Origin: an uncultured Chlorobiaceae bacterium
GTDB taxonomy: Bacteria; Bacteroidota; Chlorobiia; Chlorobiales; Chlorobiaceae
Assembly: GCA_903882665.1 (NCBI GenBank)
Contig: CAIRXW010000047.1
Coordinates: forward strand, 62,001-126,000
Direction of reading: 5' to 3'
Length of the DNA stretch: 64,000 nucleotides
The notes under the pieces are model-generated. The model searched no databases, was not told where the DNA came from, and saw only the letters and a list, made by a program, of their open reading frames with translations. Both the position numbers and the translations under genes were made by a program. This document shows, piece by piece, positions 1-64,000 of the stretch. Within the stretch, counting starts at the first letter, position 1; each line of letters begins with the position of its first letter.

Positions 1-915
1 TTCATGAGCAGAGATGATCGTGAACGCCGCGCCGTCATCAACACCATTGGCCCCTTCTGGGATGGCAACGAAATGTGGCTCATAAGCGCAGGCGGTGCCA
101 TGTTTGCCGTCTTCCCGAAATGGTACGCCACGCTCTTCAGCGGTTTTTATCTTATGCTTATTCTCATGCTTGTGGCACTGATCTTCCGTGGTGTCGCCTT
201 CGAGTTCCGCAGCAAGCACGAGAGCCCGGCATGGCGCAACTTCTGGGACTGGAGCATTTTCGGAGGAAGCGCCATACCCGCACTGCTTTGGGGAATTGCC
301 ATCGCTAATTTCATGAGAGGCGTTCCCATTGACAGCTCCATGAACGCAACCGGAGGATTGCTCAATCTGCTGAATCCCTACGCACTGCTCTGCGGAGTAA
401 CCTCATTGTTGATCTTCAGCCTTCACGGAGCCATCTTTCTTGCACTGAAAACCACTGCCGCACTCAAGGAAAAAGCAATGAGTTTGGCCAGAAAGCTCTG
501 GGCTCCCGCAACACTCCTCTGCATCATTTTCATGGCATGCACCGTCACCGAAACCGATCTTTACCTCCGCCTCGGCATCAATCCGGGGACAGTGCCGGTT
601 TTCAGTGTTCTGGCCCTCGTCTCGGTAATCTTCATGCTGCAAAAAAATGCTGCCGGATGGGCTTTTGCCATGACCACTGTCGCCATAGCTTTTTCGACCA
701 TCACCATCTTCATGGGTCTCTACCCGAGAGTGCTTGTTTCAAGCCTCAACCCGGCATGGAGCCTCACCATCTATAATTCCTCATCATCCCTCTACTCCCT
801 CGGCATCATGTCCATCGTCGCCATGATTTTTATTCCGATAATCATGATTTACCAGGGATGGAGCTACTGGGTTTTCCGCCAGAGAGTGACGGTTGATTCA
901 GAACTTGAATACTGA
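1..915 (+). CDS. cydB: cytochrome bd oxidase subunit II (partial, 5' end outside window)
   Basis: Subunit II of the quinol-oxidising cytochrome bd oxygen reductase, an inner-membrane protein partnering CydA. The frame is open from base 1, and the first transmembrane helix of CydB is missing, so the true start lies before the window; 304 residues are visible. The GPFWDGNEMW motif near visible residue 18, followed by multiple hydrophobic helices and a short cytoplasmic tail (WVFRQRV), is typical of CydB. The stop is TGA at 913-915. CydA should lie upstream. The ABC exporter cydDC needed for bd assembly is in the same window, 13.5 kb downstream. The family call is secure; only the 5' end is unknown. 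Confidence 0.93.
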   Translation, partial: FMSRDDRERRAVINTIGPFWDGNEMWLISAGGAMFAVFPKWYATLFSGFYLMLILMLVALIFRGVAFEFRSKHESPAWRNFWDWSIFGGSAIPALLWGIAIANFMRGVPIDSSMNATGGLLNLLNPYALLCGVTSLLIFSLHGAIFLALKTTAALKEKAMSLARKLWAPATLLCIIFMACTVTETDLYLRLGINPGTVPVFSVLALVSVIFMLQKNAAGWAFAMTTVAIAFSTITIFMGLYPRVLVSSLNPAWSLTIYNSSSSLYSLGIMSIVAMIFIPIIMIYQGWSYWVFRQRVTVDSELEY

Positions 916-1117
916 TAAACAATGAAAAATGGGGACGTAACAATTGACAATCAAAATCAGCAAATAATCTACTGTCAGAGATTTTATTCGAGACAAGATT
1001 ACATGCTTTTCACTATATTTATGTCATAGCAGTCCAAGGCGGCTTATTTGTTCATGATCCCAACTGCCGTCTGGCATTCTCTGTTTTTTTTCCTTAAAAA
1101 ATGATCTGGAGGAAGGC

Positions 1118-2509
1118 ATGAGCGAAGCAGGGTACAATTACAAAATAGTCCGCGGTTTTGCCTTTTCAGCACTCTTCTGGCTTGTCATTGGTCTGGTGGT
1201 TGGGCTTTGGATGGCTGTTGAAATGTTCTATCCGGCACTGAATCTTGCCCCATGGCTCAGCTTCGGACGTCTTCGTGTCGTGCATACCAACGGGCTGGGG
1301 CTCGGGTTTTCACTCGCAGCCATTTTTTCGACATCATACTATATCCTGCAACGGCTTAACAGGGTAGCGCTCCCCTTTCCCCGCCTTGCCCAAGCTCATC
1401 TTTACCTTTTCAATACGGCAATAGCCCTGGCGGCTCTGAGCCTCTTTGCAGGAATGAATACCACAAAGGAGTATGCCGAACTTGAATGGCCTCTCGATAT
1501 CGGTGTCGTGATCATGTGGGTCATGTTTGCCATCAATGTCTTTGGTACACTGATCAAACGCCAGGAAAAACAGATGTACATCTCGCTCTGGTACATCATA
1601 GCCATGACCGTGGCCATTGCCATACTCTATATCGTCAACAACCTTGAGATTCCCGTCAATCTCTTCAAGTCCTACTCCATCTATGCTGGAGCAAACGATG
1701 CCAATGTCGAGTGGTGGTACGGTCACAACATCGTAGGCTTCATCTTTACGGTACCGATACTGGCTATGTTCTACTATTTCCTTCCAAAAGCAACAGGACT
1801 TCCCATCTACAGCCACCGTCTCTCCATCGTCTCTTTCTGGGCACTGAACTTTGCCTACCTCTGGACAGGAGCACACCACCTCATGCTGACCCCCCTGCCG
1901 GAATGGATTCAGACGGTTGCCATGGGTTTCAGCATCTTTCTGATTGCCCCATCATGGGGTTCGGTGATTAACGGTTATTACACGCTTCAGGGAAACTGGG
2001 ATCAGATGCGCAGCAATTATCTGGTCAAATTCTTCATTGCCGGCATCACCTTTTACGGACTCCAGACCATTCAGGGACCGCTTCAGGGACTGCGAACCCT
2101 AAACGCCTTCTTTCACTATACCGACTGGGTTGTCGGTCATGTACACATGGGCACCATGGGATGGGTTACGATGGTCGTTGCGGCATCATTCTACTACATG
2201 ATTCCGCATATTACCAATAGAGAGCTCTACAGCATCAAGCTTGCCAACATACAGTTCTGGCTGACACTGTTCGGTCAGGTGATATGGACCGTCGCCATGT
2301 GGATTGCAGGCATCCAGCAGGGTGCCATGTGGAAAGCCACCAACCCCGACGGCTCGCTGATGTACAATTTTCTTGATACTGTCGCATCTCTCTACCCATA
2401 CTACAAACTGCGGTTTGCGGCAGGGCTTATCTTCTTTATCGGCATACTGATTTTTGTCTGGAATCTTGTCATGACGGTCAGGAAACAACCAGGCACAACT
2501 GAAGCATAA
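1118..2509 (+). CDS. ccoN: cbb3-type cytochrome c oxidase subunit I
   Basis: Catalytic heme-copper subunit of the high-affinity cbb3 oxygen reductase, in the inner membrane. At 463 residues it is close to the usual CcoN size. Visible ligand motifs are VVHTNG (His56, low-spin heme side), WYGHN (His203) and AHH (253-254), which are CuB-type, and GHVHMG (His341 and His343, heme ligands). A strong GGAGG (1108-1112) sits 5 bases before the ATG. It is the first gene of the cco cluster, and a 202-base gap after cydB leaves room for its own promoter. A TTGACA at 944-949 is present, but its partner -10 is poor, so I do not call a promoter. Confidence 0.96.
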   Translation: MSEAGYNYKIVRGFAFSALFWLVIGLVVGLWMAVEMFYPALNLAPWLSFGRLRVVHTNGLGLGFSLAAIFSTSYYILQRLNRVALPFPRLAQAHLYLFNTAIALAALSLFAGMNTTKEYAELEWPLDIGVVIMWVMFAINVFGTLIKRQEKQMYISLWYIIAMTVAIAILYIVNNLEIPVNLFKSYSIYAGANDANVEWWYGHNIVGFIFTVPILAMFYYFLPKATGLPIYSHRLSIVSFWALNFAYLWTGAHHLMLTPLPEWIQTVAMGFSIFLIAPSWGSVINGYYTLQGNWDQMRSNYLVKFFIAGITFYGLQTIQGPLQGLRTLNAFFHYTDWVVGHVHMGTMGWVTMVVAASFYYMIPHITNRELYSIKLANIQFWLTLFGQVIWTVAMWIAGIQQGAMWKATNPDGSLMYNFLDTVASLYPYYKLRFAAGLIFFIGILIFVWNLVMTVRKQPGTTEA

Positions 2510-2538
2510 CCGACACCTAACCATCAGGAGCTGCAATC

Positions 2539-3210
2539 ATGGGTATCACTTCAAAACCGGTTGTTTTTGCTGTTCTTTCAGCCGCTGTCATCCTGATCGG
2601 CACCACGGCAACTGTCTTTATTCCTCTTTTCATGCCGTCAACGCAGCCGGGAAGCGCTTTTATAAAACCCTATACAGCGGTTGAACAGGAGGGGCGCGAC
2701 ATCTACATGCGTGAGGGATGCAACAACTGCCACAGCCAGACCGTGCGACCACTGAGAACCGAGGTGCTTCGGTACGGTGAATACTCAAAACCGGAAGAGT
2801 TCGCCTACGACAGACCCTTCCTCTGGGGTTCCCGGCGCACCGGGCCTGATTTGAACAGGGTTGGAGGAAAGTATCCCGACTCCTGGCACTACACCCATTT
2901 GATGAGCCCTCAAGGCATGTTTGAAAAATCCAACATGCCACCTTACGCCTGGCTTGCAAAGAACAAGCTCGATACCGGCTACTCTTACAAAAAGACATCA
3001 GTCCTTGGGTATGGCTATTCGGAAAGCGATGTCGAGCAGCAGATCAGCCAATACAAGGCAACCGTGACCGATGGCGCCTATCCCTCAAAAGCAAGCCGAG
3101 ACAAGGTAACACCGCCGGAACTGCGCAAGGAACTCACCGAGATGGATGCGCTGATTGCATACCTGCAGAAACTGGGACGGGATGTCAAACAAATGGAGGC
3201 CAGAAAATGA
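2539..3210 (+). CDS. ccoO: cbb3-type cytochrome c oxidase subunit II (mono-heme c)
   Basis: Membrane-anchored monoheme cytochrome c subunit that passes electrons to CcoN. It has one N-terminal hydrophobic helix (about residues 8-30) and the CNNCH heme site at Cys61-Cys64-His65, followed by SQTVRPL, a CcoO hallmark. Its 223 residues are typical of the family. AGGAG at 2526-2530 precedes the ATG by 8 bases. It begins 29 bases after ccoN, and its stop overlaps the ATG of ccoQ (ATGA), indicating coupled translation. Confidence 0.95.
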   Translation: MGITSKPVVFAVLSAAVILIGTTATVFIPLFMPSTQPGSAFIKPYTAVEQEGRDIYMREGCNNCHSQTVRPLRTEVLRYGEYSKPEEFAYDRPFLWGSRRTGPDLNRVGGKYPDSWHYTHLMSPQGMFEKSNMPPYAWLAKNKLDTGYSYKKTSVLGYGYSESDVEQQISQYKATVTDGAYPSKASRDKVTPPELRKELTEMDALIAYLQKLGRDVKQMEARK

Positions 3211-3350
3211 CCTTTTCCGGTTTAGCATACTTCCTCTTTACGCTGCTTCTCGCCATCGTTATGGGAGGAATAACTGTTTATTACTACAATCCAAAGCGAA
3301 AAGAGAAGGTTGAGGAGCCAAAGCGTCGAATGCTTGATGATGAGCAATGA
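3207..3350 (+). CDS. ccoQ: small CcoQ-like cbb3 oxidase subunit
   Basis: A 47-residue single-helix protein encoded between ccoO and ccoP, the place and size expected for CcoQ/FixQ, which stabilises the cbb3 complex. It reads as one hydrophobic helix (about residues 5-27, ending VYYYNPK) followed by a charged tail ending RRMLDDEQ. Its ATG overlaps the ccoO stop by four bases, and its stop lies just before the start of ccoP. The tail RRMLDD resembles the YRMLDD end of CcoS in the same window. Sequence identity to known CcoQ is weak for such short proteins, so the call rests mainly on position and topology. Confidence 0.8.
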   Translation: MTFSGLAYFLFTLLLAIVMGGITVYYYNPKRKEKVEEPKRRMLDDEQ

Positions 3351-3379
3351 ATAACCGAATCCGCCAAAAGGAGAGCTCT

Positions 3380-3841
3380 ATGTATGAAACCGAAGAACCC
3401 CGGGATGGCCATAACAAAATCCCCAAAGGGTGGCTGCTGTTTTTTTTCGGGGGAATTATTTTTCTGATCGGCTATATCGTCTCCTATACCCCGGCCATTT
3501 CCGGCTGGTCGTTCTACAAGGAGTATGACAAGGAGATGGCGTTAGCGGCCAAAAGTGAGAAACCCGCTGTCGTAAAAGAGTATTCCGGCGACAAGGAGGC
3601 CATTGAAGAGGGCAAGGAAATTTTTGCAAACACCTGTGCACCATGCCACAATGCTGATGCAACAGGCAATATCGGTCCCAATCTGACCGCCCCCAAACTC
3701 AAATACGGCTCAACCCGTAACGATCTCTACGAAACAATTACCAAAGGCCGCTCCGGCGGGATGCCCTCATTCCTTCCGCAGATCGGCGCAGAGAAAATCA
3801 GCAAGGTGATAGCCTTTCTGGAAACCCTGAGAAAAAAATAA
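3380..3841 (+). CDS. ccoP: cbb3 oxidase subunit III, short single-heme form
   Basis: Cytochrome c subunit of the cbb3 complex, 153 residues from the ATG at 3380. I prefer this start because AAAGGAGAG (3367-3374) precedes it with good spacing; an upstream in-frame ATG at 3347 would add 11 residues. An N-terminal helix (about residues 18-38) is followed by a periplasmic cytochrome c domain with one CAPCH site (Cys86, Cys89, His90) and a GGMPSF methionine-ligand motif near the C-terminus. Canonical CcoP is about 300 residues with two CxxCH sites, so one heme domain is absent. It could be described as a separate membrane cytochrome c, but its position makes it the CcoP equivalent. Confidence 0.85.
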   Translation: MYETEEPRDGHNKIPKGWLLFFFGGIIFLIGYIVSYTPAISGWSFYKEYDKEMALAAKSEKPAVVKEYSGDKEAIEEGKEIFANTCAPCHNADATGNIGPNLTAPKLKYGSTRNDLYETITKGRSGGMPSFLPQIGAEKISKVIAFLETLRKK

Positions 3842-3868
3842 TTTCCACCAATTCCGGAGTATGCCATT

Positions 3869-4972
3869 GTGTGGAGAAAAAAGAGAAGAATCGTTGAAAT
3901 CCTGCAGGCCGCCATCGTAACCGGCCTGCCGTTTGTGGCCATAAACGGCGAAAGTGCGCTCCGGTTCGACATCTCTACCCTCAAACTTCATCTTTTCGGA
4001 TCGGTTATATGGATGCGGGAATTTTATCTTATTCTTGCCGCATCTCTTTTTTTCCTGCTCTTCATTGCCTTTGTTACCATCATCTTCGGCAGAATCTGGT
4101 GTGGCTGGTTCTGTCCCCAGACCGTCCTGCTTGACCTGAATGAAAGCATCGCCGGAGTTACTAAAAAAAAACACCGTAAAACCTGGCAGAAACTCACCCT
4201 GATCCCGCTCTCCGCCCTGGTGTCGATAACCATGATCTGGTACTTCATCCCGCCTGCAGAGACATTCAGAAGCCTGTTTGTTGCGCCAACCATCACCGCT
4301 TTTTTTCTTGTTCTCTGGCTGCTGGTCTACCTTGAACTAGCCTTTCCCGGAAGAGGATTCTGCATATCAATCTGCCCCTACGCCATGCTGCAGAATCTCC
4401 TGTTCGACAAGGATACCCTTGTTATCGAGTATGATGTTTCACGGGATGCTACCTGCATGAGATGCGATGCATGCGTCAAGGTCTGCCCTGTCGGCATCGA
4501 CATCAAAAACGGGTTAAGCTCCGCCTGCATTGCCTGCGCCGAATGTATCGACGCCTGCCGGAGTATGACGGCAAAGAGAGGGATGCTCCCCTTCCCGAAC
4601 TACAAAGGGCGGGTGCTGCGCCCGAAAACATTTTGGTTCGGTGGCGCAACAGCTATTGCTGCCATCGCCCTTGTTTTACTGCTCTGGAGCCGTCCAGCGG
4701 TTGATTTTCTTGTCATTCGGGACAACGCTGCACTGCCACCTGGCCTGAACCGTTACTCCTTCATCATTCATAACAACGGCGGCGAAAAACTGGCGCTTGA
4801 ACTCTCCTCCTCAGACCAGGTGACCCTTATCGGCGAGCATACCCTTCTGTTGCAGCCATTTTCAGCCATTCATGGAAGTATTCTGGTAAAATCGACCGGC
4901 AAACTGGAGCATCTCCATCTCAGAATTTCCGGTAACGGCATTTCAATCAACAGGGAAACCGGTTTTTTATGA
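3869..4972 (+). CDS. ccoG: cytochrome c oxidase accessory protein CcoG/FixG
   Basis: Polyferredoxin-like membrane protein of cbb3 assembly, proposed to reduce copper for the oxidase. GTG start with GGAG at 3856-3859. Transmembrane helices lie in the N-terminal half, with the CGWFCPQT motif after the second. Two 4Fe-4S clusters are indicated by C196-x2-C-x2-C-x3-CP and C220-x2-C-x2-C-x3-C. Another helix near residue 255 leads to a periplasmic Ig-like FixG C-terminal domain. At 367 residues it is shorter than many FixG (about 450-480), mainly at the termini. The stop overlaps the ATG of ccoH by four bases. Confidence 0.94.
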   Translation: MWRKKRRIVEILQAAIVTGLPFVAINGESALRFDISTLKLHLFGSVIWMREFYLILAASLFFLLFIAFVTIIFGRIWCGWFCPQTVLLDLNESIAGVTKKKHRKTWQKLTLIPLSALVSITMIWYFIPPAETFRSLFVAPTITAFFLVLWLLVYLELAFPGRGFCISICPYAMLQNLLFDKDTLVIEYDVSRDATCMRCDACVKVCPVGIDIKNGLSSACIACAECIDACRSMTAKRGMLPFPNYKGRVLRPKTFWFGGATAIAAIALVLLLWSRPAVDFLVIRDNAALPPGLNRYSFIIHNNGGEKLALELSSSDQVTLIGEHTLLLQPFSAIHGSILVKSTGKLEHLHLRISGNGISINRETGFL

Positions 4973-5409
4973 AGCTCTTTTTCTACATCATGTACCCGCT
5001 TTTTTTCTTTGCAATGGGCTGCGGCATCTACGTGGCATTCAGGGATGCCGAAGGCCTTGTTGACAACAACTATTACGAAAACAGCACACGCTATTTTCAG
5101 GCAAAAGCGAATGAGGAGAAACTCGGTATTGGAATAAGCAAACCTGATTCGCTGAAAAGAGGACATAACGTCATCCGTATCAAGGCAACAACTCACGGCA
5201 AACCGCTCGAAAATGCCACGCTATCTCTCTTCACAGGCAACCTCTCGACCACCGGTTACGACTCCACCATAACCATGAGGGAACTCTCTCCGGGAATCTA
5301 TCAGGCAACCGCCATCATTCCCTTCAAAGGGGTCTGGCTTGCAAGAGTTGACCTGCAACAGCAACAGCAACTCATCACAACAAAAAAATGGTTTTTCAAC
5401 GTACAATAG
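4969..5409 (+). CDS. ccoH: FixH/CcoH family cbb3 assembly protein
   Basis: 146-residue protein with one N-terminal membrane helix (about residues 3-22), then the DNNYYEN motif typical of FixH and a periplasmic beta-sandwich domain. FixH/CcoH assists cbb3 oxidase maturation together with CcoG, CcoI and CcoS. The start overlaps the ccoG stop (ATGA), and its own 3' end overlaps the next ORF by 22 bases, so translation of the block is probably coupled. Sequence identity within FixH is low in general; motif and operon position make the call firm. Confidence 0.9.
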   Translation: MKLFFYIMYPLFFFAMGCGIYVAFRDAEGLVDNNYYENSTRYFQAKANEEKLGIGISKPDSLKRGHNVIRIKATTHGKPLENATLSLFTGNLSTTGYDSTITMRELSPGIYQATAIIPFKGVWLARVDLQQQQQLITTKKWFFNVQ

Positions 5410-5807
5410 TTTCACTGGCGCTCTTCGCCTCCATGCTGATTTCAGGGAGCACACTCAGCGCAAACCCTGTGGATACCACTATCCATGAAAAAGCCTGCAC
5501 CATCACGTCAGGCAGCTATACCGTAACGCTGAATATTGATCCAAAGCCGGTCAAGCACATGAAAGAGCTCACCTTCAGCATGACGGTATCACCATGCGAC
5601 AAGCTGCCCGCCAGCCTGCTCCTTGACCTTTCAATGCCGGGAATGGCGATGGGCAAAAATCAGGTGACGCTTGTCAAAAAGAGCGCCTGCCTTTACGAAG
5701 GAAAAGGAATCATTGTCCGCTGCATGAGTGGCCGGACACTCTGGCAGGCAACTATTCTCTCTGATGAGCTGAACAATCCCGCCTTTACCTTCAATGTCAG
5801 GGAATAA
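5388..5807 (+). CDS. predicted exported protein between ccoH and ccoI
   Basis: 139 residues with a clear Sec signal peptide (MVFQRTIVSLALFASMLISG...LSA, about 24 residues) followed by a predicted beta-rich domain with four cysteines. The region SMPGMAMGKN resembles the methionine-rich segment of YtkA/FixH-like domains, so it may be a second FixH-type or copper-handling periplasmic protein. It overlaps ccoH by 22 bases and ccoI by 14, which strongly argues that it is real and co-translated. I do not recognise a named family with certainty. A role in copper delivery to the oxidase is inference from context and the Met/Cys content. Confidence 0.7.
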   Translation: MVFQRTIVSLALFASMLISGSTLSANPVDTTIHEKACTITSGSYTVTLNIDPKPVKHMKELTFSMTVSPCDKLPASLLLDLSMPGMAMGKNQVTLVKKSACLYEGKGIIVRCMSGRTLWQATILSDELNNPAFTFNVRE

Positions 5808-8220
5808 ACCGTCATCTCCCGAGAAAGTGCTGTGCGACCATTGCAGCCAGGAGACGATTAAAACCTCGGCCATTACCGCCTTCATTGACGGTAAAACAAG
5901 GTACTTCTGCTGCCATGGCTGCCTTGGTGTCTATGAACTCATCCACAGCAACTCGCTTGATGCCTTCTACAACCAGCGATGCGACTGGCAGCCCGGACCT
6001 CCGGCAACTGAGGTAAAACTTCAGGCCTCGGCCTTTAGCGACACCGTAACCATCAGCGGCAGCGAAAGCCGCATTGAGCTGCTGCTCTCAGGCATCAGGT
6101 GCGCCTCATGCGTCTGGCTCATCGAAAAGTTTCTGATGAAGCACGAAGGCCTCCTCTCGGCAAGGGTCAATTATGCCACCCACAAGGCAACCATCACCTG
6201 GACTACAGAAAAAATTACTCTCGATACCATCCTGAATGCCATCCTATCCATAGGCTACCTCCCCCATCCCTCCCGTCACAACAGCAGCGCTGAACTCTTT
6301 GCGCATGAAACACAGGAACTGCTCCTGCGCTTCGGCACCGCCGGATTTTTTTCCATGCAGCTCATGCTCTTCACCGCCGCGCTCTACGCCGGATTTTTCG
6401 AGGGAATGGAGGAACGCTACAAACTTGCCTTTCAGCTCATTTCGTGGGCACTGGCTACCCCGGTGCTCTTCTACTCCGGCTACCCCTTTCTCTCCAGCGC
6501 TTTCCATTCACTGAAGCGGTTGACGCTCAACATGGACGTCCTCGTCGCCCTCGGCTCGCTCTCCGCCTACTGCTACAGCATTGCCATGATCGTACTCGGA
6601 GGTGAAGTGTTTTTCGACACCGCCTCAATGATCATCACCTTCATCCTGCTTGGCCGTTTTCTCGAAGCGGGATCGCGCCTCAAGGCAGGCAACGCCATGG
6701 CCGAACTGGCTGAACTCCAGCCGCATGAGGCATTGCTCCTCTCCGAAAGCGGCGAAACAACCATGGTGCCCATCGCGTCCGTAATGGTCGGACACCTGAT
6801 AGAGGTTATCCCCGGCGACAGGATACCGCTTGACGGCAGGGTGGTTGAGGGTGAAGCGGAGGTGAACGAATCAATGCTGACAGGAGAGTCAAACCCGACG
6901 TTGAAAGAGCCCGGCAACGAGGTTTTTGCCGGAAGCTTTTCGATGAACGGACGGCTCAGCATCCGGGTCACCGGCAATGCTGGAAACACCCTGCTGGCGC
7001 GTATTATTAGCACGGTAGAGGAGGCACAGGCACGCAAGGCCCCAATTCAGGGGGTGGCCGACAAAACCGCAGGCTACTTCGTCCCTGCCACCATTATTCT
7101 CGCCTTCGCGACCTTTCTATATTGGAAACTAACTGGGGTCGGCACCGTCATCGCCCTGATGAACGCCGTCTCGGTGCTCGTCATCGCCTGTCCCTGCGCA
7201 CTTGGTCTGGCTACTCCGCTCGCTATTCTCGTCGGCACCACAGCCGCAGGCAAGAGAGGCATTCTTGTCAAGGGAGGCGATATTTTTGAGACCGTCTCAA
7301 AAACCACCACTGTCGTGCTCGACAAAACCGGCACCATCACCACCGGCAAACCCTCCATGACCGACAGTCACGACTACAGCCTCACTCCAACGTTTATGCA
7401 GCATATCGCCTCGCTCGAAGCCGCCTCGGAGCACCCCACCGGCCGCGCTATTGTGGCTGCATGGAAGGGAGAGCGACTGAGCGTAACGCAGTTCCGCGCA
7501 ACACCGGGCAGAGGAGTATCAGGAATAATCGAGGGAGAAATATGGCGGGCAGGATCGAGAGCCTTTACAGAAGAGCAGGGCGTTTCGATTGATAGTAAGC
7601 AGGGTGCTCACACCGCAGCCCTCGAAGCTGAAGGAAAAACCGTCGTGATGGTCGCCTGCGGCAGCAAGCTTGCCGGTATCATCGGCCTGATTGACGACCT
7701 GCGCGAGGACGCCCTTCCGCTGATAGCAGGGCTCCGCAAAAAAGGGCTCTCCCTGAAAATCCTTACCGGCGACAACCAGGGGGTGGCTAACTACATCGCC
7801 GCCAGATGCGGCATCACCGACGTTCAGGCCGGGCTCGGACCGCTTGAAAAAGCGGCAGTTATCCGTGCACTGAAAGCAAAGGGCGAGTGCGTCATGATGA
7901 TCGGCGACGGCATCAATGACGCCCCCGCATTGACCGAAGCCGACACCGGCGTCACCCTCGGCCATGCCTCCGGCATCGCCCTTGAAAGCGCCAGTGTTGC
8001 CATCCTGAACGATGATCTCCGCCTCATCAACACCCTGATGGAAAGCTCATCAAAATGTTTTTTGATCATCCGCCAGAACCTTCTCTGGGCCTTTTCGTAT
8101 AATCTCATAGCGCTGCCACTCGCCGTGTCGGGGATGCTGCACCCCATCATCTCCGCACTGCTCATGGTGACCAGCTCGCTTGTGGTGGTGAGCAACTCCT
8201 TGAGGCTGAAAAATATCTGA
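5794..8220 (+). CDS. ccoI: copper-translocating P1B-type ATPase CcoI/FixI
   Basis: Copper-transporting ATPase required for cbb3 oxidase assembly, 808 residues in the inner membrane. In order: an N-terminal cysteine-rich segment (CDHC...CCHGC, residues 9-45) characteristic of FixI; a heavy-metal-associated domain with CASC at about 104; membrane helices; the TGES actuator motif; the CPC metal site at about 466; the phosphorylation motif DKTGT at about 510; GDGINDAP at about 704; and C-terminal helices. It overlaps the preceding exported-protein gene by 14 bases. The family is certain; assignment to FixI rather than CopA follows from the N-terminal motif and the cluster. Confidence 0.95.
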   Translation: MSGNKPSSPEKVLCDHCSQETIKTSAITAFIDGKTRYFCCHGCLGVYELIHSNSLDAFYNQRCDWQPGPPATEVKLQASAFSDTVTISGSESRIELLLSGIRCASCVWLIEKFLMKHEGLLSARVNYATHKATITWTTEKITLDTILNAILSIGYLPHPSRHNSSAELFAHETQELLLRFGTAGFFSMQLMLFTAALYAGFFEGMEERYKLAFQLISWALATPVLFYSGYPFLSSAFHSLKRLTLNMDVLVALGSLSAYCYSIAMIVLGGEVFFDTASMIITFILLGRFLEAGSRLKAGNAMAELAELQPHEALLLSESGETTMVPIASVMVGHLIEVIPGDRIPLDGRVVEGEAEVNESMLTGESNPTLKEPGNEVFAGSFSMNGRLSIRVTGNAGNTLLARIISTVEEAQARKAPIQGVADKTAGYFVPATIILAFATFLYWKLTGVGTVIALMNAVSVLVIACPCALGLATPLAILVGTTAAGKRGILVKGGDIFETVSKTTTVVLDKTGTITTGKPSMTDSHDYSLTPTFMQHIASLEAASEHPTGRAIVAAWKGERLSVTQFRATPGRGVSGIIEGEIWRAGSRAFTEEQGVSIDSKQGAHTAALEAEGKTVVMVACGSKLAGIIGLIDDLREDALPLIAGLRKKGLSLKILTGDNQGVANYIAARCGITDVQAGLGPLEKAAVIRALKAKGECVMMIGDGINDAPALTEADTGVTLGHASGIALESASVAILNDDLRLINTLMESSSKCFLIIRQNLLWAFSYNLIALPLAVSGMLHPIISALLMVTSSLVVVSNSLRLKNI

Positions 8221-8390
8221 CAAAATAGTCCAGCGGTCGCGCTCCACAGCAATTGATTCCGTAACAAGGCACCAAGGAGTCATACCTGTCTAACCCGGGA
8301 TTACAGAACGACTTTTCATCATCGCACACTCGAAACGCTTGCGACAATTATGAAAGATAACCTGACCAATAAACTGATTGAGTAACCATC

Positions 8391-8582
8391 ATGTACACAA
8401 CCTTTTACCTTATCGGCATCGGCCTCTTTATCGGTGTTGCCGCATGGTTCCTCTTCATCTGGGCCGTCAAAAGCGGCCAGTTCGATGACACCGAAGCGCC
8501 CAAATACCGGATGCTTGACGATGACGACGAGCCAGCAAAGCCCTTAAAATCGGCGAAGCCCGCAAAAAAAACAAGCCCATGA
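8391..8582 (+). CDS. ccoS: cbb3 oxidase maturation protein CcoS
   Basis: 63-residue protein with one N-terminal helix (residues 5-28) and an acidic/lysine-rich cytoplasmic tail. The FIWAVKSGQFDD segment is the CcoS signature. CcoS is needed for cofactor insertion into cbb3 oxidase. It starts 170 bases after ccoI; that gap shows no further gene. Its stop overlaps the ATG of the next gene (ATGA). Confidence 0.93.
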   Translation: MYTTFYLIGIGLFIGVAAWFLFIWAVKSGQFDDTEAPKYRMLDDDDEPAKPLKSAKPAKKTSP

Positions 8583-9256
8583 CTTTCGCTCCCCTCCTTG
8601 CCATGCTGCTCTCCGGACTTGCCGGAGGATTCGGCCACTGCATCAGCATGTGCGGGCCAGTGGTTGCCGCATTCACCGTCGGTGAAACCCGACAAGGAGT
8701 ACTCCACCATCTGCTCTTCAACCTCGGACGAATCACCACCTACACTATCCTTGGCGGAATGGCAGGTCTCTCAGGCTCATTCATTGTCCTTACAGCCTCC
8801 ATCGAGCAACTCCAGCATGCCATTATGATCATTACCGGACTCTCCATTATCATCATGGGGCTCTCCACCGCAAAGTGGCTGCCACTTCCCTCTCCAAAAA
8901 AGGGATGCAGCCCCGGCAACTCTCTCATGCAAAAGATCATGACGCTCTTCAAGGCCCCGCGCTCCATCGGCGCATACTACCCAATGGGCATCGTTCTCGG
9001 CTTTCTCCCCTGCGGCCTAACCTACACCGCCCTCCTCGCCGCCGCACGAGCCGCCATGGGTGCGGAGAATGCCTTTACCGGTATGCTCCTGGGAGCCCTG
9101 ATGATGATGCTCTTCGGCATCGGCACCGCCCCTGCGCTGATTCTTGTGGGGAAAGTGGTGAATAGTATCAGCAGGAGAATGCGTAAGTGGTTTTATCGGG
9201 TGGCCAGTGTGATTATGATTGCAACCGGGGTTTGGTTTCTGGTGGCGGGGTGGTGA
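8579..9256 (+). CDS. TauE/SafE-like (UreH-type) membrane protein of the cco cluster
   Basis: 225-residue polytopic membrane protein with about six helices and the GHCISMCGP motif near residues 20-28, typical of the sulfite exporter TauE/SafE (UreH-like/DsbD-like) family that often ends cco clusters. A second conserved half appears as GFLPCGLTY near residue 140. It overlaps ccoS by four bases. A role in metal or redox handling during oxidase assembly is inferred from the recurrent neighbourhood; the transported substrate cannot be read from sequence. Confidence 0.85.
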   Translation: MTFAPLLAMLLSGLAGGFGHCISMCGPVVAAFTVGETRQGVLHHLLFNLGRITTYTILGGMAGLSGSFIVLTASIEQLQHAIMIITGLSIIIMGLSTAKWLPLPSPKKGCSPGNSLMQKIMTLFKAPRSIGAYYPMGIVLGFLPCGLTYTALLAAARAAMGAENAFTGMLLGALMMMLFGIGTAPALILVGKVVNSISRRMRKWFYRVASVIMIATGVWFLVAGW

Positions 9257-9353
9257 GGAGAAACTGGCACAACAAGGTCAGGTAGTTTCACACGGTTCGA
9301 AATTTGCGTATTATGCCATAAAGACAGTTATGCTATAAAATCCGGAGAATACC

Positions 9354-9572
9354 ATGAAAACAGTGACACTGAGAATTGATGATAGCGTTAACGAAAAATT
9401 TATATGGTTACTTGAGCACTTCTCATCAAGTGAAGTGAAAATACTTGAGCAATCCGATTATCTCAGCGATGACGAATATCTTAGAAGTATTGAAGGTATG
9501 ACAAAATCTATCAAAGAGGCTCGCCAAGAGAAATCAGAATATGGAGTTACTCTCGACAAACTGGAGTGGTGA
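9354..9572 (+). CDS. type II antitoxin, partner of a YoeB/Txe-like toxin
   Basis: 72-residue acidic protein beginning MKTVTLRIDD, then WLLEHFS and SDDEYLRSI, a pattern seen in antitoxins paired with Txe/YoeB RNases. GGAG lies upstream (in tccggagaatacc). Its TGA overlaps the ATG of the downstream toxin frame (TGATG at 9570-9574), so the pair is translationally coupled. The toxin frame is broken, so this antitoxin may now be an orphan. It is the first gene of the accessory island after the cco cluster. Confidence 0.75.
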   Translation: MKTVTLRIDDSVNEKFIWLLEHFSSSEVKILEQSDYLSDDEYLRSIEGMTKSIKEARQEKSEYGVTLDKLEW

Positions 9573-9833
9573 TGTACAGTATTCTTTTTATGTCCCAAGC
9601 TCAAAAGGATACCAAAAAGCTTAGCTCAAAGTGGATTGAAAAAGAAAGCATTACAGTTGATACAGCTTATTCAGATTGACCCATATACGTATCCTCCAGA
9701 ATTTGAGTATTTAAAAGGCGATATGCAAGGACTGATCAGTAGAAGAATAAACAAGCAACACCGTCTTGTGTATGAAGTTTTTGAGGACATAAAAACCATA
9801 AAGGTATATCGAATGTGGAGTCACTATGAATAA
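9572..9833 (+). pseudogene. YoeB/Txe-family RNase toxin, frameshifted
   Basis: The N-terminal part reads from ATG 9572 (MYSILFMSQAQKD...KKLSS). It leaves frame after residue 19 at the AAA run at 9628-9630, where one extra A breaks it; removing one A restores KLSSSGLKKKAL. The rest continues in the next frame to TAA 9831-9833 with strong YoeB features: SRRINKQHRLVYEV and a C-terminal SHYE end carrying catalytic-type His/Tyr residues. The second part could start internally at TTG 9636, giving a 65-residue truncated protein. Loss of the toxin by a single-base slip is the simplest reading; a sequencing error or programmed shift cannot be excluded. Confidence 0.75.
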
Positions 9834-10128
9834 CGATGATATTCCGGTAGATATGAAACACACAACGCATGGCATCAGCACTTCCCGCGTTGAAGTGACC
9901 AATATTTCCCCTTACGGTTTCTGGCTTTTGATTGGAGATGAAGAACTATTTTTTCCCTACACTGAGTTCCCCTGGTTCAAAGAGGCTCCCGTTGGCAAAA
10001 TATGTGCCGTTGAACTTCATCACCAAGAGCACTTGTATTGGCCATCATTGGATATTGATCTTTCCATTGAATCAATTCGTAACCCAAATGCGTTTCCGCT
10101 TGTCAGCCAAGTGAAACCTTTATGCTGA
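9826..10128 (+). CDS. DUF2442 family protein
   Basis: 100-residue soluble protein of the DUF2442 type, recognisable from VTNISPYGFWLL near the start of the domain, EELFFPY, and WPSLDIDLSIESI near the end. Members of this family commonly sit next to DUF4160 or toxin genes, and a regulatory or antitoxin role has been suggested but is not established. Its start overlaps the end of the broken YoeB-like frame by eight bases, so it was once part of the same transcript. Confidence 0.8.
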   Translation: MNNDDIPVDMKHTTHGISTSRVEVTNISPYGFWLLIGDEELFFPYTEFPWFKEAPVGKICAVELHHQEHLYWPSLDIDLSIESIRNPNAFPLVSQVKPLC

Positions 10129-10189
10129 TGGCAACAGATAACAAAAGCCATGAAAATAGTTGCCCTCAAAATAAAATAAGGAGAACCGC

Positions 10190-10387
10190 ATGAACACAGA
10201 CGCAACATATAACCCACAAGTGCAAGGTGACAGTGAGGAGGATGAAAAGCATCTTGCCCTCTTGATCCATCAAGCAGGAGAAGATGCAAGAGTTCGCACA
10301 AAAAAAGTTCTGGACGAACATTTCAAAAAACTTAACGACATGATTGCTGAGGCGATTTTATCTCAAAAAAAATCCCTCCAATCATGA
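10190..10387 (+). CDS. small partner of a zeta-like kinase (putative antitoxin)
   Basis: 65-residue hydrophilic, mostly helical protein (acidic EEDEKHLALL region, then basic ARVRTKKVLDEHFKKL). AAGGAG lies just upstream of the ATG. Its last four bases overlap the ATG of the zeta-like kinase. Size and coupling fit an antitoxin or dedicated partner, although it does not resemble the classical epsilon antitoxin. Function is inferred from position only. Confidence 0.65.
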   Translation: MNTDATYNPQVQGDSEEDEKHLALLIHQAGEDARVRTKKVLDEHFKKLNDMIAEAILSQKKSLQS

Positions 10388-11001
10388 CAGATGCTCAAAA
10401 ACCAAGATTGATTGTGGTAGCAGGGCCAAATGGATCAGGCAAAACAACCATTACCGAAAAACTGCTCCGCCACGAATGGATGGAGGATTGTCAATACATC
10501 AATCCCGATGTGATTGCACAACAAGAGTTTGGAGACTGGAACTCCCCTGCTGCTGTGATTCAAGCAGCAAACAAGGCTAAGGCCACCAGAGACTATTGCT
10601 TGACTCATAACATCAGCATCGCTTTTGAAACGGTATTCTCTACCCAGGAAAAACTGGAGTTTCTCAAACGGGCAAAAGCTGCCGGATTTTTTATTTGTTT
10701 CTTCTTCGTGTGTACCAATGACCCTTCAATCAATGCTCAGCGAGTAGCCAAACGTGTTATGGGAGGTGGACATGATGTTCCTATTCCTAAAATCATTGAC
10801 CGATATTACCGTTCTATTTCGAATGCACTTCAAGCCATAAAATTAGCTGATCGAGCCTATTTCTATGATAACACTGAATCAAATACAGATCCTCAGCTTC
10901 TGTTCAGAGTAAAAGAGGGGGAAATTGAAAAAACATATTCTGACGTCTCTCTATGGGCAAAAAATATCTATGAATCCCTGGAAAAAGAAGAGCTAACCTA
11001 A
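10384..11001 (+). CDS. zeta toxin-like P-loop kinase
   Basis: 205-residue ATP-binding protein. The Walker A motif GPNGSGKTT (about residues 14-22) is followed by YINPDVIA and IAFETVFS, the substrate-site motifs of the zeta toxin / UDP-N-acetylglucosamine kinase family, and by an arginine-rich RVAKRVMGGGH lid-like region. Zeta toxins phosphorylate peptidoglycan precursors; whether this homologue is toxic is not shown. It forms a two-gene unit with the upstream 65-residue protein. A decayed copy of the start of this gene lies at 13496-13592. Confidence 0.82.
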   Translation: MTDAQKPRLIVVAGPNGSGKTTITEKLLRHEWMEDCQYINPDVIAQQEFGDWNSPAAVIQAANKAKATRDYCLTHNISIAFETVFSTQEKLEFLKRAKAAGFFICFFFVCTNDPSINAQRVAKRVMGGGHDVPIPKIIDRYYRSISNALQAIKLADRAYFYDNTESNTDPQLLFRVKEGEIEKTYSDVSLWAKNIYESLEKEELT

Positions 11002-11158
11002 ACGTCGTTTGAACTCAATTGTTGGGGTAAAGCTTATTCTGTCTGGATCAGTATACTGCACAGGCACAGAAAGATCTATGGCAGGTAAGAAAAATAAGTT
11101 ACAATCATTTTGAGTACATCGAAGTACAATGGGACGTTTTTCAAAAGAGACACCAGCA

Positions 11159-11416
11159 ATGAACAAACATCATGATATTAAGAACATACAGTTTGATGAA
11201 GACGTTTTTGAAATAACTGTTGATGGAACAATCAGAAGATTTGAACTGCAACAGATATCACCTTTGCTGCATCAAGCATCTGAAGCAGAAAGGAAAATGT
11301 TCGAGGTCTCACCATCCGGGTACGGGATACATTGGCCTTTCCTGGATGAGGATATCTCCATTGATGCGCTTTTGGGTATTGTCAGTGCGCCTGCAAGGAA
11401 CAGACAAACTGCATGA
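11159..11416 (+). CDS. DUF2442 family protein
   Basis: 85-residue protein from the ATG at 11159 (an ATG at 11129 would add ten residues and has no better ribosome site). The patterns FEITVDGTIRRFEL, ISPLL, SPSGYGIHWP and LDEDISIDALLG are typical of DUF2442 proteins, which accompany DUF4160 genes in many toxin-antitoxin-like pairs. No DUF4160 partner is visible here. It is the second DUF2442 gene in the island and is divergent from the first. Confidence 0.78.
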   Translation: MNKHHDIKNIQFDEDVFEITVDGTIRRFELQQISPLLHQASEAERKMFEVSPSGYGIHWPFLDEDISIDALLGIVSAPARNRQTA

Positions 11417-11529
11417 AAAAAGGGTTTCAATGCCGGTGCAGCACTTCTCTCGTTGAAGTAACCAATTTGAAAATAGCTTTACAAATGCAAAGTCATACAG
11501 ATGGCCATCGGCACACATAAAACAGTACA

Positions 11530-12018
11530 GTGATGGAAACGGTATTTATCGAAACAACAATTCCCAGCTATTACGTCGCTCGGCGAGCGCGTGACATTGT
11601 ACAGGCAGCAAGACAGGAACTCACAATTGAGTGGTGGGATAACCATCGTTCCCGTTACGAATTGCTTTCATCCCAAATCGTTCTTGATGAGTTGGCGCGT
11701 GGAGAACAAGCAATGGCTATGAAAAGACTGGAACTGATTGAGAATATTTCTTTACTTGTGATAAGTGAACCGGTGATAAAAATCGCAGAAGAATTACTTC
11801 GGGAAGGAATTGTTCCACAAAAGGCGGCAGATGACGCATTTCACATCGCATGTGCAGGGGTTCATCGTGTTGATTTTCTGTTAACAAACTGCACCCACAT
11901 CGCCAACCCTCATAACAGAAACCGCATTGAGCGTTGTTTTACTCGATATCAAATTAAAATGCCAGTAATATGTACCCCTGAAGAATTTATTGGAGACGAT
12001 TATGCAGACTATAACTGA
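11530..12018 (+). CDS. PIN-domain RNase toxin (VapC-like)
   Basis: 162-residue PIN-domain protein. FIETTIPSYY gives the first acidic residue, LDELARGE the second region, and KAADDAFHIA the third acidic cluster, followed by FLLTNCTHI, matching the PIN nuclease fold of VapC-type toxins that cut RNA. The downstream 75-residue gene overlaps it by 17 bases and is the likely partner, giving a toxin-first gene order. Family assignment is good; activity is inferred. Confidence 0.82.
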   Translation: MMETVFIETTIPSYYVARRARDIVQAARQELTIEWWDNHRSRYELLSSQIVLDELARGEQAMAMKRLELIENISLLVISEPVIKIAEELLREGIVPQKAADDAFHIACAGVHRVDFLLTNCTHIANPHNRNRIERCFTRYQIKMPVICTPEEFIGDDYADYN

Positions 12019-12229
12019 TCAAAAAACAGATTCAATCATTCGAGAAGTCCGTTGCCTGAAAGAAGAGAATGCCGCTGAATACGATTTCGACATCCGATTG
12101 ATCGCAGCAGCAGCGCAATTGAGGCAACGCCAGCATCCTGAACGAATCGTGACAAGGATACTGACGGATGCTGAAAAAGTGCATGGAAAAGAAGCGCTAA
12201 CACGCCGCGTAACGGAGCATGAGTTGTGA
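12002..12229 (+). CDS. putative antitoxin partner of the PIN protein
   Basis: 75 residues from ATG 12002 (a TTG at 11990 is also in frame). It contains IIREVRCLKEENAAEYDFDIRLI, a sequence style I associate with small proteins encoded next to ETTIPSYY-type PIN toxins. The 17-base overlap with the PIN gene supports co-expression. No recognised DNA-binding motif is obvious. Confidence 0.65.
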   Translation: MQTITDQKTDSIIREVRCLKEENAAEYDFDIRLIAAAAQLRQRQHPERIVTRILTDAEKVHGKEALTRRVTEHEL

Positions 12230-12361
12230 GACTAACTTTTTTTATCTTAAAAGGGTCAAGCGACACCGCTTGAAGACTATCCTTGGGGAGACAGAGGATT
12301 TTCGATAATAGACCCCATTACTCGCTCTACTTCTATTCTGATCGGGAGCCAGTTGAGGAGT

Positions 12362-12700
12362 TCAAGCAATAAGTAAAGAAACCCAAAGAGCCATAGCGGA
12401 ATCCTCAAGGTAAATCTTGTCGGGCCTCGTGAGCACCTCATACCCGCGACCCTGACTGCGCACCAGATTCAGCAACCTTGCATCCTGCAGATTTTCCAGA
12501 TATTCATAGAGACGTGGCCTGGAGATATCGGTTGCCTCTGCCAGTTTTGATATGTTCGGGATAAACGGAACGCTCGTCGCCAGAAGGTAGGATAAGCCAA
12601 TGCTGTTCGTTGAAGAAGTGTTCCATTGCACATCTCCTGATCCTGCGCTTTCTGTAAAACTGATTTTACAAAAATACAGAATAAATGGAAAAAGCGGCAA
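12362..12700 (-). pseudogene. fragment of an ATP-binding protein (AAA / DUF4143 type)
   Basis: The central part of this 112-residue frame (PNISKLAEATDISRPRLYEYLENL, then LLNLVRSQGRG and RPDKIYLED) matches the winged-helix and following segment of DUF4143-type AAA ATPases, which are normally about 400 residues. The P-loop half is absent and the C-terminus ends shortly after KIYLE, where intact proteins continue. The first roughly 35 residues look unrelated. It is best read as a truncated remnant at an old recombination point in the island. Confidence 0.65.
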
Positions 12701-12818
12701 CTACCATGACAACGACAAACAAGCCATGAGTTGTATCAATGGGTGTGTTCAACGATGTTCTGAATCAAACAATACAACAGTAAATTATGATATAATAGTG
12801 CCACAAAATAAAAATTTG

Positions 12819-12838
12819 ACAGGGGGCAAGCCCCCTGT
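12819..12838. repeat. GC-rich hairpin downstream of the DUF1566 gene
   Basis: Perfect inverted repeat ACAGGGGG-CAAG-CCCCCTGT: an 8-base stem with a 4-base loop (or 9 and 2). It lies 29 bases past the stop of the minus-strand DUF1566 gene. On the minus strand it is followed by an A/T-rich stretch, so it could act as a terminator, but its geometry also resembles the hairpin that follows variable regions in diversity-generating retroelements. A similar GGGCTTGC hairpin occurs at 50887-50912, so membership of a dispersed repeat family is a third option. Confidence 0.75.
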
Positions 12839-12867
12839 ACCCCGCTAATTGTTGAATAGATAAATGG

Positions 12868-13323
12868 TTAAAAAGCCCGCACAGCCCGAACCCGACCGTT
12901 GTTCGCCGTCTTACCGTACTGGCCCTCGTACCCATTGACGAAGTACTGGCCCCACGCGCTAACCGCACTGTCCTCCGTAGAACTCCAGTAGTCGTTAGCC
13001 GCAAAACCGCCAACAACACTTTTGTGCTTGTAGAGTTCATTCAGTTCCCATTTATCGGGCAAATACCAGTCAGAAAAGCCGCCATCAACAAAACGCTCAC
13101 CGGCATCTTTTGCGCCTTGCCAATCATATGCACCCGGTAAATCCCTTGTTGCTGCAATCAAACCATGGGCACCGGAAGGGTCAATATAAAACACAATACC
13201 GCCTTGACAACGCTGACCAATAGATACAGCAAAAGAAACGGCTGAAACCGAAACCATACTCAAAACGGTGAACAAGAGCATTATCCATAACCGGGCAAAG
13301 CAAGCTTTTGCATGAAGTTTCAT
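12868..13323 (-). CDS. secreted DUF1566 (Lcl-like) domain protein, putative DGR target
   Basis: 151-residue protein with a basic start and a hydrophobic signal peptide (about residues 1-33), then a compact DUF1566 domain: GGIVFYIDPSG, HGLIAA, DWYLPDKWELNELY, ANDYWSSTE and the terminal RVRAVRAF. From residue 109 on, the positions that differ from the DUF1566 proteins I recall as DGR targets have Asn in those proteins (as in AWNQNFNNGNQ), and the codons are compatible with AAC/AAT templates mutated at A. This suggests a variable region made by a diversity-generating retroelement acting in trans. Probable role: surface or periplasmic ligand binding. Confidence 0.8.
   Translation of the reverse strand: MKLHAKACFARLWIMLLFTVLSMVSVSAVSFAVSIGQRCQGGIVFYIDPSGAHGLIAATRDLPGAYDWQGAKDAGERFVDGGFSDWYLPDKWELNELYKHKSVVGGFAANDYWSSTEDSAVSAWGQYFVNGYEGQYGKTANNGRVRAVRAF
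12871..12999 (-). other. candidate DGR variable region of the DUF1566 gene
   Basis: Codes for residues 109-151. Read on the minus strand, candidate variable codons are GAC, GTT-AGC, GGC, TAC, GTC, TAC, GAG-GGC, TAC-GGT, and ACG-GCG. Fixed codons (TGG, CAG, TTC, AAG, GTT-CGG-GCT-GTG-CGG-GCT-TTT) lie between and after them. Most of the variable codons end in C or T and could derive from AAC/AAT by change of adenines only; GAG and ACG would need A-rich codons ending in G. No template repeat or reverse transcriptase was seen in this window, so this is a hypothesis based on the codon pattern and recalled family sequences. Confidence 0.5.
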
Positions 13324-13495
13324 GATGATTACTGTTTGGTTTTAAGGGATTTGTGAAGCTGGCCAAACTGCAGAAGAAAATAACACTTGCAATGTACAAA
13401 ATTTACAGGGATGTTTGTTTTCAGAAAGGCTGGCAATTGAACGGACACAAGCACAATCCCCCATCCTGGGAACTCATTGCACAAAAAAACCATTT

Positions 13496-13592
13496 CTGTA
13501 CGGAAAGATGCTCAAAAACAGAGATTGATTGTGACCGCAGGTACGAATGGTTCGTCGAAAACAATCCGTACCGAAAAACTGCCAAGTCCTGA
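13496..13592 (+). pseudogene. decayed remnant of a zeta-like toxin gene
   Basis: This stretch resembles the start of the intact zeta-like gene at 10384: GATGCTCAAAAA, then GATTGATTGTG, AATGG, and CCGAAAAACTGCC match 10390-10470 in order, with scattered substitutions. The Walker A codons are altered, and in the old frame the copy stops soon after. It is therefore a broken second copy of the 5' end. The 13324-13495 part upstream holds no gene I can support. Confidence 0.65.
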
Positions 13593-13680
13593 ATGAATAG
13601 GTAGAGGGAGTTGGATTTTATTCAAACTTTAATTTTATCTTTCTCACTTTACGGTCTCTCACTAATTTTGGAGGTGTTTC

Positions 13681-13929
13681 ATGACTCAAGTTATTGTGTG
13701 CAATATCGATGATGATGAAAATCGCTTGCTTGAAGCGCGTGCTGCCCGGCACGGTTGGAGTATAGAGGAAGAGGTGCGTCAGATTTTGCGCAGTGCTGTC
13801 AGCGATGAGGTTCCTGCATATCAAAATCTTGGATCACGTATTGCTGCCCGGTTTGCAGGCGTTGGCCTGACCGAACCATTGGTTGAACTCCGTGGGCACA
13901 CCATTGAACCGATGAGTTTTAGCTCATGA
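13681..13929 (+). CDS. fitA: FitA-like ribbon-helix-helix antitoxin
   Basis: 82-residue antitoxin. The N-terminal VIVCNIDDDENRLLEARAARHGWSIEEEVR is the FitA/Arc-type ribbon-helix-helix DNA-binding module; the C-terminal tail would wrap the toxin. A GGAGG lies just before the ATG. The stop overlaps the ATG of the PIN toxin (ATGA). It very probably autoregulates the pair at its own promoter, as FitA does. Confidence 0.87.
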   Translation: MTQVIVCNIDDDENRLLEARAARHGWSIEEEVRQILRSAVSDEVPAYQNLGSRIAARFAGVGLTEPLVELRGHTIEPMSFSS

Positions 13930-14351
13930 TTATGCTCGACACCAACGTCTTGTCTGGCCTGATGCAGCAGCAGCCCGACCCGCAGGTAGTGGCTTGGCTG
14001 GACGGGCAGTCTGCCCAATCCATCTGGTTGAACAGCGTCACCTTGTTTGAAATACGATTTGGTTTGGCCTTGGTGGCATCCAGTCGCCGCAAAAAATTGC
14101 TTCATGAACGATTCGAGGAACTTTTGCAAGATGACTTGCAAAACCGTGTCCTGCTCTTTGATGCTCATGCCGCAGCCCAAGCAGCACAATTGGCGGCTGA
14201 TCGCAAGGCTGGCGGTCGTCCGGTAGACATGCGTGACACCTTTATTGCAGGTATTGCTTTGGCACACAACGCAATTCTGGCAACTCGTAATATTCGACAC
14301 TTTAGCGACTTGTCTGTTGCCGTTGTCAATCCTTGGGACTGGCAAGCCTGA
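13926..14351 (+). CDS. fitB: FitB-like PIN-domain toxin
   Basis: 141-residue PIN-domain RNase. MLDTNVLSGLM carries the first Asp, TLFEIRFGL the Glu, and DMRDTFIAGIAL the third acidic cluster, ending with TRNIRHF and VVNPW, which are FitB/VapC hallmarks. Coupled to the antitoxin by a four-base overlap. The pair appears intact, unlike the YoeB-like pair earlier in the island. It marks the right edge of the island: cydD starts 113 bases later. Confidence 0.88.
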   Translation: MIMLDTNVLSGLMQQQPDPQVVAWLDGQSAQSIWLNSVTLFEIRFGLALVASSRRKKLLHERFEELLQDDLQNRVLLFDAHAAAQAAQLAADRKAGGRPVDMRDTFIAGIALAHNAILATRNIRHFSDLSVAVVNPWDWQA

Positions 14352-14464
14352 AAAGAGAAGTGTTGCCCGCATTAACCATTTCCATACAGGCCCACCCCAT
14401 TGCATACAATCCTTTTATTATGTACACTATAACCCCTTTTCAAAAAAACGGACACGCATGAACC

Positions 14465-16204
14465 ATGAATATTGACCGGCGCCTCTTTCAGTTGCTTAAA
14501 GAAGATGGACGGCCGTTTATCTTTTCGATCATATCGGGAGTTCTGGCTGCCGCAATGCTGATTGCCCAGGCCTACTACCTCAGCCAGGTAATCGACAGCG
14601 CCTTTATCCAGAAAAGCGGCATAGAGAGACTTGTGCTGCCGCTCTCTCTCTTTGCGCTTTTCAGCGCCCTGCGGATGGCCTTCAACTGGTTCTCCCATAC
14701 CGAAGCAAACCGGGGCACACTCATTATTCGCAACAAAGTGTTTACCCGGCTCATCAGCACGGTCGGTACGCTCGGGCCACTCTATGCCAGGTCGGTGCAG
14801 AGTGGACGGCTCAGTACCACACTCCTGAAGGGAGTTGAGGCGCTCGATGCCTATTACAGCCAGTACATTCCGCAAATCTTTTTTGCCCTCTTCACGCCGC
14901 TCCTGATTGTGGGCACCATCATGCCCGGCGACCCGATTTCCGGCACCATTTTGCTCCTCACCGCGCCCCTTATCCCCATCTTCATGATTCTGATCGGGAA
15001 ATCGGCCAGCGCCATGACGGAAAAGCAGTGGAAAACCATGAGCCGGATGAGCGGCTTCTTTCTTGATGTGCTGCAAGGGCTGCCGACACTGAAACTCTTT
15101 GCGCAGAGCAAGCGGCAGCATGACGCCATCGAAGAGTCGGGCGAAAGCTTCCGCCACGCCACCATGCGCGTGCTGAAAGTGGCCTTTCTCTCCTCCCTGA
15201 CGCTTGAACTGGTGGGCACCATCGGTATGGCCATCATTGCCGTCGGCATCGGCCTCCGCCTTATGGGTGGAAAACTCACCTTTCAGCACGCCCTCTTTGT
15301 GCTGATACTCACCCCCGACTTCTACCTTCCGCTGCGCCAGCTCGGCACCAAATTTCATGCCGGGATGGAGGGTGTCACCGCCTCAAAAGAGATCTTTGCC
15401 ATTCTCGACCAGAGCTACCCTGCTCCTGTGAAGCAGGCCGCCTTTGGGGTGCAGGAGAGCGCCGGAAAAAGGCCCATTGTCTTCACTGACCTCACCTACA
15501 GCTATCCAGGAAGCTCCCGTCCGGCACTTGAGGGGATCAGCGCCACCATTCCTGCCGGAAAAACTACCGCCATTATCGGCCCGAGCGGTGCAGGCAAAAG
15601 CACCTTCATCAACCTGCTCCTCCGATTTCAGGAGCCCGGTGAGGGGAGCATCACTATTGACGGCAACCCGATTCACGCCATACCGCTTGAGGAGTGGCAC
15701 CGCCAGATTTCATGGGTTCCGCAGCACCCCTACCTCTTCAACGCCACCTTGAGGGTGAATATCCTCCTTGCGCGACCGGATGCTTTAGCAGAGCAGGTGG
15801 AGAGCGCCCTGACAAAGAGCGGCCTGACTACCTTTGTGGGCTCGCTGCCCGACGGCCTTGAGACCATGATTGGTGAACAGGGTGCCCGGCTGAGCGGAGG
15901 AGAGGCGCAACGGGTGGCACTTGCCCGCGCCTTCCTCAAAAACGCCCCGCTGCTGGTGCTCGACGAACCAACCTCGCACACCGACCCTGAGCTCGAAGCG
16001 ACGCTGCGCCGTTCCATCCAGGAGTTGATGAAAGGCAAAACCACTCTTATTATTGCCCACCGGCTCGAAACCATACAATCCGCAGAACAGATTATCGTCA
16101 TCAGCGAGGGAAAAATTACCCAATGCGGTACCCACGACGAGCTGATCGCCAACGGAGGCTTTTACCAGCGAGCCCTCCTTCTGCAACAGGACAACCACTC
16201 ATGA
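14465..16204 (+). CDS. cydD: thiol reductant ABC exporter subunit CydD
   Basis: 579-residue ABC half-transporter: an N-terminal six-helix membrane domain (to about residue 310), then an ATPase domain with Walker A GPSGAGKST (about 372-380), signature LSGGE, and Walker B LLVLDEPTSHTD. CydDC exports cysteine/glutathione to the periplasm and is needed for cytochrome bd assembly. The stop overlaps the start of cydC (ATGA), as expected for the heterodimer. The matching cydB lies at the left edge of the window; the cco cluster and a toxin-antitoxin island separate them. Confidence 0.92.
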   Translation: MNIDRRLFQLLKEDGRPFIFSIISGVLAAAMLIAQAYYLSQVIDSAFIQKSGIERLVLPLSLFALFSALRMAFNWFSHTEANRGTLIIRNKVFTRLISTVGTLGPLYARSVQSGRLSTTLLKGVEALDAYYSQYIPQIFFALFTPLLIVGTIMPGDPISGTILLLTAPLIPIFMILIGKSASAMTEKQWKTMSRMSGFFLDVLQGLPTLKLFAQSKRQHDAIEESGESFRHATMRVLKVAFLSSLTLELVGTIGMAIIAVGIGLRLMGGKLTFQHALFVLILTPDFYLPLRQLGTKFHAGMEGVTASKEIFAILDQSYPAPVKQAAFGVQESAGKRPIVFTDLTYSYPGSSRPALEGISATIPAGKTTAIIGPSGAGKSTFINLLLRFQEPGEGSITIDGNPIHAIPLEEWHRQISWVPQHPYLFNATLRVNILLARPDALAEQVESALTKSGLTTFVGSLPDGLETMIGEQGARLSGGEAQRVALARAFLKNAPLLVLDEPTSHTDPELEATLRRSIQELMKGKTTLIIAHRLETIQSAEQIIVISEGKITQCGTHDELIANGGFYQRALLLQQDNHS

Positions 16205-17925
16205 AAACTTTTTTTCGCCTCATTGCACTGGTCAAGCCATATTTCTGGTGGATGGCCCTCGCCGCACTCATCGGCTTTGCCACCACCGGAAGCGGCATCG
16301 GCCTTCTGATGACCTCCGCCTACATCATTGCCAAGGCAGCTCTGCAACCGCCGATGGTCACCCTGCAACTCGGCATCGCAGGAGTACGCTTTTTCGGTCT
16401 TGCACGGGGAGTCTTCCGCTACGCTGAACGGCTCATCTCCCACAACATCACCTTCAAGATTCTTGCAAAACTGCGGTTATGGTTTTACGACGCCATTGAG
16501 CCCCTCGCACCGGCACGCCTCATGCACTTCAAGAGCGGCGACCTGTTGCAACGGGTAGTTGACGACATCCAGAGCCTCGAAAACATCTACACAAGGGTAC
16601 TCGGCCCGCCGCTCACCGCCCTGCTTGTGGCCGCGCTGATGTGGTTTCTGCTCGGCGTCTACTCCCTGCAGGCGGCGCTGATCATCCTCTGCTTTCACAC
16701 CCTTGCAGGCATTGGCGTCCCGCTCCTCACCCGGCAGTTGAGCCGTGGCCTCTCGGTGGGTATCATGAACCGCAAGGCAGAGCAGCAGGTACTGGCGCTC
16801 GACCTCTTCCAGGGGATAGGAGAGCTGCAACTCTACGCACAACTACCGGCACACCTCGCCGCCATGCAGAGTACCGAGAGCGGCAAGCTCCAGCTCCAGA
16901 GAAAGAACGCCATCATTGAAGGGTTGCACGAATCGCTCACCGGCCTCCTCATGAACACCGCCCTCATTGCCATTCTCTGGGCGCTCATTCCCTCCATCTC
17001 GTCCGGTGCGGTCAACGGGATTTCGCTCACCGTCATCACCCTCGCCGTCATGGCCTCTTTCGAGCCATTTCTCCCGCTGCCATCCACCCTCAAGCATCTC
17101 GAAGCCGACCAACACGCCGGAGAGCGCCTCTTTGAAATTCTCGACGCCAAGCCGGAGACCGTAGCACCAGCATCCCCCCTCCCCTTTCCGGCAGATCATA
17201 CCATACAGGTAGAGAAGCTCAGCTTCACCTACCCCGGCAGCACCACAAAAGCGCTCGACCATCTCACCTTCACCGTTCTCCCCGGAGAGCGCATCGCCAT
17301 TGTCGGCCCGAGCGGTGCAGGCAAATCGACCATCACCTCACTCTTCATGCGCTTCTGGAACAGCAGCGAAGGGAGTATCTCCATCGGCAGCAAGAACATA
17401 AGCCTTTTCGACCCCGAAGAGTTGCGCCGCAACATCGCCCTCGTCTCGCAACGAACCTACCTCTTCGCCGAAACCATCCGCGAAAACCTGACCCTTGCCG
17501 GGCCGGAAGCCACCGACGACGATCTCAAAAAAGCGCTCACCGCCGCCGGGCTCAGCCATTTCACCTTAAAACTCGACGAGTGGTGCGGCCAGCACGGCAT
17601 GAAACTCAGCGGAGGAGAGCGTCAACGCATCGCCATAGCCCGCGTACTGCTGCAAAGTGCGCCAATCATGATTCTCGATGAAGCAACCGCCAACCTCGAC
17701 GGCGTGACGGAGAGAGAGGTGACTGAGACCCTGAACTCCATCAGTGCGGGAAAGACGCTGATAACGATTACCCATCGATTAAAGGCAATGGAACAGTATG
17801 ACCGAATTCTTGTACTTGAAAAGGGGAAGATTGTAGAGCAGGGTGTGCATTTGGATTTGATGGCCGGGAATGGGCTTTACCGGAGGATGTGGGAGTTGCA
17901 GCATGTGGCGGAGGTGGTGGGGTAA
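16201..17925 (+). CDS. cydC: thiol reductant ABC exporter subunit CydC
   Basis: 574-residue partner of CydD, starting at ATG 16201; a longer in-frame reading from 16123 lies inside cydD and lacks support. Membrane domain first, ATPase domain after about residue 330, with Walker A GPSGAGKST, signature LSGGERQR and Walker B IMILDEATANLD. It overlaps cydD by four bases. Together they form the heterodimeric exporter serving the cytochrome bd oxidase. Confidence 0.92.
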   Translation: MKTFFRLIALVKPYFWWMALAALIGFATTGSGIGLLMTSAYIIAKAALQPPMVTLQLGIAGVRFFGLARGVFRYAERLISHNITFKILAKLRLWFYDAIEPLAPARLMHFKSGDLLQRVVDDIQSLENIYTRVLGPPLTALLVAALMWFLLGVYSLQAALIILCFHTLAGIGVPLLTRQLSRGLSVGIMNRKAEQQVLALDLFQGIGELQLYAQLPAHLAAMQSTESGKLQLQRKNAIIEGLHESLTGLLMNTALIAILWALIPSISSGAVNGISLTVITLAVMASFEPFLPLPSTLKHLEADQHAGERLFEILDAKPETVAPASPLPFPADHTIQVEKLSFTYPGSTTKALDHLTFTVLPGERIAIVGPSGAGKSTITSLFMRFWNSSEGSISIGSKNISLFDPEELRRNIALVSQRTYLFAETIRENLTLAGPEATDDDLKKALTAAGLSHFTLKLDEWCGQHGMKLSGGERQRIAIARVLLQSAPIMILDEATANLDGVTEREVTETLNSISAGKTLITITHRLKAMEQYDRILVLEKGKIVEQGVHLDLMAGNGLYRRMWELQHVAEVVG

Positions 17926-17936
17926 AACCAACCCCA
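17918..17936. terminator. weak hairpin between cydC and DUF5615 gene
   Basis: TGGGGT and ACCCCA form a 6-base stem with a 7-base A/C-rich loop, overlapping the cydC stop and followed by ATTTA. It sits between two convergent genes and may end both transcripts, but the stem is short and the T tract poor. Confidence 0.4.
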
Positions 17937-17937
17937 T

Positions 17938-18291
17938 TTACTCATGAATAATCAATGTACTCTTACCGATTTCTATGTAATGGGCTGTTTCAAAAGCCTC
18001 TATTATCGATGGCAATGCGGCAAGAATCAACCGCTCAAGTTCGGCATTGCCAATATTTCCAGAAGCAACCAGCATTAACCGTTGCGGAGTATTTCGCAAG
18101 AGGAAAGACTGAACAAAGTCATCATCTTTGGTCACGACAATACGGCCATCCCTGTCGGCAATAAGGATAATATCAGAATCGGATGTTTGGTTGCCCAACT
18201 CCAGGTCGAGGGTGTGAAGAGCATCGTGACCTTTTTCCCGTAACCAATCGCAAAAACGGCGCGGCAGTTGAGCATCCACCAGAAACTTCAT
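17938..18291 (-). CDS. DUF5615 PIN-like toxin
   Basis: 117-residue protein beginning MKFLVDAQLPRRF, with GHDALH, SDSDIILIADRDGRIVVTKDDDF and a C-terminal helical region: the DUF5615 (PIN-like, Mut7-C-like) family. These proteins are regularly paired with DUF433 antitoxins, and such a gene lies directly upstream with a four-base overlap. Acidic residues Asp6 and those of the TKDDDF motif are the likely metal site. Toxicity is inferred from the family. Confidence 0.85.
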   Translation of the reverse strand: MKFLVDAQLPRRFCDWLREKGHDALHTLDLELGNQTSDSDIILIADRDGRIVVTKDDDFVQSFLLRNTPQRLMLVASGNIGNAELERLILAALPSIIEAFETAHYIEIGKSTLIIHE

Positions 18292-18518
18292 GCTGCGAGA
18301 ACTTTGGTGCTTTTGATATGAGCTAATCGAGCAGCATAAGCTAACGTAGCGAGAATATCATCCCGTTCAAGATCCTCATAGTCGCCCAGAATATCATCAA
18401 TGGTCATTCCGCCAGCAAGCCATTCAAGCACGTTTTCAACAGGATAACGCAATCCGCGAATACAAGGCTTGCCATGACAAATAGCGGGATCAATGGTTAT
18501 CCGATCGTGAGTCTGCAT
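18288..18518 (-). CDS. DUF433 antitoxin
   Basis: 76 residues from ATG 18518; the frame is open further upstream, but the DUF433 domain begins at MQTHDRITIDP, and AAGGA lies upstream of this start. The motif CHGKPCIRGLRYPVENVLEWLAGG followed by ILGDYEDLERDDILATLAYA is diagnostic of DUF433, a HTH-like antitoxin partner of DUF5615 toxins. The start of the toxin overlaps its stop. Probably a self-regulated module next to cydDC. Confidence 0.87.
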   Translation of the reverse strand: MQTHDRITIDPAICHGKPCIRGLRYPVENVLEWLAGGMTIDDILGDYEDLERDDILATLAYAARLAHIKSTKVLAA

Positions 18519-18665
18519 CGTATACGATTCCTTTATAAAGTTTTTTGCAGAAAAATCACGCTTGAAGCATAGAATACATATTAGGAATATAAAACTTTCT
18601 GACACATTCCCTTTCATTCTGGCTTGATCAGCTCAGCATTTTGCCTCCATGAGCATCGAACTTCT

Positions 18666-19664
18666 TCACGCAATCAGCGTTTCCGATGCCGGGTTATGCT
18701 TTTTGAGATTGTTCTGCACGGCAGTGCCTGACCGGTTGGCATAGCAGTAGGCGCAGAGATGATTGCAGGTATTGTACATCCCGATATCCTTGCTGACAAT
18801 GCAGCCGCACGCTTTGCGCTGTCCCTTGTCTTTACGGTATGGCAAAGGTGGGCGTTCACCAAAAAGATCGGGGCCGTATCCGAGATAACTCATGAGTTCG
18901 TTATCATTCCTGAAGAGTTCGACCAGAAGAGTGTCGTCAATACATCGGTTGTGCTCTATACCTGCAAGAGTGATCTCTTCGGCGCAGGTAACAATTTTCA
19001 GTCCCCATTCACGATTGAGCTGACTCAGCCGTTCTGCAAACCCGGTCATCTGCTCCAGCGAGAACTCCCTGTAGTTCATCTCCTGACGGGCAAGATTGTT
19101 CTGTACATGCCTGTACTGCCTGATATCCGCAAAACTGATAACCAGCTTTTCGGTGTATCCCTGCAACAGATCAGCCAAAGAAGAAATACGGTCGATCAAA
19201 ACGTCAATCGTCACAGCATCGGATAGAATGAGCGGATCGAAACGCCAGATAACCCGTTTTTTGCCAACCCTCTCTGCAAGCTCCCTGAAGCTCTCTGCGC
19301 GTTGCAGAAGTGGTGGAAGATTCGGTTCAAGCCCCTCTTTTTCGTAATCATTAAGGGTGAACTGAAAGTAATAGTTGACTCCTTTCTCATCAATCTCGGG
19401 GAGGTAGCGAAAAAGCGGCCTGGGATTTTTGCTCCAGAAAACAATGACTCTGGTCTTTTTGAAGGAGAGATACTGAACCTGCGTTGCATTGAACGGGTTC
19501 GTCCAGCGCATGTACCCGGCTTTAAGGCGGTTACTGAACCACGTCGGGAAAAAGGCCGGGATATCTGTTGCACGGCTGGCGGATATAATAACCGGCGCAA
19601 TTCCCTCGGTCAGGTTACAGGAGGAGGGCACTGACAGAAGCCCCCTGCGTGAGTGCTCTTGCAC
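18666..19664 (-). CDS. DUF1848 family iron-sulfur protein
   Basis: 332-residue protein of the DUF1848 family: IISASRATDIPAF near residue 26, RWTNPFN, IVFWSKNP, FQFTLNDYEKEGLEPNLPP, IWRFDPLI, and a C-terminal cysteine cluster CGCIVSKDIGMYNTCNHLCAYCYAN that resembles a radical-SAM-type CxxxCxxC. The biochemical role of the family is not known to me. It ends 48 kb before the window end and is followed on the same strand by no close gene; the ABM-domain gene is directly upstream with no gap, so the two may be co-transcribed. Confidence 0.82.
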   Translation of the reverse strand: MQEHSRRGLLSVPSSCNLTEGIAPVIISASRATDIPAFFPTWFSNRLKAGYMRWTNPFNATQVQYLSFKKTRVIVFWSKNPRPLFRYLPEIDEKGVNYYFQFTLNDYEKEGLEPNLPPLLQRAESFRELAERVGKKRVIWRFDPLILSDAVTIDVLIDRISSLADLLQGYTEKLVISFADIRQYRHVQNNLARQEMNYREFSLEQMTGFAERLSQLNREWGLKIVTCAEEITLAGIEHNRCIDDTLLVELFRNDNELMSYLGYGPDLFGERPPLPYRKDKGQRKACGCIVSKDIGMYNTCNHLCAYCYANRSGTAVQNNLKKHNPASETLIA

Positions 19665-19955
19665 CTATTCAATCCTGCTCAATTTATTGACCGCTTTCTC
19701 TTCAATCAACCCATCCGTTGCTTTGACGTAAGCCTTGAAATGGTCACTGTTCATGTGCGCTTCCAGGTGGGCAAAACTCTCCCATGTCTCGTAAAACATG
19801 AATACTGCGGGATTATCAATATCCTGATGCAGAGTGTAATCAAGACAACCATCCTCTTTTCTGGTAGGAGCGATGAGTTTCAGCAGTTCGCTCCGGACAG
19901 ACTGTACAGCCTCTTTTTTCGAGACAACCTTTGCGATAATAACAAGTTTTGACAT
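19665..19955 (-). CDS. ABM-domain monooxygenase-like protein
   Basis: 96-residue single-domain protein of the antibiotic biosynthesis monooxygenase (YgiN-like dimeric alpha/beta barrel) family: LVIIAKV at the start, EDGCLDYTLHQDIDNPAVFMFYETWES in the middle and HMNSDHFKAY. Such proteins act on quinols or are small stress proteins; no cofactor site is visible. GGAGCG precedes the ATG on the minus strand. The stop abuts the start of the DUF1848 gene. Confidence 0.85.
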   Translation of the reverse strand: MSKLVIIAKVVSKKEAVQSVRSELLKLIAPTRKEDGCLDYTLHQDIDNPAVFMFYETWESFAHLEAHMNSDHFKAYVKATDGLIEEKAVNKLSRIE

Positions 19956-20016
19956 GGCTCACGCTCCTTGAAAGATTTTGCTGATATTGGCTTGACTTCG
20001 TTTTATATTTCCTTCT

Positions 20017-21318
20017 ATGCTGTTGAAGGATAGCAATTTTTTTGCCGCAATGGAAAGCTTCATCAAAAACAACATGACAAGCGTTGAACCAGTCATCGAA
20101 GCAAGAAACCAGAAACAGCGGGAAAACAGTTTTTGCAGTTCATGCGGGCTCTGTTCGGTTCAGGCCTGGCCGGTTGAGCAGAGTATCAAGAGCTGTGTGT
20201 TTACAAACGGGTGGCTAGGCGAGAGGGAAAAAAAGCTTTTCGGGCGGGAAAGAAGCCTTGATGACCCGGTGGAAATGCGTTTTGGCATGACGCTTGACCG
20301 TTTTACAGCCCAAATGAAGCAGCCGCTACCCGGATCGCAGTGGAGCGGTATCATTACCCGCTTGGCCATGAGGGCTTTTGAAGAGAAGCTTGTTGAAGGC
20401 GTCATTTCGCTGCAGCACACTCCCGGCCATCATTTTTTTTCTCAGCCTCTCCTGGCCCGGAGCCTTGATGAGATCTATACGACAAGGGGCAATAAACCAG
20501 TGCTCTCACCGGTATTACACTCCCTTGAAAGCGCATATCGTCTGGGAATGAAAAAGGTCCTTGTCATTGGAGCTGCATGTCACCTGCACACACTCCGGGA
20601 TTTTCAGGAGCGGTTCGAATACCTGCATGAGATGGAGATTCTGACCATAGGGATTCCCTGCGTTGACAATGTTGCACGCTCAAAATGGCCATGGATTCTG
20701 GAACGGATGTCGAAATCACCCGATACCGCCTGTCATATAGAGTTTATGCAAGATTTCCGGATTCACATCCGCCACCTTGACGGCAGTATTGAAAAAGTTC
20801 CCTTCTTCAGCCTTCCGGAAGAGCTTTCAAATCCGGCGATCTTCCCGACGGCATGTATGAGCTGCTTTGACTATCTCAACAGCCTTGCCGACATCACTGT
20901 GGGCTATATCGGTGCAGAACTGCTGCAAAAGCAGAAAAGGCAATGGATTCTGGTACGAACGGAAACAGGTCGAAAACTTCTGAAACTGATTGAAACTGAA
21001 CTCATACGGTTTCCGGAATCGGGCAAGTGGGAGTGCCGTTCGTTTGTCGAGAACACGACGAAACGCATCATCGAGAGCATGAAGGAAACGGATAAAGAGT
21101 ATTCGCTGAAAAGCAGGATTCCGCTCTGGCTCGGCAACCTGCTTGCAGAAGTACTTGGTATGATCGGACCGAAAGGGATCGGGTTTGCACACTACTCGGT
21201 GGACTTTCATTTGATCAGGCATTACTACTACGTCAAATTCCGCTACCCGGAGCAGCTCGAAAAGCTGGTGCCGCGGCACGTCCGGATTATCCTTGAGGAA
21301 TACGGACTTCCACTCTGA
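20017..21318 (+). CDS. BciB/HCAR-type FrhB-family flavin/Fe-S reductase
   Basis: 433-residue protein of the F420-hydrogenase beta-subunit (FrhB) superfamily. An N-terminal cysteine set FCSSCGLC...C (C-x2-C-x2-C-x12-C) binds a 4Fe-4S cluster, followed by [15 protein letters not shown] and IGIPCVDN segments and [21 protein letters not shown], a second conserved cysteine region. This pattern is that of BciB (ferredoxin-dependent 8-vinyl reductase of (bacterio)chlorophyll synthesis) and plant 7-hydroxymethyl-chlorophyll reductase (HCAR). Sequence alone does not separate the two. Starts at 20017 or 20050 are both possible; neither has a clear ribosome site. An NYC1-like dehydrogenase faces it 12 bases downstream. 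Confidence 0.78.
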
Positions 21319-21330
21319 AAGAAGGGTATT

Positions 21331-22116
21331 TCATAAAAAGAAATTCCGCTTACGGAACGGAGCGATCAGGATCTTTCCAACCATCCTTGGTTTGGTAAGC
21401 CATCGGATTCTGGGTGATTGAGCCGTCGTGGCAAGCATTTTTCGGACGAGGAAGGGGGCAACAGTCTCAACGTCATCGGCCATGATATTGAAAAACTGCT
21501 TTTTTTTCTGGCTCTCCGGGGTACCATCACTGACCGTTCGAAACAGCATGTCGGTCACCACCATGCCGGGACTGATTGTTCCTATCTGCACGGAAGTGCC
21601 ACGTGCCTCATGGGCAAATGAGCGGGTAAAGTAGGTGAGCGCACGTTTGGTTGTGCCGTACAGTGTCTGGCCGTCCAGCATAAAGCCGTCGCTGCCAAGC
21701 CCCTCCATATTGAAAATCTTGCCTCCCCCCTGCTCTTTCATTCGCAGAAAAGGAATAATTGTGCCGGAGACAACCCCATCGATATTGACCCTGAACACCT
21801 GGCTGAGTTCATGATGCTCAACCTCCCATGCGTTACGCATCTCATGGCCGACGCCGGCATTGTTGATCCAGATATCAACACGCCCGAAATGGCTGACCGC
21901 CTCGTCGTAGAGCCGGGAGAGTGCTTCACGGTTGCTTATATCGCCTGAAACAGCGGCCACACGTTCACGATAGTCCTCAAGCTGCTCCATAGCTTTGCGG
22001 GTGCTTTCAGGAGAGCGTCCGTTCAAAACCACGTTGCAGTCTCTCTCAAGAAAACAACGGGCAAGGCCAAACCCTATGCCCCGGGTGCTGCCGGTTATGA
22101 CAACTGTGGTGACCAT
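21331..22116 (-). CDS. short-chain dehydrogenase, NYC1/NOL (chlorophyll b reductase)-like
   Basis: Classical SDR of 261 residues from ATG 22116 (ATG 22146 would add ten residues before the Rossmann strand and lacks a ribosome site). It shows VVITGSTRGIG (NADP-binding), NNAGVG, the catalytic region FNMEGLGSDG...LYGTTKRAL (Tyr-x3-Lys) and SPGMVVTDML. The FNMEG-GSDG and SPGMVxTDLL segments are what I recall for plant NYC1/NOL chlorophyll b reductases, so a pigment substrate is likely. It converges on the BciB/HCAR-like gene. A C7-formyl bacteriochlorophyll role is inference. Confidence 0.75.
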   Translation of the reverse strand: MVTTVVITGSTRGIGFGLARCFLERDCNVVLNGRSPESTRKAMEQLEDYRERVAAVSGDISNREALSRLYDEAVSHFGRVDIWINNAGVGHEMRNAWEVEHHELSQVFRVNIDGVVSGTIIPFLRMKEQGGGKIFNMEGLGSDGFMLDGQTLYGTTKRALTYFTRSFAHEARGTSVQIGTISPGMVVTDMLFRTVSDGTPESQKKKQFFNIMADDVETVAPFLVRKMLATTAQSPRIRWLTKPRMVGKILIAPFRKRNFFL

Positions 22117-22224
22117 CTCTTCACATCTATTAACGTTATCTCTCATTTTTTTAACAACATCTGAACAACCCCTAAGCTACAACCCATAGGCGCACTTCGA
22201 ATTTCGCCGTTACGTCTGACAGGT

Positions 22225-22644
22225 TCAGTTTCCGGGAAATTTCAGTTCTTCCCAGTCATCAATCAAATCCCAGTCGCGCCCCTTAATCTCCCCCATTGCA
22301 TGTCCCTTCAGATAAACCGTCTGGCTCGCCGGCTCCTCGGCCAACCACTCGCATGGCATGGGAGCGGCTTCAAGCGTCCCCTCATAAACGCAGATATCCT
22401 TCCAGTACTTTTTCCCCTCTTTTTCCGCGTAACACTCAAAACCCAATTTCCACCACTGATTGAGCAACTGTTCCATCGCTATAGGGTTCATCGCTCCATC
22501 ACGAAAGAGATAATCATCAAACCAGACGCGCCCGCCAATGGCGACCTGGTGATCTTTCAAACAACGCTCCCATCCGCCGGGATATTTCTCCTCAATAACG
22601 GTAATGGGCACAATCAGATTTAAAAACTCGGTCATAATGGCCAT
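22225..22644 (-). CDS. conserved protein of unknown function
   Basis: 139 residues with AAGGA six to seven bases before the ATG at 22644 on the minus strand. No signal peptide or membrane segment. The middle (GGRVWFDDYLFRDGAMNPIAMEQLLNQWWKLGF) and end (GRDWDLIDDWEELKF) are rich in Trp and acidic residues. I do not recognise the family; codon use and the ribosome site support a real gene. Confidence 0.65.
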   Translation of the reverse strand: MAIMTEFLNLIVPITVIEEKYPGGWERCLKDHQVAIGGRVWFDDYLFRDGAMNPIAMEQLLNQWWKLGFECYAEKEGKKYWKDICVYEGTLEAAPMPCEWLAEEPASQTVYLKGHAMGEIKGRDWDLIDDWEELKFPGN

Positions 22645-23064
22645 AGCGCGTCCTTCATCTCATCTTGAGTAAAAATATTAATTCAGCAACGAGGCCGACG
22701 AAGACAACGTACAGCCCTTCACCAGACAACTTAAAAATTTAGAGCATATATAGACCCATTTCTTCACTTCATACCACACGTTTTCTTGCAAAGGCATATC
22801 AGATTCGCTGTAAAATATACATACAAAAACCTTTATCAAACAGTTATCCAGCGCATGCGAACACTGCATTTATACAAAAAAAGGGATAATCAGTAATCAG
22901 CGTTTCAAAGTATATAGCGCTTTATTTCTGGATGTTACCGACTGGTATGAAGCAATGGACGGGACGATACTCTTTTTTTTACGTATACTTTAACAAGAGA
23001 CGCTGATTCGGTAAGGTGTATAAATCGATTTTATTAAAAATAACTTGAAAAGGAGCGAGAGAAA
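22645..23064. other. 420-base intergenic region upstream of the TPS genes
   Basis: No convincing gene. A 63-codon minus-strand frame at 22678-22869 has no ribosome site or family resemblance. The 3' part is A/T-rich (TATACT at 22984-22989, TATAAA near 23010) and must hold the tpsBA promoter, but no good -35/-10 pair could be assigned. Confidence 0.5.
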
Positions 23065-24768
23065 GTGTTTTTCAAAATGAGAACATTACTTGCTGTTGGA
23101 AGTCTGCTTTCTGCAGCTTCTCTTCATGCTGAAATTATTCCGGATGCTGGCAGCATACTTCGCCAGCAGCAGTCCCAGCTTCAACCCCCAAACCAGTTAC
23201 CCGCTTCTGAAAAAGCGAAGGTTACCACCCCACCGGACAACAACGGCATTCGGGTGACAGTCAAGAGTTTCACGTTCAGTGGCTATGAGGGTCTTGCCAC
23301 AGAGATGGAACTTCAGACCGTCGTAGCAGGTTCCGTCGGCAAAAACCTCTCATACAACGAATTGCAAGCCCAGGCTGACAAGGTGAGCGCATACTTGAGG
23401 CAAAAAGGATGGTTTCTCGCCCATGCTTACCTTCCAAAACAGGATGTGACGGCCGGTACCATCGAAATCATGATAACCCAGGGCAAAAGCGATGGCAGTA
23501 TCTCCATCAAGGCAGATAAAACCGTCAGAATCAATCAGAGCATTCTGCGCGGCATGGGCAAAAATGCGACTCGTGTCGGTCTACCGATCAATAAACAGCA
23601 TCTGGAGCGCGCCGTTCTGCTCATGAATGATCTGCCCGGAATCACTGCCCGTTCTTTTGTAGCACCAGGAACCAAAACAGGCAGCAGCAACGTGGAGATT
23701 ACCGTCAGCGAAGGATCACTGCTGAAAGGCGTGGTCTGGGGTGACAATTATGGAAACCGCTATACTGGCGCATGGAGAGGCAACGCCATGCTTTCAGTCA
23801 ACGACCCGTTCCACCTTGGTGACAAGATATCGCTGATGATAACCGAATCCGAAGGGCTGACCCTTGGGCGTGTCGATTACAGTTTTCCCATCGCCAGCAA
23901 CGGAATGAGGGGCACTCTCTCCTATACCGGCATGCGCTACAAACTGATCAGCGATCTGGCTTCATTGGAGTACAAAGGACACAGCAACAGCATTGATGCC
24001 GGTCTGAGTTATCCACTGCGCCGCAGTCGCACATCCAACATAACGACAGCCATTACCTATGGCTACCAGGCACTGATCGACAACCAGTTTTCCGTTGACA
24101 TTCACGACCGGAAACTCAACACAGTTACGTTCTGCGGCAAGGGCGACAGCTACGATACCATGCTTGGAGGCGGTTACAACAACTGGAATATCAGCGCTTC
24201 AACAGGCGATTTTCATGAATCCATTGCTGACATAAGCTCCGCCAAAACAGAAGGGCAATTTACCCGTTTCAATTTCGGACTCTCCCGCCTGCAACGTCTC
24301 GCAAAGCGAGCCACACTTGATGTTTCCTGGAGTGCCCAGGTTGCGCTCAACAACCTTGACAGCAGCGAAGAGCTCTCTCTGGGAGGGCCAAATGGCGTCC
24401 GCTCCTATCCTGTTGGCGAGGCATCCGGAGACGAAGGCCATATTCTCAACACCGAACTCCGTTATAACCTTCCTGTTCCTGCAGCATGGGGCAATGTGCA
24501 GCTTTGCGGTTTTTATGATGCAGGCCATATCACCATCAAAAAGGAGGCGACCGCCATCTCCCTGGGAACTGCCACAAACCTCAACAGTTACTGGTTACAG
24601 GGCGTGGGAGCAGGGCTCAACTATACCTCTTCTCCCGGAAATTTCGCTCTTCGCTTAAGCTGGGCTCATGTGATTGGTGAAAATTCCGGAAGAAGCGTGA
24701 AAGGCAAAAACTCGGATGGCCAGAACAACGATGACCGCTTCTGGCTGGAGTCAAGGATATACTTTTAA
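23065..24768 (+). CDS. two-partner secretion transporter TpsB (ShlB/FhaC/HecB family)
   Basis: 567-residue outer-membrane Omp85-type transporter that exports the TpsA protein encoded next. GTG start at 23065 with GGAG (23052-23055) well placed; ATG 23077 is an alternative. In order: signal peptide ending near SLHA, a Pro/Gln-rich linker, POTRA domains (about residues 70-215, with VTVKSFTFSGYEGL and LPKQDVTAGTIEIMITQGK), then a 16-strand-type barrel ending with an aromatic residue (RIYF), with the loop-6-like SLGGPNGVRSYPVGEASGDEG. The cognate exoprotein starts 51 bases downstream. Confidence 0.93.
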   Translation: MFFKMRTLLAVGSLLSAASLHAEIIPDAGSILRQQQSQLQPPNQLPASEKAKVTTPPDNNGIRVTVKSFTFSGYEGLATEMELQTVVAGSVGKNLSYNELQAQADKVSAYLRQKGWFLAHAYLPKQDVTAGTIEIMITQGKSDGSISIKADKTVRINQSILRGMGKNATRVGLPINKQHLERAVLLMNDLPGITARSFVAPGTKTGSSNVEITVSEGSLLKGVVWGDNYGNRYTGAWRGNAMLSVNDPFHLGDKISLMITESEGLTLGRVDYSFPIASNGMRGTLSYTGMRYKLISDLASLEYKGHSNSIDAGLSYPLRRSRTSNITTAITYGYQALIDNQFSVDIHDRKLNTVTFCGKGDSYDTMLGGGYNNWNISASTGDFHESIADISSAKTEGQFTRFNFGLSRLQRLAKRATLDVSWSAQVALNNLDSSEELSLGGPNGVRSYPVGEASGDEGHILNTELRYNLPVPAAWGNVQLCGFYDAGHITIKKEATAISLGTATNLNSYWLQGVGAGLNYTSSPGNFALRLSWAHVIGENSGRSVKGKNSDGQNNDDRFWLESRIYF

Positions 24769-24818
24769 TAGACATGTCAATCTGATTTCTTCACGATCTA
24801 ACAGTACAGGGACATATC

Positions 24819-27800
24819 ATGAACAGGATATTCAACATCATCTGGTCAAAATCCAAAGAGAGATGGATCGTCGTTTCAGAAAAGACAAAATCGAACGGCA
24901 AGGTTCCCAAGTCTTTGCTTCTCAGTTTTGCCTTTCTTTCCTCGATGATTGTGGCAGGCGTTCCACTCTACGCTCTTGACTCCGGCGCACTACCCACCGG
25001 AGGTCAGATCACCTCCGGCAACGCTACCATCGCCACCAGCGACAGCCAGATGACCGTCGATCAATCGAGCCAGTCGATGATTGCCAACTGGCAGAGCTTC
25101 AACATCGGAGCCGATGCCGGGGTACGCTTTAACCAGCCCAACAGCTCATCCACGGCGCTTAACCGCATTAACGACCAGAACCCTACCCAGATCATGGGAT
25201 CACTGTCGGCCAACGGCAAGCTCTTTTTGATCAATCCCTCAGGCATTATTTTCGGCCGTGATGCACGGGTTGATGTTGGCGGCCTTGTCGCTTCGTCACT
25301 CGACATGCTCGACCATGACTTTCTGGAGGGAAAGTACAACTTCCGGAACCCAGGAAACGCCGGAACCATTCTTAACCAGGGAAAAATTAATGCGTTTCAG
25401 GGCGGAGTGGTCGCACTGATCGCTCCAAAAGCAACAAACGAGGGCACCATTACGACACCCGGCGGCAGCACCGCCCTTGGTGCAGGAAACCAGGTATCGC
25501 TTGACTTCAATGGAGACGGCCTGATCAGCCTGACCGTCGATGCAGGAGCGGTCGAAGCTCTGGCAGAGAACAAGGGGCTCATCAAGGCTGAGGGCGGCCT
25601 CGTCATGATGACCGCCAAAGCGGCCGATACACTGATACAATCCGCCGTCAATAACAGCGGAATCATTGAGGCCAACAGCTTTCAACAGAGAGCCGGTCGC
25701 ATTATCCTTGATGCGGCAGAGGGGATGACGACCATCTCCGGCACGCTTGATGCATCCTCATCCGAAAGCAAGGGCGGACAGATTGTGGCAACAGGCGAGA
25801 GGGCGCTGGTGACATCCGGCGGACACCTTACCGCTTCCGGTGCAACAGGCGGAGGTGAAGTGCTTGTTGGCGGCAGTTGGCAGGGAAAGGATAGCTCCAT
25901 CCCACAGGCTACCGGCACCATCATTGAGCCGGGCGCACGGCTCGAAGCCAACGCCACCGACAACGGAAACGGTGGTACGGTGGTTGCCTGGTCAGATGTA
26001 ACCAACCCGCTCTCCGTCACACGCGCCTATGGAACCTTTGAAGCACAAGGCGGGCCGAACGGCGGCGATGGCGGAAGGATTGAGACCTCCGGGCACTGGA
26101 TTGATGTTGAAGGATCACAGGGAGGTGCATCGGCACCCATGGGAGAGGGCGGTCTCTGGCTTTTTGATCCGTGGGATGTTACGATTTCAAGTACCACAAG
26201 TACAGGCGGCGAATGGAGTGTCGCCGCTCCTTTTACCTGGACACCCACCGGTACACCCACCGGTACATCCACAATTCTCAATACCGATATAGATAGCAAA
26301 CTTGGGAGTAACGTTACGATCACCACGACAGGAAGCGGCGGAGATTTTGGTGACATCACGGTACTCAGTCCCATTGCAAAGACGTCAGGCAGCAACACTC
26401 GTACATTGACGCTGACCGCTGATGGCAGCATAACCATCAAAGCCGAAATCGGTAACAGCATCGGCACACTGAACCTGACCATGAACGCCAACGGCGGTAC
26501 TATAAGTGGTAATACTAACGGCAATATCAGCGTTAACGGCAAGACGGCCTTCAACGTCGGCAGTGACAGCGGCACCTTTCAGGGAGTCATCAGCAATACT
26601 TCGAGCCTTACCAAATCGGGTGCTGGAACACTGATATTGTCCGGTGCGAACACGTATACTGGTACCACCACAATCAAAGAAGGGGCACTCAGGGCAGCTA
26701 ACTCGACAGCATTGGGCACGACTGCCGAAGGCGTAACTGTGGCTTCCGGAGCAGCACTTGAACTTGAGGGAGATATTACAATTGATGCCGAAACTTTATC
26801 TCTGTCAGGCAGTGGCATCTCCACAGGTGGTGCGCTCCGCAACATCAGCGGCAACAACAGCTACGGAGGCCTTATCACTCTTTCAGTCGCAACCCATATC
26901 AACTCAGACAGCGGTGTGCTCACTCTTGATGTTGCTTCGGGCGATGCAATCTCTGCGACTAATAAAAATATAACATTCGGGGGATCAGGAAACATTACGG
27001 TTGCCGACCCGATTGCTACGGGAACCGGTACGCTGATCAAAACCGGCGCCGGTACGCTGACTCTTTCTGGTGTAAACAGCTATACCGGCAAAACCACAAT
27101 CAGTGATGGCACGTTAGCTTATGGAGCCAATAATACACTTGCCACTGGAGCAGTGACAGTCAATGGCGATACTGCCGTATTGGCTATTGGTACCTGGAGT
27201 GAAAGTGTCGGGGCAGTCACGCTCACCAACGGAAGTATAACAGGCAGCACTGGCGTGTTGACCGGCACCAGCTATACGGTCAACAACCCAACCGGAACCA
27301 CAACAACGATCTCGGCTATTCTTGGCGGGACAGGGGGACTGACAAAATCAAATGCAGGCACGCTGATATTGTCCGGCGAGAACAGCTACACCGGTGCGAC
27401 AGTAATCAACACAGGAACGCTGATGCTGGGTGCGGCAGGCGGCACAACGAACACACCACTGGGTACAATGGATGCTGGAACAACCGTCACCTTTGATGCA
27501 ACTCTCGACCTGAATGGATTCTCACTGGGTACGGCTGAGGCTTTAACGCTCAACGGAACAGGCTTCGGCGGTGCTGGAGCTTTGACAAACAGTTCTCCAA
27601 CAGCGGCAACCTGCAAAGGATTGATCACACTGGGCAGTGGAAGCAGCATTATTGCGAACAGCGGTGAGCTCACCCTTGATGTTGCTTCGGGCGATGCTAT
27701 CTCTGTGACTAATAGAAATATAACATTCGGGGGATCAGGTAACATCACTGTTGCCGACCCGATTGCTACGGGAACCGGTACGCTGACCAAAACCGGCTCC

Positions 27801-30800
27801 GGTACGCTGACGCTTTCTGGTGCAAACAGCTATATCGGCAGAACAACAATCAGTGATGGGACGTTAGCTTATGGAGCCAATAATACACTTGCCACTGGAG
27901 CGGTGACGGTCAATGGCGCTGCTGCCGTATTGGCTATTGGCATTTGGACTGACAGTGTCGGGGCAGTCACGCTGACTGATGGAAGTATAACAGGAACTGG
28001 CACTGGAACATTGACCAGCACTTCAGGTTTTTCGGTCTTCAATGGCACCATCAGTGCTATTCTGGATGGTTCAGCAGGGTTAACCAAATCTGGCGATGGC
28101 ACAGTGACACTTTCGGGCGCAAACACCTATACCGGAGTCACCACGATCAACGCTGGAACGCTAAGTGTGGCCACAATCAATAATGGCGGTACTTCAGGAA
28201 ATCTTGGAGCTGCCAGCAAAGCGCCTGCAAAGCTTGTGCTTGGTGGAGGTACGCTGCAATACACCGGCGCTACGGCTTCGACTAACCGATCCTTTACGTT
28301 GACGAACGGAACAACATCGACCATCGATGTCACAGCCAACAACCTGACAATTTTAGGAGCAGGTGCAAATACTACCGGCGCTTTAACCAAAACCGGCGCC
28401 GGTACGCTGACGTTTTCTGGTGCAAACAGCTATACCGGATTAACCACAATCAGTGGTGGCACATTAGCTTATGGAGCCAATAATGCTCTTTCCACTGGAG
28501 CAGTGACGCTCAATGACGCTTCTGCCGTATTGGCTCTTGGCACCTGGACTGACAGTGTCGGGGCAGTCACGCTGACCGATGGAAGTATAACAGGAACAGG
28601 CACTGGAACATTGACCAGCACTTCAGGTTTTTCGGTCGTCAATGGCACCATCAGTGCTATTCTGGATGGTTCAGTAGGATTTTCCAAATCTGGCGATGGC
28701 ATGGTGACACTTTCGGGCGCAAACACCTATACTGGAATCACCACGATCAGCGGGGGAACGCTGAGAGCAGCTAACTCGACAGCATTGGGCACAAATGCTC
28801 TGGGTACAATCGTGAACTCAGGAGCAACACTTGAGCTTGTCGGAGGTATTGAGATCGTTAATGAAAATCTCACTCTCTCCGGCAGTGGTTTCGCTTCAGG
28901 TGGAGCGCTTTGCAACGTCAGCGGCAACAACAGCTACGGAGGCCCTGTCACTCTCTCCGGCGCAACCCGGATCAACTCAGCGAGCGGAATTCTCACCCTG
29001 AACAGCTCAATCAATGGCTCTCATGCATTAAATATCAATGGCTCCGGCAGTGTTATCCTTGGGGGGGCTTTAGGAAACACAGGAGTACTGGATTCATTCA
29101 CCGGCGATGAGGCAACTACACTTTTCGTCAATGGTAGTTCAGTGAAAACCGTTGGGACGCAGACCTATAGCGGCTCAACCACTTTCGATGTCCCAACAAC
29201 ACTCATGACCATGAACCGCGATATCAGCGCGACAGGAAGGGTAACAGCTATCCCAGGCAAACTGACACTCGCATCTGGTTCCGGTAATGTGATGTTTAGT
29301 AATATCTTGAATGACCTTTCAATTGTTCAGGTGAATGGCGCCGGTAATGTTTCGATCGTTAATGCCGACGCACTCAATGTTTCCGGAATTACCGCAACAG
29401 GCCCGATCAATGTGGCCACACTGACTGGCAACTTAACTATCTCCGGCCCTGTTACCACGACGAATGCCACACCATCAGCAATCATTTTCAACGCAGGCCA
29501 AAATGCAGCGGCAGGCACAGCAAGCGGTGGCAACATCATTATTGCTGGCACTCCGACGATCGCGGCAGGGCCAGGTGGAATTGCTGCCTTCTACACCGGA
29601 AGTATCTCTGAAAGTCCTGGCTTGACCAATCTGATCGGAACAGGCTCAGGCAATTTCCGATACAACAGCGATGAATCAACAACGAATTTCACTACACCGT
29701 TGTCGGCAGGCCTGAATGCCATCTACCGCGAACAACCAACAATAACTGTTACAGGCTATTCAGATCCAATCACCTATGGCGAAAATCCAACACTGGCGAC
29801 TATTTCGATCGGTTTCCAGAATGGTGATACTCCTGAACAGACATTTTCAGGAAATGCCATCATTAATGTCGAGGGTATTCCCTCATCGTCTAACCACTAC
29901 ACTGCAGGTGAACACACCCTGACTCCATCAGGGCTGACAAGTCTGCTCGGCTACGCCATATCCTATTCAACCGACGGAACACTGACGGTAGGTAAGAAAG
30001 CTCTCACCGTTTCAGGAATCACCTCAGACAGCAAGACATACGACGGCAACACCGATGCAACGGTACAGACCGGCGGAGCAACCTTCGACGATATGGTGAG
30101 CGGTGACGATCTGAGTTTCTCATCGGTAACCGGCGAATTCGACGACAAAAATGTGGGCACCGACAAGCCCGTCACTCTCACCAGCAGCTATGGTGGTGCG
30201 GACAAGGATAACTACGACATTACCGATCAGACTGAAGCTTATGCTGATATCACCGCGAAGCCTCTTACCCTCACTGGCCTGACCGCAGAAAACAAGGTCT
30301 ACGACGGTAACACCGATGCGACAATCAGCAGTTATGGCACCCTGACTGGCGTGATCGGTACAGAAACCGTTGGTCTGGATACGGGCAGCAGTGCCTCGGC
30401 AGCATTTGACAACAAAAACGTCGGCACCGGTAAAAGCGTAACAGTAAGCAGTCTGAATCTGACCGGCGGCGACAGTAGTAACTACAGCATTGAAAACCAG
30501 ACCACCACGGCAAATATCACGGCAAGGGCTCTTGCCCTCACGCTCATTGGCCTGACCGCAGACAACAAGGTCTACGACGGCAACACCGATGCAACAATCA
30601 GCAGTTATGGCATCCTGAATGGCGTGCTTGGCAGCGACGCAGTTGCTCTGGATACTGGCAGTGCCTCTGCATCATTTGACAACAAAAACGTAGGTACCGG
30701 TAAAACCGTAACGGTGAGCAATCTGAATCTGAGCGGTGGTAACAGTGGTAACTACAGCATCGCGAACCAGACCACTACGGCTGATATCACCGCGAAACCT

Positions 30801-31727
30801 CTTACCCTCACTGGCCTGACAGCAAACAACAAAGTCTACGACGGCAACAAAACTGCGACAATCAGCAACTATGGCTCCCTGACCGGCGTGATTGGCAGCG
30901 ACGCAGTTGATCTGGCTACTGGCAGTACCTTGGCAGAATTTGACACCAAAAACGCAGGCACCGGCAAAACCGTAACGGTAAGCACTCTGAATCTGAGCGG
31001 CAGTGACCGTGGCAACTACCGCATCGCGAACCAGACAACTACTACGGCCAATATCACCGCAAAGCCCCTCACCATAAGCGGTCTCACGGCATACGACAAG
31101 AACTACGACGGCTACACCAATGCAACGATCAACCCCTCGGGTGTCGTCTTCGTCGGATGGATTAGCCCTGACGACCTCTATCTGTCGGCAACCGGACAAT
31201 TCAGCGATCCGGATATCGGTACAAGCAAAGTTGTTACATTGACCACCACTTACGGAGGCATCGACAGGAATAACTACACTATTACCGACCAGGCAACTGC
31301 CACCGCAAGTATCTTGACTGCCGGAACGTTGACGTCAGAGCTTCCGCCTGTGCCACTGCCGCCACCTGTAATATTGGGAGTCGTACAACCACCACTCATC
31401 GTATCAGCTCTCGGGCTTATTGTGGAGTATGTCGCGCCTCCGGTAAACCCGAACGCAGGAGTGATCGTTGTCGCTGTTCCCCAGGCCGTGCTTACTTTCG
31501 GAACGAACTTCACCATTCCGCTTCCTGAAGAGGTACAAAAAGTGATCATTGAAAGAGGGGATCCCGAGGTAGTCACCCTCGATGGTGGCTCTCCGCTACC
31601 AAAGTGGCTGCAGTATGATTCCACAGCCAAGATTTTCAAAGTGAACGCACCCCCTGCGGAGCAGCTTCCAGTTAAACTTGTGTTGCGCATAGGTAAGATA
31701 AGCTGGACCATGGAGATTACCACATAA
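24819..31727 (+). CDS. giant TpsA exoprotein (filamentous hemagglutinin-like adhesin)
   Basis: 2302-residue secreted protein. Residues 1-50 form an extended signal peptide (MNRIFNIIWSKSKERWIVVSE, then a hydrophobic core). The TPS secretion domain (about 55-330) has NWQSFNIGADAGVRFNQP, NRI and LFLINPSGIIFG. Autotransporter-type beta-strand repeats (GAGTLTLSGANSYTG...TTISGGTL) span about 590-1320, followed by an MBG-type domain near 1640-1725 and five YDG repeats (about 1727-2165, each with KVYDGNTDATI). A Pro-rich linker and a short C-terminal domain close it. It is probably a surface adhesin or aggregation factor exported by the upstream TpsB. Near-identical internal repeats make length variation likely. 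Confidence 0.92.
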   Translation: MNRIFNIIWSKSKERWIVVSEKTKSNGKVPKSLLLSFAFLSSMIVAGVPLYALDSGALPTGGQITSGNATIATSDSQMTVDQSSQSMIANWQSFNIGADAGVRFNQPNSSSTALNRINDQNPTQIMGSLSANGKLFLINPSGIIFGRDARVDVGGLVASSLDMLDHDFLEGKYNFRNPGNAGTILNQGKINAFQGGVVALIAPKATNEGTITTPGGSTALGAGNQVSLDFNGDGLISLTVDAGAVEALAENKGLIKAEGGLVMMTAKAADTLIQSAVNNSGIIEANSFQQRAGRIILDAAEGMTTISGTLDASSSESKGGQIVATGERALVTSGGHLTASGATGGGEVLVGGSWQGKDSSIPQATGTIIEPGARLEANATDNGNGGTVVAWSDVTNPLSVTRAYGTFEAQGGPNGGDGGRIETSGHWIDVEGSQGGASAPMGEGGLWLFDPWDVTISSTTSTGGEWSVAAPFTWTPTGTPTGTSTILNTDIDSKLGSNVTITTTGSGGDFGDITVLSPIAKTSGSNTRTLTLTADGSITIKAEIGNSIGTLNLTMNANGGTISGNTNGNISVNGKTAFNVGSDSGTFQGVISNTSSLTKSGAGTLILSGANTYTGTTTIKEGALRAANSTALGTTAEGVTVASGAALELEGDITIDAETLSLSGSGISTGGALRNISGNNSYGGLITLSVATHINSDSGVLTLDVASGDAISATNKNITFGGSGNITVADPIATGTGTLIKTGAGTLTLSGVNSYTGKTTISDGTLAYGANNTLATGAVTVNGDTAVLAIGTWSESVGAVTLTNGSITGSTGVLTGTSYTVNNPTGTTTTISAILGGTGGLTKSNAGTLILSGENSYTGATVINTGTLMLGAAGGTTNTPLGTMDAGTTVTFDATLDLNGFSLGTAEALTLNGTGFGGAGALTNSSPTAATCKGLITLGSGSSIIANSGELTLDVASGDAISVTNRNITFGGSGNITVADPIATGTGTLTKTGSGTLTLSGANSYIGRTTISDGTLAYGANNTLATGAVTVNGAAAVLAIGIWTDSVGAVTLTDGSITGTGTGTLTSTSGFSVFNGTISAILDGSAGLTKSGDGTVTLSGANTYTGVTTINAGTLSVATINNGGTSGNLGAASKAPAKLVLGGGTLQYTGATASTNRSFTLTNGTTSTIDVTANNLTILGAGANTTGALTKTGAGTLTFSGANSYTGLTTISGGTLAYGANNALSTGAVTLNDASAVLALGTWTDSVGAVTLTDGSITGTGTGTLTSTSGFSVVNGTISAILDGSVGFSKSGDGMVTLSGANTYTGITTISGGTLRAANSTALGTNALGTIVNSGATLELVGGIEIVNENLTLSGSGFASGGALCNVSGNNSYGGPVTLSGATRINSASGILTLNSSINGSHALNINGSGSVILGGALGNTGVLDSFTGDEATTLFVNGSSVKTVGTQTYSGSTTFDVPTTLMTMNRDISATGRVTAIPGKLTLASGSGNVMFSNILNDLSIVQVNGAGNVSIVNADALNVSGITATGPINVATLTGNLTISGPVTTTNATPSAIIFNAGQNAAAGTASGGNIIIAGTPTIAAGPGGIAAFYTGSISESPGLTNLIGTGSGNFRYNSDESTTNFTTPLSAGLNAIYREQPTITVTGYSDPITYGENPTLATISIGFQNGDTPEQTFSGNAIINVEGIPSSSNHYTAGEHTLTPSGLTSLLGYAISYSTDGTLTVGKKALTVSGITSDSKTYDGNTDATVQTGGATFDDMVSGDDLSFSSVTGEFDDKNVGTDKPVTLTSSYGGADKDNYDITDQTEAYADITAKPLTLTGLTAENKVYDGNTDATISSYGTLTGVIGTETVGLDTGSSASAAFDNKNVGTGKSVTVSSLNLTGGDSSNYSIENQTTTANITARALALTLIGLTADNKVYDGNTDATISSYGILNGVLGSDAVALDTGSASASFDNKNVGTGKTVTVSNLNLSGGNSGNYSIANQTTTADITAKPLTLTGLTANNKVYDGNKTATISNYGSLTGVIGSDAVDLATGSTLAEFDTKNAGTGKTVTVSTLNLSGSDRGNYRIANQTTTTANITAKPLTISGLTAYDKNYDGYTNATINPSGVVFVGWISPDDLYLSATGQFSDPDIGTSKVVTLTTTYGGIDRNNYTITDQATATASILTAGTLTSELPPVPLPPPVILGVVQPPLIVSALGLIVEYVAPPVNPNAGVIVVAVPQAVLTFGTNFTIPLPEEVQKVIIERGDPEVVTLDGGSPLPKWLQYDSTAKIFKVNAPPAEQLPVKLVLRIGKISWTMEITT
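26911..27254 (+). repeat. repeat A copy 1 in the tpsA gene
   Basis: About 340 bases nearly identical to 27661-28004 (offset exactly 750 bases, thus 250 codons in frame). Shared runs include GATGTTGCTTCGGGCGATGC and TATGGAGCCAATAATACACT. It codes beta-strand repeat units of the adhesin. Confidence 0.8.
27661..28004 (+). repeat. repeat A copy 2 in the tpsA gene
   Basis: Second copy of the segment at 26911-27254, with scattered substitutions, some silent and some changing residues (for example Thr-Gly to Ile-Gly in SYIGRTT). It overlaps repeat B copy 1. Confidence 0.8.
27789..28152 (+). repeat. repeat B copy 1 in the tpsA gene
   Basis: About 360 bases nearly identical to 28389-28752 (offset 600 bases, 200 codons). 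It includes GGGCAGTCACGCTGAC and ATTGACCAGCACTTCAGG, coding the VGAVTLTDGSITGTGTGTLT unit. Confidence 0.8.
28389..28752 (+). repeat. repeat B copy 2 in the tpsA gene
   Basis: Second copy of 27789-28152. Together with repeat A this gives three consecutive long copies of one beta-strand unit, the pattern of recent in-frame duplication. Confidence 0.8.
29995..31312 (+). repeat. five YDG-domain repeats in the tpsA gene
   Basis: Five tandem units of roughly 80-90 codons, each opening with ALTVSG or PLTLTGL, then a KxYDGNT motif, a DDLSFS or GSDAV middle, FDxKNVGTGK and NYSIxNQTTT. The middle three (about 30268-31060) are most alike. YDG repeats form extended stalks in large bacterial adhesins. 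Confidence 0.82.
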
Positions 31728-31754
31728 AAGAGGGGCTCCATCACTGGGAGTTTC

Positions 31755-31791
31755 GGGCTGGAGATACTGAACGACACAGTACATCCAGCCC
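31755..31791. terminator. hairpin between tpsA and the lipocalin gene
   Basis: GGGCTGGA and TCCAGCCC form an 8-base perfect stem around a 21-base loop, followed by TTCTCTT. It lies between the convergent tpsA and lipocalin genes, and partial complementarity outside may lengthen the stem. A probable but not classical terminator. Confidence 0.5.
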
Positions 31792-31817
31792 TTCTCTTGC
31801 AGGCACAGGATGGGGTT

Positions 31818-32342
31818 TTACGGCTTCTGGTTGCCAAGGTACCGCAGCTTTGCGGTATCAAAGCCAAGTGTTGCCGCTTTGGCCACAAGCGCGCTGAGTT
31901 GCCCCGGTGCCATGACAGAATCTTTCGACAAAATCCAGAAATAGGATTTGTCGCGACCGCACACCATCGCCCATCGGTACCCCGCCCTGTCGAGATCAAT
32001 CACATTGTAGCTTGCATAAAAAGGTCCAAAGAAAGAGACCTTCAGGGCACCCTCTGTGGTTTTTTTATCGTCGATAAAAACGCCGCGCCCCTGAATGGTT
32101 TTCCACTCCTTTTTTTTCAGATCATACCCCTTGTTCACCACCTTGACGCTGCCATCCGGGGCAAGTGAATAGGTGGCCGTTACCGGATCAAGCTCCTTTT
32201 CAAAGCGGTTATCGAGACGGACAATTTCATGCCAGGTGCCGAGATAACGATTGAGAGAAAAATTATCAACAACCGTAATTCCCTGCGGAATACCGGTGCA
32301 TCCTGCAAGCAGGAGAAAACAAAGCAATAAAAGTTTTTTCAT
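31818..32342 (-). CDS. bacterial lipocalin (Blc-like lipoprotein)
   Basis: 174-residue outer-membrane lipoprotein: signal peptide with lipobox LLLAGC (Cys15), then the lipocalin signature YLGTWHEIVRLDNRFEK, YSLAPDGSVKVVNKG, and GYRWAMVCGRDKSYFWILS. Blc-type lipocalins bind lipids or lysophospholipids in the periplasm or outer membrane under stress. ATG 32342 follows a short A/G-rich segment. It converges on tpsA. Confidence 0.9.
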   Translation of the reverse strand: MKKLLLLCFLLLAGCTGIPQGITVVDNFSLNRYLGTWHEIVRLDNRFEKELDPVTATYSLAPDGSVKVVNKGYDLKKKEWKTIQGRGVFIDDKKTTEGALKVSFFGPFYASYNVIDLDRAGYRWAMVCGRDKSYFWILSKDSVMAPGQLSALVAKAATLGFDTAKLRYLGNQKP

Positions 32343-32415
32343 GTGAGAGTCTCCAATTATGGTTGTTTCAAAAAAATTTCCCTTTCAGAGTTTCAGAAAA
32401 CAGAAAGACAGAAGA

Positions 32416-35400
32416 TCAGAAAGAGGGACTGGAACGGACAACCCGAAAGCCGATATCGCTGCTCCTATCATTCATGCTACGATAACCCCTGGTAACACAA
32501 CTCAAATCAAGAGGCAAAACTTTCCAAGACCCCCCACACAACGAACGGGCTGATTTGTCTGTATTATGCCAATCATCCATCCACTCCCAAACATTGCCTG
32601 CCATATCGTACAAACCTTCCGGCGTGGCACCTTCAGGATAGCTGCCAACTGGTGTCGTCGCTTCAACATGTAGCCCATAATTAGCCAATCGAAATATAGG
32701 CTCTTTGTTTCCCCAAGGATATTTTCTTCTTTCAGTTCCACTTGCAGTGCACTGCCACTCAATTTCAGACGGCAGGTGGTAGAGTCCGTCTTGGCCACCC
32801 TCAAGCAGCGAGAGCCACAGGCAATAGGCTTTTGCGGCATACCAGGTGACAGTGACCACCGGCTGATCATCGCCACCAAATTTCCGGTCTTCATCATACT
32901 TCGAGTAAAAAAGACTTGCAAGATCTTCTTTCCCGCGCTCAAAATAGTCAACAAATCCGGCATCCCAGATGTTGTGCTGCGCAATATCGTCTATTGCAGT
33001 TCTGAACGTCTGAAGCGGCAACCGTGCTTCATGCTTAGGAGCCTGTGACTTCATATAGGCAATAAATGAACGGTAGAGCTTGTTGGTGACGGGATATTTG
33101 GCAACGTAGAGATCCCCGACCTGCTCTTCCTTTTTTGTCACCGAATACAAAAAGCTTCCGCCCGGTATCCGGATATACTCAGCATGCTGTTCATTCGGGT
33201 TGCGGAACGATGACTGGCGGTCTTCAAGGGTGACGATCCGCAATGTTGCCGCAAGCGGTGAGGCTTTATGGCCGCTGCCGGATGCTGCATCTTCAGCTTT
33301 TTGATCACCCAGGGCAAGGAGCACCTCTTCCGTCCGTCCGGCCACATCCCTGTTTTTGGCAAGCCCTTTGGCCCTGAAACTCGTCAGCGCACCAAGAGCC
33401 TCCGGTTTTCCAATGGCGTTCAGGCAATCGAGCAACATACGCTGACGAACGGCGGTGGTCAGCGGCAGAAGAAGTTTTGCGCAGAGTGCATCAACCTTCT
33501 TTTTTGGCGCTTCCTCAATCAGGGACAAGAGCAGCCCCTGTTTCTTTTGCGAAAACTCAGCAGTGACCGGGGAGTTGAAGAGCTTTTCCATAAAGAGGTC
33601 GAAAATCTCTTCATCGGTCTGGGCAATAAAGAAGCGTATCGGTTCGTTCCACCAGTCGTCACCAAAACCGTCAATCAGAATATCGAGAAAGCCTGTGGTA
33701 CGATTTACCTTTTTGAGCAGTTCTGCACCGGCAAGATATTCACGGAATGACTTGTGGCGGAAGATATACTCCTTGCTGCCGCACTCCACCAGCAAGCCTG
33801 CACGTTTAAGCAGATGGTCACAAAAGTCAGCCGCAGAAGGCGGTGCGTAGTTTCTGTCGCGCAGCAGATCAAGCTCGTTCTGCATCTTTTCCTGCATCTT
33901 TTCTTTCGGAGCCTCATCCGTTTTCAGCTCTCTCTGCATCCAGAGTGAAACGGGAGCGAGCACCATCCGGGCACGCTCGGCAGAGATAAGCAACGGGATA
34001 TCGCGGCGTTTGTCCCTGAGTTCGAGAAGATAATTGAGTACGGCGCTGTAGAGCTTTTCGCGGCTCTCCGGCAAAACGTCCCGCTCTTTCCAGAGAATTG
34101 CCATGATCTGCAGAATCATGGGGACGGCAGCAAGCTGGCGCAACCCTTTGCTCTTCTCCTGTTCCCATTTATTCTTTCCTGTGTTCAGGTGGGAAAGAAT
34201 CTTCCGGGTTCGTTCATCAGCTTTTGTCTGCTGCCGCTGCTGCCATGCCTCCGGGGTTATTGCAGAATCTTTATGGTCACGCAGAAAGGCTGCCCTGAAC
34301 CAGTTCGTTAAAAAACGTTCCTGCTGCTCAGGCGTGAAGTCCTCGACATCGGCCCGCTGGTAATCAACCTCAAGCTCGATGCCCTCTGCCTTGCGGTATC
34401 CGGTACCTCGCGAGGTCACCACAAAAAAGGCTGCACCAAAGCCGCGACAGGCGCCATCAATCCAGCGGCACACCTTTTTCCGCTCTGCAGGTTCGCTGAT
34501 TTCATCAAGACCATCGAGCAGCACCAGTGACGTTTCACTCTTCAACCACCCTTCAAAAAGAGCAGGACAAAGCGTGCAATGGTTTTTTTTTGCCCAGTGC
34601 GACAAGTTGGCGGGCAAGGCAGCGTAGCTACCGTCATCACAACGGAGAAGATCGCGCAACGGTAGATAAAAGACGTTGACCGGCACTGAAAAACCAAGCC
34701 TGCTGCATCGCTGCGAGTCAAGCGCAGAGAGGGCATAATACTTGAGCAAAGTTGTTTTTCCCGCACCGGGGTCGCCGATAATGAGCAGCATCCTGTGATC
34801 ATTGAAGGCATCCTGCATCACCAGATCGGGAGTCAGAGGCTGTTCACACTCCTGCTCCGGCAAAACGTTCCTTTCTGCGGGCTGTTCAGCAACACCTTGC
34901 CTCCGGGAAAAACGGAGCGGCACAAAGGTATCGTCATTGAGGTTGACGTCAACGCGCTCGACGTCGGGCAAGCCGAGCATCCTGATCCACCCCAGCTCCT
35001 CTTTCAGCGCTGCCTGATAATGGAGTAAATCGGCATCATTTTGTAAATCCTGCTTTTCTCTCTCAAAAGAGATGCTATCGCTGTCGGTACCTGGCTGGCA
35101 AAACCAGCGGCGAACCTGCCGGTCCAACTGACGAACAAGTTTTTGGCGAAACTCATGGAGCGTATCGTATTCCTCACACAATGCACGGTTTTGCAGCAAT
35201 TCCTTGAATTTGTCCAGCTTCGTTTCCTGTTCTTTATCAATCGTCTTTCGTGCAACGGGTGCATTGGAGAAATAAAGCATGACCCTCTTCCCCATACTCA
35301 TCATTCTTTCAACCTCTTCAACCGCACCACCGGGAGCGACACCGGTATCGGTGCCAATGCGTGTCCAGAAAATGCCAATAGCAAAATGGCACGAATCGAC

Positions 35401-35610
35401 AATCTGTGTATTGATAATCTCCTGCGTCCTCTCTCCTGTTTCCGGAGCTGCGTCCAGTTCCCATAAGATCGGCTGAAGCGTCACCCGCCGCTCCTCCGCA
35501 TTCAGGCTATTCCATTCATTAATAACCTCTTTGACCAAACTTCGCTCTTCAGAGACGTCAGAGGGAGAAGCAACAAGAACCTTTATTTTGCGATACAGTT
35601 TATCACTCAT
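32416..35610 (-). CDS. DUF4062-NACHT-FGE (STAND-like) conflict protein
   Basis: 1064-residue protein with three modules. Residues 8-110 are DUF4062 (VLVASPSDVSEERSLVKEVINEWN, FWTRIGT), a TIR-like signalling domain. Residues 274-450 are a NACHT ATPase with P-loop GDPGAGKTT (279-287) and Walker B SLVLLDGLDEISE (361-373), followed by winged-helix and helical segments to about 790. Residues 812-1059 are a formylglycine-generating-enzyme (C-type lectin-like) domain ending GNVWEW...CGGSW...GFRVV. Such proteins are known or suspected antiviral sensors. The start overlaps the ParE-like toxin stop by four bases. The C-terminal 37 residues look diversified (see separate entry). Confidence 0.88.
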   Translation of the reverse strand: MSDKLYRKIKVLVASPSDVSEERSLVKEVINEWNSLNAEERRVTLQPILWELDAAPETGERTQEIINTQIVDSCHFAIGIFWTRIGTDTGVAPGGAVEEVERMMSMGKRVMLYFSNAPVARKTIDKEQETKLDKFKELLQNRALCEEYDTLHEFRQKLVRQLDRQVRRWFCQPGTDSDSISFEREKQDLQNDADLLHYQAALKEELGWIRMLGLPDVERVDVNLNDDTFVPLRFSRRQGVAEQPAERNVLPEQECEQPLTPDLVMQDAFNDHRMLLIIGDPGAGKTTLLKYYALSALDSQRCSRLGFSVPVNVFYLPLRDLLRCDDGSYAALPANLSHWAKKNHCTLCPALFEGWLKSETSLVLLDGLDEISEPAERKKVCRWIDGACRGFGAAFFVVTSRGTGYRKAEGIELEVDYQRADVEDFTPEQQERFLTNWFRAAFLRDHKDSAITPEAWQQRQQTKADERTRKILSHLNTGKNKWEQEKSKGLRQLAAVPMILQIMAILWKERDVLPESREKLYSAVLNYLLELRDKRRDIPLLISAERARMVLAPVSLWMQRELKTDEAPKEKMQEKMQNELDLLRDRNYAPPSAADFCDHLLKRAGLLVECGSKEYIFRHKSFREYLAGAELLKKVNRTTGFLDILIDGFGDDWWNEPIRFFIAQTDEEIFDLFMEKLFNSPVTAEFSQKKQGLLLSLIEEAPKKKVDALCAKLLLPLTTAVRQRMLLDCLNAIGKPEALGALTSFRAKGLAKNRDVAGRTEEVLLALGDQKAEDAASGSGHKASPLAATLRIVTLEDRQSSFRNPNEQHAEYIRIPGGSFLYSVTKKEEQVGDLYVAKYPVTNKLYRSFIAYMKSQAPKHEARLPLQTFRTAIDDIAQHNIWDAGFVDYFERGKEDLASLFYSKYDEDRKFGGDDQPVVTVTWYAAKAYCLWLSLLEGGQDGLYHLPSEIEWQCTASGTERRKYPWGNKEPIFRLANYGLHVEATTPVGSYPEGATPEGLYDMAGNVWEWMDDWHNTDKSARSLCGGSWKVLPLDLSCVTRGYRSMNDRSSDIGFRVVRSSPSF
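32437..32547 (-). other. candidate DGR variable region of the NACHT-FGE gene
   Basis: Codes for residues about 1022-1058 of the NACHT protein, in the exact place (GGSW...R...GFRVV) where FGE-type DGR targets carry their variable residues. After TGG the codons run AAA-GTT-TTG-CCT-CTT-GAT-TTG-AGT-TGT-GTT; most end in T and fit AAT-type templates altered at A. Unlike the DUF1566 gene, no GC-rich hairpin follows. No template or reverse transcriptase is in the window. Confidence 0.4.
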
Positions 35611-35903
35611 TCTTCCTCAAGCCCCATTAATCGCCTTGCATGATAAAGAGAGATAACAACAATCCGTGATACTTTTTCGTCTATTCTGTAAACAATCCGG
35701 TACTCTCCATGCAATAATTCGCGAATACCCTCATCAGAGAATTCCGGGACAATTCTGCCGATAAAAGGGAAATCCGCAAGTTTCATAACGGATTGCCTGG
35801 CAGATTCCGCCCAATTTCTGGCTGCACCGGGCTTATCAACAGCAATAAACCGCACAATCTCTTCAATCTGACAGGCCGCACGTTCTGAAAATTCGACGAT
35901 CAT
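35607..35903 (-). CDS. ParE/RelE-superfamily toxin
   Basis: 98-residue toxin: VEFSERAACQIEEIVRFIAVDKPGAARNWAES at the start, DFPFIGRIVPEF, and REYRI-type ending (ELLHGEYRIVYRID...VVISLYHARR), typical of ParE. ParE toxins poison gyrase; RelE relatives cut mRNA. The start overlaps the antitoxin stop by four bases and the stop overlaps the NACHT gene start by four bases, so all three may form one translationally coupled operon. Confidence 0.88.
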   Translation of the reverse strand: MIVEFSERAACQIEEIVRFIAVDKPGAARNWAESARQSVMKLADFPFIGRIVPEFSDEGIRELLHGEYRIVYRIDEKVSRIVVISLYHARRLMGLEEE

Positions 35904-36190
35904 TTCTTTTCAGCTTCAGCAATGATCTTTTCAAGCGAAGCGAAAATCTCTTTTGCTGGTACAGTGCGGTTGTTACGATAATCTTCAAGCCCTTCGGTAA
36001 CCGATTGCATAAACGCTATTTTATCGAGCATCTGTTGATATACTTCCGCATCAAGCAGCACTGCAGAACTTTTTCCTGTCCGCTTTAACAGCAGTGGTTG
36101 TTTACTTGCACTCGACTCGTCCATATATCGTTCGATAGTGTTTCCGAAATCAGTTAATGGAGCAACATTTTTGACTTGAACAGTATTCAT
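35900..36190 (-). CDS. Phd/YefM-family antitoxin
   Basis: 96-residue antitoxin: VAPLTDFGNTIERYMDESSASKQPLLLKRTGKSSAVLLDAEVYQQML is the Phd/YefM DNA-binding and dimer domain; the acidic C-terminal tail (SLEKIIAEAEKK) would neutralise the ParE-like toxin. It is the first gene of a unit that continues through the toxin into the NACHT gene, and its autoregulation could therefore govern expression of the NACHT protein. The 219 bases between it and the restriction gene hold no recognisable gene. Confidence 0.87.
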   Translation of the reverse strand: MNTVQVKNVAPLTDFGNTIERYMDESSASKQPLLLKRTGKSSAVLLDAEVYQQMLDKIAFMQSVTEGLEDYRNNRTVPAKEIFASLEKIIAEAEKK

Positions 36191-36409
36191 GGTATGCGCA
36201 AAAAGTAATAAGATGATACTCTGTCATACAATGTAACGCCATTCAAACAAAAATCATTGTCCGTTTTGTGAAAAACAACCCAACCCCAACGAACGAAAAA
36301 AGCTGTTCAATATCGGCCTGCGAGGCAAAAGTCTGTTTCACCTGATCAGGCTTGGCTTACAATCTGAACAAGTGGACTGGACGTTGTTTTTTACCGGTTG
36401 TCGCTTTTG

Positions 36410-37162
36410 TCAAGGACTTTTCGAAGGCTGGCTCGCTGAAGAATTGAAGGCTACGAGCTTGTTCCAGTTGATAGACCCATTGTTGTCGCAATACTTATTC
36501 CCGAATTGAAAGGTAAATTTATTGAGCATCCGGGCATAGGATTCCTGAAACTCCTCGTTTTTTTCCTTGGCCTTATGACCCAGCGGGTCGATAAGCTCGA
36601 TGTAGATGTTTGGATCGCACGAGATAAACTCCCAAAAAGTCTGGCCGCAATATTTAAAATAGTCGCCCTGATCGGGGGTGTTGGCTCTGCCGTAACAGCA
36701 GCCATTAACCGCAACAACCTGAAGCTTTGAGTTACTGGTGCGCAGCGTTTTTGCCGCCGTCTTGAAGTCGGACTTCATTTTGGCAATCTGGCTACTGTTC
36801 CCCCAATTCGGCCCCGACTTGATATTGACGATAAAGCGCGTCCCCTCCTTGTCAAATTCAAGGTCGATACCCGCAATGCCGGATTTCCAGCCGCCGTAAA
36901 CTTTTTCATTGATAAAAATTGCCAGCCCTTCCAGCCAGTCACCAAAAACCGTCTCTTCGTTTGATGAAATATGGGCATCAACCAGACCCCGGACAATCTC
37001 TTCGGCAGTCATCACGTTCTTTGCCTTAAAGAGGTAAGGATTCTTTCTCTTCAGCACTTTTGAAAGGCTCAATTCATCAAGAGTTGCAATTCTTTTCTGG
37101 TGAAAAGTGCCGATGTTTTCTTCAACGTATGTCGATACGTCGTTCAGGATAAGTGGTTTCAT
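36410..37162 (-). CDS. type II restriction endonuclease (PmeII-like)
   Basis: About 250 residues from ATG 37162 (in-frame ATGs at 37171 and 37195 would add 3 and 11). Features are NPYLFKAKNVMTAEEIVRGLVDA, GDWLEGLAIFINEKVYGGWKSGIAGIDLEFDKEGTRFIVNIKSGPNWGNSSQI (a PD-(D/E)xK-type core, with D, E and IKSG), and FWEFISCDPNIY...PLGHKAKEKN. I recall this pattern for the PmeII family. It overlaps the 3' end of the methyltransferase gene by about 40 bases, as expected for a restriction-modification pair. The recognition site cannot be read from sequence. Confidence 0.82.
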   Translation of the reverse strand: MKPLILNDVSTYVEENIGTFHQKRIATLDELSLSKVLKRKNPYLFKAKNVMTAEEIVRGLVDAHISSNEETVFGDWLEGLAIFINEKVYGGWKSGIAGIDLEFDKEGTRFIVNIKSGPNWGNSSQIAKMKSDFKTAAKTLRTSNSKLQVVAVNGCCYGRANTPDQGDYFKYCGQTFWEFISCDPNIYIELIDPLGHKAKEKNEEFQESYARMLNKFTFQFGNKYCDNNGSINWNKLVAFNSSASQPSKSP

Positions 37163-38000
37163 TGTCACCATTTTGTTCCAGCAGATAAAGCTCAACCGGT
37201 TTCAGCTCCGCTTTTACCATGTCGTAGTACTCCGCCATAATTTCAATACCGATGGAGTTTCGCCTCATTCTTTGCGCTACAGCATTGGTCGTTCCTGACC
37301 CCATGAAGGGATCAAGCACGGTATCTCCCTCATTGGTGAAAAGCTTGATAAACCATTCAGGAAGCCCTTCAGGGAACGCCGCACTGTGTTTTTTGTTATT
37401 GCACTCTGTGGCGAGATGCAGCACGTTGGTCGGATAGGCCATCTCCCGATCAAGCCAGTTTGAGATATTTTTTCCGAACCCGCTGCCCACCTTCGATTCG
37501 TCACGTGTTTTGTCGGTCTCGCTCAGATTTTTAAGCCTGCTTTTTGACCAGTCGCCCATTGGCACCATAACGGCTTGCTGGTCCATATAAAAGTGCTTGC
37601 TTTTATTGAACTGGATCAACCGTTCCCAGGAATCCCTGAAGCGGTTTGGCCATTTACCGGGATAACAGTTTTTTTTGTGCCAGATAAATTCTTCTGTCCA
37701 GAACCACCCTTGCTTCCTCATTTCCAGAATGAGTTCCATCACGTATGTGCTCCGTTCGCCATTTACCACCTTTTCCTTGATGTTCAAAACAAAGGTGCCC
37801 GTTGGCTTCAGCACCCTCAAGAGCTGCTGGGAAATCGGTAAAAACCACTCAACGTAGTCGTCTGGATGAAAGCCACCATAGGTCTGCTTTCTCTGGTCAG
37901 CATAGGGCGGGGAGGTAAATATCAGGTCTACCGAGTCATCGGGCAACGTTTTGAGCAGTTGTGTGCAGTCTCCAAGGTAGAGATCGGTTTTTGTTTCCAT
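37122..38000 (-). CDS. DNA methyltransferase (beta class, TSPPY) of a type II RM system
   Basis: 292-residue modification enzyme. Motif IV TSPPY is near residue 30, before motif I (VLDPFMGSGTT, about residue 235), so it has the beta-class order used by N4-cytosine and N6-adenine methyltransferases. LYLGDCTQLLKTLPDDSVDLI at the start and GIEIMAEYYDM at the end are also characteristic. It protects host DNA from the overlapping restriction gene. TSPPY favours N4-cytosine methylation, but this is only a tendency. Confidence 0.9.
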   Translation of the reverse strand: METKTDLYLGDCTQLLKTLPDDSVDLIFTSPPYADQRKQTYGGFHPDDYVEWFLPISQQLLRVLKPTGTFVLNIKEKVVNGERSTYVMELILEMRKQGWFWTEEFIWHKKNCYPGKWPNRFRDSWERLIQFNKSKHFYMDQQAVMVPMGDWSKSRLKNLSETDKTRDESKVGSGFGKNISNWLDREMAYPTNVLHLATECNNKKHSAAFPEGLPEWFIKLFTNEGDTVLDPFMGSGTTNAVAQRMRRNSIGIEIMAEYYDMVKAELKPVELYLLEQNGDNETTYPERRIDIR

Positions 38001-38064
38001 ATTATATTGTGCGTGTTCAAAGGCGTAAGATGTTCATAATGCTCAGGAATAGTACAAAATCCAA

Positions 38065-38568
38065 TCAGATATTCTCTTTTTTTTGCCCACTGACTGTACG
38101 CTGCGTATCTCTGAACCAGTTGGCGTTTTCTGTGGATACACGCTCTTCAACCCGTTCGGCCAGTTGAATCAATCTTTCGGCTTCCGACAAACCTCGATAA
38201 GGGCCAGCAGCCGAAAGAAATAAAAACTTTTCATGTTTAAGATTTTCCGCTGTTGAACGATAGGTTACCCAGAGCGTTGAGTACTGCTTGAGTTGCTGAA
38301 TTGCCTCTAAAAGCACAATCAATGCACCTGCTCCTGCCGTTGCCCATTTGACATTTCCCGTAAGCAAGTTTAACATTGGAATCAACAAGGCAAGGGCTGT
38401 TTGAATTATTTTCAAAAGATTACTCCACCGGTGATTTTTTACGCTCTTGTCGCCGTACCATGCCAATTGATTTTCAAGCCTTACCCAGGCAGGCTTGCTC
38501 TTTATGGCTTCAGGAATGTCAAAAGAATAATTGCGAGGTTTATCCCCTTTTGTTTTATGTGCAAACAT
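38065..38568 (-). CDS. SLATT-type (DUF4231) two-helix membrane protein
   Basis: 167-residue protein. After a soluble N-terminus (SKPAWVRLENQLAWYGDKSVKNHRW) come two transmembrane helices (about 50-72 and 75-93), then YSTLWVTYRSTAENLKHEKFLFLSAAGPYRG...AERLIQLAERVEERVSTENANWF, the DUF4231/SLATT pattern. SLATT proteins are membrane effectors proposed to form pores when SLOG or nucleotidyltransferase partners sense a signal. A SLOG-domain gene lies two genes upstream on the same strand, which supports this reading. Confidence 0.85.
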   Translation of the reverse strand: MFAHKTKGDKPRNYSFDIPEAIKSKPAWVRLENQLAWYGDKSVKNHRWSNLLKIIQTALALLIPMLNLLTGNVKWATAGAGALIVLLEAIQQLKQYSTLWVTYRSTAENLKHEKFLFLSAAGPYRGLSEAERLIQLAERVEERVSTENANWFRDTQRTVSGQKKENI

Positions 38569-38607
38569 GATTCAGTATCATAATTATCGAAGAATAACTA
38601 TCAAAAA

Positions 38608-39747
38608 TCAGGACAGCATTTCGGACTTTTTCATTAAATCCAACCATTCATTAAATGAAATAATCTTTGTCCCATCTCCATCAGGTGAATTATCGACATC
38701 TTTATCAAGATTATCGGCAAAAACAGTTTGAGAAGAAATAATGATTCCAAACACCTTCGCTCTGTCAAAAAGTGCTCCATATAATTTTGCCCCGGAAAAA
38801 TCGGCATAGCGAAGATCCGCTAACATGAAATTAGCGTTTCGACAAAACGCATTAACAAAAACAGCATTTTGCAAATTCGCTTCTCGAAATCTTGCATCAA
38901 TCAAAATAGAATTGCGAAATGATGCTATATTAAGAACTGCCTTATGAAAATCAGCCAATGTAAAGTCAATATTAGCCCAATAAGCATCACTCGCATTTAC
39001 ACTGGATAAATCGATTTTTTGAAGGTCACAATACTCATTGTTTTCTATTTTTAATTTAACTACCAAGTTAAACCATTCAGAGAATTTTTTGTCAAAAGAG
39101 GAATCTTTTTTTAACTTTTCAAGCTTATCAATTGAAAAACCATGAAGTGCGATAGATTTTGTCAAATTTTTCAATACCGACTTATCTTTCTCAATCGAAA
39201 GTGATGCTGCCAATATCTTCTTGGTCAAATCAATACGTTGATTTTTTCTATTTATATTTTCATCTTTATTTTCACTAACATCCCATTCTTCTGGAAACGA
39301 TTCCAATATCAAGCCAAGTTTTGCGCTAGCTGCAGCTCTGAGAAGAGACGATTTTGCCGATAATTCCTGCACAATAGACTGATATGCTGCATCAACTCTT
39401 CTTCGACCTTCAAACTCTACACGCGAACGAGTTGCACGATTTTGCCCAACCAAATAACCGCCAACTGCTCCTCCCACAGTAACAAATAACGCTATCAATT
39501 TCAGCCAAAAAAGACTACCACCGGTATCGCTTCGAATTTGGCGAATTTCTGAATAAATTTTGGCTATCTCATATTGTTCTTTTGTGTTTGTAATGGCGCT
39601 TTTTTGCTGCGAAGGGGGAGTAATATAAACATCACTTTCGGCAAAAATTTGTAACCCATAAGCAACCAATCCGATAAAAACAAGAAGTAATATCACAATA
39701 CCAATAATTTTCCAATGGTCATGATTATTCAAAAAAGTTTTTTTCAT
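38608..39747 (-). CDS. membrane-anchored pentapeptide-repeat protein
   Basis: 379 residues from ATG 39747; a TTG at 39774 would add nine and overlap the SLOG gene. Two transmembrane helices (about 13-36 and 80-105), a helical middle region (about 115-280), then a C-terminal run of pentapeptide repeats (A/C-D/N-L-x-x type: ANLQNAVFVNAFCRNANFMLADLRYADFSGAKLYGALFDRA). Pentapeptide repeats form a right-handed beta-helix scaffold. It sits between the SLOG and SLATT genes with short gaps, so it may be a membrane component of the same system. Not a recognised conflict-system subunit to me. Confidence 0.8.
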   Translation of the reverse strand: MKKTFLNNHDHWKIIGIVILLLVFIGLVAYGLQIFAESDVYITPPSQQKSAITNTKEQYEIAKIYSEIRQIRSDTGGSLFWLKLIALFVTVGGAVGGYLVGQNRATRSRVEFEGRRRVDAAYQSIVQELSAKSSLLRAAASAKLGLILESFPEEWDVSENKDENINRKNQRIDLTKKILAASLSIEKDKSVLKNLTKSIALHGFSIDKLEKLKKDSSFDKKFSEWFNLVVKLKIENNEYCDLQKIDLSSVNASDAYWANIDFTLADFHKAVLNIASFRNSILIDARFREANLQNAVFVNAFCRNANFMLADLRYADFSGAKLYGALFDRAKVFGIIISSQTVFADNLDKDVDNSPDGDGTKIISFNEWLDLMKKSEMLS

Positions 39748-39767
39748 TTTTGCGCTTATCTGGTTAT

Positions 39768-40295
39768 TCAACAAGGCATTTCGATAAACTCATTTACGAA
39801 ATGATGCGTTACTGTCAAATCAACAACATTAAGATGTATCCATGACTTGTTCAGTCGAAGGGCATTATCTACTGCATGACTTGTGCCGCAGATAGCCGTT
39901 GCTGGACAGCCATCCCAAACCACTACAAGCAAATCGGACTGAGTGACGACCAAATTCATGGCATTTTCATACGCTTCATCTGAACGGCAGGTATGTGACA
40001 GCACAATCTCTTTGCAAGAAGCCTCACACAATGCAGAATAACGATTTCGGGCAGATACCGTTGCAAAATCGGAATGATACGCATGGTATGGCCTTATGAT
40101 TTCAAGGGGCATCCCCAACGCAAGCGCCGCTTCAGCAAATATGGTATCTGCACCCTCTGCAATTGCAGACAATGCAATCAGATCAGGATAGAGAGTGCAA
40201 AAGCCATCCAAAATAGTGGTAATCTCACTTGTGGTATACCTTAAAACAGTATCATCACAAATAAACCGATGGCCAACAACTCCAATCCTCCGCAT
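39768..40295 (-). CDS. SLOG-domain (TIR-like Rossmann) nucleotide sensor
   Basis: 175-residue protein with MRRIGVVGHR at the start, then ALSAIAEGADTIFAEAALALGMPLEIIRPY, SALCEASCKEIVLSHTCRSDEAYENAMNLVVTQSDLLVVVWDGCPA and GTSHAVDNAL: the SLOG (YpsA/DprA-like) fold, whose members are proposed to bind or process nucleotide-derived signals in immunity systems. ATG 40295. The TPR fragment ends 11 bases upstream, and the pentapeptide gene follows. In related systems SLOG domains follow TPR repeats in one chain, which makes the upstream fragment a plausible detached N-terminal part. Confidence 0.75.
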   Translation of the reverse strand: MRRIGVVGHRFICDDTVLRYTTSEITTILDGFCTLYPDLIALSAIAEGADTIFAEAALALGMPLEIIRPYHAYHSDFATVSARNRYSALCEASCKEIVLSHTCRSDEAYENAMNLVVTQSDLLVVVWDGCPATAICGTSHAVDNALRLNKSWIHLNVVDLTVTHHFVNEFIEMPC

Positions 40296-40306
40296 AAGCT
40301 TATATC

Positions 40307-40501
40307 TCAGTTACAGGCATGATACACTTTTGCAATCCGGCCATATTCTTCGGCAGAGGGAGCAAGCAGCTCCATCAAACGTCGCGCCTGAAGCCATGTT
40401 GATTCATGGAAACCAGTTTCTTCGGGCGTCATGCTTGCAGCGGCAACATAGAGTTCGGCAGCCAGTTCATAATTCTGTTTGATCAATTGCACCTCAGCCA
40501 C
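40307..40501 (-). pseudogene. truncated TPR-like fragment upstream of the SLOG gene
   Basis: A GTG-initiated 64-residue frame (AEVQLIKQNYELAAELYVAAASMTPEETGFHESTWLQARRLMELL) that looks like the last one or two TPR-type helical repeats. The same frame is open a little further upstream (WRDSSRTATVAEVQ) but then meets a stop. I interpret it as a 5'-truncated remnant of a larger TPR gene, or a small helical protein in the SLOG operon. No start with a ribosome site was found. Confidence 0.5.
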
Positions 40502-40746
40502 AGTTGCAGTTCTTGAAGAGTCTCTCCACTTTTATCATCTTTGACAGACAGAGGCAAAAAAACAACCCGAATCAGACAAAATCCTTTTTTTCAAGTTTTT
40601 GCTGTTGCAACTACTTCAAGGTAACTTTTTTCATCAAAAAACGGGATTACGAAAAGGAATACAGAAGAATATGGCGGGAAACTCATAAATTGGCCATCTG
40701 AATTGCTGCATCGCAAAAACACAAACAAAAACGGGAGACCCACACC

Positions 40747-40929
40747 ATGGCCATGACTGTAGAGATCAAGAACAACAAGCTTTGTATTGAAATCGACCTC
40801 GAAACACCGACCCCTTCGGCTTCAGGCAAGACCCTTGTTGTTGCAAGCACACGCGGCAATGCTGTCACCACCGCAGAAGTAAATGGCAAACCAATCATCA
40901 TCGGCCTGAACGCTTATATCAAGCCTTGA
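40747..40929 (+). CDS. small conserved protein of unknown function
   Basis: 60-residue protein (ATG 40747, or ATG 40753) with GGAG at 40734-40737. It reads MAMTVEIKNNKLCIEIDLETPTPSASGKTLVVASTRGNAVTTAEVNGKPIIIGLNAYIKP in style: a charged start and a GKTLVVASTRGN stretch. I have seen similar small proteins in other genomes but recognise no function. The preceding 240 bases hold no convincing gene. Confidence 0.7.
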   Translation: MAMTVEIKNNKLCIEIDLETPTPSASGKTLVVASTRGNAVTTAEVNGKPIIIGLNAYIKP

Positions 40930-41024
40930 GACGCAATCTGCTGCTATCGGTGAGAGAAAACCGTTGACCCGCAGGCAGGGCGACAATGACGAGGCGCTGC
41001 CTGCCTGAAAGAAAACGATAGCCG

Positions 41025-41954
41025 CTATGCCGAAAGATCATTCCGGCAGGCCTCGCCGGGATATTCGATTTCGACGGTTGAGTGATAGAGTCCGTATCGC
41101 TCAACCAGCCCTCTGATCCGCTCCTTGAGTTGCATGTAGGCTTCTGCGTCGAGCAGGGTGTCAACTTCGAGGTGGGCGGTAAAAACGGTATGAACGCCGT
41201 CGAGTGACCAGAGGTGGGCGTGATGCACGGCGTGAATACGCTCCATCGCCTCAATCTCTCTTGTAATGAGGGCTATGTCAAGCTCTGCGGGGACCGCCTG
41301 CAAAAAGACCGGCAGCATCGCTTTCAGATTTTTGACGACACCGGAAAGGATGTAGAGCGTGATAATAATGGCAAGAAGCGGGTCGAGCACAGGGATATCC
41401 CAGAAGTAAAGCACAACGGCAACAACCAGCACGGCGACCCATCCAAGCACATCTTCGAGCAGGTGGAGGGCAACAACTTTGGCGTTCATGCCGCTCTCTT
41501 TGGAAAGTTTTGCCATGGCAATGCCGTTGACCAGAACACCGACAATGGCCAGAAGAATCATCCCTCCGGCATCAGGTTTATGCGGCTCAAGAATACGGGG
41601 TATGGCGTGGACGAGCACAAAAAGTGAGCTGGTGAGCAACACCACTGTGCTGATCAGCGCCCCGAGAAGGGAGAAGCGTTTATAGCCATAAGAGTAACGC
41701 GCACTGCTCTTTTCGCCCGATATGCTCTCGAAATACCATGCCTGGGCAAGGGCAAAACAGTCGCCGAGATCGTGAACGGCATCGGCCAAAATTGCGGTAC
41801 TGCCCGTTATCATTCCCCCGACAACCTCGACAAGGGTAAAGCCGAGATTGAGGAAAAAGGCAACCTTGATGTTTCCGGATACATGGTGATGGTGGTGATG
41901 ATGAGGGGTGGCATCATGGGTATGCCCACACTCTCCCGACTCTGTCTTGCTCAT
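41025..41954 (-). CDS. cation diffusion facilitator (Zn/Co/Cd efflux) transporter
   Basis: 309-residue CDF-family inner-membrane exporter. The His-rich N-terminus (seven consecutive His, residues 18-24) would bind metal; metal-site motifs are DAVHDLGD in helix 2 and ALHLLEDVLGW in helix 5 (HxxxD/DxxxD type), then helix 6 and a C-terminal cytoplasmic dimer domain (VHHAHLWSLDG). The second-helix motif AVHD fits zinc-type CDF. Its start lies 44 bases downstream of the purU stop on the same strand, so the two could be co-transcribed. Confidence 0.9.
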   Translation of the reverse strand: MSKTESGECGHTHDATPHHHHHHHVSGNIKVAFFLNLGFTLVEVVGGMITGSTAILADAVHDLGDCFALAQAWYFESISGEKSSARYSYGYKRFSLLGALISTVVLLTSSLFVLVHAIPRILEPHKPDAGGMILLAIVGVLVNGIAMAKLSKESGMNAKVVALHLLEDVLGWVAVLVVAVVLYFWDIPVLDPLLAIIITLYILSGVVKNLKAMLPVFLQAVPAELDIALITREIEAMERIHAVHHAHLWSLDGVHTVFTAHLEVDTLLDAEAYMQLKERIRGLVERYGLYHSTVEIEYPGEACRNDLSA

Positions 41955-41997
41955 AATAAATTTATTTTTTCTTTTGACTTGACTTTTCAGCAGCCGT

Positions 41998-42861
41998 TTA
42001 TTCGAAAACGACTGTTTTTTTGCCGTTCACCAGAATACGATGTTCGGAGTGAAGGCGAAGGGCGTGGGCAAGCACAAGCCGTTCGAGGTCGCGCCCTTTG
42101 CGGACAAGATCGTCAAGCGTATCTTTGTGGCTCACCCGCACGATATCCTGCTCGATAATCGGCCCCTGGTCGAGCTCTTCGGTAACGTAGTGGCTTGTGG
42201 CACCGATTATTTTGACCCCCCGTTCGTAAGCCTGCCGGTAGGGACTGCTGCCGACAAAGGCTGGCAGAAAGGAGTGATGAATGTTGATGATCTGGCCTGG
42301 ATAGCGGTCAACGAACTGCGGGGAAAGCACCTGCATATAGCGGGCAAGGACAACGGTATCGATCGAATGTTTCTCAAGCAAGTCGATCTCCTGCCGCTCA
42401 ATCTCCAGCTTGTTTTCACGAGTGACGGGAAAAAGATGGAACGGAATGCCATGGTGCGCGGCAAGGGGGCCAAGATCGGGATGGTTTGCCACAATCAGCG
42501 CAATATCGATGGTGAACTCCCCGATACTGTTGCGCCAGAGAATTTCCTGGAGACAATGGTCGTAACGGGAGACAAAAATTGCAACGCGGGTTTTGCGACC
42601 GGTAAAACGGATTTTCCATGAGGCGTTGAACTCTTTTGCCAGTGGTGCAAAGGCCTCAACCAATTCAGCAACGGGAATCGAGAAGTTCTCGGTGCTCCAT
42701 GAAACCCTTATAAAAAAAGTTTTTTCGACGGGATCCACATGCTCGTCAAGATCCAGAATATTGCCGCCCCGCTCATAAATAAAGTGTGAAATACGGGAAA
42801 CCAGACCGGGACGGTCAGCACAGGAAAGCAGAAGAATAGCTACCGTATGGGATGAAGTCAT
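41998..42861 (-). CDS. purU: formyltetrahydrofolate deformylase
   Basis: 287-residue enzyme releasing formate from 10-formyl-tetrahydrofolate, linked to purine and one-carbon metabolism. N-terminal ACT domain (VAILLLSCADRPGLVSRISHFIYERGGNI) and C-terminal formyl-transferase-like domain: VARYMQVLSPQFVDRYPGQIINIHHSFLPAF carries the catalytic Asn-His-Asp-type region and GATSHYVTEELDQGPII. ATG 42861. The CDF gene follows on the same strand after 43 bases. Confidence 0.95.
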   Translation of the reverse strand: MTSSHTVAILLLSCADRPGLVSRISHFIYERGGNILDLDEHVDPVEKTFFIRVSWSTENFSIPVAELVEAFAPLAKEFNASWKIRFTGRKTRVAIFVSRYDHCLQEILWRNSIGEFTIDIALIVANHPDLGPLAAHHGIPFHLFPVTRENKLEIERQEIDLLEKHSIDTVVLARYMQVLSPQFVDRYPGQIINIHHSFLPAFVGSSPYRQAYERGVKIIGATSHYVTEELDQGPIIEQDIVRVSHKDTLDDLVRKGRDLERLVLAHALRLHSEHRILVNGKKTVVFE

Positions 42862-42970
42862 TGTCTTTTTTTTGATTGCTCAGAAGTTTGCAGTTGCAAA
42901 AAAACAGGCAGTTGCAAAGAGAATGAAATTAAATATATTTTTTCGCCGAATCAGTGGTCGAGACAACACA

Positions 42971-43075
42971 ATGAGTTATGGCAGAAGCTATGAAAGTTTT
43001 GTCAAAACTCCTCTCAAACCCGGACGCAGGAGTGATGAACAAATTTACAATGACAGAGTGATCTATAAAAAGTAG
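42971..43075 (+). CDS. possible small protein
   Basis: 34 codons starting MSYGRSYESFVKTPLKPG and ending VIYKK just before the PAP2 gene; strongly basic. There is no clear ribosome site and no family. A longer in-frame reading from 42872 would include the same end. Reported because it lies directly upstream of the next operon, but it may not be a real gene. Confidence 0.3.
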   Translation: MSYGRSYESFVKTPLKPGRRSDEQIYNDRVIYKK

Positions 43076-43079
43076 TCCT

Positions 43080-43703
43080 ATGAATAAAAAACTTCAATGG
43101 AGTATCGCCTTAACGACCGTTGTGCTGCTCTGTCTCCTCAGCTATCTTTTTGCAGACATACAAACTGCGTTGTGGTTCCATGCCATTGATAACACCTTTT
43201 TTTACAAGGTTTTCAGCAAGATAACGCTTTTTGGTGACTCACTCGCCTACCTGGTCGCGGGGCTGCTGCTCTTTGCCGTTTTTCGCAATAGAAACCTCTA
43301 TTGGGCCTCTTCGGGCCTCTTCCTCTTCTCTACCGTTGCGATTTCGGGATTAAGTGCTGATCTTGTCAAATATGTCGCAGGCCGGGCAAGACCAAAACTC
43401 TATTTTCATGAGCATCTCTATGGATTTGAGTTTTTCCATTGGGAACACGCATGGACCTCTTTTCCCTCAGGCCATTCGGCAACAGCAATGAGTGTTGCCA
43501 TCCTCCTTGCCATCCTTTACCCGCGATTGCGATTTGTCGCTCTTTTTGGGGGGCTCCTGATCGCCTTCAGTCGTATTGTGCTGGCCGAGCACTTTATCAG
43601 CGATGTCATTGCCGGCTCTTTTCTGGGAATAGTTTCCACTCTGCTGCTCCATAATCTTTATTTCAAATCGAAATTTGAGGCCTCTGAACACAACAAAATC
43701 TGA
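43080..43703 (+). CDS. PAP2-family membrane phosphatase
   Basis: 207-residue PAP2 superfamily phosphatase. Catalytic motifs are KYVAGRARP, FPSGHSAT and SRIVLAEHFISD, embedded among six helices. Such enzymes dephosphorylate undecaprenyl pyrophosphate or lipid A-type phosphates on the periplasmic side. It overlaps the next gene by 29 bases and begins a four-gene envelope glycan operon, so undecaprenyl phosphate recycling or lipid A phosphate removal is the likely job. Confidence 0.9.
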   Translation: MNKKLQWSIALTTVVLLCLLSYLFADIQTALWFHAIDNTFFYKVFSKITLFGDSLAYLVAGLLLFAVFRNRNLYWASSGLFLFSTVAISGLSADLVKYVAGRARPKLYFHEHLYGFEFFHWEHAWTSFPSGHSATAMSVAILLAILYPRLRFVALFGGLLIAFSRIVLAEHFISDVIAGSFLGIVSTLLLHNLYFKSKFEASEHNKI

Positions 43704-45225
43704 GACTGGCTGGTTTCTGGCAGCACTGGCAATCCTCATCTTTGCCAGTTTTTTCCTGCACCTTGGCTCTGCACCTCTTTTTGATGTCGATGAAGGGGCA
43801 TTCAGTGAGGCAACGCGGGAGATGATGGTCAGTGCAAATTATCTGACCACCATGCTGAACGGTACGCCCCGTTTTGACAAGCCAATCCTGATTTACTGGC
43901 TGCAACTTGCCTCTGTCAAGCTTTTCGGAGTCAATGAGTTTGCCTTCCGTCTTCCCTCCGCCCTTGCAGGAACCGTTTGGGCAACATCGATTTTTCTTTT
44001 TATACGCAGGGAGATTGGCAACCGCAAGGCTTTTTTGGCGGCTGCAATGATGGTATTGTCGCTGCAAGTGCTGGTAATTGCAAGGGCGGCCATTGCCGAT
44101 GGAGTGCTGAACTGCTTTCTTGCCATCACCATGTTCAGCCTGATCCACCATTACAAAACAGGCTCAAAACCGGCGCTTTATCTTGGCTTTGCTGGCGCCG
44201 GGTTCGGTATGCTCACGAAAGGGCCGATTGCCGTCATTATTCCCGTTGCCGTGACCTTTCTTTTTTCACTGCAGGAGAGATCATTGAAAACATGGTTCAG
44301 GATGCTCTTCAACCCGGCAGGAATCATGCTTTTTTTAGCCATTGCCCTGCCCTGGTACCTGTTTGAATACCGTGATCAGGGAATGGAATTTGTTGAGGGA
44401 TTTTTTTTCACACACAATATCAACCGGTTTAACTCCTCATTCGAGGGGCACTCGGGCTCCCTCTTCTATTATATTCCTGTCATCATTCTCGGCCTCACGC
44501 CATTTACCGGCCTCATTTTTACCGTTCTTTTCAATATCAAAAGCCTGCTTTCCGACCGGGTGAACCGCTTTTTTCTGATCTGGTTCGGCTTTGTCTTTCT
44601 CTTTTTCTCTCTCTCCGGCACCAAACTGCCACACTACATGATCTACGGCTATACACCGCTCTTTATCATCATGGCGCGGGCGCTGCCTTTAAGCCTCCAT
44701 CCCCGGCTTTTTGCTCTCTGGCCGCTGCTTCAACTTGCCACATTCGCAAGCCTCCCGCTGCTCCTGCAGGTGGCGTTGCAAAAGATCGATGACAGCTATA
44801 TCAGGGCACTCCTTGAGGGTGTCGCAGGGCTTACAGGGCAGAACTATCTGCTGGTCATCGGTTCCGCCATAATTGGAGTCTCTGTCATACAATTTCTGCC
44901 CCGCTTGTCTGCCGAATGGAAACTGATCGCTACCGGGTTTATCTTTGCGCTTCTTGTCAATCTCTACCTTATGCCTGTTGCCGGAAAACTGATGCAGGAA
45001 CCCGTAAAAGAGGCTGCTCTTATTGCAAAAGATAAGGGTTATAAAATAGTGATGTGGCAAACCTGGATGCCCTCTTTTTTACTATATTCGGAATCTTTTG
45101 TTGAAAAGCGTAAACCCAGACCAGGCGAGATTGTTTTGACAACAGTCAAAGGGCTTGAGCTGCTTGATAATCCAGCCCTACTCTATCACAAAAACGGTAT
45201 TGTACTGGCAAAACTGAGGCAATGA
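43675..45225 (+). CDS. ArnT-like glycosyltransferase (GT83 type)
   Basis: 516-residue polytopic membrane transferase with the ArnT/PMT first-loop motif FDVDEGAFSEATREMM (acidic catalytic Asp/Glu), then TPRFDKPILIYWLQ, about 12 helices and a small C-terminal periplasmic domain. ArnT enzymes transfer sugars from undecaprenyl phosphate to lipid A. The start is TTG 43675, with no clear alternative; it overlaps the PAP2 gene by 29 bases and the GT2 gene by four, placing it firmly in the operon. Confidence 0.85.
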   Translation: MRPLNTTKSETGWFLAALAILIFASFFLHLGSAPLFDVDEGAFSEATREMMVSANYLTTMLNGTPRFDKPILIYWLQLASVKLFGVNEFAFRLPSALAGTVWATSIFLFIRREIGNRKAFLAAAMMVLSLQVLVIARAAIADGVLNCFLAITMFSLIHHYKTGSKPALYLGFAGAGFGMLTKGPIAVIIPVAVTFLFSLQERSLKTWFRMLFNPAGIMLFLAIALPWYLFEYRDQGMEFVEGFFFTHNINRFNSSFEGHSGSLFYYIPVIILGLTPFTGLIFTVLFNIKSLLSDRVNRFFLIWFGFVFLFFSLSGTKLPHYMIYGYTPLFIIMARALPLSLHPRLFALWPLLQLATFASLPLLLQVALQKIDDSYIRALLEGVAGLTGQNYLLVIGSAIIGVSVIQFLPRLSAEWKLIATGFIFALLVNLYLMPVAGKLMQEPVKEAALIAKDKGYKIVMWQTWMPSFLLYSESFVEKRKPRPGEIVLTTVKGLELLDNPALLYHKNGIVLAKLRQ

Positions 45226-46169
45226 ATCCTGATACATTGAAGCTTTCGGTGGTCATACCGGTGATGAATGAAGTTGAGAATATAAAACCCCTGTTTGCTG
45301 CTCTCGCCCTCTCGCTTGCTGATGTTGAGCATGAGATCATTCTGGTTGACGATGGTTCTACCGATAACACCGTGGATGAAATCCGGGCAAACGCTCCTGC
45401 CAATGCGCAACTCGTCATACTCAACAAGAATTACGGGCAGACAACCGCGATAGCTGCCGGTATCGACCATGCGCGTGGTGAACTGATAGCCACTATGGAC
45501 GGAGATCTGGAGAACGATCCTTTGGATATCCCAATGATGATGCAGTACCTTCATGACCATGATCTTGATGTTGTCGCAGGCCGGAGGGCAAAACGGCAGG
45601 ATGGATTATTTTTGAGGATAATTCCCAGCAAGATAGCCAATGCCCTTATCAGAAATCTGACGAAGGTGCACATACGGGACTTTGGCTGTACACTGAAGGT
45701 GTTCAAACAGGATATTGCCAAAAATCTTGGTCTGTATGGTGAACTGCACCGCTTCATACCAGTACTCGTTCAACTCTATGGTGCAAGCATACAAGAGGTC
45801 GATGTGCGGCATCACCCCAGAAAGTTCGGAAAATCAAAATATGGTATAGGGCGCACCTTCAAGGTATTGAGCGATCTGCTCTTCATGCTCTTCTTCCAGA
45901 AATACAGCCAGAAACCGATGCATCTTTTCGGTACGCTTGGCTTTCTCTCCCTCTTTACAGGCATGGCCCTGAACATGTACCTTCTGGCCCTGAAAATTCT
46001 CGGCGAAAAGATCGGTGGTCGTCCCCTTCTCTCTCTGGGCATCATTATGACCTTTATCGGCATTCAGCTCATTACGACCGGCTTCATTGCGGAATTCATC
46101 ATGCGCACCTACTACGAGTCACAGAACAAAAAACCCTATATCATCAAAAAGATCGTTGGCAAACAGTAA
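45222..46169 (+). CDS. GT2-family polyprenyl-phosphate glycosyltransferase
   Basis: 315-residue GT2 enzyme like DPM1/ArnC/GtrB: LSVVIPVMNEVENI and ILVDDGSTDNTVDEI (first Asp motif), ATMDGDLENDPLDIPMM (DxD), a membrane-anchoring C-terminus with two helices (about 235-257 and 265-290). It makes polyprenyl-phosphate-linked sugar for ArnT-like transferases; the neighbouring ArnT-like gene uses such donors. Four-base overlap with it, and 14-base overlap with the flippase-like gene. Confidence 0.92.
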   Translation: MNPDTLKLSVVIPVMNEVENIKPLFAALALSLADVEHEIILVDDGSTDNTVDEIRANAPANAQLVILNKNYGQTTAIAAGIDHARGELIATMDGDLENDPLDIPMMMQYLHDHDLDVVAGRRAKRQDGLFLRIIPSKIANALIRNLTKVHIRDFGCTLKVFKQDIAKNLGLYGELHRFIPVLVQLYGASIQEVDVRHHPRKFGKSKYGIGRTFKVLSDLLFMLFFQKYSQKPMHLFGTLGFLSLFTGMALNMYLLALKILGEKIGGRPLLSLGIIMTFIGIQLITTGFIAEFIMRTYYESQNKKPYIIKKIVGKQ

Positions 46170-47082
46170 AATCAATCCGAAAAAGCTGCTGAAAACGTTG
46201 CTGCAGCTTCTGGTCACCAGCGCGGCTCTTTATCTTGTCCTGAAAAAGACCGATGTTGCAAAACTTATGGACATCATCCGGAATGCCAACCCCTGGTACC
46301 TTTTGCTTTCCCTCCTTTTTTTCAATATCTCCAAGCTCATCAATGCGGTGCGCCTGAACCGCTTTTTCAAGGCTATCGGCATTGAACTCTCAGCGATATA
46401 CAGCCTTAAGCTTTACTATCTCGGGATGTTCTATAATCTTTTTCTTCCGGGAGGTGTCGGCGGTGACGGCTACAAAATCTATGTATTGCAGAAAAACCAC
46501 GGTCTGAAAATGATCAATATCTTTCATGCCGTATTTTGGGATCGTTTATCAGGAATCATCGCACTGATCTTTCTCTCTCTAATCCTCCTGCAACCAAGCA
46601 GTTTTGCCTTGCAACTTCCCCGGCTTGTGCCTTATTCATGGGTTGTACTCGTCGCAATCTACCCACTGGCACGGCTTCTGAACAAGCTCTTCTATAAACA
46701 GTTTATCGAGCTCTTTACCATCACCTCAGTCGAATCGCTGCTGATTCAGATTACCCAGTTGATATCAGCATTTTTTATCCTGAAAGCCATTTCCCAGAAT
46801 GCCAACGTTGTTGACTATCTGGCGATATTTCTGCTATCGACGATAGCCACCATTATTCCGGTCACAATCGGAGGGGCAGGAGCCCGTGAAATAACATTCT
46901 TTTATTTGCTTGGATTTGTAAAGCTTGGAACCAACGCCGGTATTGCACTGTCGCTCATATTCTTCGTTATTTCGGCCATCTCGTCACTTGCGGGAATTCT
47001 AACAAAAATAAACCACGAAAAAAGCATAAACGATTCTGCCAAGGTTGATGCAGCACTGCCACCTCCACCTGCCTTGAAATGA
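46156..47082 (+). CDS. lysylphosphatidylglycerol synthase-like flippase (AglD/YbhN family)
   Basis: 308 residues from TTG 46156, a start that overlaps the GT2 stop. The earlier ATG at 46087 would run 23 codons inside the GT2 gene and looks spurious. The protein has eight or so helices and the conserved PGGVGGDGYKIYVLQKNHG, FWDRLSG and TIGGAGAREITFFY motifs of the UPF0104 (lysylphosphatidylglycerol synthase TM region/AglD) family. It likely flips or assists lipid-linked sugars of the operon. The last gene of the operon. Confidence 0.82.
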   Translation: MANSKINPKKLLKTLLQLLVTSAALYLVLKKTDVAKLMDIIRNANPWYLLLSLLFFNISKLINAVRLNRFFKAIGIELSAIYSLKLYYLGMFYNLFLPGGVGGDGYKIYVLQKNHGLKMINIFHAVFWDRLSGIIALIFLSLILLQPSSFALQLPRLVPYSWVVLVAIYPLARLLNKLFYKQFIELFTITSVESLLIQITQLISAFFILKAISQNANVVDYLAIFLLSTIATIIPVTIGGAGAREITFFYLLGFVKLGTNAGIALSLIFFVISAISSLAGILTKINHEKSINDSAKVDAALPPPPALK

Positions 47083-47211
47083 ACAATTGATATAATTTTC
47101 CTGAATCGAATCCTTTCTATTTTGATACTTTTTTTTTATCGTGTACTAAAACAAAATCTCAGGTAATCCAGCCTGAAAACGTTTTTTTCAAACCGATAAA
47201 ACAAGTTACCC

Positions 47212-47835
47212 ATGACAAAACATCTCTCACTTCCGGTTCTATTTATTGCCGCAAGCATGGTTGCAGTACCAGCACATGCCGATTCGCCCTATTATGTGAG
47301 CAGCAATGTTGGGGTATCATCATTCAGTAAAATAGAAATAGCAAATTCTTCCACTGGCATTCTGGAAGGCACTGCAAAAACCAGTGCGGGTATCGGCCTG
47401 ACGGGTGCTGTCGGCAGAAGCTTTGATAATTTCAGAGTTGAGGCTGAAGTCGGCTACCAGAAAAACAACTCTGATACCTACACCTTTTCACGCGGAACTG
47501 TTCCCCTGAGCGGGAATTTTTCTGTAACATCATATATGCTGAACAGCTACTATGATTTTAAAACCGACACCGTCAAGCCTTATCTTTCCGTTGGTCTCGG
47601 CCTTGCAGAAGTCTCCCTCGACAAGGTACCGGATCCCCCTGATGTCGTTACCGAAACCCGTTCAGCACTTGGCTATCAGTTTGGCGCTGGTGTTGCCATT
47701 CCGTTGAGCAAAACGATTGATCTCGATGCACGCTACCGCTATTTCGGAACCACTAAAGTCACTCTTAGCGGCGATCATGGGAGGCTTGGCATACATGGAA
47801 GCAACTTTCTGCTTGGTGTAAGGGTCGAAATATAA
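47212..47835 (+). CDS. outer-membrane beta-barrel protein
   Basis: 207-residue exported protein with a signal peptide ending AHA (about residue 23), followed by alternating beta-strand segments: SSNVGVSSFSKIEI, GIGLTGAVGRSF, RVEAEVGYQKNN, MLNSYYDFKTDTVKPYLSVGLGLAEVSL, LGYQFGAGVAIP, and the C-terminal SNFLLGVRVEI. It belongs to the small OmpA/OmpW-like 8-strand barrel type; function unknown. It is followed by a terminator-like hairpin before the convergent recJ gene. Confidence 0.85.
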   Translation: MTKHLSLPVLFIAASMVAVPAHADSPYYVSSNVGVSSFSKIEIANSSTGILEGTAKTSAGIGLTGAVGRSFDNFRVEAEVGYQKNNSDTYTFSRGTVPLSGNFSVTSYMLNSYYDFKTDTVKPYLSVGLGLAEVSLDKVPDPPDVVTETRSALGYQFGAGVAIPLSKTIDLDARYRYFGTTKVTLSGDHGRLGIHGSNFLLGVRVEI

Positions 47836-47869
47836 CATTCTGCCAAAAGTTATAACGGCAACATGAAGA

Positions 47870-47895
47870 CTGTCCCGAAACGATAACCGGGACAG
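47870..47895. terminator. hairpin between the barrel gene and recJ
   Basis: CTGTCCCG (47870-47877) and CGGGACAG (47888-47895) make a perfect 8-base stem with a 10-base loop, followed by CTTTATT. It lies between two convergent genes and is a plausible terminator for the barrel gene; for recJ the flanking bases are less U-rich. Confidence 0.6.
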
Positions 47896-47930
47896 CTTTA
47901 TTGAGCAATAAATCTGAATGAGATGGCTTG

Positions 47931-49652
47931 TCAAGCATTCTTTTTGCCGTTAACAAGCTCAAGATCTTTCAGTTTGATCTGCCACTGTTCGCGGTTGTTC
48001 CACATCCTTTTCTCGACCGAATAGACCATCGAAAATACCGGACGGAATTGAGTGGTGAGCGCGGTGTAGATATCGAGACGATCAAAGCCGATAACTTCAA
48101 AGGTGCGCCCATTCTTGTCCCTGAGAGCAAACTTGACATGCCGCTGTTTGAGCAGCTTTGGCTGGCCATAGAGCACAAGCTCTTCCGACATGAAGAGCGG
48201 CTCACGGTTCCCATGACCGTAAGGTGCAAACTGTTCAAGCACATTGATAAAGTTGGCCGTGATCTCCTCAAGGGCAAGTCGTGAATCGACAACAAGCTCT
48301 TTTTGCCTTGCTCCGATTGAGAGACGCACGGAACAGACCTCATTGAACTTTTTGCGGAATGGGGCAAAGTTTTCGGGCCGGAGGGTAACTCCTGCCGCCT
48401 GGTGATGCCCCCCGAACTGTTCGAGATAGTCACCGCACTCCTGCAGGGCCTCAAAGATATTGAGCCCTTCAACGCTTCGTACCGATCCCTTGATAAGCCC
48501 GTTCATACCACCGAGGATGACCGTCGGAAGATAATGTTTTTCAATCATTTTTGAAGCCACAATACCAAGCACTCCAATATGCCATGATTCGTCATAGAGC
48601 ACAATCGAAGAGCTCCAGGATGCGACATGACTTGCAATCAGCTTTTCAGCCTTCACCATGATATCTGCATCAATCTCCCTGCGCCGTGCGTTCATACCGT
48701 CAAGCTCATTGGCATGGCGCCGGCACTCCGCCGTCGAATCGGAAAGAAGCCACTCAACTGCGAGGTGTGCGGAGTGCATTCTTCCTGCGGCATTGATACG
48801 GGGCGCAATGCCGAATGCAATATGAAACATGCCGAGTTCTGCAGGATCAACCTTCATGAGCGCAAACATCGCCAGTAAATTGGCCCTGGGCTTTGTACGC
48901 ATCCGCCGCAACCCTTCGCGAACCAGCGTCCGGTTTTCGTTTTCCAGAGAGACCATATCAGCCGCTGTCGCAATGGCAACAAAATCAAGATATTTCTGCC
49001 AGCTCTCCGGAGCGGCCTTCATTCGCTCGGCGATTGCCTGAATGAACTTGAACGCCACACCACATCCGCATAACTCCCTGAATGGATAGGTAGAGCCTGG
49101 AACCTTTGGATTCAAAATTGCGTAGGCCGGAGGCAGCCTATCGGGTTCATGATGGTCGCAAATGATGACATCAATGCCGTGACCCCGGCATCGCTGTATC
49201 GCTTCATTTTCATTTATGCCACAATCAACCGTCACAAGAAGCGTAACGTTCCGTTTAACAACTGAGTCAATGCCCTCTGTGGACAGGCCATAGCCCTCCG
49301 TAAAGCGGTCATTGATATAGTAGGAGACCTCAGCCCCCTGCTCTTTCAAAAAAAGCAGGAGCAGCGCAGTTCCGGTTGTGCCATCAACATCATAATCACC
49401 ATAGAGCATTATTTTTTCGTGCTCCCGGATGGCCCGCAACATGCGCTCGACCGCATGCTCCATATCCTGCATAAGAAAGGGAGAGGGAAGATCAAGAATG
49501 GATGATCGGAAATAGTGCTTTGCCTCCTTGTATGTCTGAACACCACGGTTAAACAGTGCCCTTGCAACAGGCATGCTGACATTGATTGCCTCTGAAAGAA
49601 CAAGTACCGCCTGTTCATCGGGAGTGCGAAAATTCCAGCGGTATCGTTTCAT
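47931..49652 (-). CDS. recJ: single-stranded-DNA-specific exonuclease RecJ
   Basis: 573-residue DHH-family 5'-3' exonuclease in recombination and mismatch repair. Motifs: MLYGDYDVDGTTG (about residue 80), VDCGINENEAI, CDHHEPD (DHH), NPKVPGSTYPFRELCGCGVAFK, and the C-terminal DHHA1/OB regions (GLIKGSVRSV, EQFGGHHQAAGV). ATG at 49652. The gene converges with the preceding barrel gene. Confidence 0.95.
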   Translation of the reverse strand: MKRYRWNFRTPDEQAVLVLSEAINVSMPVARALFNRGVQTYKEAKHYFRSSILDLPSPFLMQDMEHAVERMLRAIREHEKIMLYGDYDVDGTTGTALLLLFLKEQGAEVSYYINDRFTEGYGLSTEGIDSVVKRNVTLLVTVDCGINENEAIQRCRGHGIDVIICDHHEPDRLPPAYAILNPKVPGSTYPFRELCGCGVAFKFIQAIAERMKAAPESWQKYLDFVAIATAADMVSLENENRTLVREGLRRMRTKPRANLLAMFALMKVDPAELGMFHIAFGIAPRINAAGRMHSAHLAVEWLLSDSTAECRRHANELDGMNARRREIDADIMVKAEKLIASHVASWSSSIVLYDESWHIGVLGIVASKMIEKHYLPTVILGGMNGLIKGSVRSVEGLNIFEALQECGDYLEQFGGHHQAAGVTLRPENFAPFRKKFNEVCSVRLSIGARQKELVVDSRLALEEITANFINVLEQFAPYGHGNREPLFMSEELVLYGQPKLLKQRHVKFALRDKNGRTFEVIGFDRLDIYTALTTQFRPVFSMVYSVEKRMWNNREQWQIKLKDLELVNGKKNA

Positions 49653-49852
49653 GAAAAAATAAAAATGAGTACTGATAAAAAGATGCTCAATTTAGGCAAG
49701 AGTTCGCCATTTCCTGAAAAAAAACATTCCGCCCGGAAATCTGCCGCCCCTCTGCACTTGAAAGAGGCTGCGAATATCTCTACATTAGCATACGAAAGAT
49801 ACGCATTGTCTATCGGTCAATAAACGAACATTAACCATCAGGAAGAGAGAGC

Positions 49853-50854
49853 ATGAGCAATTTGATTACCATTGAACGCCACATCCTCGAACAGCAGAAA
49901 TTTTTCCCTGAAGCTCACGGCGAACTTACCGACCTTCTCAACGATGTGGCCTTTGCCGCAAAACTGGTAAGAAGGGAGGTTGTCCGGGCAGGTCTGGTCG
50001 ACATTCTTGGTTTTGCAGGCAGCACCAATGTCCAGGGTGAAGAGGTCAAAAAACTTGATCTGTTCGCCAATGAAAAAATAATTAACGCAATCGGCCAGCA
50101 TGGACGCTTTGCCATTATGGGTTCCGAAGAGAACGAGGGAGTGATTATCCCGCCGAAAAATGAAAGCGGTAACTATGCTCTCCTGTTCGATCCGCTGGAT
50201 GGGTCATCAAACATCGATGTCAACGTAAGCGTTGGCACCATTTTCTCTATTTACAAACTCAAGGGAGACGATCCCGGCAAGGCAAGTATCAGCGACTGCC
50301 TGCAGCATGGGTACGAACAGGTTGCTGCCGGTTATGTCATCTATGGCTCATCGGTCGTCATGGTCTATACCACCGGCCACGGCGTGCACGGCTTTACCTA
50401 CGACCCGACCATCGGAGAGTTTCTCCTCTCTCACGAAAACATCATCACCCCGAAAAGCGGCAAGTACTACTCGATCAACGAGGGCTCTTACGCACAGTTC
50501 AACGAGGGAACAAAAAAATATCTCGACTATATCAAGGAGGAAGACCCGGCAACCAACCGTCCTTACAGCACCCGTTACATCGGCTCGCTGGTCGCCGATT
50601 TCCACCGCAACCTGCTGACTGGCGGAGTCTTCGTCTATCCACCAACCACAAAACACCTCAACGGAAAGCTCCGGCTCATGTACGAAGCCAACCCCCTTGC
50701 CTTTATCTGTGAACAGGCTGGTGGACGGGCCACAAACGGCCGGGATCGTATTCTCGACATTCAGCCGCTCGAACTGCATCAGCGCACACCGCTCTATATC
50801 GGCAGCGTAGACGACGTGATTGTTGCAGAGGAATTTGAGCAGGGTTTGCGGTAA
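49853..50854 (+). CDS. fbp: class I fructose-1,6-bisphosphatase
   Basis: 333-residue gluconeogenic enzyme: ASTNV-type N-terminus, [31 protein letters not shown] (metal/phosphate-binding signature), and the [18 protein letters not shown] substrate-binding region. It supplies sugars from the reductive TCA cycle products of a carbon-fixing bacterium. GGAAGAGAG precedes the ATG. A GC-rich hairpin follows 30 bases later before the convergent YmdB-like gene. Confidence 0.95.
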
Positions 50855-50884
50855 GAGAAGATTTTTTAATTTCCGAGCACATCT

Positions 50885-50912
50885 GTAGGGGCTTGCCGCA
50901 GCAAGCCCTTAC
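50885..50912. repeat. GC-rich hairpin after fbp
   Basis: GTAGGGGCTTGC-CGCA-GCAAGCCCTTAC: perfect 8-base core (GGGCTTGC/GCAAGCCC at 50889-50908) with a 4-base loop and partial outer pairing. It lies between convergent fbp and ymdB-like genes. It lacks a T tract, so it may be a dispersed REP-like element; its core resembles the hairpin near the DUF1566 gene. Confidence 0.6.
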
Positions 50913-50939
50913 GAATGTTGGGATATTAACGATCACCCA

Positions 50940-51773
50940 TTATCCCTGAACCACTCCACGGTCAAACTCCGGGTAAAAAATCCGCTGGATACCGACGGTT
51001 TTTCCGCTTGAACCGTCAAGTGAGAGGAGTACCCCTGAAAAATGGACATCATCCTCTGCGCACTCATACTTGTGCGGTGTCTGGTAGAGCATCCTGTCGG
51101 TTGCCGACTTGATCTGCATACCGATGACGGAGTTGTGCGGCCCGGTCATGCCCGCATCGGTGCAGTAGCCTGTGCCTTTTGGCAGAATCCGTTCATCAGC
51201 CGTCGGCACGTGAGTGTGGGTACCAATAACAGCCGAAACCTTGCCGTCAAGATACCAGCCAAGCGCAATCTTTTCAGCGGTCGCCTCTGCGTGGATATCC
51301 ACAAAAATATGGCGTACCTTGTCTTTACTCTGCTCCTTGATCTGCTTGATCACCCAGTCTGCCGTCCTGAAGGGGCAGTCAATGGAGTACATGAAGGTTC
51401 GACCCTGCAAGTTCACCACAGCAATATCGCCCAGCCCGTTCGGCAGCTTGTAGATGGCGTAGCCCTTGCCGTAGGTACCTTTGGGATAGTTCAGCGGACG
51501 CAACACCTGGGGGTGCGTTTTCAGGGTATCAAAAAAGTTAAAATTGCTCCAGGTATGATTGCCCCCTGTCACCACATTGACGCCCGCCTCAAGAAGCTGA
51601 TTGAGCGCTTCAAGGCTCATTCCCTTGCCGTGATGGGCATTCTCGCCATTACAGACAACAAAATCAACATGATACTTACTGATAAAACTTTTCAGCATCC
51701 GGCCCACCATCTGGAGACCCGGAGTACCAACAACATCACCGATGAACATGACGTTCAGGGTTTTCTGTGCCAT
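50940..51773 (-). CDS. YmdB/TIGR00282-type metallophosphoesterase
   Basis: 277-residue phosphodiesterase of the TIGR00282 (YmdB) family: FIGDVVGTPGLQMV, CNGENAHHGKG, GGNHTWSNF, VDIHAEATAEK, and IGTHTHVPTADERILP supply the metal-binding residues. Members hydrolyse cyclic nucleotides or control RNase activity in Bacillus; the physiological substrate here is unknown. GC-rich hairpin and fbp lie convergent on the right side of the gene as drawn. Confidence 0.9.
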   Translation of the reverse strand: MAQKTLNVMFIGDVVGTPGLQMVGRMLKSFISKYHVDFVVCNGENAHHGKGMSLEALNQLLEAGVNVVTGGNHTWSNFNFFDTLKTHPQVLRPLNYPKGTYGKGYAIYKLPNGLGDIAVVNLQGRTFMYSIDCPFRTADWVIKQIKEQSKDKVRHIFVDIHAEATAEKIALGWYLDGKVSAVIGTHTHVPTADERILPKGTGYCTDAGMTGPHNSVIGMQIKSATDRMLYQTPHKYECAEDDVHFSGVLLSLDGSSGKTVGIQRIFYPEFDRGVVQG

Positions 51774-52100
51774 ACCTTATCCTTAACCTGTTCTATTACT
51801 TAAAACTGAGGCGAACCATCAACCATCGTTAGCCGAATTGAATTTGTGCCCCGCACAATAATGCATTCAAGTCGCACTGAAAGAGTCAATAACGATTCAC
51901 TGACTGTGCGGGGAATTTACGCATTGCGCATCACATTGAACAATCTTATTTACCCGGCCATGCAGGGCTCTTCTGCACAGGCGGTTTAACCACAAAACTA
52001 CGGAGAGAGCATAAGAGGGAGCGCAATACATTGAAAAATCTTATTTTTGATAAAGCCGTAATGCAAAACACAAGCAAACTGCAAAACCGGAAAGGAACAA
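51774..52100. other. 327-base intergenic region, nothing recognised
   Basis: Between the divergently read YmdB-like and L,D-transpeptidase-like genes. A minus-strand frame at 51946-52146 has no ribosome site or family resemblance. It presumably contains both promoters, but no clear -35/-10 pair was identified. Confidence 0.4.
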
Positions 52101-52724
52101 ATGAGCAATCAACAAAAAAAAGCTTTCTATGGCGGTATGTTGGCACTGCTGCTCATTGTCGGAGCTGGACTACTGTGGCTGCCTGAAAAAATTTCCACCG
52201 AAGCATACAAAGCTGCGTTTGCGGCTCTTGATACTTATCGAACATCGCACCCTGAAGAGGCTGTCCGCTACCTGGCGGTGGTGGATTTCTCAAAACCCTC
52301 TTACCTGAAAAGGATGGCGGTGGTGGATCTTGTCAACGGAGAAGAGTCGTTTTACCGGGTGGCGCATGGCAAAAATTCCGGTGAGCTCTATGCAACCCGA
52401 TTTTCCAATACGTCGGAGTCCGGGATGAGCAGCCTTGGGCTTTATAAGGTTCTTGACGCCTACATTGGTGACCACGGAACGGCCGTACGCCTTGAGGGGC
52501 TGGAACCTTCGGTGAACGGCAATGCCTTCAGCCGCGATATAGTGCTTCATTCGGCCGATTATGTCTCTCCTTGTTACATATTGCTGAACCTTGTGACCTT
52601 TAACGGCCCGAGAATCGGCAGAAGCAACGGATGCTTTGTTGTGTCAACCGATGATATCGATGAGGTGATAAAAAAACTCGGTAACAGCGGGCTTCTCTAC
52701 GCCTGGCGTGACTCCCCAAGGTAA
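52101..52724 (+). CDS. L,D-transpeptidase-like (YkuD_2) protein
   Basis: 207-residue protein with an N-terminal membrane anchor (about residues 8-28) and a C-terminal domain of the murein L,D-transpeptidase catalytic type: VVDFSKPSYLKRMAVVDLVNG, FYRVAHGKNSG, MSSLGLYKVL, RDIVLHSADY and the catalytic GRSNGCFVV (Cys near 176 with preceding Ser/His). It would cross-link or trim peptidoglycan in the periplasm. GGAACAA precedes the ATG closely. Confidence 0.82.
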   Translation: MSNQQKKAFYGGMLALLLIVGAGLLWLPEKISTEAYKAAFAALDTYRTSHPEEAVRYLAVVDFSKPSYLKRMAVVDLVNGEESFYRVAHGKNSGELYATRFSNTSESGMSSLGLYKVLDAYIGDHGTAVRLEGLEPSVNGNAFSRDIVLHSADYVSPCYILLNLVTFNGPRIGRSNGCFVVSTDDIDEVIKKLGNSGLLYAWRDSPR

Positions 52725-52978
52725 TTAATCGCTTTCCATCCACCTCTTTTTTTATCTCTGAAGTCCTTTCCGACCCTTTACTTAACAGGGTATATATGTA
52801 TAGGAAACATTCAGACGCGCGCATCATATAGAGTGCGAAATGTGACCTCTCAATGGATTTTTAACCCAAAAGCCTTGGCGCTACATATAAATTATATATA
52901 TTTCTGGCGAACAAAAGCTTCACGCACCTATATAATGAATGATATGTATCGCAGTTCGATAACCTTAAGTTAAAAACA

Positions 52979-53668
52979 ATGAAAAAGATTGTTTACGCGA
53001 TTATCGCGTTTGTAATGATTGCGCTGAGCGGGACTACTCATGCAACAGATGTAAAAGCGGAAGACGTGATTAATCTTCACGTAGGCGGAACCTACTCATT
53101 CATTCCGTCTCTGGTGAATACCGGGTCTGGTTTCGTTCAAAAATCAGAAGGTGGCGGTTCTGTTGACCCATCTTCTCTTGGCGGAAGGCCGCTCAGCTAC
53201 CTCTACTGTGTTGATCTTTTTACTAATGTCTATGTAAATAATGATTATCCTTCTACCACCGTAAACAACGCAGCCCTGATCCATGGCGCTCCGTTAATCA
53301 ATGCAGGCAAGGTTGCTTATCTGTTAGAAAATTATGGCGTTGATGGACAGGGAGATCAGGCAATAGCTCTTCAGGCCGCTATCTGGTACGAAATTTATGG
53401 TCCAGAAGTGTATAAATTAGATGTTAACGGATCCACCTCCAACACAGCAACTCTGTACAATAAATACCTCGATGAAGCAGCTATTACCAGTAATTCCGGC
53501 GACGTGTCTAAATTCCTCTGGATCAATCCCGGTAACACATCGGGCACTACGTACCAGGGTCTGGTTACCAGCAGCCCAAATCCAGAACCCGGCACCATAA
53601 TGCTGTTTGGCGTCGGCATGCTTGGCCTGATAGTTTTCGGCAAGCGTCGCATGAACAAAGCAGCATAA
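52979..53668 (+). CDS. PEP-CTERM protein with thioester-domain-like motifs
   Basis: 229-residue exported protein with a signal peptide (MKKIVYAIIAFVMIALSGTTHA) and a C-terminal PEP-CTERM sorting tag (NPEPGTIMLFGVGMLGL then RRMNK). The middle has YCVDLF (Cys77) and LQAAIWYEIYG (Gln132), the two motifs that form Cys-Gln thioester bonds in TED-type surface adhesins. A TATAAT at 52931-52936 may be the -10 box, but no -35 is clear. No exosortase gene is in the window. A strong terminator follows. Confidence 0.8.
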   Translation: MKKIVYAIIAFVMIALSGTTHATDVKAEDVINLHVGGTYSFIPSLVNTGSGFVQKSEGGGSVDPSSLGGRPLSYLYCVDLFTNVYVNNDYPSTTVNNAALIHGAPLINAGKVAYLLENYGVDGQGDQAIALQAAIWYEIYGPEVYKLDVNGSTSNTATLYNKYLDEAAITSNSGDVSKFLWINPGNTSGTTYQGLVTSSPNPEPGTIMLFGVGMLGLIVFGKRRMNKAA

Positions 53669-53813
53669 TAATTACGCCTGATACAACAATCCCGATGCCA
53701 ATTATGAGTTGTTTACGTTAAACCTGCATGAACCGATTTCAAATACTACCGAGTTGTTGAGTTTTACAGTAAATAATACAACAGGCCAAGGTCAAAAAGA
53801 ACATGTTGGAAGT

Positions 53814-53855
53814 AACAACACAAAAGCCCGGAATAAACCGGGCTTTTGTGTTGTT
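53814..53855. terminator. bidirectional rho-independent terminator
   Basis: Perfect 18-base stem AACAACACAAAAGCCCGG / CCGGGCTTTTGTGTTGTT with a 6-base loop AATAAA. The GC core is flanked by A and T runs on both sides, so it works for the PEP-CTERM gene and the convergent icd gene alike. The clearest terminator in the window. Confidence 0.9.
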
Positions 53856-53877
53856 CAGTGCCTGTATCATCAGATAA

Positions 53878-56118
<2,241 letters not shown>

Positions 56119-56367
56119 TTAACTATTTGTCGAAATTATTTGGTAAAAAAACACAACACAACCCAAGCGAGGTTATGAACAGCGCGGTTCAACAATAAAA
56201 GACACAAAATTATTATTGGCCTTGTTTTTCTGCGCACCCTGGAAGATGCGCAGAAAAACAGAGTGGCCCGATCATCAAAGAGAGGAAATCCGGACAGTTG
56301 CCGGTCAAAAAAAACGGAGAATATGCTGCGGCTTTTTCCCCCGATAACTCACCTGAAAAAAGTAACC

Positions 56368-57234
56368 TTACTCGTAAAGACCTACCCGTCCAGCAAGCTC
56401 CTGATCGTTAAGAACCTCATGCGCAAGCTTGATCATGGGAATGGTAGCTCCCATTGAACTGTAACCGCCATCATGGAACAGGTTCTGCATGGTCACCTTG
56501 CGGGAAAGATCGCTGAGGATGGTCATGGAATATTCGGCACACTCCTCGGCAGAAGCATTGCCAAGAGGAGACATGAGATCACTGTATTCGAACATTTTCT
56601 CAAAACCCGGAATCCCGCTTCCTGCCTTGGTATAGGTTGGGCTTTGTGATATCGTGTTGATACGAATCGCCTTCCTTGCAAGCCTTGGCCCATAACTGCG
56701 GACAATGGATTCAAGCAATGACTTGGCATCTCCCATATCAGAATAGGTCCAGTAATTTCTCTGTGAAGCGATATAGGAGAGAGAGAGAATGCTTCCACCC
56801 TCATTGATCGCCTCGTTCTTCAAGGCATAGGAAACAAGCCGATGCAGCGACAATGCCGAAACATCAAGTGTTTTTATAAACCACTCGTAGTTGAGATCTT
56901 CGTAGGGCAACTGCTTGCGAATATTCTGTGACATTCCGATGGAATGCACAATAAAGTCGACCGGACCGACTTTTTCCTTGAGCTCTTTAAAACAGGTATC
57001 GACATCCTCATTTTTCGACGCATCACAAACAATCATCGGAGCATTACCGCATAATGTCGAGAGCTCTTCGATATTGCCGAAACGCAACGCTGCCGCAACA
57101 TTTGAGATGGCGATCTCTGCGCCCTCCCTGTAGGCATGAAGGGCAATCTGCCAGCCAATACTGCTTTCGTCAAGCGGGCCGAAAACGATTCCCTTCTTCC
57201 CTTTCAACAGACCATAGTGCGCTTTCTCTGGCAT
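56368..57234 (-). CDS. fabI: enoyl-ACP reductase FabI
   Basis: 288-residue SDR-fold enzyme of fatty acid synthesis (NADH-dependent reduction of trans-2-enoyl-ACP). VFGPLDESSIGWQIALHAYREGAEI is the FabI-type cofactor region; catalytic YSDMGDAK (Tyr-x6-Lys) with the preceding LSYIASQRNYW, and SIGMSQNI, are present. The end (LFHDGGYSSMGATIPM plus about 22 residues) is longer than many FabI. ATG 57234. The preceding 264 bases upstream of icd are empty of genes. Confidence 0.88.
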   Translation of the reverse strand: MPEKAHYGLLKGKKGIVFGPLDESSIGWQIALHAYREGAEIAISNVAAALRFGNIEELSTLCGNAPMIVCDASKNEDVDTCFKELKEKVGPVDFIVHSIGMSQNIRKQLPYEDLNYEWFIKTLDVSALSLHRLVSYALKNEAINEGGSILSLSYIASQRNYWTYSDMGDAKSLLESIVRSYGPRLARKAIRINTISQSPTYTKAGSGIPGFEKMFEYSDLMSPLGNASAEECAEYSMTILSDLSRKVTMQNLFHDGGYSSMGATIPMIKLAHEVLNDQELAGRVGLYE

Positions 57235-57373
57235 GATATAAGCTGATTCTTTAACAAAGATTGGGGTAAATTCCCTTTAACTCGACATTTTAAACATTGA
57301 AGATACAAGATTCCCTTCAAAACGTAAACTCTTTGTCCGGATTTTTTCTTTCCGCAACCATTAAACCGTGCGA

Positions 57374-58675
57374 TTATATCTTCAATCGCCTCATTGAGCG
57401 AAGTTTATCGAGCATATTTCTGTTCACGCTCAACTCCATCTCCTCCTTTTCAACCACAATTTCCCTGAACACAACACGAAGAAGATTATCCTCCCTGATA
57501 TACGCCTCCATTTCGAGACTGTAAAGCGCTCTGGGAAGAGTAATTATCCGTTGCGCCCTGTCTATGGTCACAACGATGTCTGTCCCCATACGGGTAACAA
57601 GAACCTCTTCGGCATCCTTGAGAAAGGGTATTTTGATACAGAGTACCTCACGGTGGTCATCCGTTCCCGCATTTTTTTTGCTTTCAATCCAGAAATTTTT
57701 TCCGGAATAAAAAATCTTGTCCGGGAGTTGCTCACCGAAGACCAGTTTACTGATATCATGCAGGGCATCTGGCCCGATCGGCTCGGTTCTCTGCAACTGA
57801 CAGCGAAAAACCGGTGTAGGGTAAAAGGAGCTGTCGATCTCCAGCAGATATTTGCTGTGCAGGTCGGCCCAGAACTCAAAATACTCCCCTACCGTTTTTG
57901 AGGTAGGCAGAATCTTGTTGATTACAATACCATCAACATTGATTCCGTAAAGGTGCACAAAGGTATAGGCGCGTTTTGTTTCAAGAATGGAGAGCTTTTC
58001 AGGGTTCAGCACCAACCGGAAGGTAACCTCCGGACTGAGAATGAACTTGTTGATATCCTCCATCTGCTTCAGAAGCACATTGACCTCATTAAAAAAGTCA
58101 TCATCCGGAATCGATTTTCCGCTCAACGGTCGTGCCAGCGATGACATGCTTTTATAGAGCTTGAAAAACTGCTTGCCCATATTTCCTCCGATAATAATCT
58201 CGGGGTAAGCCAGCAGACGGAGCGTGTTGCCTGTCGGAGAGGTATCGAGCACAACGGCATCCCACTTCCCTGACTGCGCCTCATCAAGCAGGCGACTCAA
58301 GGCAAAAATTTCATCAAGGCCTGGCTGGGTAGTCAGTTCAGTCGCCATGCCACTGTCAATCCCCTTGTTTTTATAGGAGGAAGAGACAAATTTCTGAAAG
58401 CCGGACATATTCTTTTTAAGCTCGTAAACCGTATCAACCTCAAGGCCGTAAAGGTTCTCCTCAATCTTCTGGGGATCATTGCGGCTTATGCGCATGTTAA
58501 AAACATCCGAGAGCGAATGGGCCGGATCGGAGGACATGATCAGCACCTTCTTGTTCTGCCTCGCCAGGGCGACTGCTGTTGACGATGAAATGGTAGTTTT
58601 TCCTGTCCCACCTTTTCCCGAATAAATGATAACTCTGGTCTGTGACTGGTTTTCCGTTAACTCCCTCGACAACAT
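57374..58675 (-). CDS. ArsA-type ATPase with C-terminal HSP20-like domain
   Basis: 433 residues from ATG 58675; the frame is open to 58840, but GGGGAG about six bases upstream supports 58675. P-loop YSGKGGTGKTT (about residue 16), SSDPAHSLSDVFN and DTSPTGNTLRLL are ArsA/GET3-family motifs. The last 75 residues (REVLCIKIPFLKDAEEVLV...ITLPRALYSLEMEAYIREDNLLRVVF) form an ArsA_HSP20-like domain. Green sulfur bacteria carry several such proteins, suspected to act in chlorosome or membrane-protein handling. No arsenite-pump partner is nearby. Confidence 0.87.
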   Translation of the reverse strand: MLSRELTENQSQTRVIIYSGKGGTGKTTISSSTAVALARQNKKVLIMSSDPAHSLSDVFNMRISRNDPQKIEENLYGLEVDTVYELKKNMSGFQKFVSSSYKNKGIDSGMATELTTQPGLDEIFALSRLLDEAQSGKWDAVVLDTSPTGNTLRLLAYPEIIIGGNMGKQFFKLYKSMSSLARPLSGKSIPDDDFFNEVNVLLKQMEDINKFILSPEVTFRLVLNPEKLSILETKRAYTFVHLYGINVDGIVINKILPTSKTVGEYFEFWADLHSKYLLEIDSSFYPTPVFRCQLQRTEPIGPDALHDISKLVFGEQLPDKIFYSGKNFWIESKKNAGTDDHREVLCIKIPFLKDAEEVLVTRMGTDIVVTIDRAQRIITLPRALYSLEMEAYIREDNLLRVVFREIVVEKEEMELSVNRNMLDKLRSMRRLKI

Positions 58676-58769
58676 AAAAACTCCCCTGTTAAAGGTAAAT
58701 AATCCAAAAAGGCGTCCCCTCTTCAGGAGGGCAAAAATATCGTTGCACAAAGTACCATTTTTCGACTGC

Positions 58770-59354
58770 TTAGAGAAAAATAATCTTTTTCTGCAGTGCA
58801 TGGCTAAGTTGCCGCATATACTCCTCATGCTCAATTTCAACAGCGCCCAGCTTCCGCAAGTGAGGGTTCATGATCTGGGCATCAAGCAGCAGGTAACCTC
58901 TCTCTTTGAGATGGAGTACCAGTTCGTTGAACGCTATTTGAGAGGCATAAGAGCGGCGGGAAAACATCGACTCTCCAAAAAATGCGCCTCCGATCGCTAT
59001 GCCATACAAGCCGCCGACAAGCTCACCCTCATACCAGCTTTCAATGCTGTGGGCAAGACCAAGGCCGTGCAGCTTGCTATAGGCCTCCATAATTTCATCG
59101 GAAATCCAGGTTTCATGATCATTTTTTCGCGGCGCGGCGCACCCCTTGATTACACCTGAAAACTCCTTGTCAAACGTCACAATAAACTCATTTTTTCTGG
59201 TCAGGCGAAGAACATCGCGCGACGCCCGGTAGCTATCAAGATTGAAAACCGCCCTTTTATAGGGCTGGCACCAGAATACCTTTTCGTCCTGCGGGTCTGA
59301 CATCGGGAAAAAACCCTGACGGTAAGCTCTGAGAAGTTCATCAATACGAATCAT
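58770..59354 (-). CDS. aat: leucyl/phenylalanyl-tRNA-protein transferase
   Basis: 194-residue enzyme that adds Leu or Phe to N-terminal Arg/Lys of proteins, marking them for ClpAP (N-end rule). Family motifs: LLRAYRQGFFPMSD, FWCQPYKRAVF, WISDEIMEAYSKLHGLGLAHSIESWYEGELVGGLYGIAIGGAFFGESMFSR and HLKERGYLLLDAQIMNPHL. ATG 59354. It lies 94 bases before the arsA start. Confidence 0.95.
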   Translation of the reverse strand: MIRIDELLRAYRQGFFPMSDPQDEKVFWCQPYKRAVFNLDSYRASRDVLRLTRKNEFIVTFDKEFSGVIKGCAAPRKNDHETWISDEIMEAYSKLHGLGLAHSIESWYEGELVGGLYGIAIGGAFFGESMFSRRSYASQIAFNELVLHLKERGYLLLDAQIMNPHLRKLGAVEIEHEEYMRQLSHALQKKIIFL

Positions 59355-59379
59355 CTGTCGGAAAGCAACCCGATACCGG

Positions 59380-59958
59380 TTAAAGAAAGTTCAAAAGAAC
59401 ATCGTCAACCACCCTTTTCGGCACATGGTGAATACCGTTCGCATCCCGGAAGTAGCGAACAGAATCATTAGCACCCATCTGGTCAATCACAACCGTCTCT
59501 GAGGGCTTCCCCAAAGCAATGGCCATCAGTATTGAAAAACTCTCCGGAATTTTCAGTAATTCCCTCGTTTTTTCACCATCAAGGGAGCCAAGAATGCAGC
59601 CACCAAACCCCGAAGCTGTCGCGCCAAGAAGAATTGTCTGGGCGGCAATACCACTATCGCAAGCAAAATCACTGCCTGCCGATGAGTCGCCAAGTATCAA
59701 AATACAGGCCTGGGGACGCTCGCCTTCAGCCGGGCCTGACCAGTCAGCAAGATATCCGGCCCATGAAATGCAGGGATAGAGGGCCGCAACCAGAGAAGGC
59801 TCACAAACCGCAATATATCGCAATGGCTGAAGATTTCTGGCTGACGAAACATAGCAGGCAAGCTCAACAAGTTCCCGCACGACATCTTCCGGAACCGGAA
59901 CATTGCCATCAAATCTCCGGTAACTCCTGCATTTCGTTACAAGCTCCCTGAACAACAT
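59380..59958 (-). CDS. nitroreductase-family flavoprotein
   Basis: 192 residues from ATG 59958, where AGGAG (in the RC of ctcctg) precedes; a longer frame from 60039 lies inside the glycosyltransferase gene. MLFRELVTKCRSYRRFD is the FMN-binding start of nitroreductases, and ARNLQPLRYI, GIAAQTILLGATASGFGGCILGSLDG and ALGKPSE complete the family pattern. Substrate unknown. It is 11 bases downstream of the glycosyltransferase and may be co-transcribed with aat and arsA. Confidence 0.88.
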   Translation of the reverse strand: MLFRELVTKCRSYRRFDGNVPVPEDVVRELVELACYVSSARNLQPLRYIAVCEPSLVAALYPCISWAGYLADWSGPAEGERPQACILILGDSSAGSDFACDSGIAAQTILLGATASGFGGCILGSLDGEKTRELLKIPESFSILMAIALGKPSETVVIDQMGANDSVRYFRDANGIHHVPKRVVDDVLLNFL

Positions 59959-59969
59959 AGGCACTCCTG

Positions 59970-61013
59970 TCAAGACTTTTCCGCCCAGGCGGCATCCGTG
60001 TATTTCGAAAGCTCTTCCCACTGGCCACTGCCGATCCATTCAGAGATATAATCAACCGTTCTGGCATAATGCAACGGCTCCCTGCATGGCTGCTCCAGCC
60101 ACTCGGCAAGAATGGAGCCATCAAGACTCTCCATCGCCATGCCGTAGGCGAGTTCCACCATACCAAGCGCATTGGATTGCTGCTCAATCTGACCATCGAG
60201 AGGGCGGAGCAACAGCTTTTTTCCAAGATGGAGCGCTTCACCGGGAAGCTCGAATCCCGCATTACAGACAACGCCATTGCACTCCATCAAATCGTCAAGA
60301 AAACCTGTCCTGGAATATTCCCTGAAATGCAGATGCTCCTCATCACGATTTTCCTGCACTTTCCCGTAAATAAAAAAATCGTACTTACAAAACGGAGCAA
60401 AAAAGAGCACAATATCTTCCACCTCTTCGAAGGGGAGATAGACAAGAATTTTGTTCCTTTTCACCGTCACAGCGCTCTGCAGATAGAGCGTTTCGGGAAT
60501 GACTGGCGGAAAAATTGGCTGATTGAAACTGCTCCAGTGGAGACCGGCATTATAGCGGGCAGGGGCAAAATTCAGCAGGATCTGTTTTTCAAAAAAAGAT
60601 CCCCGGCCAACAGGTATATCGTATTTGAATGCATACTGATGACCAAAGCCAAGGGATGGTATATTTCTTGTTCGCGAAACCATTGAGGTGATCGGATCAA
60701 AATCGGTAATAATCAGATCAGTCTCTTTTGTATCGAGCGTCACAACATCCGCCATCAATTGAACGAGGTCAAGCTGAAGCATCGTTTCGAAATAGTTCAT
60801 CTTTCCCTTGCGGGTAACCAGCGTCAACCCCTTCATCACCCGGTATGGCTCAAATATCTTGACCTCCCTCAGCTCATCCTCTTTTCTGCCACTGATAATG
60901 ACATCAACATCGTGACCATCCTCCCTGAGCTTTCGGACAAGCTCCCGACTGCGGCTGATATGGCCATTCCCCGTACCCTGAACACCGAAAAGGATCTTCA
61001 TTCTGCTGAACAT
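59970..61013 (-). CDS. glycosyltransferase-like protein (MJ1255/UDP-glycosyltransferase type)
   Basis: 347 residues with a GT-B-like fold: ILFGVQGTGNGHISRSRELVRKL at the start (also an in-frame ATG at residue 5), ITDFDPITSMVSRTRNIPSLGFGHQYAFKYDIP, and VCNAGFELPGEALHLGKKLLLRPLDGQIEQQSNA (nucleotide-sugar site). This is the MJ1255/TIGR00661-type family of uncharacterised glycosyltransferases. Neighbours do not indicate its substrate. ATG 61013. Confidence 0.82.
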   Translation of the reverse strand: MFSRMKILFGVQGTGNGHISRSRELVRKLREDGHDVDVIISGRKEDELREVKIFEPYRVMKGLTLVTRKGKMNYFETMLQLDLVQLMADVVTLDTKETDLIITDFDPITSMVSRTRNIPSLGFGHQYAFKYDIPVGRGSFFEKQILLNFAPARYNAGLHWSSFNQPIFPPVIPETLYLQSAVTVKRNKILVYLPFEEVEDIVLFFAPFCKYDFFIYGKVQENRDEEHLHFREYSRTGFLDDLMECNGVVCNAGFELPGEALHLGKKLLLRPLDGQIEQQSNALGMVELAYGMAMESLDGSILAEWLEQPCREPLHYARTVDYISEWIGSGQWEELSKYTDAAWAEKS

Positions 61014-61045
61014 TTATGCGTGACGCACCCTCTCTTTGGCACGGG

Positions 61046-63262
61046 TTACTTTTGTATTTTAAGATTGGCATACTGCACCATCAGCGTCTTCTCTCCTGCA
61101 TTGCGAAACGTTATCCTCACTTTCTGCTTTGCCCCGCTACCCTGAACATCAAGCACAACTCCAGAGCCGAACACCGCATGATGCACCATCATCCCTTCAC
61201 GAAACAGGGAGGGCTTCGACGTTCCCGCAGCAGCCACGGCAGAAGAGGTGGATGAAGTTTTCGGCTGATAACCTCTCGACGAAGATGAAAGCCCTGAAGC
61301 CGCTTTTTCCTTTGCCAGACGATCGGATAGAAAATTTCCGCTCTCTGTCTGCACGATCGACGAGTCGATTTCACCGATAAACATCGACCGCAGGCAGTGA
61401 TGCTGCTGACCATACTGGTAGCGGCTCTGCGCCCATGAGAGAAAAATCTTCTCCTGCGCCCTCGTCATCGCCACATAAAAAAGCCGGCGCTCCTCCTCAA
61501 GCTCTTCAGGTTCATAACAGTGCAGGGGAAAAAGCCTCTCTTCAAGGCCGGTAATAAAGACCACAGGAAACTCAAGCCCTTTGGCCGCATGAACCGTCAT
61601 CAGGGAGACAAAATTATCGGACTCCTGCGTCTCGTCATAGTCAGATGCAAGGGAGATATTCTCCAGGAAATCTCCAAGGGAACCTGCATCAGGATTATGG
61701 TCAGAAAAATCCCTTGCCATCGAGAGCAGTTCCTGAAGGTTTTCATGACGCGCAAGCGATTCAGTGGTATTTTCCGCCTGCAACAGTAACGGAATAGAGG
61801 TCAGGGCAAAAAGCTCTGTCAGCACATCGTAGACCGTCCCGTTGAGGGCCGTCTTTCTGAGTGCCTCAATAACCGCACTGAAGGAGCCGAGAGCATTGAC
61901 GAGCCTCGCCTGAAAAGCGCCCTCATCAGCCCGCCGGATCGCTTCATAGATACTTATCTCCCGCTCTTCGGCAAACTCCTTGAGCTTGGCAATACTGACA
62001 TCACCGATTTTTCGGGGAGGAAAATTGATAATGCGCAAGAGCGACTCACCATCGCGGTCATTAAGAATGAATCGAAGATAGGCGACCGCATCCTTGATCT
62101 CCTTGCGCTTGTAAAAAGAGACACTTCCAAAAATCTTGTAGGGAATCTTGTGCTGCCGCATAACATCCTCAAGCACCCGCGACTGGGCGTTGGTGCGGTA
62201 AAAAACAGCAAAGCTTTTGAACTCGAAACCCTGTTTCAGGCGCAGGTTGCGTATCTGCTCCCCAACCCTTTCGGCCTCATTCCGCTCATTATATGCCTCA
62301 ATCAACGTCAACGGCTCCCCTTCGTTCCGGTGCGAAATCAGCTCTTTTTTAATCTGTCGGAGATTGCAACTGATCACGTTGTTTGCGGCCTTGAGAATAT
62401 TTCCGGTACTGCGATAGTTCTCAACAAGCTTGAAGGTGAGTGCATCATGATAATCGTCCTGAAAGTTCAGGATATTGGAGATATCAGCGCCGCGCCAGGA
62501 ATAGATCGACTGTGCATCATCACCCACAACAAAGATATTACGGTGCCTGGCTCCAAGCATTTTTGCGACAAGATATTGAGCCCGGTTGGTATCCTGATAC
62601 TCGTCAATCATGATATAGCGAAACGTCTCCTGCAACTCCTGGAGTACTTCGGGGTGCGCATTGAACAGTTCAAGCGGCTTGATGAGCAGGTCATCAAAAT
62701 CAAGGGCATTGTTCTCTTTCAGCTTTCTGGCGTACAACTCGTAAATCTGTGAGGCCTTCTGCTGATTATAGTCTCTGGCATTGCGGTGAAACTCAGCGGG
62801 CAAAATAAAGCTGTTTTTTGCCCGGCTGATGAGCCCCTGAACCGTATTTACCGGCACCGACTCGGCAGAAATGTTCAGTTCGGCCATCGACTGGCGAATC
62901 AGGCTTTTACTGTCCTCACTGTCAAAAATTGAAAAATTCTTGTCGTAACCGATAAGGTCAATGGAGTTGCGGAGAAGACGGGCAAAAACAGAGTGAAAAG
63001 TGCCGATCCAAAGGCCACGTGAGCTGCCTTGATGCAGCAGGGTATCAACACGATGACGCATCTCGCCGGCGGCCTTGTTGGTAAAGGTAAGCGCAAGAAT
63101 ATTCCGGGGAGAGACCCCCTCGTTTCTGATAAGATATGCAATACGGTAGGTAATCACCCTTGTCTTGCCGGAACCCGCACCCGCCAGTACCATCACTGGC
63201 CCGGTGGTAGAGATCACGGCATTGCGCTGCACTTCATTGAGATCGTTTAAAAAATCCGTCAA
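61046..63262 (-). CDS. UvrD/PcrA-type DNA helicase
   Basis: 738-residue superfamily 1 helicase. Walker A GAGSGKTRVITYR (about residue 30), DEYQDTNRAQY (Walker B), VVGDDAQSIYSWRGAD, VENYRSTGNIL, MTVHAAKGLEFPVVF and VAMTRAQEKIFLSW are all present, in family order. It unwinds DNA in nucleotide-excision and mismatch repair. UvrD, PcrA and Rep are not separable here. ATG 63262. Confidence 0.95.
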   Translation of the reverse strand: MTDFLNDLNEVQRNAVISTTGPVMVLAGAGSGKTRVITYRIAYLIRNEGVSPRNILALTFTNKAAGEMRHRVDTLLHQGSSRGLWIGTFHSVFARLLRNSIDLIGYDKNFSIFDSEDSKSLIRQSMAELNISAESVPVNTVQGLISRAKNSFILPAEFHRNARDYNQQKASQIYELYARKLKENNALDFDDLLIKPLELFNAHPEVLQELQETFRYIMIDEYQDTNRAQYLVAKMLGARHRNIFVVGDDAQSIYSWRGADISNILNFQDDYHDALTFKLVENYRSTGNILKAANNVISCNLRQIKKELISHRNEGEPLTLIEAYNERNEAERVGEQIRNLRLKQGFEFKSFAVFYRTNAQSRVLEDVMRQHKIPYKIFGSVSFYKRKEIKDAVAYLRFILNDRDGESLLRIINFPPRKIGDVSIAKLKEFAEEREISIYEAIRRADEGAFQARLVNALGSFSAVIEALRKTALNGTVYDVLTELFALTSIPLLLQAENTTESLARHENLQELLSMARDFSDHNPDAGSLGDFLENISLASDYDETQESDNFVSLMTVHAAKGLEFPVVFITGLEERLFPLHCYEPEELEEERRLFYVAMTRAQEKIFLSWAQSRYQYGQQHHCLRSMFIGEIDSSIVQTESGNFLSDRLAKEKAASGLSSSSRGYQPKTSSTSSAVAAAGTSKPSLFREGMMVHHAVFGSGVVLDVQGSGAKQKVRITFRNAGEKTLMVQYANLKIQK

Positions 63263-63585
63263 TACTTCCTGATACCTGTTAACAGTTAGAGCGCCACCTA
63301 TTGCTTTCGCAGAGCGCCAAAATCTCCAGTTGAATTTCGTACATCTTTACCCTTTTTACAAATCAGAGTCAAACAAATCCTTTTGCCACAGAGTAACGAC
63401 AAGCCACGACGGCATCTTTCCCCACTGATATTTCGAAACAAACCACAAAGTATGCACTCAAAAAGAGAGACGCCAGGTGCCGCACCACTTTTTTCTGATC
63501 TTTTAACCCCCAGTATCTCACGTTTGGCTTTCAGAGTTACTATATTTCAGAACGAACCATTACCCACCTAAACGAATGCAATACC
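63263..63585. other. 323-base intergenic region, nothing recognised
   Basis: Divergent region between the helicase and the amylase-family gene. A 62-codon plus-strand frame at 63383-63571 has no ribosome site or family resemblance. Both promoters should lie here, but none is clear. Confidence 0.4.
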
Positions 63586-64000
63586 ATGTTTCCTCTTGTT
63601 TACGAAATCAATACAAGAATCTGGCTGCATAAACTGAGCATAGAACATAACCGCTCTGTAACCCTCGGCAACATACCCGATGAGGAGTTTGCCTTTTTTT
63701 CAAGCTGTGGCTTTGACATGGTATGGTTAATGGGTGTATGGAAACCAAGCCAGTACAGCAAGGCAATTGCTACTGCACATCAAGGGCTGAGGGCATCCTT
63801 TTTGAAACATATCCCGACCGTAACGCCCGAGGATATTGTGTCGTCACCCTACTCCATCCCCTCCTATACCGTCAATGAAGCGCTGGGAGGAGAGACCGAA
63901 CTGTTGACCTTCCGAGAAAAACTCCATGCAAGCGGCATTAAACTGATGCTCGACTTTGTACCAAACCATCTTGCGCTCGACAATGCTTTTTTACCCGAAC
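63586..64000 (+). CDS. alpha-amylase-family (GH13) protein, 3' end outside window
   Basis: Starts at ATG 63586 and is still open at the window end (138 codons). FPLVYEINTRIWLHKL, FFSSCGFDMVWLMGVWKPSQYSK, SSPYSIPSYTVNEALGGETELLTFREKLHASGIKLMLDFVPNHLALDNAF matches the beginning of GH13 alpha-amylases: first strand, loop, and LDFVPNH (DxxxNH region I). Likely role: glycogen or alpha-glucan metabolism. The rest lies beyond the window, so its subfamily cannot be given. Confidence 0.88.
   Translation, partial: MFPLVYEINTRIWLHKLSIEHNRSVTLGNIPDEEFAFFSSCGFDMVWLMGVWKPSQYSKAIATAHQGLRASFLKHIPTVTPEDIVSSPYSIPSYTVNEALGGETELLTFREKLHASGIKLMLDFVPNHLALDNAFLPE

Follow-up and report, generated by a model that had tools for sequence, protein, structure and literature searches.

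The window, i.e., the stretch of 64,000 nucleotides from an uncultured Chlorobiaceae bacterium analysed here, contains a gene which we regard as a recently orphaned target of a diversity-generating retroelement (DGR): probably it was diversified until lately and by now is likely frozen. Judged from sequence comparisons, the gene product is a bona fide variable protein of the DUF1566-type DGR of green sulfur bacteria, and the C-terminal ~35 codons of the gene (12868-13323, minus strand) are a genuine variable region (VR). Directly evident are an adenine-site-specific divergence, the layout of VR, IMH and hairpin, a remnant of avd, and, in sister species, complete cassettes of this kind. That the gene is probably frozen and orphaned is concluded because the matching template and reverse transcriptase (RT) appear to have been lost recently. 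The features are as follows.

12868 to 13323, minus strand: DUF1566 (Lcl_C) variable-protein gene, 151 aa (open reading frame; Pfam PF07603; AlphaFold model)
13225 to 13323, minus strand: putative N-terminal hydrophobic export segment, signal-peptide-like, residues 1-33 (sequence inspection)
12895 to 12999, minus strand: hypervariable VR core, residues 109-143 (42 variable columns in nine VRs, matching adenines of the relatives' templates)
12871 to 12894, minus strand: IMH-like invariant 3' end of the VR, residues 144-151, RVRAVRAF (identity across 13 VRs)
12819 to 12838, no strand assigned: GC-rich inverted repeat behind the VR, putative DGR target hairpin/cruciform (fold and conservation in relatives)
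12742 to 12804, minus strand: degenerate 5' remnant of the avd accessory gene (local alignment to the intact avd of locus L051)

In a Pfam profile search the 151 aa protein scores 43.1 bits for PF07603 against a cut-off of 34.9 and thus belongs to the DUF1566/Lcl_C family. A first structure model, poor in the VR, has residues 3-22 as a helix. Structure comparisons were carried out with a second model, built from a deeper alignment, in which the VR is better than in the first; the AlphaFold model has a pLDDT of 82.6. The only strong structural match is the C-terminal domain of Legionella Lcl (8q4e; TM 0.75, E 2.9e-9). C-type lectins appear as weaker, non-significant matches, which is what one expects of a DGR protein. 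According to Pfam and the model the VR forms the 3' end of the gene and is part of a C-type-lectin-like domain. The variable residues would lie on the presumed ligand-binding face of this domain, and the product may be exported and bind a ligand through a face that was diversified beforehand. A first-pass annotation had called the domain secreted and its diversified face exposed: a hydrophobic N-terminal segment is indeed seen, and the placement on a binding face is one that we infer. Just upstream of the DUF1566 gene, at 13681-14351, an antitoxin-like and a PIN/VapC-like toxin gene form a pair, as recognized by eye, and in the same manner a second VapC-like open reading frame was spotted at 11530-12018.

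The open reading frame contains the variable codons and the terminal RVRAVRAF which were listed at first pass. The stretch CGGGTTCGGGCTGTGCGGGCTTTT is identical in 13 VRs from six genomes. The relatives' templates end in GGGGTTTT and the VRs in GGGCTTTT, i.e., an IMH-type difference. A GC-rich hairpin with an 8-base stem and a 4-base loop had been announced 29 bases past the stop; it is confirmed at 12819-12838 as ACAGGGGG-CTTG-CCCCCTGT and folds with -8.5 kcal/mol (z -2.1; 8 of 200 shuffles are as good). In the 2.8-Mb genome the hairpin is found exactly two times, directly following a DUF1566 VR in both cases, and it is kept behind the VRs of many relatives. Stem and loop size are phage-like, the loop sequence is not GRNA. 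An Rfam search of 12000-14000 returned one sub-threshold match and nothing relevant. The initial codon argument was drawn from one sequence and as such is uninformative: codons ending in C or T are no commoner inside the VR (21/34) than upstream (67/108; 62% in both). It becomes strong once relatives are compared.

A comparison is already feasible within the genome itself (2.8 Mb, 57 contigs, 99.88% complete). Contig C30 holds a second copy, in which the same DUF1566 end belongs to a pentapeptide-repeat membrane protein. Between the two VRs the changes at codon positions 1/2/3 amount to 14/13/1 in 45-47 codons, compared with 29/21/39 in the 69 codons upstream (Fisher p 3e-5). The lone third-position difference is an A/G exchange (A to G). 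Both VRs are followed by the invariant GTTCGGGCTGTGCGGGCTTTTTAACC and then by the hairpin. In the DUF1566 paralogues on contigs C43 and C3 of this genome neither the VR end nor the hairpin was found.

Of 98 genomes of the order, 43 contain related DNA, and almost all of these 43 belong to the same genus (Chlorobium/Chlorobiaceae MAGs). The intact layout, as in L051, consists of a DUF1566 target, a bAvd gene, the template, and an RT with the motifs GLPIGNLTSQ and YVDD; in L051, bAvd, RVT_1 and a DUF1566 target with template were identified. Nine related genomes, each with one or more VRs, were used for comparing VRs with templates. Genome G084 is a tenth with the same cassette layout, and G055 has the template and only part of the RT. 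The relatives' templates read YWSSTENDANNAWNQNFNNGNQNNNNKNN and literally encode AWNQNFNNGNQ, the template form which the first-pass annotation had named. In the nine genomes, VRs differ from their own templates at 247 of 547 adenines versus 17 of 1179 other bases, and several of these 17 are the IMH difference GGGG/GGGC.

For the window VR the own template is missing and the adenine test uses a template inferred from relatives. Nine VRs of the window type, i.e., with the fixed backbone of the window VR, from five genomes/species possess 42 variable columns which are distributed 21/18/3 over the codon positions. These columns coincide with adenines in the relatives' templates (odds ratio 10-30, p 3e-7 to 2e-12). 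With 8-16 non-adenine mismatches, none of these templates is that of the window itself. G052, G062, G023, G054, and G085 each have a direct orthologue of the window gene, recognisable by common flanks. Between the window and G052, differences at codon positions 1 and 2 affect 22 of 68 sites in the VR versus 14 of 232 outside (p 1e-7), i.e., by sequence comparison the orthologous gene is rewritten mainly in its VR. The differences between copies are confined to template-adenine sites. The proposal that this DUF1566 gene is a DGR target, with changes between copies and species restricted to adenines of related templates, is thereby upheld; the refuting outcome named at first pass, changes not confined to template adenines, did not occur. 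The targets of relatives are fused to TIR (L051), kinase-membrane (L065), and pentapeptide-membrane parts (C30, L051). A MAG titled Chitinophaga pinensis (L132, CAMDSC010000049.1) carries a DUF1566 gene with the exact 25-base Chlorobium VR 3' end; this is either a target transfer or a misbinned contig.

Behind the hairpin, positions 12804-12742 align locally with the start of the L051 avd (score 24; shuffle mean 11.5; 0 of 1000 shuffles as good); the window-wide nhmmer match to avd itself is weak (E 0.31). In the orthologous loci the avd stump is seen in graded decay, the remnant in G085 reaching E 3e-7. Debris also lies beside window-type VRs: in G052 one VR is directly followed by avd residues 1-15 and then by RT residues 261-412. 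Residues 1-64 of avd are found behind another G052 VR and one G074 VR, residues 1-44 behind one G062 VR. The G052 locus L065 (G052:C74) is a decaying DGR array: it encodes Ser/Thr-kinase-like membrane proteins in tandem that have DUF1566 VRs at their ends, one of them frameshifted, and it retains a C-terminal RT remnant. Secondary targets, too, have a truncated beginning of avd right behind the hairpin (L051:8653-8769, L060:4580-4455, L062:8840-9034), and such targets occur in genomes with intact cassettes as well. This suggests that DGR targets multiply as units of VR, hairpin and truncated avd, and the stump in the window may mark the duplication of such a module instead of decay in place. 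By either origin it ties the locus to a DGR cassette.

Neither a matching template repeat nor an RT of the matching kind was found at the window locus or elsewhere in its genome, and of Avd there is only the degenerate 5' stump. BLAST searches of the genome, queried with the VR as well as a reconstructed AAC/AAT template, matched only the two VRs. A DUF1566-type RT was not found. The sole RT belongs to a DGR of a second kind, and at E<=10 no piece of another RT or of the template turns up. A DNA-pattern scan of 86 family genomes detected no template of the window type, compared to 13 window-type VRs in six genomes, and viral contigs, phages, and plasmids contained neither template nor VR. The first-pass suggestion of a remote DGR now acting in trans thus finds no support: the pair of template repeat and RT that it called for is absent from the genome, the only RT serves an unrelated template, and this speaks against present-day activity.

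That other DGR is complete (contig C3:50722-52621; L001, L072) and comprises an FGE-sulfatase target VR, an accessory protein with an HRDC domain, an RT, and a template. Remote FGE VRs differ from the C3 template at 14/32 adenines and 1/99 other bases (C3:46260) and at 17/32 adenines and 0/100 other bases (C6:45964), respectively. As far as sequences tell, these remote VRs are evidence that this genome diversifies targets in trans. At C11:25228-25370 (L198:5237-5405) there is another FGE template-like repeat, diverged, with the 3' flank of the C3 template and no adjoining RT. It lies between two FGE VR genes, one of which encodes a TIR-FGE fusion-like protein of 513 aa.

How would the window gene have acquired its VR? 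The DGR chemistry and the ligand role of the protein, as given here, are what we infer. A DGR RT with its Avd partner would have copied a template RNA in which the variable codons were mostly AAC/AAT, with misincorporation at template adenines during copying, and the mutated cDNA would have replaced the 3' end of the gene. The fixed RVRAVRAF-coding end would serve as IMH and the downstream hairpin would mark the site. In this way an exported C-type-lectin-like domain would have received a wide range of alternative residues on its presumed ligand-binding face. Subsequently the matching template and RT appear to have been lost in this lineage, probably leaving a frozen, orphaned target.

The timing can be approached via third codon positions. 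Window and G052 differ at 14 of 116. Had diversification ceased before the split from G052, then at the rate of that split (separation of G000 and G052) about five third-position differences would be expected between the genome's own two VRs; one is seen (P 0.02). Gene conversion was considered as a cause of this low drift and rejected: the variable sites would have been equalised too, and they are still different. The few third-position differences, absent gene conversion, therefore argue that the DGR acted recently in the lineage or acts still from somewhere outside the assembled sequence. This argument is somewhat weakened by synonymous constraint in the IMH.

An active, unassembled DGR could account equally well for how little the two VRs differ outside adenines. 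The matching cassette of avd, template and RT would then be carried by the living organism or by a fraction of its population, be located in an assembly gap or be lost only in the assembled variant, and the target would be live, in cis or in trans. We consider this unlikely, though far from negligible. The genome is in 57 contigs, there is almost no non-adenine drift between the two VRs, VR/TR repeats break assemblies, and in Thiohalocapsa PB-PSB1 long reads uncovered intact RT/TR variants at a locus which looks degenerate in the reference (PMC10907252). Against it, the assembly is 99.88% complete without a trace of a second RT or template at the permissive threshold used, and the template is absent as well from the assemblies of five other species with this VR type, some of which contain avd/RT debris. 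The FGE-type DGR on C3, with its HRDC accessory protein, is a very improbable source. All its parts are present and, as the C6 VR demonstrates, it evidently reaches remote targets, yet its template has no detectable similarity to the DUF1566 VR, and DUF1566 cassettes use another RT (about 31% identical) and bAvd, not HRDC. Because a DGR needs a VR-homologous template and none is present, diversification by this element is nearly excluded.

Least credible of all is a reading without any DGR, i.e., paralogues diverging in the ordinary way or a ligand-binding loop under positive selection, with the hairpin just a terminator. Ordinary adhesins, among them Legionella Lcl, for which we know of no DGR, also contain DUF1566, and a T-rich stretch follows the window hairpin. 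However, selection neither spares third positions nor keeps to template adenines, and the adenine-site test refutes this reading. Further, sister species possess complete DGRs with the same VR end and the hairpin at the same place, and no T-tract follows their hairpins.

Compared with known systems, the window gene is most similar to the DUF1566 DGRs of Chlorobium MAGs (VR - bAvd - TR - RT; e.g., locus L051 at G065:C67). The VR fold, the fixed codons, the 3' end GTTCGGGCTGTGCGGG, the position of the hairpin, and the avd start behind it are shared. Unlike these, the window locus lacks template and RT, its avd is reduced to a degenerate stump behind VR and hairpin, and its fixed bases match none of their templates. 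Thiohalocapsa PB-PSB1 likewise has VR targets at loci without RT and/or TR next to complete DGRs of other classes in one genome, and short CLec-only targets mixed with long fused ones (PMC10907252). It belongs to another phylum with a putatively different RT lineage, and for some of its loci the fitting template exists, either in the genome or in strain variants, whereas none was found for the window VR. The DGR of Bordetella phage BPP-1 (mtd; PMC3240598) resembles the window in adenine-site diversification, a C-terminal C-type-lectin-like VR, an IMH, and a GC-rich 8-bp/4-nt hairpin just downstream. There, the target is a phage tail protein with adjacent template and RT and the loop is GAAA; here, it is a bacterial exported protein and the loop is CTTG (CAAG on the other strand), which does not fit the GRNA consensus of phage DGR hairpin loops (PMC3240598). 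The Lcl C-terminal domain (PDB 8q4e; PMC11162425) has the same DUF1566 fold, with 34% identity and a TM of 0.75. Its lysines 369, 380, 385, and 391, implicated in glycosaminoglycan (GAG) binding (PMC11162425), are fixed and align with DGR-variable codons of the window protein in a region where the pairwise alignment is weak. With more than half of the VR codons variable this overlap is suggestive only.

DUF1566 is a known DGR target domain (PMC4159848), DGRs with several VRs were reported in Chlorobium phaeobacteroides and Pelodictyon (PMC3521204), and degenerate DGR loci were described in Thiohalocapsa (PMC10907252). The window gene is a probably orphaned DGR target of a known sort and no new mechanism is involved; unusual is that the template is missing across six species. 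Tentatively, and with a probability well below even, one may envisage that a class of Chlorobium DGR targets (13 VRs, six species) outlived its template. Modules of VR, hairpin, and avd stump would have grown in number and persisted as fixed repertoires once the mutator was lost: a DGR would have founded a family of binding proteins and then been shed, or an unsampled mobile source would provide it from time to time.

Intact, partial, and stripped cassettes within one genus constitute a clean record of the fate of DGR targets once the mutator goes. VRs are recognisable without template or RT by the codon-position signature, the IMH, and the hairpin. Surveys which start from the RT miss genes such as this one; the survey in PMC8144416 states that its own method misses remote targets. 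Finally, the fusions of relatives' targets to TIR, kinase, and pentapeptide-membrane parts fit the proposal that bacterial DGRs diversify sensors (PMC10907252).
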